Part shown: positions 1 through 64,000 of the stretch, piece by piece | How the letters are laid out: each line of letters starts with the position of its first letter | Position numbering within the stretch: the first letter of the stretch is position 1 | Assembly: GCA_947623455.1 (NCBI GenBank) | Contig: OX392536.1 | Coordinates: 7,001,282-7,065,281 of the forward strand | Length of the DNA stretch: 64,000 nt | Direction: 5' to 3' | Source of the DNA: Mimachlamys varia | Lineage: Eukaryota; Mollusca; Bivalvia; Pectinida; Pectinidae | The notes under the pieces: generated by a model | Told to the model about the DNA's origin: nothing | The model's input: the letters and a program-made list of their open reading frames with translations, nothing else | Database searches by the model: none | Position numbers and translations under genes: made by a program

Positions 1-2925
1 AGATATAACATATCTTATTAAGATGTTTAACTGTAAGTATGCCATGTGAACTTAGTAAGATAATGTAGCAACATAGTTATATCGACTTAGATTTTCTGTT
101 GGTAGCAATATGCCACTGTAAATGCAACTGTTGAGATGAGTGTTCATTGCTTAGTTATTTTAAGTCGATATAGCCACCAGCATAAACAAGTTTGAAACAT
201 ACTTACTTTAATATCAATTCTTCAAAAATACTACAATTCAGAAGAATATCTGATATTCGGTAACAGACGACACACTACTGTGTCGAGACTCTGTATGTAT
301 GTTATTTACACAGAGCTGACTAAACTTAAGATCAATAGCTGTTTCAAATGAAAAAAAGCAGGCAAGGAAAAGTGGAACAAAATGTGCAGATTGATAAATA
401 CTCTTCAAAAGGTCCGCGTGCTAATCAAACAAAGTCGACACATCAAATTTGTCAGCATGAACAACGCATATAACGATTCATAATCAGGTTACATGAAAAT
501 CTTGGTTTTTATTTCCTATCTGGACTTATGTCAGTAATCGGGAAGGTCTGTTGTTTGACTTCATCTTCGCTGAAGCTAACCAAGCACTAAGACGACGGTT
601 GAGACCCGGAAGATATGAACATTATCTGATTTATTGTTGATAATGAAACTGGTATACAGGCCAAATGTTATGCCGGCGAGAAAATTAAATTCATAAAAAA
701 GCTCCTCTTTGTTTTGAAAACAAACGTGTTGAGTTTAATAGCACGTTGCTTAACTTGAAAGAAATATAATTCCGGAAGGTGAGGATGACAAATTCGTACT
801 GCTTTTTGTTAGTATCTGGTGGAATTGGAAAGAAATCATGACAAACCAATATTGATGAAAAACGTAATAAAACGTGTACGATGACAATTTATATAATAAA
901 TGGATGTATCGCGTGCGCACGATCCCGCGTAAGGCTGACGTGCATATTCGGTTGCAGTTTACCCCGTAAGAAAATACACATAAGGATAGTTTATTACTGT
1001 GTTATATCTGTCTTTGTAAAGCCATTTGTCTTAATTTAGTAAACAACCTCACAGGGGCATTAGCTGTTGTTCAGAATTGATAAATGGCCATCCAATATCT
1101 ATGCATCAGCTCTATAGTATATATCAGTAGTAAGACATCAGAACAAAAATGCGGCATCCTTTATTAATATTTATAACATGGAACAAATAATACATATATA
1201 CGTATATATACTAATCAGTAAAACACATCATTGGCGTCATCTTTTTATGCACTAAATCATGTTTTTTGTTTGTTCTTCTGGCAATAGTTATTTTCTATTT
1301 GCATGTGAATCCAAATGCAAGCAGTGTTCAAGAGGCAAAGTTTCATTGCATCAGAAGGAAGACAATCATGTCGTGGTGGTTTTTGTCCTCCTCTCTGTTA
1401 ATTTTGCTGTTGTCTTTGACATCGAAGCTGATGTTCTTTTATACTTATAAACATGTTGTGTCCTAGAAGTGCCCAGCAATGTTTAGCCTTAATTACAATT
1501 TAGAGGTGGACATCTGGAGTATCTATTTGATAGCAGGAAATGATTGATACAAAATAGCACTAATGAGTTTACTTAACCATCTTGAAAGCAATCTCTTTAA
1601 ACGTATTGCGCAGAATATCTTTAAATTGCTGGGCTTTCAATTACGCCTCTGTCATTAGGTATGTGCCTTAGTAATTAGTTAGTGGCGCGTGCGGGTGATT
1701 TGATTGAGATGCACATCACTCGCGGTAGTAATAAACACGTCGATTGAAGCTTGTATTAATCTCTTTCATTTCTTTTTATAACACCTATAGATTAATTAAA
1801 AGCAATTAGTTAGCAGTTCTTATCTAAAGCTTTGCCTGAGACATATGGGGGTACATGTTGGTAGCGTAATTCAGTTCTGTAATCAGCAAATGCGCGTTGT
1901 TATTTGTTGACAACGGAGGTGCGTCTGCGATAACAAACTGCTTATTGACGTGTCGCAAAAGCATTCGTGCTGCAAGTTGTATACTAATTGAAAAGATGCA
2001 TTTGTTTAAATTTCATTAAGACCTTATAAAGTGTGGGCTTCGCACTTCTGCAAATAAAGGTTTTCCAGTTTAAACGTACGCGACTTGAGCAATATCTGCC
2101 TGCAGCATAACCTTGCACTATTGTATACCCGGTGATACCTCTCCTGGGGCACATTGTAACATTGTCAGGAGCTAATTAACTAGTTCGCTATTATCAATTA
2201 TACTGAAAGCGCGGTCAGCGGCTTGCACTCGCTGTTTGCATCTAACATGCATACTTATTTAGTTACCGCCTAAACTAGCGTATGGATTGTACTTTGTTTG
2301 GGGAGATAAATTTGGGCGAGTGAATGGAGGAACCCATGGGAGCAGCAGGCTCACTGTGTCATTTATATCATGTGTATACTGCTATTTAGTAAGACATGTA
2401 GGTGGGACAGATGTACTTTTGGGGTACGTCAAATGGAATAAAACAGCAACTTTAAAGCAGAACATCACCAACGTCCAGTACTTCAAACGCACTGGTAAAC
2501 GTAAGGCCTCATACTGTAATCGTTGAAGACAATACAACTCTTCAAGTATAAAACAATTATAGTACTTGATAGGTAGATAATACCGAAACAAACACAATCG
2601 CAATAGTGCTTTTCAAATTAAGAAACGAAGTGTCACTTTGGTCGTAATCAACGATAAAGCTTTGCAGGAAAACCCCTTGAATATCATATCAAAACTTTTT
2701 TCTAAATGTCCTATCCATGTTCCTGGTTCATACTGATTTCAATGTGATGAAAACTATAATAAATCCTTAATTATCGATATTGATATTCAAAAAAATGGAA
2801 CAGCTATTTTGAAGGCGTTCGTCGCCGTTTCTATACCAAAATCATATCATCATTCGCTTAATGTCATAATTGTTTTGTTTTTTTTAATTGCACGTATTTC
2901 AGGTACGTGCAAATATGAAAAATAT
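1..2925. other. Unassigned AT-rich DNA
   Basis: No gene, RNA or repeat family was recognised. Open frames here are all under 80 codons and resemble nothing I know; the longest, 2287-2526 on the plus strand, has no visible domain. From about 2925 short words such as 'cagca' and 'gcacat' begin to recur, which leads into the minisatellite block. Confidence 0.5.
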
Positions 2926-3224
2926 AGCATTGGACAGCACAAAGATTTGAAACAAATCATAAAAGAAAACCACAACCAATGAGAAGCCCAAAGTTAAGAA
3001 AGCACAAAGTTGAAGCGAACCAAGCATATAATTTTGAAACATAGCACAGCAAAAACCTTCAGCTTATTAAGCACTTATTCTACAGCAAATGAGGCATATA
3101 CCAGTATGCAACAATGAAAACGTGCAACTCCAATCGAAACCGATACATGCACAATTGTTCCAATCTACAGCGCAAGTCATGTACAACTACAGCGCTGTAA
3201 ACACAAATGAAATTTAGTACAGCA

Positions 3225-3905
3225 AATTGAGCACATAATGCATGATGTATAATTCCCTGTTACAGAAATGCAGGTTTGTACATACATGTAACCTTGTACA
3301 GCATATTGAGCACATAGGACATGATGTATAATTTCCTGTTACAGAAATGCAGGTTTGTACATACATGTAACCTTGTTCATCAGAGGAATGCAGGTTTGTA
3401 CATACATGTTACCTTGTACAGCATATTGAGCACATAGGACATGATGTATAATTCCTGTTACAGAAATGCAGGTTTGTACATACATGTAACATTGTACAGC
3501 ACAGAAATGCAGGTTTGTACCTATATGTAACCTTGTACAGCACAGGTATATAGGTTTGTACATACATGTTACCTTGTACAGCATATTGAGCACATAGGAC
3601 ATGATGTATAATTTCCTGTTACAGAAATGCAGGTTTGTACATACATGTAACATTGTACAGCACAGAAATGCAGGTTTGTACATATATGTAACCTTGTACA
3701 TCAGAGGAATGCAGGTTTGTACAAACACGTAACCTTGTAAAGCATATTGAGCACATAGGACATGATGTATAATTCCCTGTTACAGTAATGCAGGTTTGTA
3801 CATACATGTAACCTTGTACAGCACAGGAATGCAGGTTTGTACCTACATGTAACCTTGTACAGCACAGGTATATAGATTTGTACCTACATGTAACCTTATA
3901 CAACA
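3225..3905. repeat. Minisatellite, ~41-bp unit with longer composite units
   Basis: A roughly 41-bp unit containing 'gcaggtttgtacatacatgt' and 'aaccttgtacag' repeats head to tail. Several units carry an extra ~45-bp segment ('gcatattgagcacatagg' plus 'acatgatgtataat'), which gives a higher-order pattern. Minus-strand open frames of 129 and 110 codons across it are repeats of the same peptide and are not taken as genes. The wording resembles the neighbouring 42-bp array, so the two may be diverged parts of one minisatellite field. Confidence 0.85.
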
Positions 3906-4189
3906 AGAATAAAAACCAATTCAAGCTCAGATGTAGCATTTTACAATACAAATCATCTACATCGTATTAAGCAATAGGAAACATCATACAATATATATAG
4001 CATAATTCCTGCACATGAGTGAACTCTGCTCTGTTTTTTCAATAAACAACTCAAAACGTATATGAGTCGAAAAAGAGCATTTGTTGAAATGCCAGAAGAT
4101 AGTGTACTTTCATTGTACATCCATTAAAAATTACTTCGGCAATTACAAAGTTATATATGACATTAATTTTAAAGGTGGAGAAATCTTGA

Positions 4190-4665
4190 CATTAACATCC
4201 CGACATATATTCGATTTAATAAACAACACACATCTTCAGCCATTTAGGTCATGGAATAAATGGAAACCATACAAACAACAGGACATTGATCTGCTAGAAA
4301 GCGTTCAACGGCGAGCTACGAAACAACTACAAGGAATGAAATATACTTCGCACGAGGAATAACTGAGTCGCCTTAAACTCCCGTCGTTACTATATAGCCG
4401 AAATAGGGGCGACGTGAATGAAGTTTTTAAAATATTGAGATCGAGGAGACTATAATATGAGACAACAGTATCACACTGCCTTCAGCTAACAAAGAAGGAG
4501 AGAATAACCCCGGGGCATTTACTCAGCTTAGATTAATCAAGAAGCAGGTTGGCATGGGGAAATATCCGTTCATCCAAAGAATTGTGGACATTTGGAACTC
4601 TTTACCAGAAAGTGCACCAAACCTAGTCAGTTTTGAAAAATGTTTGGACAAACTTTGTAGTTAAG
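4190..4665 (+). pseudogene. Non-LTR retrotransposon RT C-terminal fragment (CR1/L2/Jockey-like), broken
   Basis: Pieces of the conserved C-terminal part of CR1/Jockey-type LINE reverse transcriptases can be read in order. First comes a W-K-P-Y...DIDLLESVQRRATK block (about 4255-4320). A 'RGDVNEVFKILR' block follows near 4410-4440, then an arginine-rich 'TPGH' region near 4510. The last is a 'FIQRIVDIWNSLPES' block with a following 'FEKCLDKL' (about 4570-4660). These blocks are in different frames and separated by stops, so the copy is dead. No 5' RT domain, endonuclease or 3' tail is visible. The fragment sits between two minisatellite blocks. Confidence 0.75.
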
Positions 4666-4859
4666 TCACAATATATTCTCTGTAAATGTTATATGGACTA
4701 TGATCTGAATAGAGAGTCAATAAATGCTTGCGTCCAGATTAAAATAAGTGCAGTTATACGTACGTTCAACAGCACACATCAACAGCCATTTAAGCAATAC
4801 GAAACGGTAAACAATACAAAGCTACAGTGATTTAACTACATACATATTAAACAGCACAC

Positions 4860-5880
4860 ACCTACCGCATACAGCATATTCATCAGCACAACGCTACAGC
4901 CATTTACAGCCATGTAAGTCATACATCACATTCAACACACACATACAGCCATTTAAGTCATACAACATATTAAACAGCACACACATACAGCCATTTAAGT
5001 CATACAACATATTAAACAGCACACACATACAGCCATTAAAGTCATACAACATATTAAACAGCACACACATACAGCCATTTAAGTCATACAACATATTAAA
5101 CAGCACACACATACAGCCATTAAAGTCATACAACATATTAAACAGCACACACATACAGCCATTAAAGTCATACAACATATTAAACAGCACACACATACAG
5201 CCATTTAAGTCATACAACATATTAAACAGCACACACATACAGCCATTTAAGTCATACAACATATTAAACAGCACACACATACAGCCATTTAAGCCATACA
5301 ACATATTAAACAGCACACACATACAGCCATTTAAATCATACAACATATTAAACAGCACACACATACAGCCATTAAAGTCATACAACATATTAAACAGCAC
5401 ACACATACAGCCATTTAAGTCATACAACATATTAAACAGCACACACATACAGCCATTTAAGCCATACAACATATTAAACAGCACACACATACAGCCATTA
5501 AAGTCATACAACATATTAAACAGCACACAGATACAGCCATTTAAGTCATACAACATATTAAACAGCACACAACTACAACCATTGAAGTCATACAACATAT
5601 TAAACCGCACAACTCTACAGCCATTTAACTCATACAGCACATTAAACAGCACACACCTACAGACATTTAAGCCACATGACATATTGAACAGCACACATCT
5701 ACAACCATTTAAGTCATGCATCATATTCAATGGGAAAACTTTAGAGAGGTTTAAGTGAAGTAATATTTTACATATCTAAAGCCATTTAGTAATTCAGAAT
5801 TGCACGTCATACTTAACATCACATATCTACAGGATTTTAAGTAATACAGCTTGTTCAACACACATATCTACAGGATGTTA
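4860..5880. repeat. Minisatellite, 42-bp unit (left part of a split array)
   Basis: About twenty near-identical 42-bp units ('catacagccatttaagtcat', 'acaacatattaaacagcaca') run head to tail, with more diverged units at both edges. The last ~120 bp use the variant 'ctacaggattttaagtaata'. The period equals 14 codons, so the minus strand stays open for 278 codons as a 14-residue repeat; I regard this as an artefact. The array stops at a TTAA at 5878-5881 and resumes at 8639, on the other side of an inserted element. Confidence 0.92.
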
Positions 5881-5881
5881 A

Positions 5882-8638
5882 AGGGTTTTAGCCACGATTT
5901 TTCATAATTTCATATTTTGATCTCATTTGATGCAACAACACGTGTAGTGACCGATACCCCGTCTCCTTCGGTGTTGGGAAAATAGGCAAGCTAGGTGACG
6001 CCCCATTTCTATGAGCCTAGTGAATATGCATATTTTGACCGGTATTCTAGGTCACGTGGTGTGTGACGTCATTGAGGCACAACGTATCCATTACCTGTAC
6101 ACGCCCATTACATATTTATGTATTATCTGTGAGTGTAAAGATTGACTTTTATCTAATTTTTTGGTGCAAATAATGACAGCAACTAATACATGTTATATGG
6201 TTAAAATTATCAATCGTCATTAATGATCTTGTCAGAAAAATAAAACTTATCTAATTCCGATTTTTACATAAACTGCATTCAATTAGAATCTAGTCCGTGA
6301 CGTCTCAGCAACTCCAAGCTTAGAGACAGTGATACAATTTACACAAACTGATTTTACAGCTATGTAAATTACCTGTAGCCTTACCTGTAGCCTTACCTGT
6401 CATACATATACACGCCAAAGGGCATTTGTTTGTACCTACCCGTGAGTTGTGGCAGGTGTACTAATTGCCCTGTAATTACTAAGAGGTGTGAATGTAATGG
6501 CCAGTGAATTCGAAGGGCATTCATGCTAATATAATTACCGATCTTCTAAATAGCAATATACACCGGCACAATTATTTTTATCCCTAGCCGTCCCCAGTGT
6601 TGTAAGAAAAACTATTTATTAAAAAGGATTAAAGGAGTTTTCAACAGAATCTAACAATATTTTTTATCAGTATTTAACATTAGGCTAGTAATCTTGGCAA
6701 AACATGCCACTGTTAATTAGGTTAAACTTTATTTGTATTACATATAAACGATTTTCTGAAATATCTAAATTTTTAAAGTTTTATTGTTTTTGTAAAATTG
6801 GTGATGCTGATACTATGACGGGTTTTTTAAAAAAAGTTATTGCATATTTTAAAATATCAACATAAACATTTGGTTATTGGATTTATCAGGAACGTATATG
6901 TGTCCTTGGATTTATGATGTATATTCAGGGCGGATCCAAGAATTTAGATGCGTTAATGTGACACACTTCTACTTTCAGATATAAACCAAAATTAATCCAG
7001 ATTTTGTTGATGAAAACTGTATGAAAAACAAGATTTATCTCGTCTAATGATTTAAGTCCTAGTTGAAATGAATATCACCAACTAGAGTGAGCCTAACAAA
7101 ATTCATTTATTTATCGCGTTTGAATTTCACGTATATCTAGAATCCTGTGCTTGTTCTAGTACAATTCAAAGAATATGGCACAATATTTTTCTGCGCTAGG
7201 ATTGAGAGTAATTATTTCAAACTGCAACCACTTCAACCCAAAACTGGGTGACTAAGAGCTGTAAAAATGTATGCAGTAAACGTAGGAGAACAATTTTTCA
7301 AAACATGTTTCAATAATCATAAGCGTATGTTATTTGTTTTAATCATGACCAGACTTTATCCTTGGAAAATATTTATAATTATTTCACACAAATAGACTGG
7401 TGTGTTACTGAATTAAGGGAAATAAAAAGTCTGGAAGAGCTTTTTATTTTTGCAAACCGATTTCAGTCCAAATTTTAAACAATATTTCAATTTAACACAA
7501 ATAATTCAGACTGTCATGTTTTCACATCTATTTGTGACAGTTTCTGCTTTATTGAAATCAGACAGAAATTGTTTGTTTACGTGCACATTTCAAAAATTGA
7601 AGGATTTTTTTTTGCATTCCATATGTACGTGCTGTACTACTACCATATACTTGTACAGTATATGTTATAGAGTGGTGGGGGTTTGCCGGACACTAAAATA
7701 TAAACTCGTCGTGGCTTTATTTACTCCATCTCCACAAACATTCCGTACTGTTGACGTCATAAAAGATAATACTTCTGAAGTATTAACGAAAACATTTGAT
7801 TGTACAGCGTAAACAGTTTGTATTAGCAAATCACAAGATTTTGAAATCACCAAGATCTAACACGGAGTATATTACCGGACACTATATATAATATGCAATC
7901 AAGGAAGATTTTACATGTTGCGGGTATAACTTGGAACACATATTCATGATTCAGCACTGTATGCTGTTTTAATTTAGTTCCAGCTTAATAAAGTCTATAC
8001 AATCAAACGTTTGAAAAAAACCTGCTTTTTAAAGAAAGTGGCTCCGTCCGTAATATACCTCACCACCACTCTATGCGTGTATGTTGCTACTGTTTTCATA
8101 TACTATCTATAAAACCAATTTGTAACGTGTCTGTAAAAATCATATAGTTCTTTCACAGGCTTTACTAATTCCGTGGTCCTTTGCAGAAGCATTATTGTTA
8201 GAATGTGGTGGATGTGTAATAATCACTCGCAACACGATGTTTTTAAATGGCATTTCCTATTTCCTTTCTTAAGTTTTACAATTACATATCTATATTTTTT
8301 TCAGGGTATTTTATTTGTTAATCAATAGAATTAAACAACAATCAAGATCGACTTACATGTCGAAATCAATAGGCGTTATTCTACTAAACTTTCTTCGTCA
8401 ATGTACCACTGATCAGTTTACCTGAGTCGATCAGTTGTGCTTCAATGACGTCACAGGTACCACGTGACCGGTCAGCTCATTAAAATTCTCGCCAGTCGGG
8501 AGCGGTCAACTTTGACTGTCAATATCTAGATCCCGGGACACAATCGAATGCGCGTTGATGGGCTAATCAGTATTTATTGAAATGTACTATAAGTTTCATA
8601 ACTTTTTACAAGATTTTCAAAATCGTGGCCAAAACCCT
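5882..8638. mobile_element. TTAA-flanked non-autonomous DNA transposon (piggyBac/Kolobok type)
   Basis: The left end reads AGGGTTTTAGCCACGATTTT. The right end is its inverted match, with one obvious G/A difference in the first 20 bases. TTAA lies directly outside both ends (5878-5881 and 8639-8642). Similarity between the arms continues inward in a patchy way, including 'gaccggt', 'cacgtggt' and 'gtgacgtcattga', over about 240 bp. No transposase was seen: the largest frame, 7450-7812 plus, is 120 codons and crosses a nested MITE. TTAA duplications are typical of piggyBac and Kolobok superfamilies; the AGGG terminus does not decide between them. It sits inside a minisatellite. Confidence 0.88.
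7670..8071. mobile_element. Nested TA-flanked MITE
   Basis: The ends GAGTGGTGG...CCGGAC and its inverted counterpart (gtccg...ccaccactc) are flanked by TA at 7668-7669 and 8072-8073. This is the pattern of a Tc1/mariner-type MITE of about 402 bp. The inverted match is imperfect beyond the first nine bases. It lies within the larger TTAA element and was therefore inserted later or carried along. No coding capacity is seen. Confidence 0.55.
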
Positions 8639-8642
8639 TTAA

Positions 8643-9175
8643 GTCACACAACATATTCAACACACATCTACAGGATTTTAAGTAATACAACATATTCAAC
8701 ACACGTATATACAGGATGTTTATTAACACAAAATATTCAACACACACATCTAAAGGATATTAAGTAACACAAGATATTCAACACACATCTACAGGATTTT
8801 GAGTAACACAACATATTCAACACACACATCTACAGGATATTACGTAACACAACATATTTAACACACAGCTACAGGATGTTAAGTAATACAACATATTCAA
8901 CACACGTATATACAGGATGTTTATTAACACAAAATATTCAACCCACACATCTACAGGATTTTAAGTAACACAACATATTCAACACACCCATCTACAGAAT
9001 TTTAAGTAACACAGCATATTCAACACACACATCTACAGGATATTAAGTAACACAACATATTCAACACACAGCTACAGGATTTTGAGTAGCACAACATATT
9101 CAACACCACACATCTACAGGATTTTAAGTAATACGACCTATTAAATACAGCTCAAGAGCAATTTAAGTAATACGA
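8643..9175. repeat. Minisatellite, ~42-bp unit (right part of the split array)
   Basis: Degenerate head-to-tail units ('ctacaggattttaagtaaca', 'caacatattcaacacacaca') match the last units left of the TTAA element at about 5800-5880. This shows that one array was split by the insertion. Divergence between units is higher here than in the 42-bp core at 4.9-5.6 kb. Confidence 0.88.
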
Positions 9176-10680
9176 CACATACAACATTGCACATTGCACA
9201 CATTTATCGCATTTTAAGTGCACTTGATGTTACAGCACAAAACTACAAACAGAGGAGGAGGAGATTTACACTGTCGTTTCCCACCTACACAATAATGTCG
9301 GCTGTGTACGTGACATCTGTCTCATAGAAATGGTACACGGTATAATGGTATATATACCGATATATACATGTACATGATCATAGAATATTCCATCGACAAA
9401 TATCTTTCATAGAATTAAGTTCCATATGAAGTCTTATGACTAGAATTGCTAATTTAAACGCTGACACTGAAACCTACTTACGAATATGTAACATTAACAA
9501 GTATTAACGGTACTAAATCATGCCATCGGATGAATGTGGAATCGAGTGTCAAATAAAAATGTATCAAAATAAATGTTTAATATAAATATTTATTATACCT
9601 ACTAGTATTTGAATATGAATAAACGACGGTATTTATGACCATTTCAGGAATAATAAACTTAGGAAGTATGTGGATGGTTTCTTTTGCCGTACCCATTTTG
9701 AGCTATTACAGAGATGTCAAACATGAAATTCGACGATATACGACCAATAACGAACCAGACCAGTTTCTATATTCTTTCGGGAACATTATTGACAAAAGCA
9801 TGGCTAGCTTATCAAGTCTAAGATTCACTTCGGATTTGTTGTTCTGTAAACTCAAAATTACCTTATAAGGTCATTGCTTGTCAATTTCATTTAAAGTATA
9901 CACCCTCAGGCATGCTATGTCATCTCATCGTGACTAAAAACCCGCTTGACTATAGAAAAGTCCCTGTTAAAGGTTTTCTCAATGACGTTCAGATGTGCGA
10001 AGTTTAGATCTATATAACTCAGGCATTCGGTGGCGGTTCCAATTACTAGCATGACTTGTAATCGATATAACGTGAAAGTTTTGATTGATGTCACGAGAAT
10101 ACCAACTCAGTAGCCTTTGTGTGCCGTTAATCTCCGAAGACACATACAGAATAATAATTGTCGTTTTCTGATAGATAGGCAGTCTTTTTTCAAAGCCCTA
10201 CATCCCAGTGTATATTGTTTTATATTGATCGTTTCTTGAGGTGGGAATATTTAACCATAAATGACCATTGTATGGTTTTTATATAGGATAGTTAACGACA
10301 ATTTGCTCTTAACTCATGATAAGGTGTGAAGGTCATTTTCTTAATCTACTTCAGACCTTGCCTACCTTCGAATTCAACATTTGTCACTAAGCGTCCGCGA
10401 CAAAACGTGAATGACTTCGATCAACTTTATCTTTTTCTTGACTTTTTCGATGCAAAGGGAGCTTATTTGGGTTTGATATTGCGAGCTTGCTTTATTCAGA
10501 ACGTACCATTTCTGATTATCCACAAAGTAGGTAATCCAGTTTACAAATGCACTTATTAGATGGTCATATTAATTTAGAAAATGAAACAGCACACCAAATA
10601 TTCACCGACTCAAAGCCATAGAGATGTTTCAATCAACTTAAAATTGCGAAAGGAAAGAACAGCGAAGATGGCGTAACACA
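9176..10680. other. Unassigned DNA with two short open frames
   Basis: Plus-strand frames of 77 codons lie at 9635-9868 and 10326-10559. The first is preceded by a plausible splice acceptor ('gaccatttcag'), but neither shows a domain I recognise. No repeat family was identified between 9260 and 10670. Confidence 0.35.
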
Positions 10681-10860
10681 CACAAATGCTGCACCTTTTA
10701 AATTTAGTAATATGCCGAAAAAATGAATTGAACTGCATCATACACTGTTCCGTCCATCTGGGACTCGTCAGTGATGCTAGGGGCCAAAAGATGAGAATCC
10801 AAAATGTCTAAACTAATGTAGAAGCAGAAGGGTCAGGTGTTATGAATTTTAAAGTAAAAT
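10676..10860 (-). mobile_element. Hammerhead-bearing repeat, single decayed copy
   Basis: This is the full-length form of the hammerhead family. In plus orientation it reads 'gctgcaccttttaaatttag', then 'tatgccgaaaaaatgaatt', the ribozyme segment, 'gatgctaggggccaaaag' and 'gcagaagggtcaggtg'. On the minus strand the core CTGACGAG (complement of 10764-10771) is intact. The second core block reads CGGAAC instead of CGAAAC, so self-cleavage is probably lost. Confidence 0.7.
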
Positions 10861-11445
10861 TAAACTAGTTACATATGCATTATTTCTATAAATTCTGTAA
10901 AATTAACAGCTATTTATAAATTACTCTTCTTGCACTTTTGAGGTCATGTTTAAAGTGTTATTAGATATATATATGCATAGTAATGTTGTTAATTTGTATA
11001 ACTCAAATTATAATGTGTACAGTCTACACTAACGATTTCTCGATAACCATTGCTCTGCACATTCTAGCTATTATCAAATAAATATAATTGAGCACTCCTC
11101 AACTATAACGCCGATGAAGATACAGGTGGGCGGAGCTATGTTAAGCATCCGATATCAGGTCATAATTATGTGACGTCATCAGCGATCGACATGGGCGGAG
11201 TTGATTTTGGCTTATGCAAGCTTCATGCTTGTACATTTTCTAAGACGTTTGCACGTTTACAAGTATTATAATAAAATATATGTCTGCAACTAGTACTTCA
11301 ATAAGCGCAATAATTTGAAATCCTGTAAATATTCGTGTTGACGCACTTTACTTGGTGCTCCATTGGCTAATTCTTAAATGCTCCTAAATATAAACTTTAT
11401 CTATTTGAAAACAATTATGAACCAAATTACAACTTATATTAATCA
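10861..11445. other. Unassigned DNA; CRE-like and GC-box-like words near 11130-11210
   Basis: A short stretch contains two 'gggcgga(g)' words and a TGACGTCA at about 11171, which looks promoter-like. No transcript or open frame can be attached to it. Nothing else was recognised. Confidence 0.3.
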
Positions 11446-11449
11446 CTCC

Positions 11450-11627
11450 TGTTGGCCCGGATGTTAGCGAGCGAGGGGTCTTAATGTTGGAGGAAACCGG
11501 AGCATCCGGAGAAAACCCACGTGGTCGGGCAGATGACCAAATACCTTTTAACGTCCGGTCGGGGAATCGAACCCCGGCCGCCTTGGTGAAAGGCAAGTGC
11601 GATATCCACTGCACCATCCGACCACCC
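11450..11627 (-). mobile_element. tRNA-derived SINE with tRNA-Glu-like head
   Basis: Read on the minus strand, the head begins GGTCGGATGGTGCAGTGG and keeps an A-box-like TGGTGCAGTGG. It has an anticodon loop CTTTCAC (anticodon TTC, glutamate) and a perfect B box GGTTCGATTCC. A body with 'gggttttctccggatgctcc' and 'ggtttcctccaaca' follows; that body motif is common in molluscan and other invertebrate SINEs. It is not a functional tRNA because the acceptor stem does not close. Confidence 0.82.
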
Positions 11628-11639
11628 TTAAATGCTACT

Positions 11640-13055
11640 AGGCTTGATTGTAAATATATAATGAATTACGCTGCTTACGATATATAATACAAATCAATTA
11701 CAAAATCAGCAACAACAATACATACGTAGATGATGTCATAACCCCTTTTACAAAGCCAACATGATAATATATTTTGAAACTTATAACTAAACAGTTACAA
11801 CGCACGAAGGCAAATTACATTTTTATGATTGCCACCAATACTAGAAAGTATTCAATTTTCTTGTGCTATATGAAGCGCAGTTACCTTTTTTATTTACTAT
11901 GGTTTCGCCGTTAATATCAAAAAAGGATATGTTCCTTCCTTGAACCGACCTCGATCTGCATGGCAAAATGTCGCCGATATTTCAGATGACATGTTTTGCT
12001 TTCCATGTTTGTTCCCTTGTCAATATTCTGCTGTCGGTTTATTAACACTTCACATTATGATTAAGGTTTCTTGGGTTTTTGTTGATTGCTTCCATAATGA
12101 CTTTTAAAAAATATTTCCAAATTCCGTGTTTAATTATTCTACATATCTGATAACAATTTATATTCATATGATGCATTTAAAGATTGCTTGTCATATTTAT
12201 GACATTCATTTGTGTGTAACAACATACATTGGCGCATCTACATGTACATATTCGCACGCACCATCTTCTATATGTAGGTAAGCCAATGCATGTTACACAC
12301 CAATGACTGCCAAGCATATGAAAACCAATACCAATACTTATATTTAATGTTTTGTTAACCAACGCACAGTTTATGCGAACATACACAAAAAGTATTTGTC
12401 AAAGCATGTCTCAATGTCATGGTAAAGCTAGACAGAGAGCAGCCACCCATTGAAAAAGAAGCAGTAAATCTCCAACGCTACATTTATGACGTCATAGGCC
12501 TGATGACGTAACGATGTCCCAATGTATAATATTCGAAAAAAACATACATTGGGCAAAATAGCTTCATCTAGTCTCTGTGCAGTTGAAATGTAAAATATTA
12601 CTCGCTTGTTTACATGAATAGTTGTGCGGCCATGGTTTTAAAAAATCAATTGCAGAATATAATTTTGTTTTGAACCCAACAAGAAAAATAGATATCCATC
12701 ATCATTTTTGCAATTTATTGTTGGATGGTTTGAACACAAAATGCAATAACAAACACGTAGACTTACAAAAAGTGTGTGTAATTTTTTTTTACAAATGTCA
12801 AAATCAAATTACTTACTGGCAACAATGTGATAGGGTAAAAAGGTATAAACGGATTTAGTCATTTTGAACTGAAATGCAACTGAAGTTGGATAGTTTGAAA
12901 CTTCATTTATCGTAAATTAATTACTTGCCATTGATCATTAAAAGCAAAAAAGTCAAAGTAGCATTTCTTTCTAATAATCTTATTAATGCATTTTCTTAAC
13001 GCTTCAGGGAATTCCAGGCTGTTTTAAGTACGATCGAGACCAAAAAGTTGAAAAG
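11640..13055. other. Unassigned DNA
   Basis: Short AT-rich frames only. TGACGTCA occurs near 12487, inside 'tatgacgtcataggcctgatgacgtaac'-like sequence, without an associated gene. No repeat family was recognised. Confidence 0.4.
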
Positions 13056-13059
13056 GCAT

Positions 13060-14413
13060 CTGGTATACTAGTACAAACGTTGATGCCTATGTAGTGCTTT
13101 GCATCCTTACCTCTTTAGAGAAGTGGTCACAGTTGGTCAATTTTACTAGTACAAACGTTGATGCTTATGTAGTGCTTTGCATCCTTACCTCTTTAGAGAA
13201 GTGGTCACAGTTGGTCCATTTTACTAGTACAAACGTTGATGCCTATGTAGTGCTTTGCATCCTTACCGCTTTAGAGAGATGGTCACAGTTGGTCCATTAT
13301 ACTAGTATCTAGTGTTGCCTATGTAGTGCTTTGTATCCTTACCTCTTTAGAGAAGTGGTCACAGTTGGTCCATTTTACTAGTACAAACGTTGATACCTAT
13401 GTAGTGCTTTGTATCCTTACCTCTTTAGAGAAGTGGTCACAGTTGGTCCATTTTACTAGTACAAACGTTGATGCCTATGTAGTGCTTTGCATCCTTACCG
13501 CTTTAGAGAAGTGGTCACAGTTGGTCCATTTTACTAGTACAAACGTTGATGCTTATGTAGTGCTTTGTATCCTTACCTCTTTAGAGAAGTGGTCACAGTT
13601 GGTCCATTTTACTAGTACAAACGTTGATGCCTATGTAGTGCTTTGCATCCTTACCTCTTTAGAGAAGTGGTCACAGTTGGTCCATTTTACTAGTACAAAT
13701 GTTGATGCTTATGTAGTGCTTTGCATCCTTACCTCTTCAGAGAAGTGGTCACAGTTGGTCCATTTTACTAGTACAAACGTTGATGCCTATGTAGTGCTTT
13801 GCATCCTTACCGATTTAGAGAAGTGGTCACAGTTGGTCCATTTTACTAGTACAAACGTTGATGCTTATGTAGTGCTTTGCATCCTTACCTCTTTAGAGAA
13901 ATGGTCACAGTTGGTCCATTTTACTAGTACAAACGTTGATGCCTAAGTAGTGCTTTGTATCCTTACCTCTTTAGAGAAGTGGTCACAGTTGGTCCATTTT
14001 ACTAGTACAAACGTTGATGCCTATGTAGTGCTTTGTATCCTTACCTCTTTAGAGAAGTGATCACAGTTGGTCCATTTTACTAGTACAAACGTTGATGCCT
14101 ATGTAGTGCTTTGTATCCTTACCTCTTTAGAGAAGTGGATCACAGTTGGTCCATTTTACTAGTACAAACGTTGATGCCTATGTAGTGCTTTGTATCCTTA
14201 CCGCTTTAGAGAGATGGTCACAGTTGGTCCATTATACTAGTATCTAGTGTTGCCTATGTAGTGCTTTGTATCCTTACCTCTTTAGAGAAGTGGTCACAGT
14301 TGGTCCATTTTACTAGTACAAACGTTGATGCCTATGAAGTGCTTTGTATCCTTACCTCTTTAGAGAAGTGGATCACAGTTGGTCCATTATACTAGTATCT
14401 AGTGTTGCCGATG
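13060..14413. repeat. Minisatellite, 78-bp unit (left part of a split array)
   Basis: About seventeen units contain 'tagtgctttgcatccttacc', 'tctttagagaagtggtcaca' and 'gttggtccattttactagta'. Most units are 78 bp (26 codons), which keeps plus-strand frames open for 72 and 206 codons; these are judged artefactual. A shorter variant with 'tatctagtgttgcc' in place of 'caaacgttgatgcc' appears at ~13300, ~14235 and ~14395. The array is interrupted at 14414 by a TA-flanked element. Confidence 0.93.
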
Positions 14414-14415
14414 TA

Positions 14416-15336
14416 CAGTTGTGGGATCGTACAACGTTACACGATGTGCGGTGGGCGCACGATGGGCGAACGGTTTATGCACGATGTGCGAACGATGCGA
14501 TCCTGGGCGATTATTTCTAACGCACATGTGGGCGCACGATAAACTAACATTGTGCGATGTAAATCGTGGTTGATGTAAATTTAGAAATAGTTTAAAAATA
14601 TTTACGGTTTCGCCTAAGTTATTTTTCTATATTTTAACTATTTACATTAGCTGACAGTTCTATCTATATATTTCTTAAAATTAGTGATAGTCTTTCTGTA
14701 GTTTTTGAAACAAACCAAATTGACACATGTAAACTTTCAACACATATTGACAAGTTCTCATTCAAGTAAATATTGCCAGTTTTTACCAAGTTATACACTG
14801 CATCTGTACAAGGACAATATATGTACATGTAGATGTCACTGGCCCGGGGCACTTACAAAACTCGCCTAGGTGTGAAAACACAGGTAAAAGGCTGGGAAGG
14901 GGAGGGGGTTTTCAAATAACTAATTATAGAGTCCAGTTTGTTTTCATAACGGTCGCTGGGTAATGGCTGTCGTAGCGTATCGCCGCACACGGGACAAGTA
15001 AAGCTCTGGCATGTTATTTAGCTTTTCTGTTACCTGGTAGCTAAACCCGCATTTGGCTGTATCATGGTCACTGTAATACTGTTTACTGTATATTGTTAAA
15101 TTGACATAATCCCAATAAATATGATGCAAATTTAAATAGAGGGTTCCATATGTTTTTCATTCCGTAATATGTATCGACCAATTATACCAAATCGTGCGTG
15201 TGTGCGATTCAATCGCACACGTAAACGCACGATTATTAGATCGCCCAGTTGGGCGCACCATGGGCGAACGATGTGTTCACGATGTATGCACGATGCACGG
15301 ACGCAGTTTTTGGTGCGTTGTGCGATATCACAACTG
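14416..15336. mobile_element. TA-flanked element with CAGTTGTG termini (Tc1/mariner-type, non-autonomous)
   Basis: The left end reads CAGTTGTGGGATCGTACAAC and the right end is its inverted match with three changes. TA flanks both ends (14414-14415 and 15337-15338), and the host minisatellite resumes exactly on the far side. About 120 bp at each end are packed with short GC-rich words such as 'cacgatg', 'gcgaacg', 'gggcg' and 'gcgcacgat' in both orientations. Inside, only short frames are found and no DDE transposase. Tc1/mariner elements duplicate TA and often start with CAGT. Confidence 0.82.
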
Positions 15337-15338
15337 TA

Positions 15339-15790
15339 GTACTTTGCATCCTTACCTCCTTAGAGAGATAGTCACAGTTGGTCCATTATACTAGTAACTA
15401 GTAGTGTCTATGTAGTGCTTTGCATCCTTACCGCTTTAGAGAGATAGTCGCAGTTGGTCCATTATACTAGTTACTAGTAGTGTCTATGTAGTGCTTTGCA
15501 TCCTTACCGCTTTAGAGAGATAGTCGCAGTTGGTCCATTATACTAGTTACTAGTAGTGCCTATGTAGTGCTTTGCATCCTTACCCCTTTAGAGAGGTGAT
15601 CTCCGTTGGTTCATTATACTAGTATCTAGTAGTGTCTATGTAGTGCTTTGCATCCTTACCGCTTTAGAGAGATAGTCGCAGTTGGTCCATTATACTAGTT
15701 ACTAGTAGTGCCTATGTAGTGATTCGCATCCTTACCTCTTTAGAGAGGTGATCACCGTTGGTCCAATGTACTGTACTAGTTCCTAACACA
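15339..15790. repeat. Minisatellite, 78-bp family (right part of the split array)
   Basis: Units share 'tagtgctttgcatccttacc' and 'ttggtccattatactagt' with the left part but use the variant linker 'tactagtagtgtc'. The last units are more diverged. Continuity of the motif across the 921-bp insertion shows this was a single array. Confidence 0.88.
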
Positions 15791-15811
15791 ACTTGCACAC
15801 CAATATAGCAT

Positions 15812-16065
15812 GAGTATGCATGATTGTTGTAATTGAGAATGATGACTCAGTTCTCACTTTGATGACCTTACTTAGATCCAGCCTGGATGTACATGGCGGG
15901 TGTCATTGATAAAGCAGGAGACGCTTACCTTTCCGGAACACCTGGTCTTATTATCTTGATTTTTTAAAAGGGTCTCCATGTAAATCTGTTCATTTTTTGC
16001 CTCTGGTTTAATCAGGTTTTAGTTCGGATTATGGTTTTATTGACGGGTTGGTATTCTCTATTTTT
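15812..16065 (+). repeat. R300 dispersed repeat, copy A
   Basis: R300 is the name used here for a dispersed ~270-bp family. In order it contains 'gatgactcagttctca', 'atggcgggtgt', 'gacgcttac', 'ccggaacacctggt', 'ggtctccatgtaaat', 'gttcggattatggtttt' and 'ggtattctct'. This copy is nearly full length. It faces copy B, forming a head-to-head pair. Confidence 0.85.
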
Positions 16066-16150
16066 AATATTCACTAAGATATCCAATTTGCAGTGAACTA
16101 CAATAGTTCTATTTGTGTTTCTTTGAAAGCTCAGTCCTATATGTGTAAAT

Positions 16151-16408
16151 AAAAAAACGAAATTACTTAAGCGTCAATACAAACATAATTTGGCCAATTA
16201 AATTAAGGACACAACATAAACATAAGAAACTTTTACACGGAGACCCTTTAACAAGTACAAGATAATAAGACAAAGTGTTCAGGAAAAGTAAGCGTCTTCT
16301 GCTTCATCGACAACACCCGCCATGTAAATCTAGGAAACCTCCAAGTAAATGTCACTTTATTAACGTAAGAACTGAGGCATTATCATCAATCCCAACAAGT
16401 AGGCATAC
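16151..16408 (-). repeat. R300 dispersed repeat, copy B
   Basis: Minus-strand copy containing the complements of all R300 landmarks ('aagcgtcttctgcttcatcg', 'acccgccatgtaaatc'). It is separated from plus-strand copy A by about 85 bp. Confidence 0.85.
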
Positions 16409-17015
16409 TTTTGAGCATATTAAAAACCAACCTCCATAAAATAAAAGGATACAAAGTATTTCTTTCTCTGTGAATTATACCAAAATGCGAACATAAAACT
16501 TGAATTGCAAATCTTTCAAGATTCATGAAGGTAGACTTTGCTGGTGCATTTCCCATAGTACTCTCCTGGCTCTATATTTATTGTAACGTTTGTCTGATTT
16601 GAGCAGTGGCAAGAGTGTTTAGTACATATATTACCCATTATAGGGTTAACATAAGCTTATTGTACTTGAATTCATGTAATAAAGTGGCGTTACGAATCTG
16701 TCCACGTGATTTTCTCGTCGTGAATAAATTTGATTTCTCGTAACGTTTTTGCACCTAGAATCACATATATTGGCCTTTCCCAAAAGTGCTAGGCCTAAAT
16801 GGTGGATACAAGTTGGACTTCCGGGAAATGTTTGTGTGATGTTTTAGCGCCATGTGACAATCGCATGACGTAATTCCTATTTATGACGTCATACTAACAT
16901 GGTGCAAATTTGTTTCAAAAACACTTCCCAATGTAGCTATGGCGTGGCAAACAAGGGAGATAACAACACGTTTGGAATATGACTATATTTGTTTGGTGAA
17001 CTGTTAGTTTCTGTC
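16409..17015. other. Unassigned DNA
   Basis: No gene recognised. A TGACGTCA word occurs near 16884. Nothing else stands out. Confidence 0.35.
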
Positions 17016-17019
17016 ACAA

Positions 17020-17345
17020 TAGTTCGGTGTTATTCAACTCTCAGCGTATCAAATAACAATTGCAACTGTTGAACAACATTTTGTTTATTCAACATGTAGA
17101 ATAAACTCTAACCGCATTTCGATTGGCTGATATGTTAAACTTTGACCGTAGCAACGTCATTTGTTGATTGTTGACGACATCATTATCTGGTACGTTCCGA
17201 GATGTTAACGCATATATTGTCCGCTGTTCGTTTATATTCAATGCAATGTAATACTGTTGTTTTTTCGGCTAAAATTGTGGTAGAATCAGTTCACACGACT
17301 CATGGTTGTTGGATATGGTATCTATTTCACTCACGGTAGTTATTT
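17020..17345 (+). repeat. MITE-like dispersed repeat (family M), diverged copy
   Basis: Landmarks in order are 'ggtgttattcaactctcag', 'gattggctgatatgtt', 'ttgttgattgttgacg', 'cacacgactcatggttgttg' and 'gatatggtatctatttcac'. The same order, with clearer matches, is found at 18360-18610 and on the minus strand at 34915-35290. No coding capacity is seen. Confidence 0.6.
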
Positions 17346-17474
17346 GAATTTAGCTAGCATAGGACACCAGCGTTGGTGAGTGTCTTTTGTAACTTTTAAA
17401 AACTCGAATGAAATTAGATAAGCCACTAGTAACTACTCTTTGTGTAACATCTATACAGCTCATATTTTGGCCTG

Positions 17475-17930
17475 CTGTTATGTCCAGCTAGGTATATGAG
17501 GGGGAAATACTGGCAAGCTAGCCTTTTTAGTCATGCGGTATAACCCGGGGACCCGTTCCCGCTAGTTAAGCAACGATGAACGTTGACAGTAGTTGGATGG
17601 GTGACGGCCTGCACGTTACATTTGGTGGCAGCGTAGTGACTCTGTGTGATCATGTTAGACCAGTTCCCGGTGGTTTGGGAAGGTGCATTGATACAAAGAG
17701 AAGAACCTACAGTTTCCCAGGCCAAGTCTTGGGACGAGACTTCTTGGAGGAGGGGGTAGTGTAATGTCCAGCTAGGTATATAAAGGGGAAATACTGCTTA
17801 ACTGGCAAGCTAGCCTTTTTAGTCATGCGGTACACTGTATAACCCGGGGATCCGTTCCCGCTAGTTAAGCAACGGTGAACGTGGACAGTAGTTGGATGGT
17901 CGACGGCCTGCATGTTACATTTATATTATA
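17475..17930 (+). mobile_element. 5S rRNA-derived SINE, tandem pair
   Basis: Two direct copies begin at 'atgtccagctaggtatat' (17479 and 17764). Each contains 'gttaagcaac' followed by 'cagtagttggatgg' and 'gacggcctg'. This corresponds to the internal promoter region (A block and C block) of 5S rRNA, where the usual words are GTTAAGCAACG, AGTACTTGGATGGGTGAC and CGCCTG. The first copy has a ~115-bp tail; the second is cut after 'cctgcatgttaca'. Neither has the full 120-nt 5S structure, so this is a SINE3-like repeat and not a working 5S gene. Confidence 0.68.
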
Positions 17931-18359
17931 ACGTTTTCAAGATACAGCACCATTTGTGTGTATTAGAGTCAGTGTGCGTGCTTATGTTATGATCGAACAT
18001 ATTACGAAGATGAACAAAATGAAGGTTTTTTAACCAGTCGGCCATACTGTGACGGTTCAAGGTAGCCGTGTATATGTTATGTACACACACGAGTTTGACT
18101 CAAACAAAACTCATCACAAGAGTCTGAGACATATGATGAATGGCTAAATATTTTGCATTTACATTTACTATGTCGGTAAGGCTTAGATAGAGCGCTGCGA
18201 TTGAGTATTGTTTTATTGTTAAAGATATTGTAATTTTCCCCAATGTAAGGCTTTCATGCATGGTCAACGTTTTTAAATTGCATATTGTATTGTATTGGTG
18301 TCTAGTGTAAGGTACAATCATTAGCAAGTGATGTATGATTATCAAATTTAGTTTTTTCT

Positions 18360-18610
18360 ACCACTATACCCCGTGTTATTCCACTCTCAGACCATTGTAT
18401 AAATGTGCTGACTGTTGGATAAATATATGTTATATACCACTAGTGGAATATGACCTTCCGGACTTTTGATTGGTTGAGAAAATGAAATTTGACCGGAAAT
18501 CACGTGGTTCAATGCAACGTGCGGATTGTTGACGTCGCCATCGATTGTTGACAATTTGGCGGGAATATATACGAGATGATGTGTTTTCGCGTAAATATCA
18601 TGGTAAATAT
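18360..18610 (+). repeat. MITE-like dispersed repeat (family M)
   Basis: It contains 'gtgttattccactctcagac', 'cggacttttgattggttgag', 'gcggattgttgacgtcgcca' and 'ggcgggaatatatacgagat'. These words recur in the same order on the minus strand at 34985-35290. Confidence 0.72.
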
Positions 18611-18917
18611 AAATTGAATTGGTAAAACGTTGAACACTTTAAGCCTTTAATCAAAAAGTTCTGTAAAATCGGCTCATCATCTCGATTTTTGTTACAAAGA
18701 TGCATTAGTTATTGCAACATAGAAATCCATTGAAGTAACATTTCTGATGATCTTCAATGTTGATTAACATATAAAAGTGTTTGTAAAAGAACACACTACT
18801 ATTGCACAACAGTCTAGATTAGTTAAGTGATCACTTATGCCTATGAGCCTCGTATTTATCGAAAATAGCTGTAATAATATAACTTAAAGGCACGTGGATT
18901 CGGGATGCTTTTGAGTT

Positions 18918-19185
18918 TGCTTATTAGTGTCTTTACATGTGATTGACAATGATGACTCGGTTCTCATTTTGAGGATTGATGCTTACTTGGATGTGACTAG
19001 GATTTACAAGGCGGGTGTCGTCGATGACACAAAAGACGCTTGCTCTTCCGGAACACCTGGTTTCATTCTTTTGTACTTTTACGAGGGTCTACATGTAAAT
19101 ATGTCCTTTATTCCTATTTTGCCCCTAGTGTAATCGATTCTGAGTTCAGATTATGGTTTTGTTGACGCTTTGGTATACTCTTATT
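18918..19185 (+). repeat. R300 dispersed repeat, copy C
   Basis: This copy keeps an open frame of 68 codons (18927-19133). It reads through 'NDDSVLILR', 'YKAGVVDD' and 'SSGTPG', followed by a stop. It is the best evidence that R300 was once coding, possibly as the 3' end of a retroelement polyprotein (see copy D). Confidence 0.8.
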
Positions 19186-19389
19186 TTATTTGCAGTAATA
19201 TTTCTCTCTGCAGAGAAACATTACTGTATTAGTAACCATCCGCACTACCATAATCCAGTAGTACACGGCACAGACGATATGATGTATTATGAGTGATTGA
19301 CCTGTCAATAATCCAAACTAATGACCTGAAATGACGTCTGTACTTTTGTATGATCATCAATAACCTGAACATACAATATTCAGTACTTG

Positions 19390-19630
19390 ATTATGTCCAG
19401 TTTGGTTAACAAGACAAATGTTGAGTATGGCTAACGAACATAAGGCCGAGTGTGGCTAAGTGATATGATTTCGAGTATAGCTAGATAATATAATTTCGAG
19501 TATGGCTGGATGATATCATTTCGAGTATTGCTAGATGATACAATTTTGAGTATGACTGGATAATATTATTTCAAGTATGGCTAAATGACATAATGCTAGT
19601 TTGGCTAACAAGTGTAATATCACGGAATGC
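19390..19630. repeat. Short tandem array, ~25-bp unit
   Basis: Five or more units of the form 'atttcgagtatggctggatg' plus 'atatc' run in a row, with decaying copies on both sides ('ttgagtatggctaacg'). Confidence 0.75.
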
Positions 19631-21130
19631 TAGATATTATGAGCAAAATGCCGAACAGATTTAGAAATGCACCTATCGACGTCAAGTATATTGCGATTGT
19701 CCAACGTAGGCTTCGTAGTTGAAGCATAATGTCAGATAAATTTAGCACATGGTCGACGCGGCTCCAATTTTGTTTGATGGTGTGTTCTTAAAAGCTATTC
19801 CCGGTGTTGCCCGTCCTGTCTCATCGACTTTAAAATTGGACCGAACTGTAATAAGTAAAACTACCAAAGGAAAAAAATATTAAAACTTGTAGAAACTGTT
19901 TCTATAGGCAATGAAAGTGTACATATATCATAAAAGATAATATCAAATACAGGTACACATGTTATTCCGCTTATCAAATTAGGAAATTCGTGTATTACTT
20001 TGAAAGAAAGTAATAACAGTGTAAAACCTCGTAATATTTTACACGTGATCAAATTCTTATTGGACAAGATTAACATAAACAGACCACATAAATAACATTT
20101 TATTTGTGTAGGAACAAGATTAAATTTAATAACTCTTAAAGTCACGTTCAGCATGGACGAGAGGAGACACAGAAATAACATTTGTTCAATATATACCGAA
20201 ATTGTTTTAGACGTTTTTGATATATGTTTATATAAACAAATGAGGAATGGCGTGTGCTTGCGTAATAGAAACATTTATTAGTACATGTAATTTAAGAATA
20301 ACTGCTATGGACTGTGGGCTGCTGGACGTTCTTTATCAATATTTCACTGGTTTACATTTTGACTCCCCTTTTAAATATTTAACAGTTTGTTAACAAGGTT
20401 ATTTTTATTAATGGTTTCATGGTATCTGATACATCATGATTATATTCAAAAATATAAATCTTGAAAAATGTTGTGAATAAGATCTAATTTGTGTCGTTTC
20501 ATTGGTCCAATTTCCTATCTAAATAAAATCAACGCTCAAGCGGGATTTTGAGAAACATTAAGTAAATACAATTGAATAAAATAGCATTTGGTTAATTAAA
20601 TATATGTGTAAACGATTAGATTACACTAAACATTTTCTGATTCAAACTCAATTACTGATCATTATATACCGACACAATAAAAATATGAAGTATGTGATAC
20701 TATATAAGAGAAATCCCTAATTAAACTAATGCTTGTGTCAATAAATGTGAAAGTAAGTCATGTCTGTTAAAATGAAATTATGGCAATTCAAATCAATAAC
20801 ATACGTCTACTAGATTAATGTTTCTTTGAAAATATAACTCTTGTTGCGCCCTATGACACCATTATTTTATCCGTTGCTTTCAAAGACGTGTTGTTGCCAA
20901 CATGCATGTCTATCACACCTTGTCATTATATATTTTATTATATTTTAGATAATTTAGTTAAAGACTTTTTACCAGGAAGTAAGCTACATGGTTTGATGTG
21001 CTTTGCTTTGCTGGTGTTGTATGTTTTATTAATGACTGTGGCAATTTAAGGACAACACAGTGTGGAAATGGAGGAAAGTCAGAGTTCCTGGAGAGAAAAA
21101 AAAAACTTCGACCAACGACCAGTTCCTGGC
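19631..21130. other. Unassigned DNA with one 137-codon minus-strand frame
   Basis: The frame at 20274-19861 (minus) is hydrophobic and leucine/isoleucine-rich. It lacks any family motif I recognise and lies in AT-rich DNA, where such frames arise by chance. No other feature was found. Confidence 0.3.
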
Positions 21131-21139
21131 GACTACCCC

Positions 21140-23010
21140 AAGTAGCGTTCAACTTTGGACCTCGAGGTGGAGGGCTAGTGGTATTAGAATGTCAGACATC
21201 TTAACGACTTGGCAACCATGACCCTGGGGTGGAGAGCTAGTGGTAGTAGAATGTTAGAAGTCTTAACGACCTTGCAACCATGACCCTGGGGTGAAGGGCT
21301 AGTGGTAGTAGAATGTTAGACATCTTAACGACCTTGCAACCATGACCCCGAGGTGGAGGGCTAGTGGTAGTAGACTGTTAGACATCTTAACGACTTGGCA
21401 ACCATGGCCCTGGGGTGGAGGACTAGTGGTATTAGAATGTCAGACACCTTAACGACTTGGCAACCATGACCCTGGGGTGGAGAGCTAGTGGTAGTAGAAT
21501 GTAAGACATTTTAACGACCTTGCAACCATGACCCTGGGGTGGAGGGCTAGTGGTAGTAAAATGTTAGACATATTAACGACCTTGCAACCATGACCCTGAG
21601 GTGGAGGGCTAGTGGTAGTAGACTGATAGACATCTTAACGACTTGGCAACCATGGCCCTTGGGTGGAGGACTAGTGGTATTAGAATGTCAGACATCTTAA
21701 CGACTTGGCAACCATGACCCTGAAGTGGAGGGCTAGTGGTGGTAGAATGTTTGACATCTTAACGACCTTGCAACCATGACCCTGGGGTAGAGGGCAAGTG
21801 GTATTAGAATGTCAGACATCTTAACGACTTGGCAACCATGACCCTGGGGTGGAAGGCTAGTGGTAGTAGAATGTTAGACATCTTAACGACCTTGCAACCA
21901 TGACCCTGGGTTGGAGAGCTAGTGGTAGTATAATGTCAGACATCTTAACGACTTGACAACTATGATCCTGGGGTGGAGGGCTAGTGGTAGTAGAATGTCA
22001 GACATCTTAACGACTTGGCAACCATGACCCTGGGGTGGAGGGCTAGTGGTAGTAGAATGTTAGACATCTAAACGACTTGGCAACCATGACCCTGAGGTGG
22101 AGAGCTAGTGGTAGTAGAATGTCAGACATCTTAACGACTTGGCAACCATGACCCTGGGGTGGAGGGCTAGTGGCAGTAGAATGTCAGACATCTTAACGAC
22201 TTTACAACCATGACACTGAGGTGGAGAGCTAGTGGTAGTAGAATGTCAGACATCTTAACGACTTGGAAACCATGATCCTGAGGTGGAGAGCTAGTGGTAG
22301 TATAATGTTAGACATCTTAACGACTTGACAACTATGACCCTGGGGTGGAGGGCTAGTGGTAGTAGAATGTTAGACATCTAAACGACTTGGCAACCATGAC
22401 CCTGAGATGGAGAGCTAGTGGTAGTATAATGTTAGACATCTTAACGACTTGGCAACCATGACCCTTGGGTGGAGGGCTAGCGGTAGTAGAATGTCAGACA
22501 TCTTAACGACTTGGAAACCATGATCCTGAAGTGGAGGACTAGTGGTAGTAAAATGTTAGACATCTTAACGACTTGGCAACCATGACCCTGAGGTAGAGTG
22601 CAAGTGGTATTAGAATGTCAGACATCTTAACGACTTGGCAACCATGACCCTGGGGTGTAAGGCTAGTGGTAGTAGAATGTTAGACATCTAAACGACTTGG
22701 CAACCATGACCTTGAGGAGGAGGGCTAATGGTAGTAGAATGTTAGACATCTTAACGACTTGGAAACCTTGACCCTGAGGTGGAGGGCTAATGGTAGTAAA
22801 ATGTCAAACATCTTAACGACTTAGCAACCATGACCCTGGGGTTGAGGGCTAGTGTTAGTAGAATGTTTGACAACTTAACGACTTGGCAACCATGATCCTG
22901 AGGTGGAAAACTAGTGGTTTTAAAATGCCAGACATCCTAACCCGCTGGCCACCAGGACCCAGAAGTGGTGGACTTGGGGTGTTGAAATATCAGACAACTT
23001 AAACACTTAG
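21140..23010. repeat. Minisatellite, 62-bp unit
   Basis: About thirty head-to-tail units contain 'gacatcttaacgacttggca', 'accatgaccctggggtggag' and 'ggctagtggtagtagaatgt'. The unit is 62 bp, not a multiple of three, and no long frame results. Alternating variants (cttgcaacc/cttggcaacc; ggggtgg/gaggtgg; agta/atta) suggest older multi-unit amplification. The last two units (~22910-23010) are strongly diverged. Confidence 0.93.
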
Positions 23011-23057
23011 CCACCATGGCCCTACGATTAATATTGTCTGTGTATCCTTAACACTAC

Positions 23058-23310
23058 AAAATAAATCAGAGAATACCAAAGCATCAACAAAACCATAATT
23101 CGAACTCAAAATCCATGAAACTAGAGGCAAAATAGGAATAAAAAAACATTTTCACGGAGACTCTCGTAAAAAGCACAAGAGAATAAGACCAGGTGTTCCG
23201 AAAGAGTAAGCGTTTTCTGCTTCATCGACGACACCCACCATGTGAATCTTTGTCACACCCAAATAAACATCAAGTTCTCAAAACGAGAACTGAGTATCAT
23301 GGTAAATCAC
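23058..23310 (-). repeat. R300 dispersed repeat, copy D, fused to an RT fragment
   Basis: A minus-strand R300 copy starts at the 'ctcagttctc' landmark. On the same strand it is the direct downstream continuation of the RT fragment at 23310-23865, with no visible gap. R300 may therefore be the 3' part of that retroelement, or a SINE-like repeat sharing its 3' tail. Confidence 0.8.
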
Positions 23311-23865
23311 TCAACATATCACTTAAAGATACAGAACGTTTCGCGATGAGACAATATTGGCGACCATAAAACTTGTCCAAAGTTCTGATCAACCTGCATC
23401 CCTCGAATCCTTGTGTTGTTAGTTAGTTCGCAGCAGTCGACATCGATCACGGAAAGCACGATACCTAGAATATCGAATTATCTGCGACATGTAAACACCA
23501 TAGGTTGGAGAGGCAATGATGTAACTATTAAGAAATGGAAAGTTTACGATCGGGAAATTGAAATCATCACGTTGATCGTATAGCTTGATTGTAAGCTGTC
23601 CATGTTGGTTGTAGTTTAAGTAGAGATCGAGGTAAGCAGCTGATTGAGGAGAGTCTGCTGTGTCCTTAATTTCAAGTTCAGAAGGGTATATACGATCGAC
23701 GTGGTCAGTAAACTTTTTGTTGTTTATAGACAACGCATCGTCGATATATCTGATAAATCTGATTTTTGTTACCTGTCCTGATTAGCTCTTCCACAAATTC
23801 AGTCTGGTATGAAAACAAAAACAAGTCAGCTAAGAGTGGAGCAAACCGCATAATTTATTGCTGCA
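23310..23865 (-). pseudogene. Reverse-transcriptase C-terminal fragment with YIDD motif, frameshifted
   Basis: Reading on the minus strand, conserved RT blocks occur in order. The first is 'APLLADLFLFSYQTEFVEEL' (about 23830-23770). Next is 'RFIRYIDDALSINNKKF', with the catalytic YxDD, in a different frame (about 23760-23710). The C-terminal run follows: 'YPSELEIKDT', 'AAYLDLYL', 'KLYDQRDDFNFPIVNFPFLN', 'YGVYMSQIIRYSR'. The last block, 'LLTTQGFEG...LDKFYGRQY', is again out of frame. At least three frame changes make the copy inactive. The continuous part is a 104-codon frame (23733-23419). The family is widespread in invertebrate genomes; linkage to hammerhead repeats would fit a Penelope-like element, but I cannot assign the class firmly. 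Confidence 0.82.
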
Positions 23866-23869
23866 CGCA

Positions 23870-25195
23870 ACACACAGTGTTCAGCCGTGAAGTATAACCC
23901 TAGTTAGGATCAGGATTATCACCAAGAATCGTAACATTGATCAAATGCATTTATATTTACTTCTATAAATTGAATTGCTAAGTATCGCGATTCAACGAAC
24001 GTAGGCTATGGAATATTATCTTATGCATTTAATCCAACAATGAACCTCTACAAAAACAATGAAAAGCATACATGGACCTTTGTCAGATAATATTGTATGT
24101 AGGTTTCATTGGGGTATGAACAAAATTTTGTTTGCAAACTCTATGCAATCGTACAAAAGTTGGAAACCCTATGAAACTAAAAAATAATTGACATCAACGC
24201 TCGTAATTAATTTTTGAAACTTATTTTTCAAATTTAAAACATGTTTATCTACAATTTGAATGATCTAACAACGGATTATTTTTACAAAGCAATACACAAC
24301 GTCAGTTGCCGCATTGTGACGTCACTTTTTTCGCGCCATTTCGGGTTTTTTTTTGTAGAGGTATGAAAAGAACATCTCAACCAATGAGAAAGCGGTATTT
24401 TGCATACAATCAATTGAAAATTGATTATTGGTACATGTACAGATTGTATTAGGAAGTACAGAAGGTACTACGTAGTTTTTACTTCTCCTTTTTATAATAA
24501 AATTTGGTCCTATGCATAGATCCTAATATTATTCAGTATGAAGCTATGTAGGTCATGTCTGTTTAAATGAAATTTTTTTTAAATGTATTTATTTTTCTTT
24601 CTTCTGGTGGAAGTTCGAATCACCAAACATAAACATGACGTTGCTTTTAGTAGCTTTTGTATTTACTGTCACTGCTATTCGCTAACCAAAAACTATTTAC
24701 TGATAATCATCTGCTAATCCAATATCCAGTGTTATTCGTTAACGACTCACACAACTAAATGAGGCTATCACCAAGTGTTTCATACGATTGTAGTCCCTAC
24801 CGAAGATTTGTTCCGGCTAAGTACGGTGCTTTTGAGTAATTTAGATAGATTCATGTAATTGTTAACATATTCTGCATTGAATGAACTATATAGATATGTG
24901 ACTTTACACAATTGTATACTGATTGATATGTGGTCAAAAGTCAAAGGATGTTCCCGTCCCATTTCACTGGTTAAACAAGTAAATTTCTGGTTGTCCAAAG
25001 CAGACGCCTGTAGCGAACAAAAATGCCACGGAATTTCTCATATAATGCTCTATGAAGCATTTTTCAAGATGTATCTGTGAATCTAGGCAGTTGTCACAAG
25101 TTGTTATTTGTGTTGAACTTTATTAGTTATTAGCTCGAAAGCTTTGAAATAACACATAACAATTCATTTGGAGTCCATAACCAAATAGTGATAGT
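23870..25195. other. Unassigned DNA
   Basis: Only short open frames (72-73 codons at 24780-25080 on both strands). No repeat family or domain was recognised. A T-rich run lies near 24345-24355. Confidence 0.35.
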
Positions 25196-25199
25196 ATCT

Positions 25200-25690
25200 T
25201 GCCCAATAAAATGTCACAGATATTCGTTAACTTAAAAGCTCGTTACTGATATTCGCCTACCCAATAGCACGTCTCTGATAACCGCTGGCTAAATAGCACA
25301 TTATTGCTATACACTATACCCATATTACGTCACTTGTAATCGCTAATTCCTTAGGACGTCACTAGCAGTAGATCCTGAAGGTCGCTTACCACAAATACGC
25401 AGTCGCTAACACAATAAGACGTCACCGAAAGTGGTTTTATCTGTAGTTACTTATATGACGTCATCACTGGTTTTCGTTTACCTCATAATTATTACGACAC
25501 TTGTAGTCGCTTATTCCAAAGAACGTCACCAGCAGTCGATGCTGAAGGTAGCTTAACTCAAATTACGTAGTTGCTTACAAATTATGACGTCACTGAAAGT
25601 GATGTTACCTGTAGTGACATAAATGACGTCACTGATAGTCGTTTACCTCATATTACGTCACCTGTATTTGTTTATCTCATAGGACGTCAC
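25200..25690. repeat. Degenerate tandem repeat carrying CRE-like TGACGTCA words
   Basis: Diverged ~30-40-bp units combine 'gacgtcact', 'gatagtcg', 'cttacctcata' and similar words. At least seven GACGTCA occurrences are visible (for example near 25425, 25455, 25583 and 25624). The repeats are too degraded for an exact period by eye. Confidence 0.6.
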
Positions 25691-25889
25691 TACTACATGA
25701 AGCGACTTATTCTGCAAGAAATTAATGACTTGCTTTTAGGATGTAAGTGGTCGTCTGGTGTAGAGTTGGCCAGTCCCTTTCATGTATCATTATATTTTTG
25801 ATCATATTGTCTTTAGGGATTGTTCAAAAGACCTAAACTGGAATAACACCTTTACCGTTATCGACGCAAACCAAAAAATGAATTCAACT

Positions 25890-26220
25890 GCACCATAAAG
25901 CTGTTTCGTCCTTCTAGGACTCGTCAGTGATGTTACACCATACAGCTATTTCGTCCTTCTAGGACTCGTCAGTGTTGTTACACCATACAGCTGTGTCGTA
26001 CTTCTAGGACTCGTCAGTGATGTTACACCATACAGCTGTTTCGTCCTTCTAGGACTCGTCAGTGATGTTACACCATACAGCTGTTTCGTCCTTCTAGGAC
26101 TCGTCAGTAATGTTACATCATACAGCTGTTTAGTCCTTCTAGGACTCGTCAGTGATGTTACACCATACAGCTGTTTCGTCCTTCTAGGTCTCGTCAGTGA
26201 TGCTAAGCAAGGGTCTAAAA
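25890..26220 (-). ncRNA. Tandem array of seven minimal hammerhead ribozymes, 45-bp unit
   Basis: Seven units repeat every 45 bp; the word 'aggac' (or its variant) starts at 25916, 25961, 26006, 26051, 26096, 26141 and 26186. On the minus strand each unit spells CTGACGAG, then a stem II hairpin GTCCT-AGA-AGGAC, then GAAAC. Next is the self-complementary ACAGCTGT (stem III), the cleavage-site candidate GTA, and stem I TGGTG-TAA-CATCA leading into the next CTGACGAG. This is the order of a type I hammerhead. Units 1, 4, 5 and 7 keep both core blocks and unit 2 keeps GAAA. Unit 3 (GACA) and unit 6 (TAAA) have broken cores. Because stem III is only a short palindrome shared by neighbouring units, activity would probably need pairing between units, as known for Penelope-like element and retrozyme hammerheads. 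Confidence 0.85.
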
Positions 26221-27085
26221 AAGTGAAGCCTTGTAGCCAACTTATCTTGTGGCATCAAATCACTATGTACTTAGTGAATATGCTATAAAACACGGAACTA
26301 TAATGGGAATTATGCGTTGTACACGGTGACAAGATATTTGTTATTAACAAACATAATAAACAATGAAAGTAAGACATATAGTACGACCTTATTTTACGGT
26401 ACAATAGACGTAATGGTAAAGTGATATATGTGCCCTGGATTGTTATAAATAGCTCACTATATGGTTGGAAATGATTTTGTCTTCAAAAGCTTCCCAGTCG
26501 TCTACATACACCGCCTTGTGATACGGTGTATGATGCTTCCATATCAATATCATTAATGGTCTTTGTATAGAATACATTATCTTTTCGTTGCCATGGGAGC
26601 TGATACATATCGCCTGTATTGTAAAGTTTAAGCAGTGACGGAGATTATAGACATGCTATAAGCAATAGCCTTAAGACATAATCTGGCTCCAGTTAGCATT
26701 TTTACCAATTTTGATGTTTTGTAAACATCGGTTCTACCCAATTATGACAAATATATGGATATTTTATTATTTCAGTTTTTTTCAAATCCCTACCCGATTA
26801 TTTGGAACTAGAAGCATCGCATACTAAAATAAGGCGAAACCAAACTACCATGCCCAAATACAAGCATTCTACTTGTCAAGCACGTGCAATGTATCGTTTA
26901 TTTGCACCCTCTGGTAGACATTATGACAAAATGGAATGTACACGATGAAGAATTTGAGTTTTTAAGAGGTGTAAAGGCTCTTACACGATTCTAACAGTTA
27001 AACAAATTTGCAAGTTCTTCTTGAGATCACATAAAGAATTATTTGTAAACCAGTTTTATCATTTCTACGGGAAATAAAAAACAAG
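26221..27085. other. Unassigned DNA
   Basis: The first ~40 bp after the hammerhead array ('ctaagcaagggtctaaaa') match the flank of the hammerhead remnant at 61.97 kb. Beyond that nothing was recognised. Confidence 0.4.
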
Positions 27086-27088
27086 TGT

Positions 27089-27246
27089 AAGATCCCTTAC
27101 TCTTCTGGGACACCTGGTAGTATTATCTTGTTCTTTTACAAAGGTCTCGATGTAAATATTTCCTTTGTTCATATTTTGCCTGTGTTTAATCGATTTGAGT
27201 TCGGATTATGATTTTGTTAACCCTTCGGTATTCTCAAATTTTTATC
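27089..27246 (+). repeat. R300 dispersed repeat, copy E (5'-truncated)
   Basis: It begins at the 'cttactcttctgggacacct' landmark and runs to 'cttcggtattctc'; the first ~110 bp of the family are absent. Confidence 0.8.
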
Positions 27247-27249
27247 ACA

Positions 27250-29235
27250 TTTTCAAGATTTGAGGCATATTTGTCCCGTAGAAGGACAATTTCCGTGCAA
27301 TTTTAAAACGCAAAAAAGTGCGTAAGTCTATCACGCCGTGTTCTTGTTCTAGGGATTACGTCATTAGTGAAATGTGCAACCAATTGTTTTGCTGATATGT
27401 TATATAACATTGGCTGCACTTCGCATAGGCCGGACGTTGTATTTGAAACTTACAGCTGATCACGTGGCTGAAAGGTCATATGGGCTGTACATTATGCAAC
27501 AACTACTGTACCAATTCTTTGGGCTTCGTTTAAAAAAAACTTATAGAGGGGAAACAACCGAAAGTCTTTCTCACAGGAGGGATATACTCTATTTAAGGCA
27601 AAAGAGTGGCAATTAAAAAAACATATTTAGAAGAGAAAAGATAACACTCAAAATTTAGTCGCCTCTTGCTACGATTTATGTATATGTGGCAGCACTACCC
27701 TCATTATGCCTTACCTGCAAAGCAGAACAAGAAGTTATTTTACTCCTTGAAAACTTCTTCCATGGTATGGGGAGGATGCAAATGTGTTATCATTAAGCTG
27801 CGGTGTATATTGAACATCAACACAGAAAAAATATTTTAATGAAAAATGACACTCTCCATTTAAAAATACATATTTTATCAATAATGCCGTGTTGATGCCA
27901 AACAATATCAGGAAATATCAATCCCACTTTTGATATCTATTTTTTGTTGAAATGTTTCATTAAAATACCGTGTAATGAGTCTGCCGATCGATTATTTCTT
28001 TGCAATTAGTAACAACAAACATGTCAGAGGAGAAAATCATGATATATTTATTGCTCGGAAAATGAATCCGTGACAACAATTTTGATTTATGGCGATGTAA
28101 TTCGAAATTTGATTGATAGACACTGCAAAAACCTCTTTTTAATCAACAACGAACTCGTTTGCATTGTTAGATTAACAGTAGTTTGACTTCTTTTATTTGG
28201 TTATTTTTTTATTTCATTTTTAAATTACATTTTTAGAAAAAAGATAAATGTATCATTGACAATTTACCGATAACATTTGAGTCTCTCTAATTTTGTTCCC
28301 AGCATTACATCTAGAATAAAAGTTAGTCCCAGTATATGCCAGGTAAATATCTCTTGTGTGTTGGAGCTGTATTGTGTTCTGTTGGTAGTGGGACCGTGCT
28401 TCTAATAATATCTTGATAGTGCCGACTGAGTTGAATGTGACAGTATATGCGCACATTCACCCAAAAATCAAATTATACTCCACTCTGCCAAGTTTTTTGA
28501 CCAGTAGATCATAACTGCTTTGGTGAATATTTTGTGCAATCGACGACTTCAGAGTTTGAAATTCTGCAGCTTGAGTCGAATCCGATAAAAATTGAAAAAA
28601 AAAAAATTTTCTCTTCAAAGCAAAGTTTTTACTCAATATACAATGTTTCAAATATTTGTATCAGCGGCACGTATCTCGTAAACACATAGACAAATTGGAC
28701 CCGACGACTACATAGTTGTTGTATGGCTCAGTGCTAATAAATCAAGAATACGATATAGTTTTATAAAAATGGATTTTTACAACACAAAATCAAATATAAG
28801 GAACAGCCAGTATTTATCACTTCTTCATTAGAAATAGATATATTTCGGTGTGGATTTTAATTATGCATTAGCGTGTCCTTGAAAACAGAGGTACACTTTT
28901 TCGCAGTTAATCACGGAATAAGCTTTCAATTAAAACACTAATTGACAGCGTAGCGCAATAATTGTTATACGAGTTAAACAAATTGGAATTATAATTTGAC
29001 CTTCAAAATGTGAAATGTTTTGAGTAGTTGTTATGAAAACAACAAATCCATCCAGAAAATGGTAATACTGCAATGAGAAACGTCATTTTTAATCAATGTC
29101 AGCTTTAGGTTAAAAATATAAGCTTATTCGAACTTCTTGGGTATTCCAGAAAACACATTGTAGTTGATAGATTGTACAGCTTGTACGTAAAAACAAAACC
29201 TACGTAACTTTCTTCTGATTAGGCGGAGAAAAGAA
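27250..29235. other. Unassigned DNA
   Basis: Short frames only, for example 80 codons at 27374-27616 plus. No domains or repeats were recognised. Confidence 0.35.
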
Positions 29236-29240
29236 AAATA

Positions 29241-29419
29241 CTCATTAGTGTGCTTACTTGTTGTGATTGACAATATTAATGGAAACCCGGCTCTCATTTT
29301 GAGGACTTAATGTTTACTTGAATGTGACCAAGATTTATATGGTGGGTGTCGTCCGCATAATTTTTTTCCATTTCTCATGGTTTTGTTGACGTTTTGGTAT
29401 TCTCTGATTTTTTTTTCAC
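29241..29419 (+). repeat. R300 dispersed repeat, copy F (internal deletion)
   Basis: It starts 'ctcattagtgtgcttacttg' and follows the family to 'ggtgggtgtcgtc'. It then skips to 'catggttttgttgacg' and ends 'ggtattctctga' with a T run. About 95 bp of the family centre are missing. Confidence 0.78.
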
Positions 29420-29589
29420 ATCGAATGTGTGCCTAAATTCAAAGATGTTAACCATTTGCATTGCAGGACAATAACAAAACTTATATGTATGGATATTTAT
29501 TTTTATTATATACTTACTATAAAATACAGTGAAATTGTATACTTGATAAATACGCATGTTTTAATACATATCAGCTCACGGGGCCAATA

Positions 29590-29755
29590 CGGGCAATTCT
29601 TCGCTAAGCGGGCCGAATACACTGTATCAGCCCGTTTGCATTGCTGAGCGGGCCGAATACACTATATCAGCCCGTTTGCATTGCTGAGCGGGCCGAATAC
29701 ACTGTATCAGCCCGTTTGCATTGCTGAGCGGGCCAAATACACTGTATCAGCCCGC
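29590..29755. repeat. Minisatellite, 40-bp unit, four copies
   Basis: Four units contain 'gagcgggccgaatacactgt' followed by 'atcagcccgtttgcattgct'. Each unit has internal complementarity (gcgggc/gcccg). Directly downstream is a GC-richer stretch with three TGACG words and, at 29809, an ATG opening a 39-codon frame (29809-29928). The frame's meaning is unknown. Confidence 0.8.
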
Positions 29756-30083
29756 CTCCGAAATCGCCGTGACGCCATATGACGTTCATGACGTTACAAC
29801 AATCAAAAATGGATAGGAGGACAGATTTTGATGTTGAAATTGGCGAGCAAGTTATGGAGTCTATCGTATCAAGAATACTAGGGTTTGAAGAATGCATAGA
29901 AGAAAAAGAGACATTAACGATGTAGAAGAACAGGTAAATAATTCCGAATCCTTTGCGAATAGTATGAATTATTATCTTAATCAACGTCCAGACGATGAAA
30001 AAACAGGGAACAAAAAAGAGACATCACCAAAAACAAATCATCATGAACCGCCAGAAAATTCAATGTATATAATAAATAGAATA

Positions 30084-30214
30084 TGACATGGTCATTTCCA
30101 TATCATGCCTTGTATTAACCCTCGACCTAATATCGCCCCTTGGGCCTTCGACCCTCGGACCAATATTGGGACATCTGGTTGATACAAGGCCTGATATGGA
30201 AATGGCCATGTAAT
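30084..30214. mobile_element. Foldback MITE, ~130 bp
   Basis: The left arm 'acatggtcatttccatatca' plus 'tgccttgtattaacc' is the inverted match of the right arm ('ggttgatacaaggcctgata' plus 'tggaaatggccatgt') with a few changes. The two arms surround a ~55-bp loop. AATAT lies immediately outside both ends, a possible 5-bp duplication. No coding capacity is seen. Confidence 0.68.
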
Positions 30215-30219
30215 ATTCT

Positions 30220-31690
30220 CTATGTATCCCACTTTTAGCGAGTTCTTTGATGTATTCTCATTATCGCAGGTCTTTTTTGAGGATGTGACAATATTTGGAT
30301 TCATCCTCAAATTCCTTTTTGAAATTTTGTCAAGAAAGCTTCGGAAAGCCTTTTCTTTTATATAATTATATTATGCTTTCAAACATAAAATTAATTCTTG
30401 AATTACTCCCATAACAATAATGTTATTTCCTAGCATTACCTGTTATGATATATTATAACCAGACGTTTTCTTCATGATCTTGAAACTACAACAAAACATC
30501 TAAACTAGTATATATTGATATCATAGTTGAAGTCATATGGAAGCACGAATCGACGTTTACAAGATTTGACACAAACCACATCAGACTACAGACGGTAATA
30601 TATTGTGTCTTGTATTCCGAAAGGCACAAATAATGTGTCAAAATTATACCAATTACCATTTATTTCATTCAGTGACGAGATGACCTATATTATCGATTGG
30701 CATTGATCGGTCGCGCTAAGAACGACATTAGTCATTTCGGCATAATTATCTATAAGCTGACGGCTACCACAAGCGTGCTACAACGACGGGGGAATATTAG
30801 ATAAAAGTATGCACAGCTTACATAACATATTGACAAAGGAAGTACAGTAACGTCTTTATGTTCTAGCGACTACAAACGTATGAAATTCCCTACTTTTCTG
30901 AAGATAGGACTTTTGCCTTAAAACTGGACTACGTTTAAGCCACTTTAGAATGTTGATTTAAAGTAAATTTGAAGCTGACTTGAATGTCTGTTCCGTATTA
31001 TTACATATACGTTTGGCAGTCCCACACGACTAGAGGTATCATTAGACCGTTCTACTGGGACCCATGATTGGCACTTGTGCATAACCGCCTGTTGAGCCTC
31101 GCGAAGGGAGGCATACTGTCCATCGTCAGCACTCTTTGTTGTAAATAAACACCTCCGCTTCCCGTCGTCATGGAGTCAATGTTCGAAGTCAACAAAACTG
31201 CATGATAAGACTGGAAATATGTAATATCTGGTCTACAGGTTGGGAAACAACGCCATCTTCTGTTCCAGTCTGTCTGTCTCCCTGTGTGACGCCAAGCATA
31301 CCATGCTGGAGTTTTTTCTGTTCATACAGCAATAGCCAAAGTCAAGTTGAGCGTTGATTGACACTTGTCGGCAATGGTCTAAAGGCGCGTGTTTCTCCTG
31401 TCGTTTACAGGAACTAAGACAATTGAATTTGGGATAAGACGAATGAATCCTTTATCACATACCACATATTTACTTGATAAAGAAAACCTAATAACTTCAT
31501 TGTCTTTCACTGTTGGGCTCCGTCTATTGTCACAGTCTGGACAAAACTCAATAAGTATTTATTGAACCCAATCAGCCACTCAGCCACAATGCTTACGACA
31601 CAGGGATTCGAGTGATGCAAGCAGATGATGACTATGAGCAAGTTTTATATTCGCCATCTTGTACCCTTGTGTAACAGAGGTCATTATTTA
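30220..31690. other. Unassigned DNA
   Basis: No gene or repeat family recognised; open frames are short. Confidence 0.4.
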
Positions 31691-31698
31691 TTTAAATG

Positions 31699-31770
31699 TC
31701 TCTGCTAGGAGTCGAACCCGGAACCTCTGGCTACTAGTCTTACGCTCAACCGATCGAGCTAAAGAGAAGA
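31699..31770 (-). mobile_element. tRNA-like SINE head
   Basis: On the minus strand the sequence has an A-box-like 'tagctcgatcggttgagc' and a perfect B box GGTTCGACTCC at tRNA spacing. The acceptor stem pairs poorly. A short AT-rich body follows on the minus strand towards 31650. It is therefore a tRNA-derived repeat head or tRNA pseudogene, not a clear working tRNA. Confidence 0.65.
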
Positions 31771-31847
31771 TCTCACTAGCCGAGCGGTATATTGGAGCTA
31801 GTATTTACCAGGGTTACACTTGTATGATATGAAAGTGAATATTTTTT

Positions 31848-32090
31848 AATATGCTTATTCATGTGCTTACTTGTTGTGTTTAAGAACGATGACTCAGTTT
31901 TCACTTTTAGGACTTGACATTTGCATGGATGTAACCAAGATTTACAAAGCGAGTGCCATAGATGCACTGGAACGCCTAGTCGTATTCTGTTTCCGAGGGT
32001 ATTGGTGCTAATCTTTCCTTTGATCATATTTTGTCCCAAGTGTTTTCGGTGTTGAGTTCGGATTGTGGTTTTACAGACGCATCAGTATTG
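31848..32090 (+). repeat. R300 dispersed repeat, copy G (diverged)
   Basis: 'gtgcttacttgttgtg', 'gatgactcagttttcac', 'aagatttacaaagcgagtg' and 'gagttcggattgtggtttta' are recognisable, with small internal deletions around the 'gacgcttac' region. Confidence 0.78.
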
Positions 32091-32094
32091 TTTA

Positions 32095-33300
32095 CTTAAT
32101 ACAATTCCATTCCTAGATGAATTATTTGATTAGTTTTGTGGTTCAGTATTCTAAATATTAAATACAAATTGCAAATGCCTGTACCAAGTACATTAGTTTT
32201 GTATCCGACATGTCATATACATATAGGTTTCCGTTAAAACGTTGAAGTTACTATTGTAAAAAAAAATGATGATAATTTGTGCAATGTGATGAGGAAAAAA
32301 AGAAATACAGATTAGAATATCTTCCAATATAGTTTACATACTTAATGAGTGGCTTGCAAGTATCCGAAGAAAACATTTTGTAACAGATCTTAAAATTAAA
32401 CAACTCTTCATCACGTCGGGGAGGACAAATGACGCTTTTTAAGGCCTTTTCTTCCTCACAGCAAGGCCCTTGCGCGGAGAGAGAAACAAGTACCAAAAAT
32501 AGAAAAAAGTCGCATCACAAGGATAAAGAAAACGCATTGTCACCTTACAAGAGAACTAACATACACAATTGTGTCATCAGAAACATTAAGCCGCCTATTC
32601 TATGAAATGGACAAAGTTATGACTGTACATACAATACGGTTTCTATCAAACATTCAATCTACAAACGTTAACAAATATTTAATAAAACAAAATGTACACG
32701 ACTACGAAAAAGAAGCTTCACCGTGGCAAAAACACGGTAACATTGTCCGACGAGCTATGATTTCGATAGCCATTACATCATTGGTGTCAACATGGGAAAT
32801 CAAATGCCGTGAAACGTCTTCACCAAGAACATAATCTGAAATCGCGTACGAGCAGTCCGTGCCTGAGAAACAAATTACGTGGCAATTTATAACAATAAAT
32901 GAGCTATTTGTGAACCGGAATGATGCACGTGTTAACACAGGCTCGTGTTGGATAGCATTCCGTGGTACCTGAATATCCTCGCTGCCGACTAATTGAGTGG
33001 AACTAATTGTCCAAATTCCAGGAAACAAACAGCAATAATCGTAGTTTCATTGCAAACTATGCTGATGTGCAAAAATACACTGCAAAATGATGGAGATATT
33101 TTTTTATATATCCCATTCAAAAGTGGCAATCCAAGTTGGCATCGCTCCTCAATAAAAGAAATAATCAGTAATCACCAGAACACATAGCTGCCTCTGTAAC
33201 ATTTAATTTTTAGAAAAATGGAATCATCAATTTAAAACAATTATCCTGAATGTAGAACACACGTTTGAAAGGAAAAGGAAACCTCTTTTGTATGAAGGAT
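32095..33300. other. Unassigned DNA with overlapping opposing open frames at 32.57-33.03 kb
   Basis: A plus-strand 87-codon frame (32571-32834) and a minus-strand 108-codon frame (33028-32702) overlap. The minus-strand frame has mixed, protein-like composition but no motif I can name. Either could be an isolated exon or chance. Confidence 0.3.
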
Positions 33301-33304
33301 GACG

Positions 33305-33490
33305 TAACATTCGCACATGAGCTGCACATTTAAAATTTAGTTATAAATACAGTATGCCGAAAAAAATGTATTACAAAGCTGTTTCGTCCTTCTTAGACTC
33401 GTTAGTGATGCTAGGTGCTAAAAGGCGGGATTTAAGATTGTTTCAATTAATGTGGAAGCAGAAGGGCCAGGTGCGTACATTCTCTCATAT
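33305..33490 (-). mobile_element. Hammerhead-bearing repeat, single decayed copy
   Basis: It has the same landmarks as the 10.7-kb copy ('gctgcacatttaaaatttag', 'tatgccgaaaaaa', 'gatgctaggtgctaaaaggc', 'gaagggccaggtgcgtac'). The minus-strand core reads CTAACGAG instead of CTGACGAG, and stem II has a mismatch. GAAAC is intact. It is probably inactive. Confidence 0.7.
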
Positions 33491-34165
33491 TATTGAATTT
33501 AGAAAAAAAGAAGTTATAATTGTATAATTTCAAATCGTGTACTACGAAAGTGTGTATATTATGAACCATGCAGTTACCCAAATGAGATTACTGATGATGA
33601 TGATTTTATAATAACATTATGTTTCCATCTAATTGTAAATATAAGTACTGAACGTTTTAGCTAATGTTGTTACAATCGTATAACACACTTTGGTATTTAA
33701 TGACAAACTTACGCTAAGCCTTGCCAGGCTTTATTAAGTTTTTCATATGTTTATCAGTAATAGCAATGTGTGTTAAATGAGAGTAAAACTACTGCTTTAA
33801 ACTGTTAATTCAGCTATTTTGAGAATGGATGTTTTGTTGTTTACCATCATGCGTGTTCGCGTTTCATGATATCTACAGCAGGTGTATTTATGTACATATA
33901 ATTCCTGAGGACATATCAGATGGACTTGATTTGATTTGATTTGATGTGTTTTTTACCTCGCGACATTTCAGGTAGACGGCAGGTGCCGAGGGAAAGATTA
34001 CAGTACAAAAGGATTGGTATTTGAGAAGGAATGTAGTTTCATGGTGTAGCAGCGGAGATGTCAAAACCAGTTTGTGTTCTTTGCGCTTCCATGACAGAAA
34101 TCGAGTTTTATGGTTGTAACAAGACGAGTACAACAGTTTTATGTTTCCCAAAACAAGCAAAACAA
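33491..34165. other. Unassigned DNA with a short (TTTGA)n run at ~33930
   Basis: Only 'gatttgatttgatttgat' near 33927-33945 stands out. A minus-strand 107-codon frame (34211-33888) runs into the R300 copy downstream and is not taken as a gene. Confidence 0.4.
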
Positions 34166-34170
34166 ATATA

Positions 34171-34515
34171 AAGAAAACTGAAGCGTCAACAAAACCATAA
34201 TCCGAACTCAAAATCGATTACACTCGGGGCAAAGTATGAAGAAAGGAAAGATTAAATGGAGACCCTTGCAAAAGTACAACAGAATAAGACCAGGCCCCGG
34301 TTTCAGCATCGTTCCTTAACTTAAGGAAATTCCTTAACTTAAATATCTCCATAGGAAAGCATTACAGAATTTAAGGAAAGTTCCTTAGCTAAGGATTTCC
34401 CCCTTGAATTCTGTAATGCTTTCCTATGGAGATGTTAAGGTTAAGGAATTTTCTTACGTTAAGGAACATTGATGAAACCGGGACCAGGTGTTTCGGAAGA
34501 GTAAGCGTTTACGTA
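34171..34515 (-). repeat. R300 dispersed repeat, copy H, interrupted by a foldback element
   Basis: R300 sequence runs minus-strand from 'gaagcgtcaacaaaacc' to 'aataagaccagg'. It is interrupted at 34295 and resumes at 'gaccaggtgtttcggaagag' (34482). The interrupted family word is duplicated on both sides, which marks a later insertion. Confidence 0.85.
34295..34481. mobile_element. Foldback MITE inserted in R300 copy H, 7-bp duplication
   Basis: The element starts 'cccggtttcagcatcgttcc' and ends with the inverted counterpart ('ggaacattgatgaaaccgg'). Almost its whole 187 bp folds on itself ('ccataggaaagcattacaga' pairs with 'tctgtaatgctttcctatgg'). GACCAGG is present at 34288-34294 and 34482-34488. 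Repeats of 'ccttaact/ttaagg' make further local hairpins. No coding capacity is seen. Confidence 0.85.
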
Positions 34516-34594
34516 TTTGGTACAGGGCATGGTTCCTGAATATACAGAAGGTAACTTTCCTTTTATATATTTTCCAACAAAAATATTTATACCA

Positions 34595-34811
34595 AAGCGA
34601 CAACTAAATCAAAATCCAAACCTAAAATAGATTGAACTAGAAGCAAAATATAAACAAAGGAAATATGTTCACGTTGATTCCTGAACAAAAGTACAAAAGG
34701 ATAAGACCACATGTTCTGATAGATTAACCGTCTCCAGCCCCATCGACGATATCCGTCATGTCACTCTAGGGCGCATCCAAGTAAACAATTCTGAATGTGA
34801 GAACTAATAGA
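34595..34811 (-). repeat. R300 dispersed repeat, copy I (diverged)
   Basis: Minus-strand landmarks remain: 'caaaatccaaacctaaaata', 'ggataagaccacatgttctg', 'ccatcgacgatatccgtcat' and 'catccaagtaaac'. Confidence 0.75.
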
Positions 34812-34819
34812 GGTTACAC

Positions 34820-35290
34820 AACGTGTGGATGTTGGATATGGAATTTATTTTACTCGAGTTAATTATTTTTTAAAAGTTACAAAAGAAAAGAGAGTCTTTT
34901 GTAACTTTTTAAAAAAAAAATTAACGAGGGTGAAATCAATTCCGTATCCAACAACCACGAGTCGTGTGACCTCATTCTACCACAAAAAAATATTACAGAA
35001 TGTAAGTCGGCAGTGGAAGTGTTTCCTAGAGTGAAACGCGGACTATTTGCGCGAAAACAAATCATCTCGTATATATTCCCGCCAAGTTGTGACGACGTCA
35101 ACAATCGATGACGATGTTAACAATCCGCAAGTGGCATTGCAACACGTGATTTCCCGTCAAAGTTCAACTTCTCAACCAATCAAAAGTCCGGAATGTCATA
35201 TACCACTTGTGGCATATAACATATGTTTATCCAACAGTCACCACGTTTATACAATGGTCTGGGAGTGGAATAACACAGGGTATTGTGGTC
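34820..35290 (-). repeat. MITE-like dispersed repeat (family M) with foldback end
   Basis: On the minus strand from 35290 the family M words appear in order ('gtgttattccactcccagac', 'ggacttttgattggttgaga', 'ggcgggaatatatacgagat', 'cacacgactcgtggttgttg'). At 34822-34968 the end forms a palindrome centred near 34890: 'gttggatatggaatttattt' pairs with its complement around 34950, and 'aaaagttac' with 'gtaactttt'. Confidence 0.75.
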
Positions 35291-35371
35291 GAAATATGTT
35301 TTTTCTAAGCATAACAACATAGCATACTGATGAGCCTTATAAAACCATCTATATGTCATATCACACACGGA

Positions 35372-35612
35372 TGAATGAGATAATGATGGCAACCATCAAT
35401 TTTCCAATAGCCCTCACCAACCTACAAATGTAAATCTCTTGAATCCTTGTGTTGTGTTGTCACAAACAAAATCTTGGTATCTAGAGCAAGCCCTATATAA
35501 CGAATTAACTGTCATTTAAACATCATAGGAACGACAAGCCGAGATATTATTACCAATGAAGGGAGTGTTTATGATCGGAAATTCAAAATCATCATGTTAT
35601 ATATGAATCTAG
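35372..35612 (-). pseudogene. Reverse-transcriptase C-terminal fragment (same family as 23.3 kb)
   Basis: Minus-strand reading gives 'HDDFEFPIINTPF', a degraded 'YDV' region, 'YRACSRYQDF' and 'TQGFKR' with stops between. This is the block order of the 23.3-kb fragment downstream of its YIDD. It is inactive. Upstream on the minus strand it abuts the 64-bp array derived from the hammerhead element. Confidence 0.7.
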
Positions 35613-35619
35613 TTAAAAC

Positions 35620-36290
35620 ACACACATGCTGCACCTTTTCAATTTAGTAATACAGTTCATGCCGAAGAAAATTTACTATACTGCATCATACAGCTGCACC
35701 TTTTCAGTTTAGTAATACAGTTTATGCCGAAAAAATGAATTACACTGCATTATACAGCTACACCTTTTCAATTTAGTAATACAGTTTATGGCAAAAAAAA
35801 TTAATCATACTGCATCATACAGCTGCACCTTTTCAATTTAGTAATGTAGTTTATGGCAAAAAAAAATAATCATACTGCATCATGCAGCTGCACCTTTTCA
35901 ATTTAGTAATGTAGTTTATGGCAAAAAAAATAATCATACTGCATCGTACAGCTGCACCTTTTCAATTTAGTAATGTAGTTTATGGCAAAAAAAAATAATC
36001 ATACTGCATCATACAGCTGCACCTTTTCAATTTAGTAATGTAGTTTATGGCAAAAAAAAAATCATACTGCATCATACAGCTTCACCTTTTCAATTTAGTA
36101 ATGTAGTTTATGGCAAAAAAAATAATCATACTGCATCATACAGCTGCACCTTTTCAATTTAGTAATGTAGTTTATGGCAAAAAAAAAATAATCATACTGC
36201 ATCATACAGCTGCACCTTTTCAATTTAGTAATGTAGTTTCTGGCAAAAAAAAATAATCATACTGCATCATACAGCTGCACCTTTTCAATT
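35620..36290 (-). repeat. Tandem array, ~64-bp unit, made of the non-ribozyme half of the hammerhead element
   Basis: About ten units contain 'gctgcaccttttcaatttag', 'taatgtagtttatggc', an A run of variable length and 'tcatactgcatcataca'. These are the flanking words of the hammerhead element at 10.7 and 33.3 kb, with the ribozyme core removed. The unit junction falls exactly at CAGCTG, the stem III palindrome. A-run length varies from about 6 to 9 between units. Confidence 0.85.
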
Positions 36291-36299
36291 TAATCCAGA

Positions 36300-37432
36300 A
36301 CGAGAGATACACTAGCCCTATAGTTTAATTAATAAACATGTAGTAAATTTCAAATATCAAATAATTTGAAATGAATTTAATGTATATGTATTAAACGCAC
36401 TCACACTATGCATGATAGTTGCACTTTTTGTGACACACTGGTAAACTCTAGCACACAATGAAACAGGCACAACAACAAGATAGAATCTCATAGTATCATG
36501 GAAGCAGTTAACAATCAAGAAGTCATTATTACTTGAGTATAATTGTAATATATCATGTACTACATGTATGTAACGAACCCAATTATAAATGCATATGAAA
36601 TATTAATATTTAAAAATATCCAACCATTGACGAATCATAGTCAAGTCAGAAACAAAGTTTACCCATCCAGTTGTCCTGTATATTAAAACATATTAGTATC
36701 CTGATCACTTTTAAGACTAAAAAAATAACCATTGAAAATACGTCTACCGTCAATCTAACAAGGAGTGATGTTCGTGATGATGGCAATATGATTAATAGCC
36801 TATCGGGAATGAGAAGATCATTAACTCCATCGGCAAACTATATTTCATGACAACTCCAAACGTAAAATCTCTAACGTGAAATATGGTGAGATCGTGTTGG
36901 AGGGCGCAGGGAGGCTGACTGCTGGATTGGCCAATATATCCAGCAGATATAAAAACCTCGTAAATTACTCCCGAAATTTTGTCTACAGTTCGATATTTCT
37001 TTTAGTCCTTTGATGTTTCAGAAAAAGTGCAATGCGCATTGCATTCTGTTGTTAACGACAGAAAGCAGGCTGGTTGATGGAATTTTCTTGTCTAGTAGAG
37101 CTCCATCGCGGCCACATACCCAGATAGGACTAAATGTCAGTCTTTAAGTGTTTGGCTTTCTGATATTTTCATGCTGGTTATGGATTTATGTTCTCATCAT
37201 GCTGTTATGTTGTGTGTGACAGAATCAATGGCTTTGGAAGCAGCTTGTGACCCGTCGTAAACCATTCCGTAAATCAGGAGTGGCAATAACTTCATTGGTG
37301 TGGTCATGTAACAAAACAAACGACTCCTTCACAAATGCTAATTGCTTCAATGAGTTGAAGTATAATCAGCTTACTTAAATTGATATATCCCCCCTCAAAT
37401 ATTGTTGAATGGATGATCCTGCTTTTATACAA
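36300..37432. other. Unassigned DNA
   Basis: No gene, tandem repeat or known mobile element recognised. Confidence 0.4.
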
Positions 37433-37436
37433 TTAA

Positions 37437-37819
37437 AGGCCCAATATACGTAACTTTCGGAAAAATTTGAAGCGAAAACAAGCCTAATAACTTATTATGT
37501 TTATAGATTTAGATAAGATTAGCTGATATCAGCAATATTCCAGATGAATTCTTACGCGGTTACCGGTACAGCAGTAGTTGAAACTCGGTAATTGTAAACA
37601 CGCGTCCGTTTGAACCGTCTTCTACCTTCGATTTGTTTTTGAAAAGGGCCCCACCTGAATTATTTTCAGTTCTTTGGATTTTTCTGTCAAGAGTTTCTTT
37701 TTAGTTACCGCTCATGTAAAATTCGTTTTAGGTTTATTTTTGCATGGTTATTAACTGGATTTTTTGTCATAATTTTTCAGAATCACGAAAAAATTCCAGA
37801 AGTTACGTATATGGGGCCT
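37437..37819. mobile_element. TTAA-flanked MITE, 383 bp
   Basis: The left end AGGCCCAATATACGTAACTT and the right end AAGTTACGTATATGGGGCCT are inverted matches with one difference. TTAA flanks both ends (37433-37436 and 37820-37823). The arms continue as 'tcggaaaaattt'/'aaaaaattcca'. No coding capacity is seen. Like the 5.9-kb element it begins AGG after TTAA, so the two may share a mobilising superfamily. Confidence 0.8.
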
Positions 37820-37824
37820 TTAAA

Positions 37825-38880
37825 GAGAAAATGTAAATTCTGGCTTATTTGATTGATAAGACAAGTGTTTCAGCAGGTTGTATGGAATAATATGTTACGC
37901 AAACAGACAATTTTTGTCATAACCAACAAGGGAGTACATGTATACTAAAAACATGCGCTTATTTCAGTAATGGAAGTGATGGTTATTTCCAACATTTGTG
38001 TAAAGCAAAACGAATTTATACACAATTTTAATATATACTATGCTGAACAATAATAAATAGCCGACAATGTTGATTCCAATGTTGAATTTAACAGATGCAA
38101 AAAAAATACATAAGAAGTAGGTTCTTTCCATCTTTAAACATGCGCAAGAAATGCTGGAATAAGGTTAATTCCATGTCATAAGGTTAGAAGTGTCTCGCAA
38201 CAGTGGTTTAAATTCACTTAACCTTTAAGGTAAGGCCTCAGCAATCACGAATATGAACAAGATTAGGCAACGAAAGACAAGTCATATAAGATAGAAGCAG
38301 ATCCTTTGGGACTATTAATTGTTCTTGTACGTAACTTGTAACCTTCACCTACGCTAAAAAACAACACTAGAATATAACTCCACATAAAACTGGGAGTATT
38401 AGCCATATAGAGATGACCTTCACACCTCCCTGTACAAACATTAAAAAGACCAATTTAATCTTAACAAGCGAATATAAAACGTTTAAGATAACCTAGAGAC
38501 AGCTTTTCTATAAGCATGGCTCTTTTTGTTTTATTTTAAGGTCAAATATATCTGGCTTTCCCTCTTTCTCCTACTAAATCTAAATTTCCAAAAAAAACAA
38601 CAAAATCTGAGAGTACCGAAGCGTCGATCTGTTTGACTTTTATGTTTCTGTTATCTAAAAAATACATTTTAAAGGTGAAGTATATGTGTGTGTTACGTCA
38701 TCTTTAATGATAGGGGAAGGCAGACTTTGTTGGTGGATTTTTCAGTCCGCGCGTTTTGCTGAAGCCTCCATAGCAACAGTTTATCTCAATTGAGTGGTGG
38801 CACGGTACATAATATACACATTTTCGTAGTACACGATTTGAAATTATACAGAACTGGTTTAATTTTACTTATACATTCAT
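37825..38880. other. Unassigned DNA with a small R300 scrap at ~38605-38635
   Basis: 'aaaatctgagagtaccgaag' followed by 'cgtcgatc' is the terminal R300 word in minus orientation. Nothing else was recognised. Confidence 0.4.
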
Positions 38881-38884
38881 TAAA

Positions 38885-39095
38885 TTAAAGGCGTTTTACG
38901 TACCTGACCCTTCTGCTTCTAATTTAGTTTAGACATTTTGGATTCCCACCTTTTGGCCTCTAGCATCATTGAAGAGTCATAGGAGGACGAAACAGATGTT
39001 TGATGTAGTTAAATTCATTTTTCGGCATACTGTATTTATTACTTAATTTACAAGGTGCAGCACATGTGTGTATTACGTCTTCCTTCATATACTTT
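38885..39095 (+). mobile_element. Hammerhead-bearing repeat, single decayed copy
   Basis: Plus-strand ribozyme orientation. The landmarks 'gtacctgacccttctgcttc', 'cctctagcatcatt', 'ttcggcatactgtatttatt' and 'caaggtgcagcac' are all present. The core reads TTGAAGAG in place of CTGACGAG, while GACGAAACAG is intact; it is probably inactive. Confidence 0.68.
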
Positions 39096-39227
39096 CTATG
39101 TGCTTCATAACATCGTATCTCTGGCTCATAATGTCTGTGTTAATCGTCTTAAGCATGTGTATGTAAACAGATATATATACAAAACAATTTGTGATAATGA
39201 AGGTGGGTGCTTTGGAATACGGTAATT

Positions 39228-39430
39228 AGCTTGCTTACTGGTTGTAATCGGGAACGAGTCCTGAGTTTTCACTCTGAGGACCTGTACATTGGTTAACATA
39301 GATTCACATTGCATCTGTCGTCGATTAGGCATAAAACTTACTCCTTCGGACATTTAGCCTTTTTTCCGCGAAATAATCTTTGTACATAGTGTATCCCTTG
39401 TTTAAACTATTTTGATGACGCGTGGTATTC
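39228..39430 (+). repeat. R300 dispersed repeat, copy J (diverged)
   Basis: 'gcttgcttactggttgtaat', 'tcactctgaggacc', 'tctgtcgtcgat', 'cttactccttcgg' and 'gatgacgcgtggtattc' are recognisable, followed by a long T run. Confidence 0.68.
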
Positions 39431-39817
39431 ATTTTTTTTTTCTTTTTTTTTGCTGGACATCGCCGTGATCGGCCGCCAGTTTGAAAGGCTAGAATGATAA
39501 CCATTTGATCAATCTACCTACGTATATCAAGTCTAGTTATATTGCCTCCTTTATTTTGAAATACAATATTCCTATTTAGGGTTCAAAGTTTTCCCAATTA
39601 AGGTGCACTAAACAAACATGCAGTTTTCTAAGGACAGAGATTATCCAGGAACCACACTTCTCTAAAATACAGCCTGGTCGTCTGGAAGTTTCCGTTGTTG
39701 TTTTGAATTTGTCATTCGCTTCTACATGTATTTCACTTATATTGCTTATTTTGTTTCTTGCTCGTGACCAATTTAACACCTTATTCAAAGTTGTCCACAA
39801 CGTCTTGACCATGACGG

Positions 39818-40351
39818 ATGTCAATGGCCGCTCGTTCCTCTATCCAGCAAACCTATAACGCGACTAGTTGTTTTACAATTTCGTCGTTGGCAGGTACAGG
39901 TCCGAAAAATCGATCTTTAATCATGTTACGCTATAAGAGTGCTGAAATACTTAACTCGCGACGTGACCCAATCAAGCCCAATACAAGTTCCAATATGCAA
40001 GATTCCTGGAATTCGAATCACATCAGTGTAGCTCGTGTAGGTCGCGCGGTGCCCGGATTACGAGCAGGCGTAAAAACTAGCCTTGACCCCGTCAGCCATT
40101 AGGAAGTGTTTTACACAGCTGTATGTAGTGGAAAGCCACATATAGGCGTCCGTTTAAAAAACCCCGAATGGCTTAGTGATGTAGTTGCTGATAAATCCGA
40201 GTGCGGTTTAACTTTGTTACCAATTGCTGCAAACCATATCACCCTTTACCCCTTAACAAATGAGACTTGGCGACCAGAGAACGCTCCGATATTTAATGAA
40301 CATTTCTATGAGGTAGTTTTCTCCTTGTTGGTTTTTAGGGAGAGGCGGTAG
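39818..40351 (+). pseudogene. Unrecognised 178-codon open frame with one internal TAG
   Basis: The frame starting ATG at 39818 is open to a TAG at 40100-40102. It then continues in the same frame for a further 82 codons to about 40349. Composition is mixed and protein-like (for example 'KPHIGVRLKNPEWLSDVVA' and 'LPIAANHITLYPLTNETWRP' in the second half) and less AT-rich than the surroundings. I do not recognise the family. It could be a decayed processed gene, exons joined by chance, or random. A 14-G run follows at about 40374-40387. Confidence 0.3.
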
Positions 40352-40790
40352 GGGGAGGGGGTAAGGAATAAACAGGGGGGGGGGGGGGTTTCACTGGCGT
40401 TGGATCTGAAAATTGACAAGACGAACAACAAATCTATTTTCTTACTCAAACATTTACACTTTCCATTTTAATGTGTTTATTTTTATTTTATTGTATCACT
40501 TATTTGGTTCCCTGAAGAGTTAGCATCACGACGATCGTCGCGTCCGCGGCCTGTCACTCGCTTTTCATACACAGGGAGTGGTATGTTGCTCATTGATTTC
40601 CCTGTTCTGTTAGGATATCAGCTGTGTAAATATCGACGGTCTAGCATACTAGCAGAATTTACGTCATATTCAAATAGCTACTTTTGTCAATATCTTTTGC
40701 TTAACTTTCTGCAATTTAACGTTAAAAGTATCCTATGAAATCACGTGTTCCATTTCCTATATCAGAACTTGTCATTAACTAGCGTATATC

Positions 40791-41012
40791 GTACGGTAGT
40801 CTGGTGGTAGGACGCCGGGCTCGTGATCGAAGGGTTGCCAGTTCGAATCACAGCCATGGCACTTGTGTTGTATCATTGAGCAAGATACTTTACTCCAGTC
40901 GCTTGTTCCAGTCTACTTAGCTGTAAATGAGTACGTGTTTGGTCAGTTCAAGAATTGTAGAATGCTACCTGTGGGCGCCGAAATGGCAGCACTTGAGGTG
41001 ACCTATATAGAG
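40791..41012 (+). mobile_element. tRNA-derived SINE
   Basis: The head has 'tagtctggtggtaggacgcc' (A-box region) and 'agttcgaatca' (B box). The body contains 'gagcaagatactttactcca', 'cagctgtaaatgagtac'-like sequence and 'tgggcgccgaaatggcagca'. This is a body type seen in many molluscan SINEs. It ends near a palindromic element at 41017. Confidence 0.78.
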
Positions 41013-41016
41013 GATA

Positions 41017-41168
41017 TTCAATGGTTTGCCGTTTAATATCAAATATATTTCACGAGTATGGCAGATTTTCTTATATTTTCACGAGTGCGTAGCACGAGTG
41101 AAAATATAAAAAAAAAAAACCTGCCATACAAGTGAAATATATTTGATATTAAACGGCAAACCGTTGAA
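41017..41168. mobile_element. Foldback element with nested palindrome
   Basis: The 48-bp arms 'ttcaatggtttgccgtttaa...gtatggcag' and their complement, ending 'ggcaaaccgttgaa', are almost perfectly matched. The centre holds a second palindrome ('cttatattttcac' against 'gtgaaaatata' around 'gagtgcgtagcacga'). The central word recurs four times at 41745-41825. No coding capacity is seen. Confidence 0.8.
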
Positions 41169-41509
41169 TTTTCTTTTTATTACATTTCGAAAGAGGACTT
41201 AGATACTTTCATTTTTTTTCTTGGTCTACTTGCCTACTGCAAAGGAGCTAAGTCTAGGCTACTGTAATCCGTCGAAATCACAACCGGTCGGGTCCAGTAC
41301 ACAGCTGATTTGGATAAGCTGATCGGAAAAATTGAAACATTCTCATCTTTCAATTCATTTTATATTAAATCATGTAGCAGTTCCCATCAATGTTTACTAT
41401 TGATGCCACTTCTTCAAGACCATCTTTCCCCAAGAGACAAGTTCTAGCAGACGACAACAATGACGAGCCTCCAAGATTCGATCAAGGGGAACAACTCATA
41501 CAAAAGTTT

Positions 41510-41880
41510 CGGTATAACGTGAAAAAAAATGACCCAGTGGAAAACTACCCACCGTTGAAAGCTACGACGGGTCACTTTTTCACGCGACGAATTATAGAAA
41601 TATCGAATGGGGTCATTTTTCTACAGATGGTCGTGAAAGATTTCTACTGTTAAATAACGACCCAGGGTAACTTTTGCAACGTAGAATAATGACCCGGGTA
41701 GTATTTTATTGGCGGGTCACTTTTTCACGCTACACTGAAAAAGCCTTATATTTTCACTGAAAATCTTAAATTTTCACGGCAAAATCTTATATTTTCACCC
41801 GCAAAATCTTATATTGTCACTGCTCATTGCTGCAGTGAAAATATACGTTTTATCAGTTTGCTAATTTTCTATATTTCACT
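41510..41880. repeat. Inverted-repeat block and short 'atcttatattttcac' tandem
   Basis: 'ataacgtgaaaaaaaatgac' at 41513 and 'ggtcactttttcacgctaca' near 41720 form inverted ends of a ~230-bp MITE-like unit with internal 'aatgaccc' copies. It is followed by four ~20-bp 'aatcttatattttcac' units and an inverted copy near 41840. A plus-strand 87-codon frame (41390-41653) overlaps it and is not trusted. Confidence 0.5.
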
Positions 41881-41889
41881 GGCAAAAAT

Positions 41890-43400
41890 GTAATAAAGGT
41901 TGTGATTTAGTAGTAGATAAGGAGCTAGAATTATTATTATATTCATTATTAGAGTGCAGGGAAATAAACCTCGATTACACGAAGATGACATAGAAATAAT
42001 TATTTGTAAGAGATCAATATTGCTGTGATAATTCCTGGACAACAAAAACAAACACGATTTAGCTTTTTTTACCATATTTAATTTATCTGGGTTGGTGTGT
42101 TGACTGTTTAATAGAAAGTGATTGGAAATAATACTGTTGCCGAACAAACATATTCTTGCAAATTATTTTGATATCACGCAACAAAAAGGTGTGTTAAAAG
42201 GACAATAACAGCATTTGCTTATATATTGATCACTTATGTTTTATTTAGTTTAATTTGCTTGATCTCGAATCAAGGAATGTAGATAAACGTTGCAGCCAGA
42301 TCAGAAGGTTTCCCCTGGAAAATGTATAACTTCCATGTACGTCTTCTGTTACATCATTGCGGTGTACAACTACGTAGTGATAAGGTCACATGTGTTATGA
42401 AACAGTGAATGCAAAGAATGTCAATAAGTAGTCCAAGCATACGGACATTAACTCAAATACTATAAATGTCCGTATACAAGGAAAAAGGTTGTCATTTCAG
42501 TTTGCAAAAATACTTTCCATTTTATTTTTTTTACATATTGTTCTATTTGCTTGCTATTTAATAATATTTTTTTCTCCAAAACATGCAAACTATATACAGT
42601 ATATAATGATTTTTTTCCATATAAGAGAAACGTAAACACGATATTTATAGTCTCCATTAGTATATACTATCAATCCATACTGAACTTCATAAACGAACAT
42701 TAGAGTGACAGAAAAACTTCTCCACAGAATCTCGTGTTTTCTCGTTACTAGTAAATCACGCATTAAGTCGGTCACAGTGTCATAAAGTGCCTCACTATAT
42801 GCAGTCAGTGTATATACAATAGTCAGGACGTATAACTCACCGCTTAGCTTAATTATTGTTTTAATATTTAAGACCTTAAGTCTTTAAAAAAGTTTGTTGG
42901 GATTCAAGGCCGCCCATAGACCAAAATGTTGTTTTTGCAACGAAACAATCAATGCCAAAATGTTATCTAAATCACATTTATCTAGAAAACACGCTTCTAG
43001 CACCAAGAAAAAACCAAAACTCGTTACCAAGCAAAGGTTAACTAAAATATCGGCTCTTGCTTAGATACGACATGCTGGAAGAGAGTTTCACTCGTGTTCG
43101 TTTAAGTGAGTTAAAGGAAGACCGTTTTGATCAGAGTGTACGCCTTAGTATGAGAAAGGTTCTCATGAATACGAGCTCGTGGCTTATAATCATAGTTCGT
43201 TTTTCGGGTGAAAATGTTTCCTTTAGACATATCTAACCATTTGTATCGATCCAGATTTAAAGGAAAAAAAACACATTTTTCTACTCTTATTTCTTTTTTT
43301 TTCTTCAAATCTGTTGAATGTTTCTAATGGACTTGTACAGCAATAATATTCATGTTGTAACGAATTATATTAATAGTTCAGGGAATCGATAGCTTAAAAC
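41890..43400. other. Unassigned DNA
   Basis: AT-rich, with short frames only; no recognised repeat. Confidence 0.4.
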
Positions 43401-43407
43401 AATGGAT

Positions 43408-43558
43408 TAATATTTTTTATGGTCTTATTCTCTTGTGCTTGTACGAGAGTCTCCAATTAAATCTTTCCTTTGTTCCTATTTTGCCTCTAGTTTTATCAAT
43501 TTTGAGTTCGGATTATGGTTTTGTTGACGCTTTTGTATTCTCTGATTTTTTTTTTATA
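43408..43558 (+). repeat. R300 dispersed repeat, copy K (5'-truncated)
   Basis: It begins at 'tatggtcttattctcttgtg' and runs well conserved through 'gagttcggattatggttttg' to 'gtattctctga' and a T run. Confidence 0.83.
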
Positions 43559-43559
43559 T

Positions 43560-44140
43560 ATAAATATAACTCTCATAGGGGAAACCGTATAATCATTTAG
43601 TGCTGCAATTTATTGGACGCTTTTAATTTGTGTCGGGGTTGTCTGTTTCCTGTCCAGTATCGTTAGTGACAGAATAACAAGATGTCGGATATTTATTCTA
43701 TTTCGATCCTAATTAATACAATTTCCTAACAAGAGTTCCTAAAATGTCCAATCAGACTCTGATCCCTGCCCTGTCCGTCCTATTTCCGGTACGTGTTCAG
43801 TATCAACGATATACATATGTTTTCAATCAACCATCCTTCAATACAAATGTAGCACCATACTGTCGAGAATAGCGAGCCGTGGGTATACAGACGTTAAAGC
43901 CAGTTCTGTACAATTCTTTGTGTGAATATGTTTAGCTTTTATATACATTGTTAAACTGGGTACACTGTGAAGCTGAACATCAGACAAATATGTGTTAGCG
44001 ATTTTAAAGTTGATATAAATGTTCTTATAAGTTCAAATACGTCTCCATTTGAACCATTGCACTAAACATAATAGAATTAAACATAAAAAGGTTATCATTT
44101 ATTTTAATAGTATTGATACTAACTAAATCTTATCGTATGT
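43560..44140. other. Unassigned DNA
   Basis: Nothing recognised. Confidence 0.4.
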
Positions 44141-44147
44141 ATGGTAG

Positions 44148-44360
44148 CTCATTAGTGTGCTTGTTGTGCTTGAGAATGATGACTCGATCCGTACTTTGAG
44201 AACTTGACCTTCACTTGATTGTGACCGAGATTTTCGTGGCGGGTGGTGTCGATGAAGCAAAAGACGCTTACTCTTCCGGAAAGCTTTCCTTTGTTTTTAT
44301 TTTGTCCCTAGTTGAATTTGAATTATGGTTTTGTTAACGCTTCGGTAGTATCTGATATTT
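44148..44360 (+). repeat. R300 dispersed repeat, copy L
   Basis: Landmarks run from 'gctcattagtgtgcttg' through 'gacgcttactcttccggaaa'. It then lacks the 'cacctggtcttattctc' part and resumes at 'gctttcctttgtttt', ending 'cttcggtagtatctga'. Confidence 0.8.
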
Positions 44361-44369
44361 TAAGTATAC

Positions 44370-47080
44370 ACAAACTTATGATAATATATAATATTATATT
44401 GTTTGGAATTGAAGTAAGGATATATATAATACATTTATGAAAAAGAGAAAACTTAAAAGAGCAGAGCTTAAGTTAATTTACAGATTGCAGAAAATATGAA
44501 TTGATTCAACCAGAGATAGGATTTTCATTATTCAATGTCGGAATTGAGGAATAATAACAAACGCCGTGGCGAGTCAGACTATTGTTAGCTTATAATTATG
44601 ACGTCATAAAAGAGGCCCGTCAGATTTTCCCGCCAATTGTACAACTTTGTAATTGTTAAATTGGTCGAAAATTGCCCAGTTATTGGCTGAACATTTCAGG
44701 GAGGAAACTGATGTTTCAGTAAGTGTTTTAATAACCGCAATATGATGGTTTCGTCTGTGTCTTCATTTTTCAAGTAACAAATCTGGCTTGATATATTTTT
44801 CATAATAATATGAGGCTGCAGGTGTGAACGTTTAAACGTACAGAATTATTGAATTTTTCGTTTTTAAAATATACGCTTTCATCTCTTTGTTCTCAAAAGT
44901 AAAAGTGCAGTAGAGATTTCCCCGACATTTCTTCGCACGTAGCCAACTACGTGCGAAGAAATGCTCAGCCAACTAAACTGACGTCTTTGCTTAATGGATG
45001 ATTATTAAACATACACCATTATGTAGCAGCTGCAGCTGAAGTTTATCAATATTTTTGTGTGCGAAACTTATATGATGGTTTGGTTGACAGAACGATCGTC
45101 TTTAACAAGATGGCCGCGTTCGATTGTCATCACCAAATAAATATATCCTCTGCGTGCTTCCGTAAAACAATATTTGCAAAAACTGATTTGAAATGCTATA
45201 GAAAACATGCATATGCATTACATATAAATCAAACTAAATGTTTCCAGATAATATTTAAGAAAATGAAAATGAAAATACAGAACGTTATAATATCTGCTGT
45301 AGCACGGAGTGTCGTTATATCGAAAAATCTTAGATTTAATATCAGCTTTTTTGAGGATATCCTCCAATAGAAGCATTTGGGGAACCTGGTTGATAACAAA
45401 CAAGGTTATCAAAACATATTCGCATTTGAATGACACTTCAGTATTCTCTATTCTTTTTACTCTTTTTGTCGGTGTCTCTCCAGTATACTCCTGAATCACC
45501 GATACAAGATACGTAATACAAGAAACTTTATTTACCGTCGCACACCTTAAACAAAGAACATAAGCTCGTGGGAGCTATTATTGCGACAAACGTAAGTATG
45601 TTAACAAACGGCAAGATACAAATACAACAAATATTGCATAAAGAGAGATCGCGGGTAAGTCAAAATAATATTATTAAGTTCCTCATAAATCACATTATAT
45701 GATTTAAAAAAAAACACTTGCAATAAATACCATTTCAGAATAGAGTTTATATAAACAACCAACAATTATGAACGATGAAAATTAAAGGTATTAATTGTTA
45801 TCATGAATTTCTTTAAAAAACTTTTTTTTCTAGTCATAAATTAATTTTGTAAGAATTTAAAACACAGAGAGCAGGTGATTGGGAATCCCCTACCTACCAA
45901 ATCCACTGGCCTTTACACATTTAAGCCTTAAAAGAGCAATAGATTTAAAATAAAAAGTCGTCATTTATAATTATTATATTTACTAATAATAAATAGATTT
46001 TAAATAAAATATTATAGCTCAGACAAAGATATATCAGCAACGAATATCAGCTGAAAAAAATTCCAATTAGTTTTCAGGCTTCTGGAAATAAGCGATAAAT
46101 GCGGAGTATGACGGGTTTGCGTGCCCAACCGAAGGGCTACATGTACTTCCGAACCAAAAGCAACAAATGAAGGCAATGTGTAGCAAGGGGAAGCAACTCT
46201 GTTTACTTTACACACGCATGCCTTACCATTCAAGAGCTTCACTCGAATGCCTTGAGGTCCCGAGAATTACACTCTTATTATACGCTCTAATCTTAGCTTA
46301 ATGATACTAATCTATCAGACATACAGATCAATAACTGACCAGGTGGCAGTCACGCAATTCTCGCATCTGCGCGAGATTCACGTCTCGACGGGGTGTACGG
46401 ATTAAGTGTCCAATCGCGGTTTGTTGTATTCCCCTGTCTCTAGAGTGACCATTAGTGTGAATTATTTGCTTAGATTTGGTTAGATTTTTATTCTGAATTA
46501 TTCATTTGTACTTGTTTTTCACTGTGTATTGTATTTAACGTGCTAATTCCCTTGGAGAGGTGTGCGTCCGTCGCAAAGACTATCTACTTCTATCAAGCTT
46601 ACTTATAATGGCTTTTACAATCTCCCAGACAGTGTTTGCCTCTACGCCAACATGTGTGACATTGTCTAACATAGAACCAAAGGTCTGCCCTAGCACGAGA
46701 GATCGAATCCCCAGCCACGTCACCGGTAACATGTAAGATCCCCTAGTTTATTGGCTTTATATTGCTATTGTTCCAAAAGGCCAAAAAAACTCCCTGCGTA
46801 ATACGTCAAAAAAAGAGGAAAACAAGATTATGCTGAAGTCCAAAGAAAGCCGTAACCTGAACTCTGAATCGATTCACTAGATAGAATATGAACGAAATAA
46901 AGTAATGTTCTGGAAGGGAAGCATTTTCTGTTCTCTTTGTGTTTATCTACTACGCAAATCTATGTCAAATTAGAATAAAATATTGATGTTTTGAATATAA
47001 CACTACATCAACACTTAATCTATAGGTTGAATTAACACGGTTCTCAAATAATCATTCGTGATTCTCAACTCTCTTGGGAG
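44370..47080. other. Largely unassigned DNA; one perfect hairpin and a partial R300 scrap
   Basis: At 44926-44963 a perfect 17-bp inverted repeat encloses a CCAA loop. At about 46855-46985 minus-strand R300 words remain ('ctctgaatcgattcactaga', 'gcattttctg'). A 103-codon plus-strand frame (45059-45370) and its neighbours show no domain. TGACGTCA occurs near 44599. Confidence 0.4.
44926..44963. repeat. Perfect 17-bp inverted repeat with 4-base loop
   Basis: The arm 'catttcttcgcacgtag' is followed by CCAA and then its exact complement. It is too short to be a recognisable element; it could be a foldback remnant or a transcript hairpin. Confidence 0.85.
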
Positions 47081-47084
47081 TATA

Positions 47085-47230
47085 CAGCCAGTGCTGCCAT
47101 TTAGCATTCAACTGTGTTTCAGCACTGCCTCACTACGTGAACGTACTCATGTCCATGTCATGATTCAAACTCGCTGCCGTACGGTCATGCGTCAAGCGTC
47201 CTACCATTAGACTACATGTACCATAGCTCC
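47085..47230 (-). mobile_element. tRNA-derived SINE, diverged
   Basis: On the minus strand 'tagtctaatggtaggacgct' resembles the head of the 40.8-kb SINE. 'gagtttgaatca' is a decayed B box, and the body word 'gctgccatttagc' lies about 125 bp from the head. Confidence 0.65.
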
Positions 47231-47634
47231 TACATTGTAGCTACCTGTTAATTCCAAAAGCATTTCGTGGCAATATAATTCTTTTGGTTAAACGGTGAGC
47301 GTTCACACAGATGATGAAGGCAGGGAATACTGGATTTTCTTTTCCAAGGCAACGATAACAATGTCCTTATAAGGACGCACACAACTAAATAATTTACAAT
47401 TTGTTTTAATCAAACATTTTAGCTTATAACACTACTGACAACTGTCCAGATTCAGGTTGACACCCGGAAGTTTTCATGCAAAGGTGGTGACCCTTAATAG
47501 GACCGCCCCCAAACTATTTGACCCTTTGTAACTCCGCTCACAGACATGGAAAGATATTAAAAATATACACTTTTCAAAAGATAGGTATCTGTTCATTTCA
47601 TTAATGCAAATATATATCATCAGTTCATCGTTAA

Positions 47635-47830
47635 ACTTTCGGCTTAGTCATTACCCTTCTGCTTCTGAAATAGTTTCGAAATTTGACGCCCGCCTTTTGT
47701 CCCAAAGTATCAATGACGAGTCTTAGAAGGACGATACAGCTGTAAAATGCAGTGTAGTTCATTTGTTTTGGCATGCTGTATCTATTATTAAATTTCAAAG
47801 GTGCAACACGTATGTGTGTTGGGTTGATAT
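47635..47830 (+). mobile_element. Hammerhead-bearing repeat, single decayed copy
   Basis: Plus-strand ribozyme orientation with landmarks 'acccttctgcttctga', 'cgcccgccttttgtccc', 'ggcatgctgtatctatt' and 'aggtgcaacac'. The core shows ATGACGAG (first base changed) and GATAC in place of GAAAC, so activity is unlikely. Stem II (GTCTT-AGA-AGGAC) is still largely paired. Confidence 0.7.
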
Positions 47831-47834
47831 TATG

Positions 47835-48628
47835 ATATTTTATAGTAAGACCCGACGATGGCAACATATGTGTTTCAAAATGAATATACAGAACGAATCT
47901 AAGAAATCGATTTAAGCTATGACATCTAGATGACGACAAGCAATGGCAGTTAAAATATGTTATCATCTTTGGTATTTAACTGGGGAAAAAGAGGGGATGC
48001 ATTATACCAAAGTATACCATTACAAAAGATACTTTAGTCGTGGCACTGCTGTTAAAAATTCAATTGTGACAGTAAACTGCAATTCTGGTGGAGGAAGGGT
48101 CGCAATTTGCAGTAGAAAAACAAAAGCATTATTCGCATTAATGCAATGTTGTAAAACCTTAACATGTTAATAAAAATCACATTTGTACACAAATTGCACT
48201 TTATGTGTATTAGTTCTATAGGCGCCAGTACTACTCTCTACACTATAGAGCAAATTGCTTGCCTTAGAATTGTTGAGCCATGATGTAAGATATAAAACAT
48301 CAAATATACATTACAGAGAAAGGTGAGTAAATATAAAGATAGAACATGCATAAAACACCTATTCAGCATGTGCCGCGTTTGAAATGGCGCCAACCTTCCT
48401 GATCTAGCGGCTTTTATCACCAATCGTTTAAAACTTTCATGGAAGAATACAAAATGACAGTGTATGTTTTAATTATAATACTAAACGTGAGCGGCATTAG
48501 GATGGGTTTATTACCTGCTTTTGTCGAAATAAAGGTTTAATGCTTTAGAATAGCGCTTTACCAGTAGATCTTTAATGTTATGCACTAACCAATGATTTTG
48601 TCTCTAATCTCTCCGTAGATTTGCTCAA
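47835..48628. other. Unassigned DNA preceding the P-type transposon
   Basis: A 75-codon plus-strand frame at 47943-48170 shows no domain. Nothing else was recognised. Confidence 0.4.
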
Positions 48629-48636
48629 CAACAGAC
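48629..48636. other. Target-site duplication, left copy (CAACAGAC)
   Basis: This 8-bp word lies immediately outside the left terminal repeat and is repeated exactly at 60429-60436. An 8-bp duplication is the rule for P elements (and hAT elements). Confidence 0.95.
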
Positions 48637-49283
48637 CACAGGGGCTAGGCACGGACCTATGTCACTATGAAATGATTGTCAGATATTTTTTTTACCTTTC
48701 TCGAATATAGCCCCTCCCACTACTATATATCTGTGACAAGGGAAAGAACTAGCCTCAACGAGAAAATCGACCTATTTTCACTCTAAGCTTGTTTTCGTCA
48801 CTGAATGAAGTCCAATTTTTTACATGCATGCCTCATTTTAAAGGTGAAACTTTTATCTTTCAGCCGATACCAAATATATCCCGCTACACGCATGTAAAAG
48901 CTCACTAGGCTGTCTAGAATCCGAGGTTTTGCATGAAAATCGTTAGGTGGGCACTTCCATGTCCATGGCTTCATACCTCGTCTCTCTATTGGGCACAGCT
49001 TTATTTACGCGGCGATTAATGAAAACGGCTTTGTGGCTCTGTCACAAATGTTAAAGCACGTTATCCTACCTTGCAGTGGGGTGTTTATCGCTATTGTAAT
49101 CCATGTCATCCGAGGTTACAGTCACGGTTCGTCGAAGATGTGAACTTCAGCCGCCATTTTTCAAGTTTTATATAGTTATGCTACGCCTTCACTGATTGGT
49201 CAATCATATTTTCGGAACCTATCTAGACTGTCTCACTACTCATGTAGATCGACAACATGTAAATAAAACTCCGAACAGTTACA
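48637..49283 (+). repeat. Left terminal inverted repeat, 647 bp
   Basis: It matches the complement of 59782-60428 over its full length with no evident length change. Differences noticed include c/a in 'gaggttacagtc', and three single-base changes in the 'cgttaggtgggcac' to 'ctctctattgggcac' stretch. It ends at 'gaacagttaca'. Confidence 0.95.
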
Positions 49284-49639
49284 TTTGGCGGAATTTTCAA
49301 GCGTGATGTACATGTCTGTCGCCAAAAAAATTTTGCTGATCATAATTATCAAAATGCACATCGTAACATGGTAAGATTTTACTGATATATCTCTATAATT
49401 AATGTTAGAATCATTCCGTTTTTCATGAAAAAATGATTTCCCATTATCAATTATAACAATGCAAGACAAGAAAAATAACTTGAAAACTGTAGGCCTACTA
49501 ACACAACTGTTTCGTTTGGTTTTGAATAGGCCTGTAACCAAAATATGGGAAAACTGTAACAACCAAAATTTCAGAAAATTTGGATTATATTAAATTTCTT
49601 TTATTTATATTTTTGAATGGTGGTATGTTAGTAACTACA

Positions 49640-50485
49640 AAATATAAATGCCGATAATTGTTTTCATTTCTTTTATTTTTCATCACGTTATAACATGCAT
49701 ATACAATGTAACAAAAAATCATCATCTGATCATCATCATTTTCACTCCAACAATTACCAATCCGACAATATGCATCCATAGACATCCATCATCATCATGA
49801 ATACAAGCATCATGATAATCATCATTATCAATCTTGACAGTTATTGATCGTCATCATCTAAAGACAATCATCATCATCAATCATCATCATCATCATCACT
49901 CTAACAATATTCATCTAAAGACATAATCATTCATCATCATTATCATCCAAGCATCATCACAATAATCAGTCTTCATCAACATCTTCATATATATAAACCC
50001 ATTAATATTCATCATCAATATGCAATCATCATTAACAATCTTTATATTATCATCCATAGACATTCATCATCATCATTCAAGCATCATTACCATAATCATA
50101 ATCATTGTTTTCATCAACAAATATACATGTACATGTATATACATTAATATTCATCATCAACATGTTCCATAAGCAATCATCATCATCATCATCACTCCAA
50201 CAATATTCTTCATCCATAGACATTCATCATCATCATACAAGCATCGATCATTACCATAATCATAATCGTTGTTTTCATCAACATATACAATGTATATATA
50301 TACATTAACAGGGTTGCACTGGGTATTTTATAAATGGGGTCCTTTCCTAAATTAATTGGTCCTTCTGCATACTTTAAATGGGAATTCTGAAAATAAGTGG
50401 GGGTCCTTTTTAGCAATCATCATAATCATTAACAATCTTCATCACAATTATCTAAAGACAATCATCATCATCATCATCATCATCA
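49640..50485. repeat. CAT/ATC trinucleotide-rich microsatellite
   Basis: Runs of 'catcatcat' mixed with 'cattaatattcatcatca', 'tccatagacattcatc' and 'aagcatcat' form a degenerate microsatellite block inside the transposon. A ~110-bp non-repetitive patch lies at 50310-50415. No coding function is seen. Confidence 0.85.
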
Positions 50486-51229
50486 TTATTGACTCTTTAA
50501 TTTAAAAAAAGGGTTATATTGGTTTTCTTAGATTCTCAGAAAATCAAATCAATATTGGGAAAATCTTGTATCATTCTTTGAAAATAAAACAATGACAGAA
50601 ATATCAGCTTTAAATACTTAGATTTACTAACTTAGAACAGTACCTTAACTTCCAAATAATTTTAAATCCCTATTTCCCATGCGCATATCAAAGGGTATCA
50701 CAATGTACATTTGTACAATTACAAAAAGACTAGATTGATCACAAGAAGTTAATATTCTTGAGTTTTGGTCAGTTGAAATGTTATGAACCAGTTAAAAGAT
50801 GTAAATTAAATTAAATCTGACCATGACCTTTAAACTTCAGTCTGTGTTACTTTTTTATTGTGGCCATCGCTGCTTCATAATATCCTAATAAAATACATAG
50901 CTGATAAAAGACATACATTTTGAAATAGAAATTTAAAAGGTTTCAATCATTCTGGCCTTGACATTTGACCTTATGGCATTGACAGACAGATGGAAGAACA
51001 TGGTGATTACTACAGGGCACCCTAGTGACTACAAAGTGTTCTCGTGAAATAAATTGATGCAATCTTTTCCCTAATAGGTCATCACATTCATGTTTTTACA
51101 TGGATTAACACATTATGTGATAATCCTACCATGAATAAATATCACTGTTTAAGATCATGCCAAATGATTTAAAAATTATTTCTTAAGTCGTTATACAATC
51201 AGCCTCAACGTAAGTTGCAAAAACATACT
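50486..51229. other. Transposon spacer downstream of the PHD gene
   Basis: AT-rich spacer holding the 3' flank of the minus-strand PHD gene. A minus-strand polyadenylation word (AATAAA, seen as TTTATT near 50852) is present but not demonstrably used. Confidence 0.45.
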
Positions 51230-53435
51230 TCACTGACAGTCTTTGCAGAAGAATTTCACATTTTTTTTCTTAAATTTTTTCCATTTAAGCACATTTGCAA
51301 GTCCAGCACACTTTCGATGGAGCCAAAGGTCACATCCCTCACAACAGATACAGTCACCAAAACATTCACTCATGCAAATCTTGCATGAATCTTGTTCAGT
51401 TGCATTAAGTTCAGGTTCATCTCCATAAGTAACATGGCTGTCAGAAATGTTTTGTCCAGTTTCTTGACTTGGTCCAGGTTCATAACTAGGTCCAGATCCT
51501 GGTTCATGACTAGGTCGACGTTTACGAATAGGTCGAGGTTCACAACTAGGTTCAGATACCAGTTCACAACTAGGTTCAGATACCGGTTCACAACTAGGTT
51601 CAGATACTGGTTCAAGACTAGGTCGACGTTTACGAATAGGTCGAGGTTCACAACTAGGTTCAGATCCCGGTTCACGACTAGGTTGAGGTTTATGACTATG
51701 TCGACGTTTACGACTAGGTCCAGGTTCAGACTCATAACTAGGTCCTGGTTCAGGCTCATAACGAGCTCCAGGCTCAGGCTCATACATAGGTCCAGGTGCA
51801 GACTCATTACTAGGTCCAGGTTCCGGTTCACGACTGAAAGGACCAGTTTCTGTACTCCTTTCCTGGAGACCAGTGTCGACACCCTCAGATACTAAACATT
51901 CAGTGTTTGGTACTAAATTTTCTTCCACAATGACTGAATTCAGTTTCTTGATTAGGGTGGCCTTAGTGTCTTTTGACAAACATCCTGCATTGTAGGCTTT
52001 GGATAGAAGGGTCAGCTGCTTCTTGGTCATGCATGTCAGAAAGTTCCTGTCTTTTAATATCATTCCCTTCAGTAGACTATGTGACACTGATTTTCCTTCT
52101 GATCGGTCTTTCGAAACAAACTCGAAATCGATTTTCGGTGAGGTTTGCAATTTCTTTGTTCTCACTTGGATTTGCTTCCTGTGTGCCATCCGCTTTTCCA
52201 CAGAAAGAGCCTGTAAGAAGTCTTTCCTGAACTGGTTCAACATTACAAGGAGGAATTTGGTAATAAGTTCTTTGTAGACCTGTTGTGTGACTGCCACAAT
52301 GCTCACCATATCCTCAAGCAAACTGCTGACAGATAAATCTGATGACAGGTCCTGCATTTGTGTAGCCGATACCGTTTTGATGAATGCTTCATATAGCTCT
52401 TTAGAGTCGCACAAAACAGAAGAGCAGTACTCGTAAAGTTGATCACCATGTATATTGATGTTTTTTTCAACAAGCAGTTCTAGGCATTTTTCACACACTT
52501 TTATGAAAAACGTATACATGTCGTCACTTACATTCAACAGGCCCCTAGAAACATTCTGTTTTTGAGCAGTTTCCAAAAGAGTGTCTGGGTAGAGTGATGT
52601 TTCCTCCAAAGACTGTTCATTCTGTCTCATCTGATCCAGCACTTTGATGATACCACAAGCTTCTTGATACTTTGACTGGGCCTCAGTTGAAGTCTTGTAG
52701 CAGTTTGAATACTGCGCTTTGATGTACTTGTACCTTACTTTGGCCACACAGTATCCAGCGACATACCGGACTTTTCCTCTGCTGCTTGAAGTTATGTGTC
52801 TTTGGCTTGTTTCTCTCCCAAGAACTGTAAATAGCTTTTCTTTTTCTTGAAGAAGATATTTTCTCATTGCCACATGCAAATTGTAGCATATGTGACCCGA
52901 AACCTGCGAGGAAACAGGGCTTGGTAAGTCGATGAACAAAAGCATGGAGTTGCATCTCATTTCTGTAGATGTTTGGTGTTCATGACATTTTGTATAAAAT
53001 TCAGACAACTTGTTGGCCTTCACAGGTTTTGGTCCGGAATCGCTCAGGTCCAACACTTCCATAAGCTCCCTTAATGCACAAAATTCTTTGTTACAAAACA
53101 TGTTCACCTTTGATGTATACTCTTTCCTCAACAGAAGTTTAATTGCATCATTTGTTTCTGCCTGTACTGGAGTGAAAACTTGCTCAATTATCAAGCTGTT
53201 CAGGACTTCACTCGCACTAAATCCCTGTGGAAGTTCAGGGATATTATCACTTAAGTCATCTTCTGTATGACTGGCAATGATCTCATCAAACTCCTCATCA
53301 AAGTCATCTTCATCATCATCAATATGACATTCTTCCTGTGAAGTAGTATTGTCAGCTTCCGACCACAGACTGTTAAGTGCCTCAATGTCACCAGGTGTAA
53401 ATGTATATGCATCTGCTTCTGCTTGCTTAGGAAAC
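51230..53435 (-). CDS. PHD-finger protein of the P-type transposon (partial gene model, last exon)
   Basis: A minus-strand frame is open for 761 codons from 53515. The first ~27 codons look intronic, because a good acceptor (tttatag) lies at 53436-53442 and the exon then starts at 53435; an unidentified 5' exon is expected. The first in-frame ATG is at 53470. Residues below count from 53515. The protein has an acidic N-terminal patch (DDDEDDFDEEFDE, about 68-80). A block 'KVRYVAGYCVAKVRYKY' lies at about 245-262. A charged repeat of 'EPGPS/EPEP' and 'RKRRPS' units spans about 570-695. A C-terminal PHD-type zinc finger occupies 711-760, with CKIC, CxxC, 'DLWLHRKC' and CKDC in C4HC3 order, before the stop. 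PHD fingers usually read histone tails. The 'YVAGY' block resembles a short motif near the C-termini of P/THAP9 and hAT transposases. It may be an accessory DNA- or chromatin-binding subunit; that role is inference. Confidence 0.75.
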
Positions 53436-53857
53436 CTATAAAATATAATGAAATGAATGATAGTTAACATGATCCATCCAAACCAGATAAAATCGTACTC
53501 TCCCCTCACCCACAAAAAAATATATGTTTCTACTAACTAGTCAGAAGGTTAGGGAAGGCATGTAGATAATTTTATGTTTTAAATATGTTTACAAGATTTA
53601 TAAAGGAGTGATCTTAAAAAAGAAATACACAATATCCCAACATTTACTGCAAAAGTACAATTTTTTAATGGAATTCAATTAACAACTACACCTCAAAATC
53701 CAAAAGACTGAAAACATATATCTGTTTTTGTTATTATATTTTTAAAATCTTGTATCGGGGACTAAAATCTCATATACACAAAATTCATACATATTCATAA
53801 ATTTGCAGTGAAAATGTAAAGACTGTCAGGTCAGGAAAGTGAAAACTGCTTTTGAAG
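53436..53857. promoter_or_regulatory. Divergent intergenic region between PHD gene and transposase
   Basis: About 340-420 bp separate the two divergent genes, so start sites or first exons of both must lie here. It contains a 32-bp stretch (53651-53682) identical to transposase coding sequence at 54139-54170 and in the same reading frame, followed by a stop 9 codons later. No clear TATA box was identified. Confidence 0.5.
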
Positions 53858-56368
53858 ATGGAGGTGCATATTGTCTTTCTGTCAGTGTCTGTCTATCTGT
53901 CTATTCCTAAAGTGTTTGCATTAAATATTTCATATTTTGACAGGTTACTAACAAGAACTCAAGCTTCAAGTGGAGCAGAAATTGAGACTGATAGACTATA
54001 TCAACAGTTCCGGTTGGAATTATTTGATGATGATGATGCTGATGAAGATAAAGAAAATTGTGAAAGACATACATTTTCCAAATATGTGTTTTCTGTTTAT
54101 CCTGATGTAAAACCAAAGAGACGTTACGTGAATGAGAAAAAAGTACAATTTTTTAATGGAATTCAATTAAAACCGTTGGATCCAGACTTGAAAGTAACTA
54201 AAATATTACCAATAGATATCAACATACTGAAAGACATGTTACCAAGCACGTTCACTGTTGATGAAATGACAGACAATGAATTAGTGTGTCACATAAAAAC
54301 GCAACACAGTTCAAATGGACATGATGTTATAAAGAAAGTAACCTTTCTGAAAAATGGTCGTTGGAAAGTGGAAATAGCCAATAAATGTATTGACATTGAA
54401 TCTTTGAGGATAACCAACACCTTCAAATGTGATAAAGAGAATGTAAATGTTATATGCAAAACTGTCGAGATGATCAAGGTGTGTCAAGCCATATCTGTAA
54501 AGCAATCTGTTGTGTGTAGTAGGTACCATACACTTGAGAAATGGACCGATAAACAAAATGTTACAACAAGAAAACTTAGATCATTAATGTGCTCTCGAGT
54601 TTTGCAATTCCTGTCATCATCTGATGCATGTAGAACCTGTAACAAGATGACTTTTGGTCATACTAACAGAAGTGACAAAAAGATTGAATCCACAACTGAC
54701 CATCCACAAGGTACAAATGATCATATGGTGTCAAAGGAAGAATTCAAAAAGTTGATACCCAGTGCTTCAAATGAGATGTTAGAGCTCCTTCTCAATCAAG
54801 CAAACAATGCTGAAAAACATCCAAGGGGAAGGAGATGGAGCAAGATTGTTATTTCTGTTTGTTTACAACTGTACAACCGTTCACCCCAGGGGTATTCATC
54901 ATTACGTTCCAGTAACCTTCTGATACTTCCCTCTCCCTCTCTACTTGTCCTGTACAAAAATTCTGTCCATCAAATGGTAGGCTTTCAAAAAGATATATTT
55001 CAATGGATGTTTAAGGAAGCCATGAGACTTCAAATTCCCCAAGAAGGGTGGGTAGGTGGAGTTATTATAGATGAGATGGCCATACAGGAGGACTTACAAA
55101 TTCTTAAAAATGGTGATGCAGTAGAGTTAGTTGGTTTTGCTGACCTTGGGGGTGAAGGAAATATGTGCAAGACACTTACAACTGGAAAGAATGAAAAACA
55201 ACTTGGTAACCATGTACTGCAGTTTGTATTCTTAGGACTGACCGGCTTTCGATTCCCATTTGCCCATTTTCTTTCCAATCAAGTACAGGCAACAGAATTG
55301 CACACATTATTTTGGGAGTCTGTAGACAATCTGCAGATGTATGGTTTCCATGTTGCTTTTACATGTATGGATGGCGCTCAAAGTAACCGATCTTTCTTAC
55401 ACATAAACTTGGGACAAGGCAGTACTTCCAGCACCAGTATGAATGTTAAAAACCCATGTGACTTGAATGAAAGTGTTATTTTCATGATGGATTATTCTCA
55501 CTGCATCAAAAAAGTTAGAAATAACATACTAAAAAGTGGATTGCAAAAGGGTTGCACACGAAACTTGACCCTACCTAACAATGAAATTATTCAATGGCAA
55601 ATGTGGATTGATTGTTACCACTGGGATAGACAGAATGCTCTCCAAATTCATAGACATTTGACAAATGAACACATTTTCCCATCACAACAGACAAAAATGA
55701 GGAATCATTTAGCAGAAGAGGTGCTAAATGAGGATATGTTACACTTGTTTCAGATGTATCAAAGTGCTCTAGGGGCTAAAGGTGCTGTTCTTAATGGAGC
55801 AATTCAGCTTATACAAAAAACATCTCGAATGATAACCATATTCCGGGACACAAGACCTGTTACTGGTGTAAATGACATAAGGTTACAACAGTTACAAGAA
55901 GTACTAAGTTGGTTTGTTGAATGGAAAAAGGAAGTGAAAGAGAATGTGTCATTATCTAACAAAGAAAAGGAACAAAGTCTTATGTCATACCAGTGCTTAG
56001 AAGACATTTCTTCATGTATTATTGGATTTGTTGAGTTGTGTGCTAAACTCCTTCATAACGTCAAAGACAAACATGTTTTTATTACTCCTGCACTAATCAA
56101 CTCTGACGTTATAGAAAATGAGTTCAATCAGCAACGATCCACATACAATGGTGCAAATTCTAACCCTAATGCTGTCCAGTACAGGAAATCTCTCAATAGC
56201 ATTATCCTTGGACAGTCTGTAATATCTAAAAAAGCAAATGCTGCAAAGTGTAATCCAGCAGCTTGTGCACAGCCATATATATTTGAAAACCAGTGTCCCC
56301 TGAGAAAGAAAAAAAAGAAAAGCCTAAGTGATGAATCACAGCCCAACATAAAACTAATTCGCTATTAG
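53858..56368 (+). CDS. P-element/THAP9-type transposase
   Basis: A single open frame of 836 codons runs from the first ATG. An acceptor-like 'attttgacag' at 53932-53941 means a spliced 5' end is possible. The catalytic region has the P/THAP9 order. 'IIDEMAI' holds D405, followed by 'ELVGFADLGG' and 'FVFLGLTGFRFPFAHFLSN'. 'FTCMDGAQSN' holds D505, and 'MDYSHCIKKVRNNIL' holds D545 and H548. Near the C-terminus 'VIENEFNQQR' (E753/E755) and 'NSNPNAVQYRKSL' correspond to the family's E-containing block and NPTxxQFR motif. Such enzymes cut and paste DNA in the nucleus with an RNase-H fold and a guanine-nucleotide-binding insertion. No THAP zinc finger (C2CH) is visible at the N-terminus, only an acidic patch (DDDDADEDKE) and a CRTC pair near residue 257. 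DNA recognition may therefore lie elsewhere or on an unseen exon. The frame has no stops or shifts. Confidence 0.9.
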   Translation: MEVHIVFLSVSVYLSIPKVFALNISYFDRLLTRTQASSGAEIETDRLYQQFRLELFDDDDADEDKENCERHTFSKYVFSVYPDVKPKRRYVNEKKVQFFNGIQLKPLDPDLKVTKILPIDINILKDMLPSTFTVDEMTDNELVCHIKTQHSSNGHDVIKKVTFLKNGRWKVEIANKCIDIESLRITNTFKCDKENVNVICKTVEMIKVCQAISVKQSVVCSRYHTLEKWTDKQNVTTRKLRSLMCSRVLQFLSSSDACRTCNKMTFGHTNRSDKKIESTTDHPQGTNDHMVSKEEFKKLIPSASNEMLELLLNQANNAEKHPRGRRWSKIVISVCLQLYNRSPQGYSSLRSSNLLILPSPSLLVLYKNSVHQMVGFQKDIFQWMFKEAMRLQIPQEGWVGGVIIDEMAIQEDLQILKNGDAVELVGFADLGGEGNMCKTLTTGKNEKQLGNHVLQFVFLGLTGFRFPFAHFLSNQVQATELHTLFWESVDNLQMYGFHVAFTCMDGAQSNRSFLHINLGQGSTSSTSMNVKNPCDLNESVIFMMDYSHCIKKVRNNILKSGLQKGCTRNLTLPNNEIIQWQMWIDCYHWDRQNALQIHRHLTNEHIFPSQQTKMRNHLAEEVLNEDMLHLFQMYQSALGAKGAVLNGAIQLIQKTSRMITIFRDTRPVTGVNDIRLQQLQEVLSWFVEWKKEVKENVSLSNKEKEQSLMSYQCLEDISSCIIGFVELCAKLLHNVKDKHVFITPALINSDVIENEFNQQRSTYNGANSNPNAVQYRKSLNSIILGQSVISKKANAAKCNPAACAQPYIFENQCPLRKKKKKSLSDESQPNIKLIRY

Positions 56369-56966
56369 ACTGTTTCATGACCAGGGTTTGAATAAGATAA
56401 AGACAGCTTCTTTAAGTAATGTAGAGAGTATGACAATGCTCAATACATGTGTATGCCTGAGTTAAAATACAAGAATTATTGTAAATTGAAATTTAACTTG
56501 ATTAGTTTTGAACCAGATAATTTCTGAAAGTGTACAACACTAGTGTTTGATTAGTCTAATTTTCTAAGGTTATGATAAATCCCATTTATATTCTTTGTTT
56601 AAATTATACACAATACTGCTTACATGTGTAATATTAACACTGCACAGTTCTGCAAAAGCAATATACTGTCTAGAAGTGTGATCAAAGACAATGAGAACTC
56701 TATGTGGGTGTTTCCATGTTGAAATTTATTAATGTGTCACTGACCTTTGCCCTTGTTACCCCCAGGTATATTGCCCTTGTCCTATGAGTGAGATTGTATG
56801 CTACATATACCACATGAAGTTAATTTCGTGATACTTGGTGTTATGTCCCTTTAATTAAATAGAGAAGAGCAAAATTATATCCATTAATAAGTAATACCCC
56901 TCTCCAACATAATTCAACCATAGTAAGAGGGTTTTGGTGGTGTTTTTTAATTATTGACATGTTTAC
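56369..56966. other. Convergent spacer between transposase and helicase
   Basis: The transposase (plus) and helicase (minus) converge here. A last short helicase exon is expected because exon 3 ends at a donor (GTAAAC) with two bases of a codon left over. One candidate begins after 'ctcactcatag' (minus strand, about 56782), but this is not certain. Confidence 0.45.
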
Positions 56967-59765
56967 CTTTCTCTGAGACAACAAAGTAAGCCTGGTTCTT
57001 CCTGCTTTGGTTCACTTTTGATGAACTCATCAATAATGCATGGCTGGGGAGGACAGGAATTTCTGGAGAAGTTTATCACTCGGAGTCCATCTTTAGATGT
57101 CACCCTTCCAATGCCTACTCCCAGCTGGCCAGGCAGAAATATTTGTCGACAATCAATCTCCACCCTGAAAAAAAAAATACAATGTATGTACAATGTATAC
57201 TGTAATGAACAAAGATCTTCCAATAATCAAAATCTTGCAGTTGCAATATACAAGGAATTGAACTTAATATAACTCCTGTTAATATCATATTCCTCTTAAT
57301 ATCATGTTTCTCCAAACACAATATTCCTTCAATTTCATCTATGTAATTTTATTTGGTTAATATCATGTATTTTGAGGTGAATTCCTCTTAATATTATGCT
57401 TTAAACAGAACATGATGTCATTTCCATTGATTTCAGATACAACTTGCACAGAAAATTAATAAAAATTTCATAGAAAATAAAAAACACCCATTTTTTATGA
57501 AATAATATTATATAAAAATTGAAAAATCCTATAATATATATTGAAAAGTTTACATTTAGTTATGGAAAATGGAAATTCACTAGTTTAAGTGAAGAAAATC
57601 ATGTTTAGATCTCTTTATGTCACATTCCTGTTAATATCATGTTTTTGTCTGACACATGCAAACATGATACAAAGAGGAGTGCACTGTACTTGTACTAATG
57701 TCCCCAAGATCTTGCTAATCTGCATATAAAATAAACTGTGAAACTGTTATCATAATATTGTTGCCAGAAAATTGCTTTGGGAAGAATAAACAGCATGTAG
57801 AAAAATATGCTAGAGATCCTTGAATAGTGTTGAATAAGACCTGGTATATACATGTACATGTATACTGTATGCATAAAATTTATGAACTGTTCACTAAGTT
57901 TTATATAAAAATAACTGTCATCAAACCTGGGTAAAGTCATCCCTTGGGCTTTGTGAATTGTCAAGGCAAATGCTGGCTTTAATGGAACCTGTGTCCTCTC
58001 TGCAATGTTCCGCTTAAGGTCCGGCGAATACTCTGCATACATACAAAGCAATGGAAGTACTCATTTCTTTTATTTTTTTTCATAGCATTTTTTTCAATTC
58101 AATCTACTTCTGTCAGATTACAACATAAATGGAATATACAACTGTACATACATGTAGACATGTACAGTATAACATCATAATGATTATTGACCTTAATAAT
58201 TTATACAAATAAAAATTTCAGTTATTAGGTAAAACTTTTAAATGTACAACTGTACATTTTTATAAATGTGTATTGCATGATTATAAATAACAATTATTTT
58301 CATCATATTAATTATTTACTTCATGAAAGCATCCATAATATTTTTTTTTATATTTCATGTGCATGCATCATGTCATATACAAAATAGAAGTGTTCAAATG
58401 TAAGTAGTTACATGTATATATGACCTAGTGCAATTGTGATAGCTAAAAAGTTTCCTTTAATTATAATTACAATACTGTTATGTCATTGACTTCAACACAA
58501 GTATGTCTGACTCATCATGCTCATTGTATATGAAGTTGCATCCTGCTTCATTTCCTGTCAAATGAATATGTGATAAGAAGTGTCTTAAATTTCTTTTAAT
58601 TTCATTCATACAAGATTTTAATAAACTTCTCTCTTTAGTGTTCATTTTGTGAGTGTTTTTATTAAAACCTTTGACACTGGTTTCATAAAATGTCATTTAA
58701 GACTCATTATATCTTAAGTTTAGTTTACAGACCTTTCAACAATGCAATTTCATCTTAAATTATTTACAAATGTAACTTACCAGAAAATGCTACCTTCTCT
58801 ATTGTTGTTGTAATGTCCACTGATGGAAACCTAACAACTGGTCCTGATGGATCACACTCCAAAACCACTCCAATCAAACCATTCACTAACTTGTCTGACA
58901 AGTTTCGTAGAAGTATTACTGGGCAGTTTCTTTTTAACCACAGAGTTGATGGAGCAAGAATTCTGGAGAGATGTTTCTGGTCCCCCTTTTCATTACACTT
59001 GTATTGGAACATTTCTCCTGGCCAGTCCATTAGACATTTCCTGTTGTGATTGTCCACCAAAAAGTTGGTTGAAAAAAGCTTAACGCCACATTCATTATCT
59101 TCTTGTTGCAGTGGTCGACTGAGGCTTTTGACATATTGTACTGTATCTTCTGATATGTTGCCCCTTGAAACATCATTTATAACGTCAACCAGTTCTGAAT
59201 CTGCCTGTCTTTGTACATTGTTTAATATAATTTTGTGAAACACTTGTGAAAATAGAGCACTTTGAAAACAAAATTTGCCATCATCACCATACATTGAGTT
59301 TTTGACAGGAGGCAACTGATAAAAATCACCTGTAAATATCAATTGTATGCCCCCGAAGATTAATTTGTTGTTTTTCAAAGAACAGATTTCTTCTAATTGT
59401 TCGAATATTTTTCGGCTCAGCATAGAAACCTCGTCCACTATAAGTACGTCGGTTGATAAGATTGTCTCGTACACATGTTTAAATTTTACATTGTGCCTGA
59501 TCAACTCCGCGATTTCAAGGGTATCATACCGTCCATCCTGTATGCCTGACCATCTGTGAAGGGTTGATGCCTTGCACCTAGCTGGATAGTGAGTACACGC
59601 GAGACCTGTCGTACATGTCACAGACACTTTCTTACCCTGTAAAGATAGCTCGTCGAATAGCTTGGTCACAAGAAAAGATTTCCCAGTACCTGCTTGCCCA
59701 CCAATAAAACAATTATGTCCTTTTTTTGCCAAACTAAGAGCATCTTGCTGCTCCTTCGTCAACAT
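56967..59765 (-). CDS. PIF1-type DNA helicase, three exons (59765-58781, 58032-57927, 57164-56967)
   Basis: SF1B PIF1-family helicases unwind DNA 5'-3' using ATP. Exon 1 (ATG at 59765) encodes Walker A 'GGQAGTGKSF' (K29), 'TLHRWSGI' (68-75), Walker B 'VLIVDEVSML' (D111/E112), motif III 'FTGDFYQLPPV' (144-154) and an 'RNLSDKLVNGLIGVV' block. It ends at a consensus donor GTAAGT. Exon 2 starts after 'tatgcag', supplies 'QVPLKPAFALTIHKAQGMTL' and ends at GTTTGA. Exon 3 starts after 'ttttttcag' and supplies 'GQLGVGIGRVTSKDGLRV', the family's final conserved block. Exon lengths 985, 106 and 198 keep one frame across both joins (phases 1 and 2), giving about 429 residues before a probable short last exon. 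The N-terminus is minimal, with no extra domain. The start lies only 17 bp inside the right terminal repeat, so its promoter is probably in that repeat. Confidence 0.9.
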
Positions 59766-59781
59766 GTTTAGCTGCTTGCAT

Positions 59782-60428
59782 TGTAACTGTTCGGAGTTTT
59801 ATTTACATGTTGTCGATCTACATGAGTAGTGAGACAGTCTAGATAGGTTCCGAAAATATGATTGACCAATCAGTGAAGGCGTAGCATAACTATATAAAAC
59901 TTGAAAAATGGCGGCTGAAGTTCACATCTTCGACGAACCGTGACTTTAACCTCGGATGACATGGATTACAATAGCGATAAACACCCCACTGCAAGGTAGG
60001 ATAACGTGCTTTAACATTTGTGACAGAGCCACAAAGCCGTTTTCATTAATCGCCGCGTAAATAAAGCTGTGCCCAATAGCGAGACGAGGTATGAAGCCAT
60101 GGACACGGAAGTGCCCACCTAATGATTTTCATGCAAAACCTCGGATTCTAGACAGCCTAGTGAGCTTTTACATGCGTGTAGCGGGATATATTTGGTATCG
60201 GCTGAAAGATAAAAGTTTCACCTTTAAAATGAGGCATGCATGTAAAAAATTGGACTTCATTCAGTGACGAAAACAAGCTTAGAGTGAAAATAGGTCGATT
60301 TTCTCGTTGAGGCTAGTTCTTTCCCTTGTCACAGATATATAGTAGTGGGAGGGGCTATATTCGAGAAAGGTAAAAAAAATATCTGACAATCATTTCATAG
60401 TGACATAGGTCCGTGCCTAGCCCCTGTG
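59782..60428 (-). repeat. Right terminal inverted repeat, 647 bp
   Basis: Inverted copy of 48637-49283, ending ...GTCCGTGCCTAGCCCCTGTG. It contains an outward-facing TATA-like 'tatataaaac' at 59891. Eight bases further is 'aaaatggcggc', the YY1-type initiator word, whose ATG opens only 11 codons. Confidence 0.95.
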
Positions 60429-60436
60429 CAACAGAC
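60429..60436. other. Target-site duplication, right copy (CAACAGAC)
   Basis: Exact repeat of 48629-48636, directly after the terminal CCCCTGTG. Confidence 0.95.
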
Positions 60437-61315
60437 TACCACACGTCGATTTCTGAAAAAAAAGTTGAATTTACTTCCGACGATCGAAGCTGCACATTGA
60501 CATAATTTGGTCTACAACATATATTCATGAGCAGTTTTCTGACCAAAGAAAATAAATGTGTATTACATTTGATTTAAGATTGTAAAATAAAATGTACTTC
60601 AGCACCTTTTAAAGTGTAAGTAGTGCGTTTCAAGAACATAAAAGGTTACACGCACTTGGAACCATTAATCTCAGGTTATTTATCAACAGCTTATCTAGTC
60701 TGTAGCTGTAGACGTCTTTGTTAGGTAAGCACTTAGCGGTCTACATAATGTATACTCCAAAACTTTGCTCTCAACAGAAATAAGCAAAATTAATGCTCTT
60801 ACCTGAAATCTATGCCCTTGTTTTTGCATTATACCTAAAATATATACAGTGTAAAATGCTGTTAACGGGCTGAATTTGGCGCAATCAAATTTTAGCGCGT
60901 TGTCAGTTTTTAAACATGAGCGCAATGATAAATTAGCGGTTCCGTGGTAACTACTTTAAATCAATAAGAGAATACCGAAGCGTTAAAAAATATTTAAAAA
61001 CTCCAATCAGTGCAATCATATTTTAGCGCAGTATGTAGTATCAGCGGAAAAAGCGCTAAAATAAGATTACCGCCAACAAAATGTACGATTACAGTACGTC
61101 AGTAGCATATATACATTATGAAATGTTTCATATTTGTCGATTTCGCAAGAAGTTTGAAGCATCTTATCATTCTGCTGCTTCATTGGTATAGAGAAAACTG
61201 ATTCCCACCATTTGGTCCTTAGCATCACTCACGATTCCTAGAAAATAAATAAGAGAATACCGAAGCGTTAACAAAATCATAATCCAAACTCAAAATCGCC
61301 AAGATTATATTCCCA
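60437..61315. other. Unassigned DNA with R300 and hammerhead scraps
   Basis: Minus-strand R300 ends remain at 60962-61000 and 61246-61312 ('agagaataccgaagcgttaa'). Between them, 61195-61240 carries 'cccaccatttggtccttagc', 'atcactcacgattcctagaa', a truncated hammerhead-element piece with a broken core. The rest is unassigned. Confidence 0.5.
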
Positions 61316-61654
61316 AATCATTGTACATGTGATTTAGGGTTGCATTTTTTTGTTTAACTGTGTTCTTGTTTTCTTGGTTTTTTTATTTGTTTGTTTGGTT
61401 TTTTTTTTGTTTTGCGTAAATGCCAATATATTGTTATGACATGACAAAGACTCTACTTAAATGGACAGATGTTTTCGGAAAGAGTTTTTTTTTAAATTCA
61501 GACGGATGATATAGTCATAGTTTAGTGGTCAGTGAGAAAAAAATCAGGTGCTCAGTGTGACAGGACTAAGTCGGAGGATTACACAGAAGGCACCCAGAAG
61601 AAAAGCACCATTACCATGTAGGAGAAGATAGAGTCGAGTCAAATGAGCTACTTA
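61316..61654. other. Unassigned T-rich DNA
   Basis: T/G-rich runs around 61370-61415; no gene recognised. Confidence 0.4.
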
Positions 61655-61910
61655 AACTACGGCCATCATGGACAGCTTATTATAAAGCTATACGATAAAC
61701 GTGATGATTTCAATTTTCCGATCGTGAACTTTCCATTTCTATTTAGTAATATCCTTGCCTCTCCCAACCTGGTGTTGTTTACATGTCGAAGTTGATTCGA
61801 TATTCTAGGGTTTGCTCTCAATAACGATATTTTAGTGATCGATGTCGATTGCTGCCAAACAAACTAACAACACAAGGATTCGAGAGATGCAGGTTGATCA
61901 GAACATAACC
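61655..61910 (+). pseudogene. Reverse-transcriptase C-terminal fragment (same family as 23.3 kb)
   Basis: Plus-strand reading gives 'YGHHGQLIIKLYDKRDDFNF' followed by 'PIVNFPFLFSNI'. A frame change follows near 'SPNLV', and then a decayed tail matches 'acaacacaaggattcgag' and 'agatgcaggttgatcagaac', also found at 23.4 kb. It is inactive. The sequence continues directly into a hammerhead remnant in the opposite orientation. Confidence 0.78.
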
Positions 61911-61911
61911 A

Positions 61912-62055
61912 TTTGTTTGCACCATACAGTCGTTTAGTCTTCAAGACCTCGTCAGTGATGCTAAGCAAAGGACTCAAAAGTGAAGCGACTGAGGAAACAA
62001 AACTGGCTGAAAGATGAGAGATGAATTTTGCTCCTGCCGATTTATAGGTTGGTTT
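61912..62055 (-). mobile_element. Hammerhead-element remnant joined to the RT fragment
   Basis: On the minus strand CTGACGAG is present, but the second core reads TAAAC in place of GAAAC. The downstream words 'atgctaagcaaaggactcaa' and 'aagtgaagc' match the flank of the 26.2-kb hammerhead array, not the 'ctaggggccaaaag' flank of the 10.7-kb copy. This indicates two subfamilies. Confidence 0.65.
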
Positions 62056-62600
62056 CACAATAGGATCACACAAAAAGGAAGGAAAATGTACTTTCGTATA
62101 ACAATACAGATATAACCATGCAGTTTCACGTTGATCAAACTTTGTAGTATTTGAGCTATCCTGACGTGTTTTTAAATATTATTTTTCATAAATTATTTAT
62201 ATCTTCAAATAGCTGCAGTACTTTTGTAAAAAGCCATAGTGTTATATGGAGCTTGTTCAGTTTCACGACCGGAAGCATTGCTTTTTTATATATATTATAT
62301 GATAAAAAACGAAATTCATCACAAGATCTCATTTCATAGCAATGCAGATTAATACACATTGTACAGTTCATAATACATGAATGGTAGTTATTTAATACCA
62401 CAATTGCCAATATTTCTCTTTAAGCTTCGTAGTAAGTATAATGTAACTGATACGTTTTATGGTCTAATGGGGGTAAACAACGGTTTTCAACATTGATTTT
62501 CTTTACAAACTAGCTTTTAATGTGGACATTATAGCATTATATACAAAACTAAAGTTTGTTACAGTTTTCCACTATACACATTAAATATGTTAATATCATC
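62056..62600. other. Unassigned DNA
   Basis: AT-rich; short frames only. Confidence 0.4.
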
Positions 62601-62605
62601 TCATA

Positions 62606-62710
62606 CAGTCAAACCTCGTTATCTCAAACTCGTGTAAGTTGAAGACCTTTTGTTTTAAACTCGAACTCACTTGACTCAGATACTAGGATAACTCGAAAAA
62701 TGTAACATTG
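62606..62710 (+). mobile_element. pogo/Tigger-like terminal repeat fragment
   Basis: TA followed by CAGTCAAACCTCGTTATCTC is the typical start of pogo/Tigger elements, where it marks a TA-target terminus. The following 'aaactcgaactcac' and 'ggataactcgaaa' are internal variants of the same words. No matching right end or transposase is seen. Confidence 0.65.
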
Positions 62711-62734
62711 TAACAGCTTTGGTCGGGGACCGTT

Positions 62735-63355
62735 GATGTGATCATCGCTACTACAATTGGTCAGAAATCCTTAATGTTGATCAACATCAAAACAATGAGG
62801 CTGGGATCCTTAAAATTGAACATCATGAAAGCAATTGGCGAAAGATCCTTAATGATGAACATCATTACAGCAACCGTCGGGGATCCTTAATGTTGATCAA
62901 CATTAATCAATGGGTCAGGGATCCTTAATGTTGGACACCATTTCAGCAATGGGTCAGGAATCCTTAATGTTGAAAATCATTACAGCAATGGGTCATTGTT
63001 GAACATCATGAAAGCAATTGGCAAAAGATCCTTAATGTTGAACATCATTACAGCAACCCGTCGGGGATCCTTAATGTTGAACATCATTACAGCAATGGGT
63101 CAGGAATCCTTAATGTTGAACATCATTACAGCAATGGGTCAGGGATCCGTTATGTTAAACACCATTAAAACATTGGGTCAGGGATCCTTAATATTAAACA
63201 TCATTAAAACAATGGGTCAGGAATCATTATGGTTTAACATAATTAAAACAATGGGTCAGGGATCCTTAATGTTGATAATTATTACAGCAACGGATTAGGG
63301 ATCCTTAATGATCACAATCATTTAAGTAAAAGACACGGATCCTTAATGTTGAACA
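62735..63355. repeat. Minisatellite, 39-bp unit
   Basis: About fifteen units contain 'ggatccttaatgttgaacat' and 'cattacagcaatgggtcag'; the period of 39 bp equals 13 codons. A plus-strand 100-codon frame (62996-63298) is a by-product. Edge units are diverged. Confidence 0.92.
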
Positions 63356-63359
63356 AACG

Positions 63360-64000
63360 TAAGGAACACAAGCAAATATACATAACATGGAGGAGTTTAG
63401 GATCTAAAAATTAAATCTGAAAATTAAACGACTTCTAAACGTTGCAGACATGCAATGCTTGCTAAGCATCAAAGTATTAGTGGAAAACTCGAAGTAACTG
63501 TAGATTCAGTGTGCTCACTTTCACAAGTAAGTACGCTCTCTCAGCATATTCTGCATGTCTTTTGTCGCAGTGGGTTGTTTTTATCCTAGCTGCTCTTCAA
63601 TAATTTTAATCCAGTTTTGGGTTGGGTGTTTAATGCGAGAGATGACAACATGCTTTCACCTGCGCTGCACAGTGAAACCATGGCTGCATATCAACTGACT
63701 CAGTAGGCAAAAACGGAAACACAATGATTAAAACACACCGCGCATATTGCATATTGTTGAGAATGGTTATGTACTGGTATAATAAATATTTTGGATTTAC
63801 TTAATCAAATGTGTGTTATCGGGAATTTGAAATCTTCCCTTCTCTAATTCAAATGTATGTCAGACACACCTTGATTAGGCTAATAATATAACTGTAATAT
63901 ACATCTGTATTGTGTATTCAGCTTTCTACATAAAATTAAAATTTAAAACAGCTATTAACTGTTATTATCTGTTTTTAATATATTTTTTCCAATATTTTTT
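63360..64000. other. Unassigned DNA to the window end
   Basis: Nothing recognised. Confidence 0.4.

Follow-up and report, generated by a model that had tools for sequence, protein, structure and literature searches.

The window analysed here, a 64,000-nucleotide stretch of the Mimachlamys varia genome, contains long inverted termini that enclose coding sequences for a transposase, a PIF1 helicase and a PHD finger, which raises the question of whether these form one mobile element and what a helicase would do in it. An earlier note on this DNA had described a P-superfamily transposon with near-identical 647-bp inverted termini, an exact 8-bp duplication and three genes. The termini and the duplication were confirmed: the 647-nt TIR arms (48637-49283 vs 59782-60428) are 99% complementary, and CAACAGAC stands on both sides (Table 1). 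We conclude that the element is almost certainly a two-gene P-superfamily DNA transposon. Our full explanation, in which identity, architecture and the putative roles of the proteins are taken as one statement, is on the whole probable.

Table 1. Features of the window copy, and full-length copies of its family and of family 2.
Feature	Position	Strand	Length	Remarks
Whole transposon	48637-60428		11,792 bp	
Target-site duplication, left copy	48629..48636	.		CAACAGAC
Left TIR	48637..49283	+	647 nt	starts CACAGGGGCT; 10-nt terminus common to family 2
Candidate transposase exon 1	49306..49370	+		ATG to GTAAGA donor, just inside left TIR; predicted; one of four candidates
Transposase main exon	53944..56368	+	807 codons + stop	RFX-like winged helix, then cysteine motif and DDE RNase H; candidate insertion domain
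PIF1-PHD exon 4	51230..53435	-		helical domain with RYVAGYC, E/P/S-rich repeats, C-terminal C4HC3 PHD finger, stop
PIF1-PHD intron 3	53436..56966	-		holds opposite-strand transposase ORF; predicted from in-frame GT-AG sites and fused homologues
PIF1-PHD exon 3	56967..57164	-		helicase motif VI region
PIF1-PHD exon 2	57927..58032	-		helicase motif V, HKAQGMT
PIF1-PHD exon 1	58781..59765	-		Walker A, DE box, GDFYQLPP
Right TIR	59782..60428	-	647 nt	inner edge 17 nt from PIF1-PHD start codon
Target-site duplication, right copy	60429..60436	.		CAACAGAC, exact match to left copy
C16 copy, window family	37851289-37863076		11,788 bp	duplication GTTCTACT
C13 copy, window family	42525718-42537517		11,800 bp	duplication CGTATACC
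C7 copy, window family	5823458-5834290		10,833 bp	duplication TTTCTATG
C6 copy, window family	24397525-24409344		11,820 bp	duplication ATACAGAC; both ends reached
C19 copy, window family	32186216-32197963		11,748 bp	duplication GGAACAGG; both ends reached
Family 2, C4 copy	53175298-53183246		7,949 bp	duplication GGAAAAAC
Family 2, C6 copy	10555801-10563714		7,914 bp	duplication CCCCGCAC
Family 2, C2 copy	63355571-63363520		7,950 bp	duplication ATTGTGAC

The genome (975 Mb, 71 contigs) was searched for copies. All six full-length copies of the window family, window included, have perfect 8-bp duplications, each different from the others. The C16 and C13 copies align end to end with the window copy at 99.6% and 99.1%, respectively, and the C7 copy aligns piecewise at 99.0-100%. 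Divergence among the window, C16, C13 and C7 copies is 0.26-0.66%, indicating that the family moved recently. The earlier note had named further copies and empty sites as support for its reading; the same content was found in other copies and families, and an empty site for two of the three copies tested. When the flanks were joined with one duplication and compared with the neighbouring tandem-repeat unit, 48/48 positions agreed for C7 and 46/48 for C16, both of which lie inside tandem repeats; C13 gave no match (8/48). Since this genome has many PIF1 genes (at least 122 matches), it might be proposed that a P element, a PIF1 gene of Helitron origin and a PHD gene came together by chance nesting or through an assembly join. 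However, the same content recurs in six copies with different duplications and in a second family, and transposase loci hold 19 of the best 20 of the at least 122 PIF1 matches. The alignments of the C16, C13 and C7 copies to the window, together with the C6 and C19 copies that reach both ends, already refute such a join, and the probability left to this explanation is practically nil.

Seventeen short derivatives were also examined (40 of 1280 candidates were scored in the copy search). Exact 12-nt termini were present at both ends in 14 of the 17, all 14 with perfect 8-bp duplications; the remaining three, in which the exact 12-nt terminus is missing at one end, were left unscored. Copies of ~930 bp (L003-L007, L017, L019-L024, L028) consist of two unequal facing TIR pieces (~530 and ~330 nt) between perfect 8-bp duplications, and are non-autonomous foldback-like MITEs of the window family.

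The transposase ORF (53843-56368, plus strand) lies inside intron 3 of the PIF1-PHD gene, on the opposite strand. Its catalytic domain is a split RNase H of the P type and has the DDE residues. For a candidate GTP-binding insertion domain, Pfam GBD matched 10 of 32 transposase members, not including the window protein, and the fold alignment spans the region; the counterpart of D528 is retained. An RFX-like domain is suggested at the N-terminus by Foldseek matches at E values of 0.0085 and 0.029, both above 0.001, and Pfam RFX matched 2 of the 32 members (best E 0.0056). No stretch fitting the THAP pattern C-x2-4-C-x35-53-C-x2-H without a stop was present in the six frames of the element, a search that an intron-split C2CH would escape, and in the Pfam scan of the 32 members THAP was absent among the families listed (25 of 30). 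The previous designation 'P/THAP9-type' thus stands for its P-type half, by fold, catalytic residues and 8-bp duplications, but not for its THAP9-type half, as no THAP signature appeared in six frames. The RFX-like domain may bind the element ends instead of THAP. Several candidates were considered for the first transposase exon, which may lie within the TIR; the candidate in Table 1 is identical in the four aligned copies, and family 2 has an equivalent one at L029 1341-1366. Within the transposase coding sequence, 32 nt (54139-54170) recur exactly 488 nt upstream, at 53651-53682, outside the main exon. Scanning viral contigs with the transposase alignment gave 45 pattern stretches, among which no relative was confirmed.

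The three-gene count arose from minus-strand ORFs as first listed, PIF1 at 58764-59798 and 'PHD' at 51230-53536, taken as separate genes; the evidence is for two genes in all. A four-exon minus-strand model, with GT-AG sites throughout, keeps one frame and encodes 1164 aa in the order PIF1, helical domain, PHD; family 2 has the same fusion as a single ORF (below), and fused homologues exist. The model was built by mapping homologues onto the window, and the splice choice that fits them best was taken among several that stay in frame. Seven of the 18 relatives of the 'PHD' ORF also have PIF1 domains or a PIF1-like name, including entries from Argopecten, Pecten, Mizuhopecten, Saccostrea, Mya and Mercenaria; several of the 11 without PIF1 are short contig pieces. 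Full-length PIF1-PHD relatives, Mytilus edulis among their sources, have 1084-1156 aa. As read from the sequence, PIF1 and PHD are therefore a single gene for a fused protein, with predicted introns. It retains Walker A, the DE box, GDFYQLPP, HKAQGMT, the motif VI region and the C4HC3 PHD pattern. Against a Pfam cut-off of 24 bits, the PHD of the window protein scores lower (15.9) and the family 2 PHD just reaches it (24.0); a profile of relatives matched solved PHD fingers, best TAF3 (E 1.3e-5). The helical domain (AlphaFold mean pLDDT 76.5) had no match at E ≤0.001 in a fold search (best 0.08). The idea that it is a piece of the transposase was dropped, as profile comparison showed no relation (probability 0.1%). 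Its RYVAGYC motif is common to all PIF1-PHD proteins, and some relatives have a precomputed Pfam assignment, PF27108. An ATCATC-rich low-complexity stretch (49744-50483) lies in the interval from the left TIR to the PHD exon.

A second family carries the same pair of genes. Its TIRs (493 nt) start with CACAGGGGCT as in the window family, and its three full-length copies all have perfect, mutually different 8-bp duplications. In its C4 copy PIF1-PHD is one uninterrupted ORF of 1102 aa, tail to tail with the transposase; by sequence, the window's interleaved layout looks derived from this simpler one, or the reverse. Between families carrying the pair, transposases are ~40% identical and PIF1-PHD pieces 28-43%. 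The earlier claims of a distinct P-type lineage and of helicase and PHD as its fixed cargo are borne out, since the pair recurs in strongly diverged families and other copies carry both.

Linkage was then assessed across the genome, where at least 60 transposase, 31 PHD-exon and 122 PIF1 exon 1 matches were merged to at least 33 transposase loci, window included. Among the matches listed, a PHD-exon homologue lies within 5 kb of the transposase at 20 of 33 loci and a PIF1 match within 10 kb at 22. One or both are nearby at 26 of the 33, every neighbour being on the opposite strand; these 26 are not independent (6 belong to the window family and 9 to the C4 family, and five more are known by matches alone). 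Further linked lineages are at C15:6339170, at C5:14388920 and in a C12 group at 43.9-44.9 Mb. The earlier note held that copies with the transposase only, and cargo unlinked elsewhere, would speak against it; no such full-length copy was found, and 20 of 23 PHD-exon loci among the matches listed adjoin a transposase within 5 kb (exceptions C16:39345872, C18:1191463, C19:25006891). In Mactra antiquata, relatives of both genes have consecutive tags (ACF0H5_023460, ACF0H5_023461), so the linkage extends beyond this genome. Distances of the two genes correlated across nine loci (r 0.99; 2 of 5000 permutations as high), a value to which we give little weight because seven of the nine loci are one family and it rests on three groups. 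At C12:43.91-44.92 Mb, five degenerate transposases ~60% identical to the window's stand on the same strand 0.2-0.3 Mb apart, four of them beside PIF1 pieces; this looks like an amplified segment. In L041, a transposase and a degenerate PIF1 are enclosed by inverted arms (~930-1660 and 6300-6470) in which a short AAGGAAACCTGTCTAT-like unit is tandemly repeated.

Neither PIF1 nor the PHD exon was found at seven of the 33 loci among the matches listed (C1:29430593, C9:3512705, C12:27469529, C12:44394675, C3:53357189, C4:23145047, C5:21154410). The C1 and C9 loci hold distant P-type transposases (~26% identical), and in 9.5 kb of sequence nothing matched PIF1-PHD. L043 has the broken ~300-nt inverted ends (3407-3813 and 8292-8596) of a distant P-type element with a 971-aa ORF and no PIF1 match; it belongs to another P lineage of this genome. 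The coding frames, earlier called intact, are so in the window and C16 copies, and in the C13 copy if its transposase is read from the splice acceptor. A 7-nt deletion (53925-53931) had made the C13 transposase appear broken, a reading that was dropped because the deletion precedes the acceptor and falls in the predicted intron. PIF1-PHD is broken in the other three of the six full-length window-family copies: C7 is missing most of PIF1 exon 1, and stops interrupt the PHD exon in C6 and C19, and in C19 PIF1 exon 1 as well. Such losses, and the distant C1 and C9 elements that move or moved without detectable PIF1-PHD, might be taken as a hint that PIF1-PHD was captured long ago and is a passenger that plays no part in transposition, such as a host-side gene or one for counter-silencing. 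However, the helicase motifs are intact in two strongly diverged families and, among the matches listed, linkage holds at 26 of the 33 transposase loci, making a passenger quite improbable.

Given its fold, catalytic residues, termini and duplications, the transposase would cut and paste the element by a P-type reaction. The PIF1-PHD start codon is 17 nt inside of the TIR inner edge in both families, which suggests the TIRs as promoter sites. Cellular PIF1 aids long repair synthesis, and an element of 8-12 kb needs long copying after excision; for these two reasons we put first the proposal that PIF1-PHD drives long-tract synthesis, with the sister or homologous chromosome as template for recopying the element at the excision gap. 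That this is the main role of PIF1 has nearly an even chance. The PHD finger may keep PIF1-PHD on suitable chromatin, and whether it reads histone tails we judge evenly balanced. In the main rival of gap copying, PIF1-PHD is a true partner that acts within the transposition complex or helps to choose targets, RAG2-like, and perhaps remodels the ends. In its favour, the PHD finger ends the protein in family 2 and several homologues, and 9 of 9 strings matching the PHD pattern have a Trp at the second residue ahead of the His, a position we take to be part of the methyl-lysine cage. RAG1-RAG2 and ProtoRAG similarly pair an RNase H transposase with a PHD-bearing partner in two genes on opposite strands, a layout resembling that between the TIRs here. 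To our knowledge, however, P and RAG transpososomes do without a helicase, and such a role for PIF1-PHD is rather unlikely.

Gap copying thus stays our preferred role for an element that is like the P superfamily (Drosophila P, Galileo, 1360, THAP9-like) in its 8-bp duplications, its RNase H fold of the P type, with a candidate insertion domain, and its termini starting with CA, as the Drosophila P terminus does. It differs from them in the RFX-like N-terminus with no THAP found, the second gene and the size of 8-12 kb. With 11,792 bp, 647-nt TIRs and two genes, it does not fit the canonical Drosophila P element (~3 kb, 31-bp TIRs, one gene). Helitrons and Helentrons carry a PIF1-family helicase as well, but Helitrons have a Rep-helicase and neither TIRs nor duplications, whereas this element has TIRs, 8-bp duplications and a DDE transposase; no Rep family match was found in the six window ORFs scanned. 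Long TIRs are described for Galileo, and the 31-bp TIRs and domain list of the Drosophila P element are given in PMC7776569. Helicases as transposon cargo are already described, in Kolobok and Academ. Kolobok lineages, also cut-and-paste, have accessory enzymes, including KolobokH with a RecQ helicase, on the complementary strand in the rhodophyte Kolobok-1_CCri (PMC9587614); their transposase is of another superfamily, the helicase is RecQ and not PIF1, and no PHD fusion is named in the text compared. AcademH, cited in PMC10045372 as a helicase-encoding DNA transposon, belongs to the Academ superfamily and has 9-10-bp duplications. PIF1-like helicase domains are listed among transposon-related domains of a pearl-oyster genome, in elements not specified there (PMC9646362). 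A literature search, mainly of titles and abstracts and with Repbase and Dfam outside its scope, turned up no P-type transposon described as having PIF1, PHD or RFX domains.

Speculatively, and rather improbably as a whole, a P-type transposase may excise the element while its own PIF1-PHD forces long copy repair from an intact copy, making transposition replicative in net effect; the RFX-for-THAP lineage would then be of great age and common across bivalves, perhaps even outside them. In textbooks the P element serves as the simple transposon, and its regain of a copy after excision has so far been ascribed to host repair; a P lineage with its own PIF1, joined to a chromatin reader, would open that question to direct tests. 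RFX in place of THAP would be a second DNA-binding solution on the same catalytic core, and the lineage may account for some of the PIF1 genes listed as host helicases in bivalve annotations.
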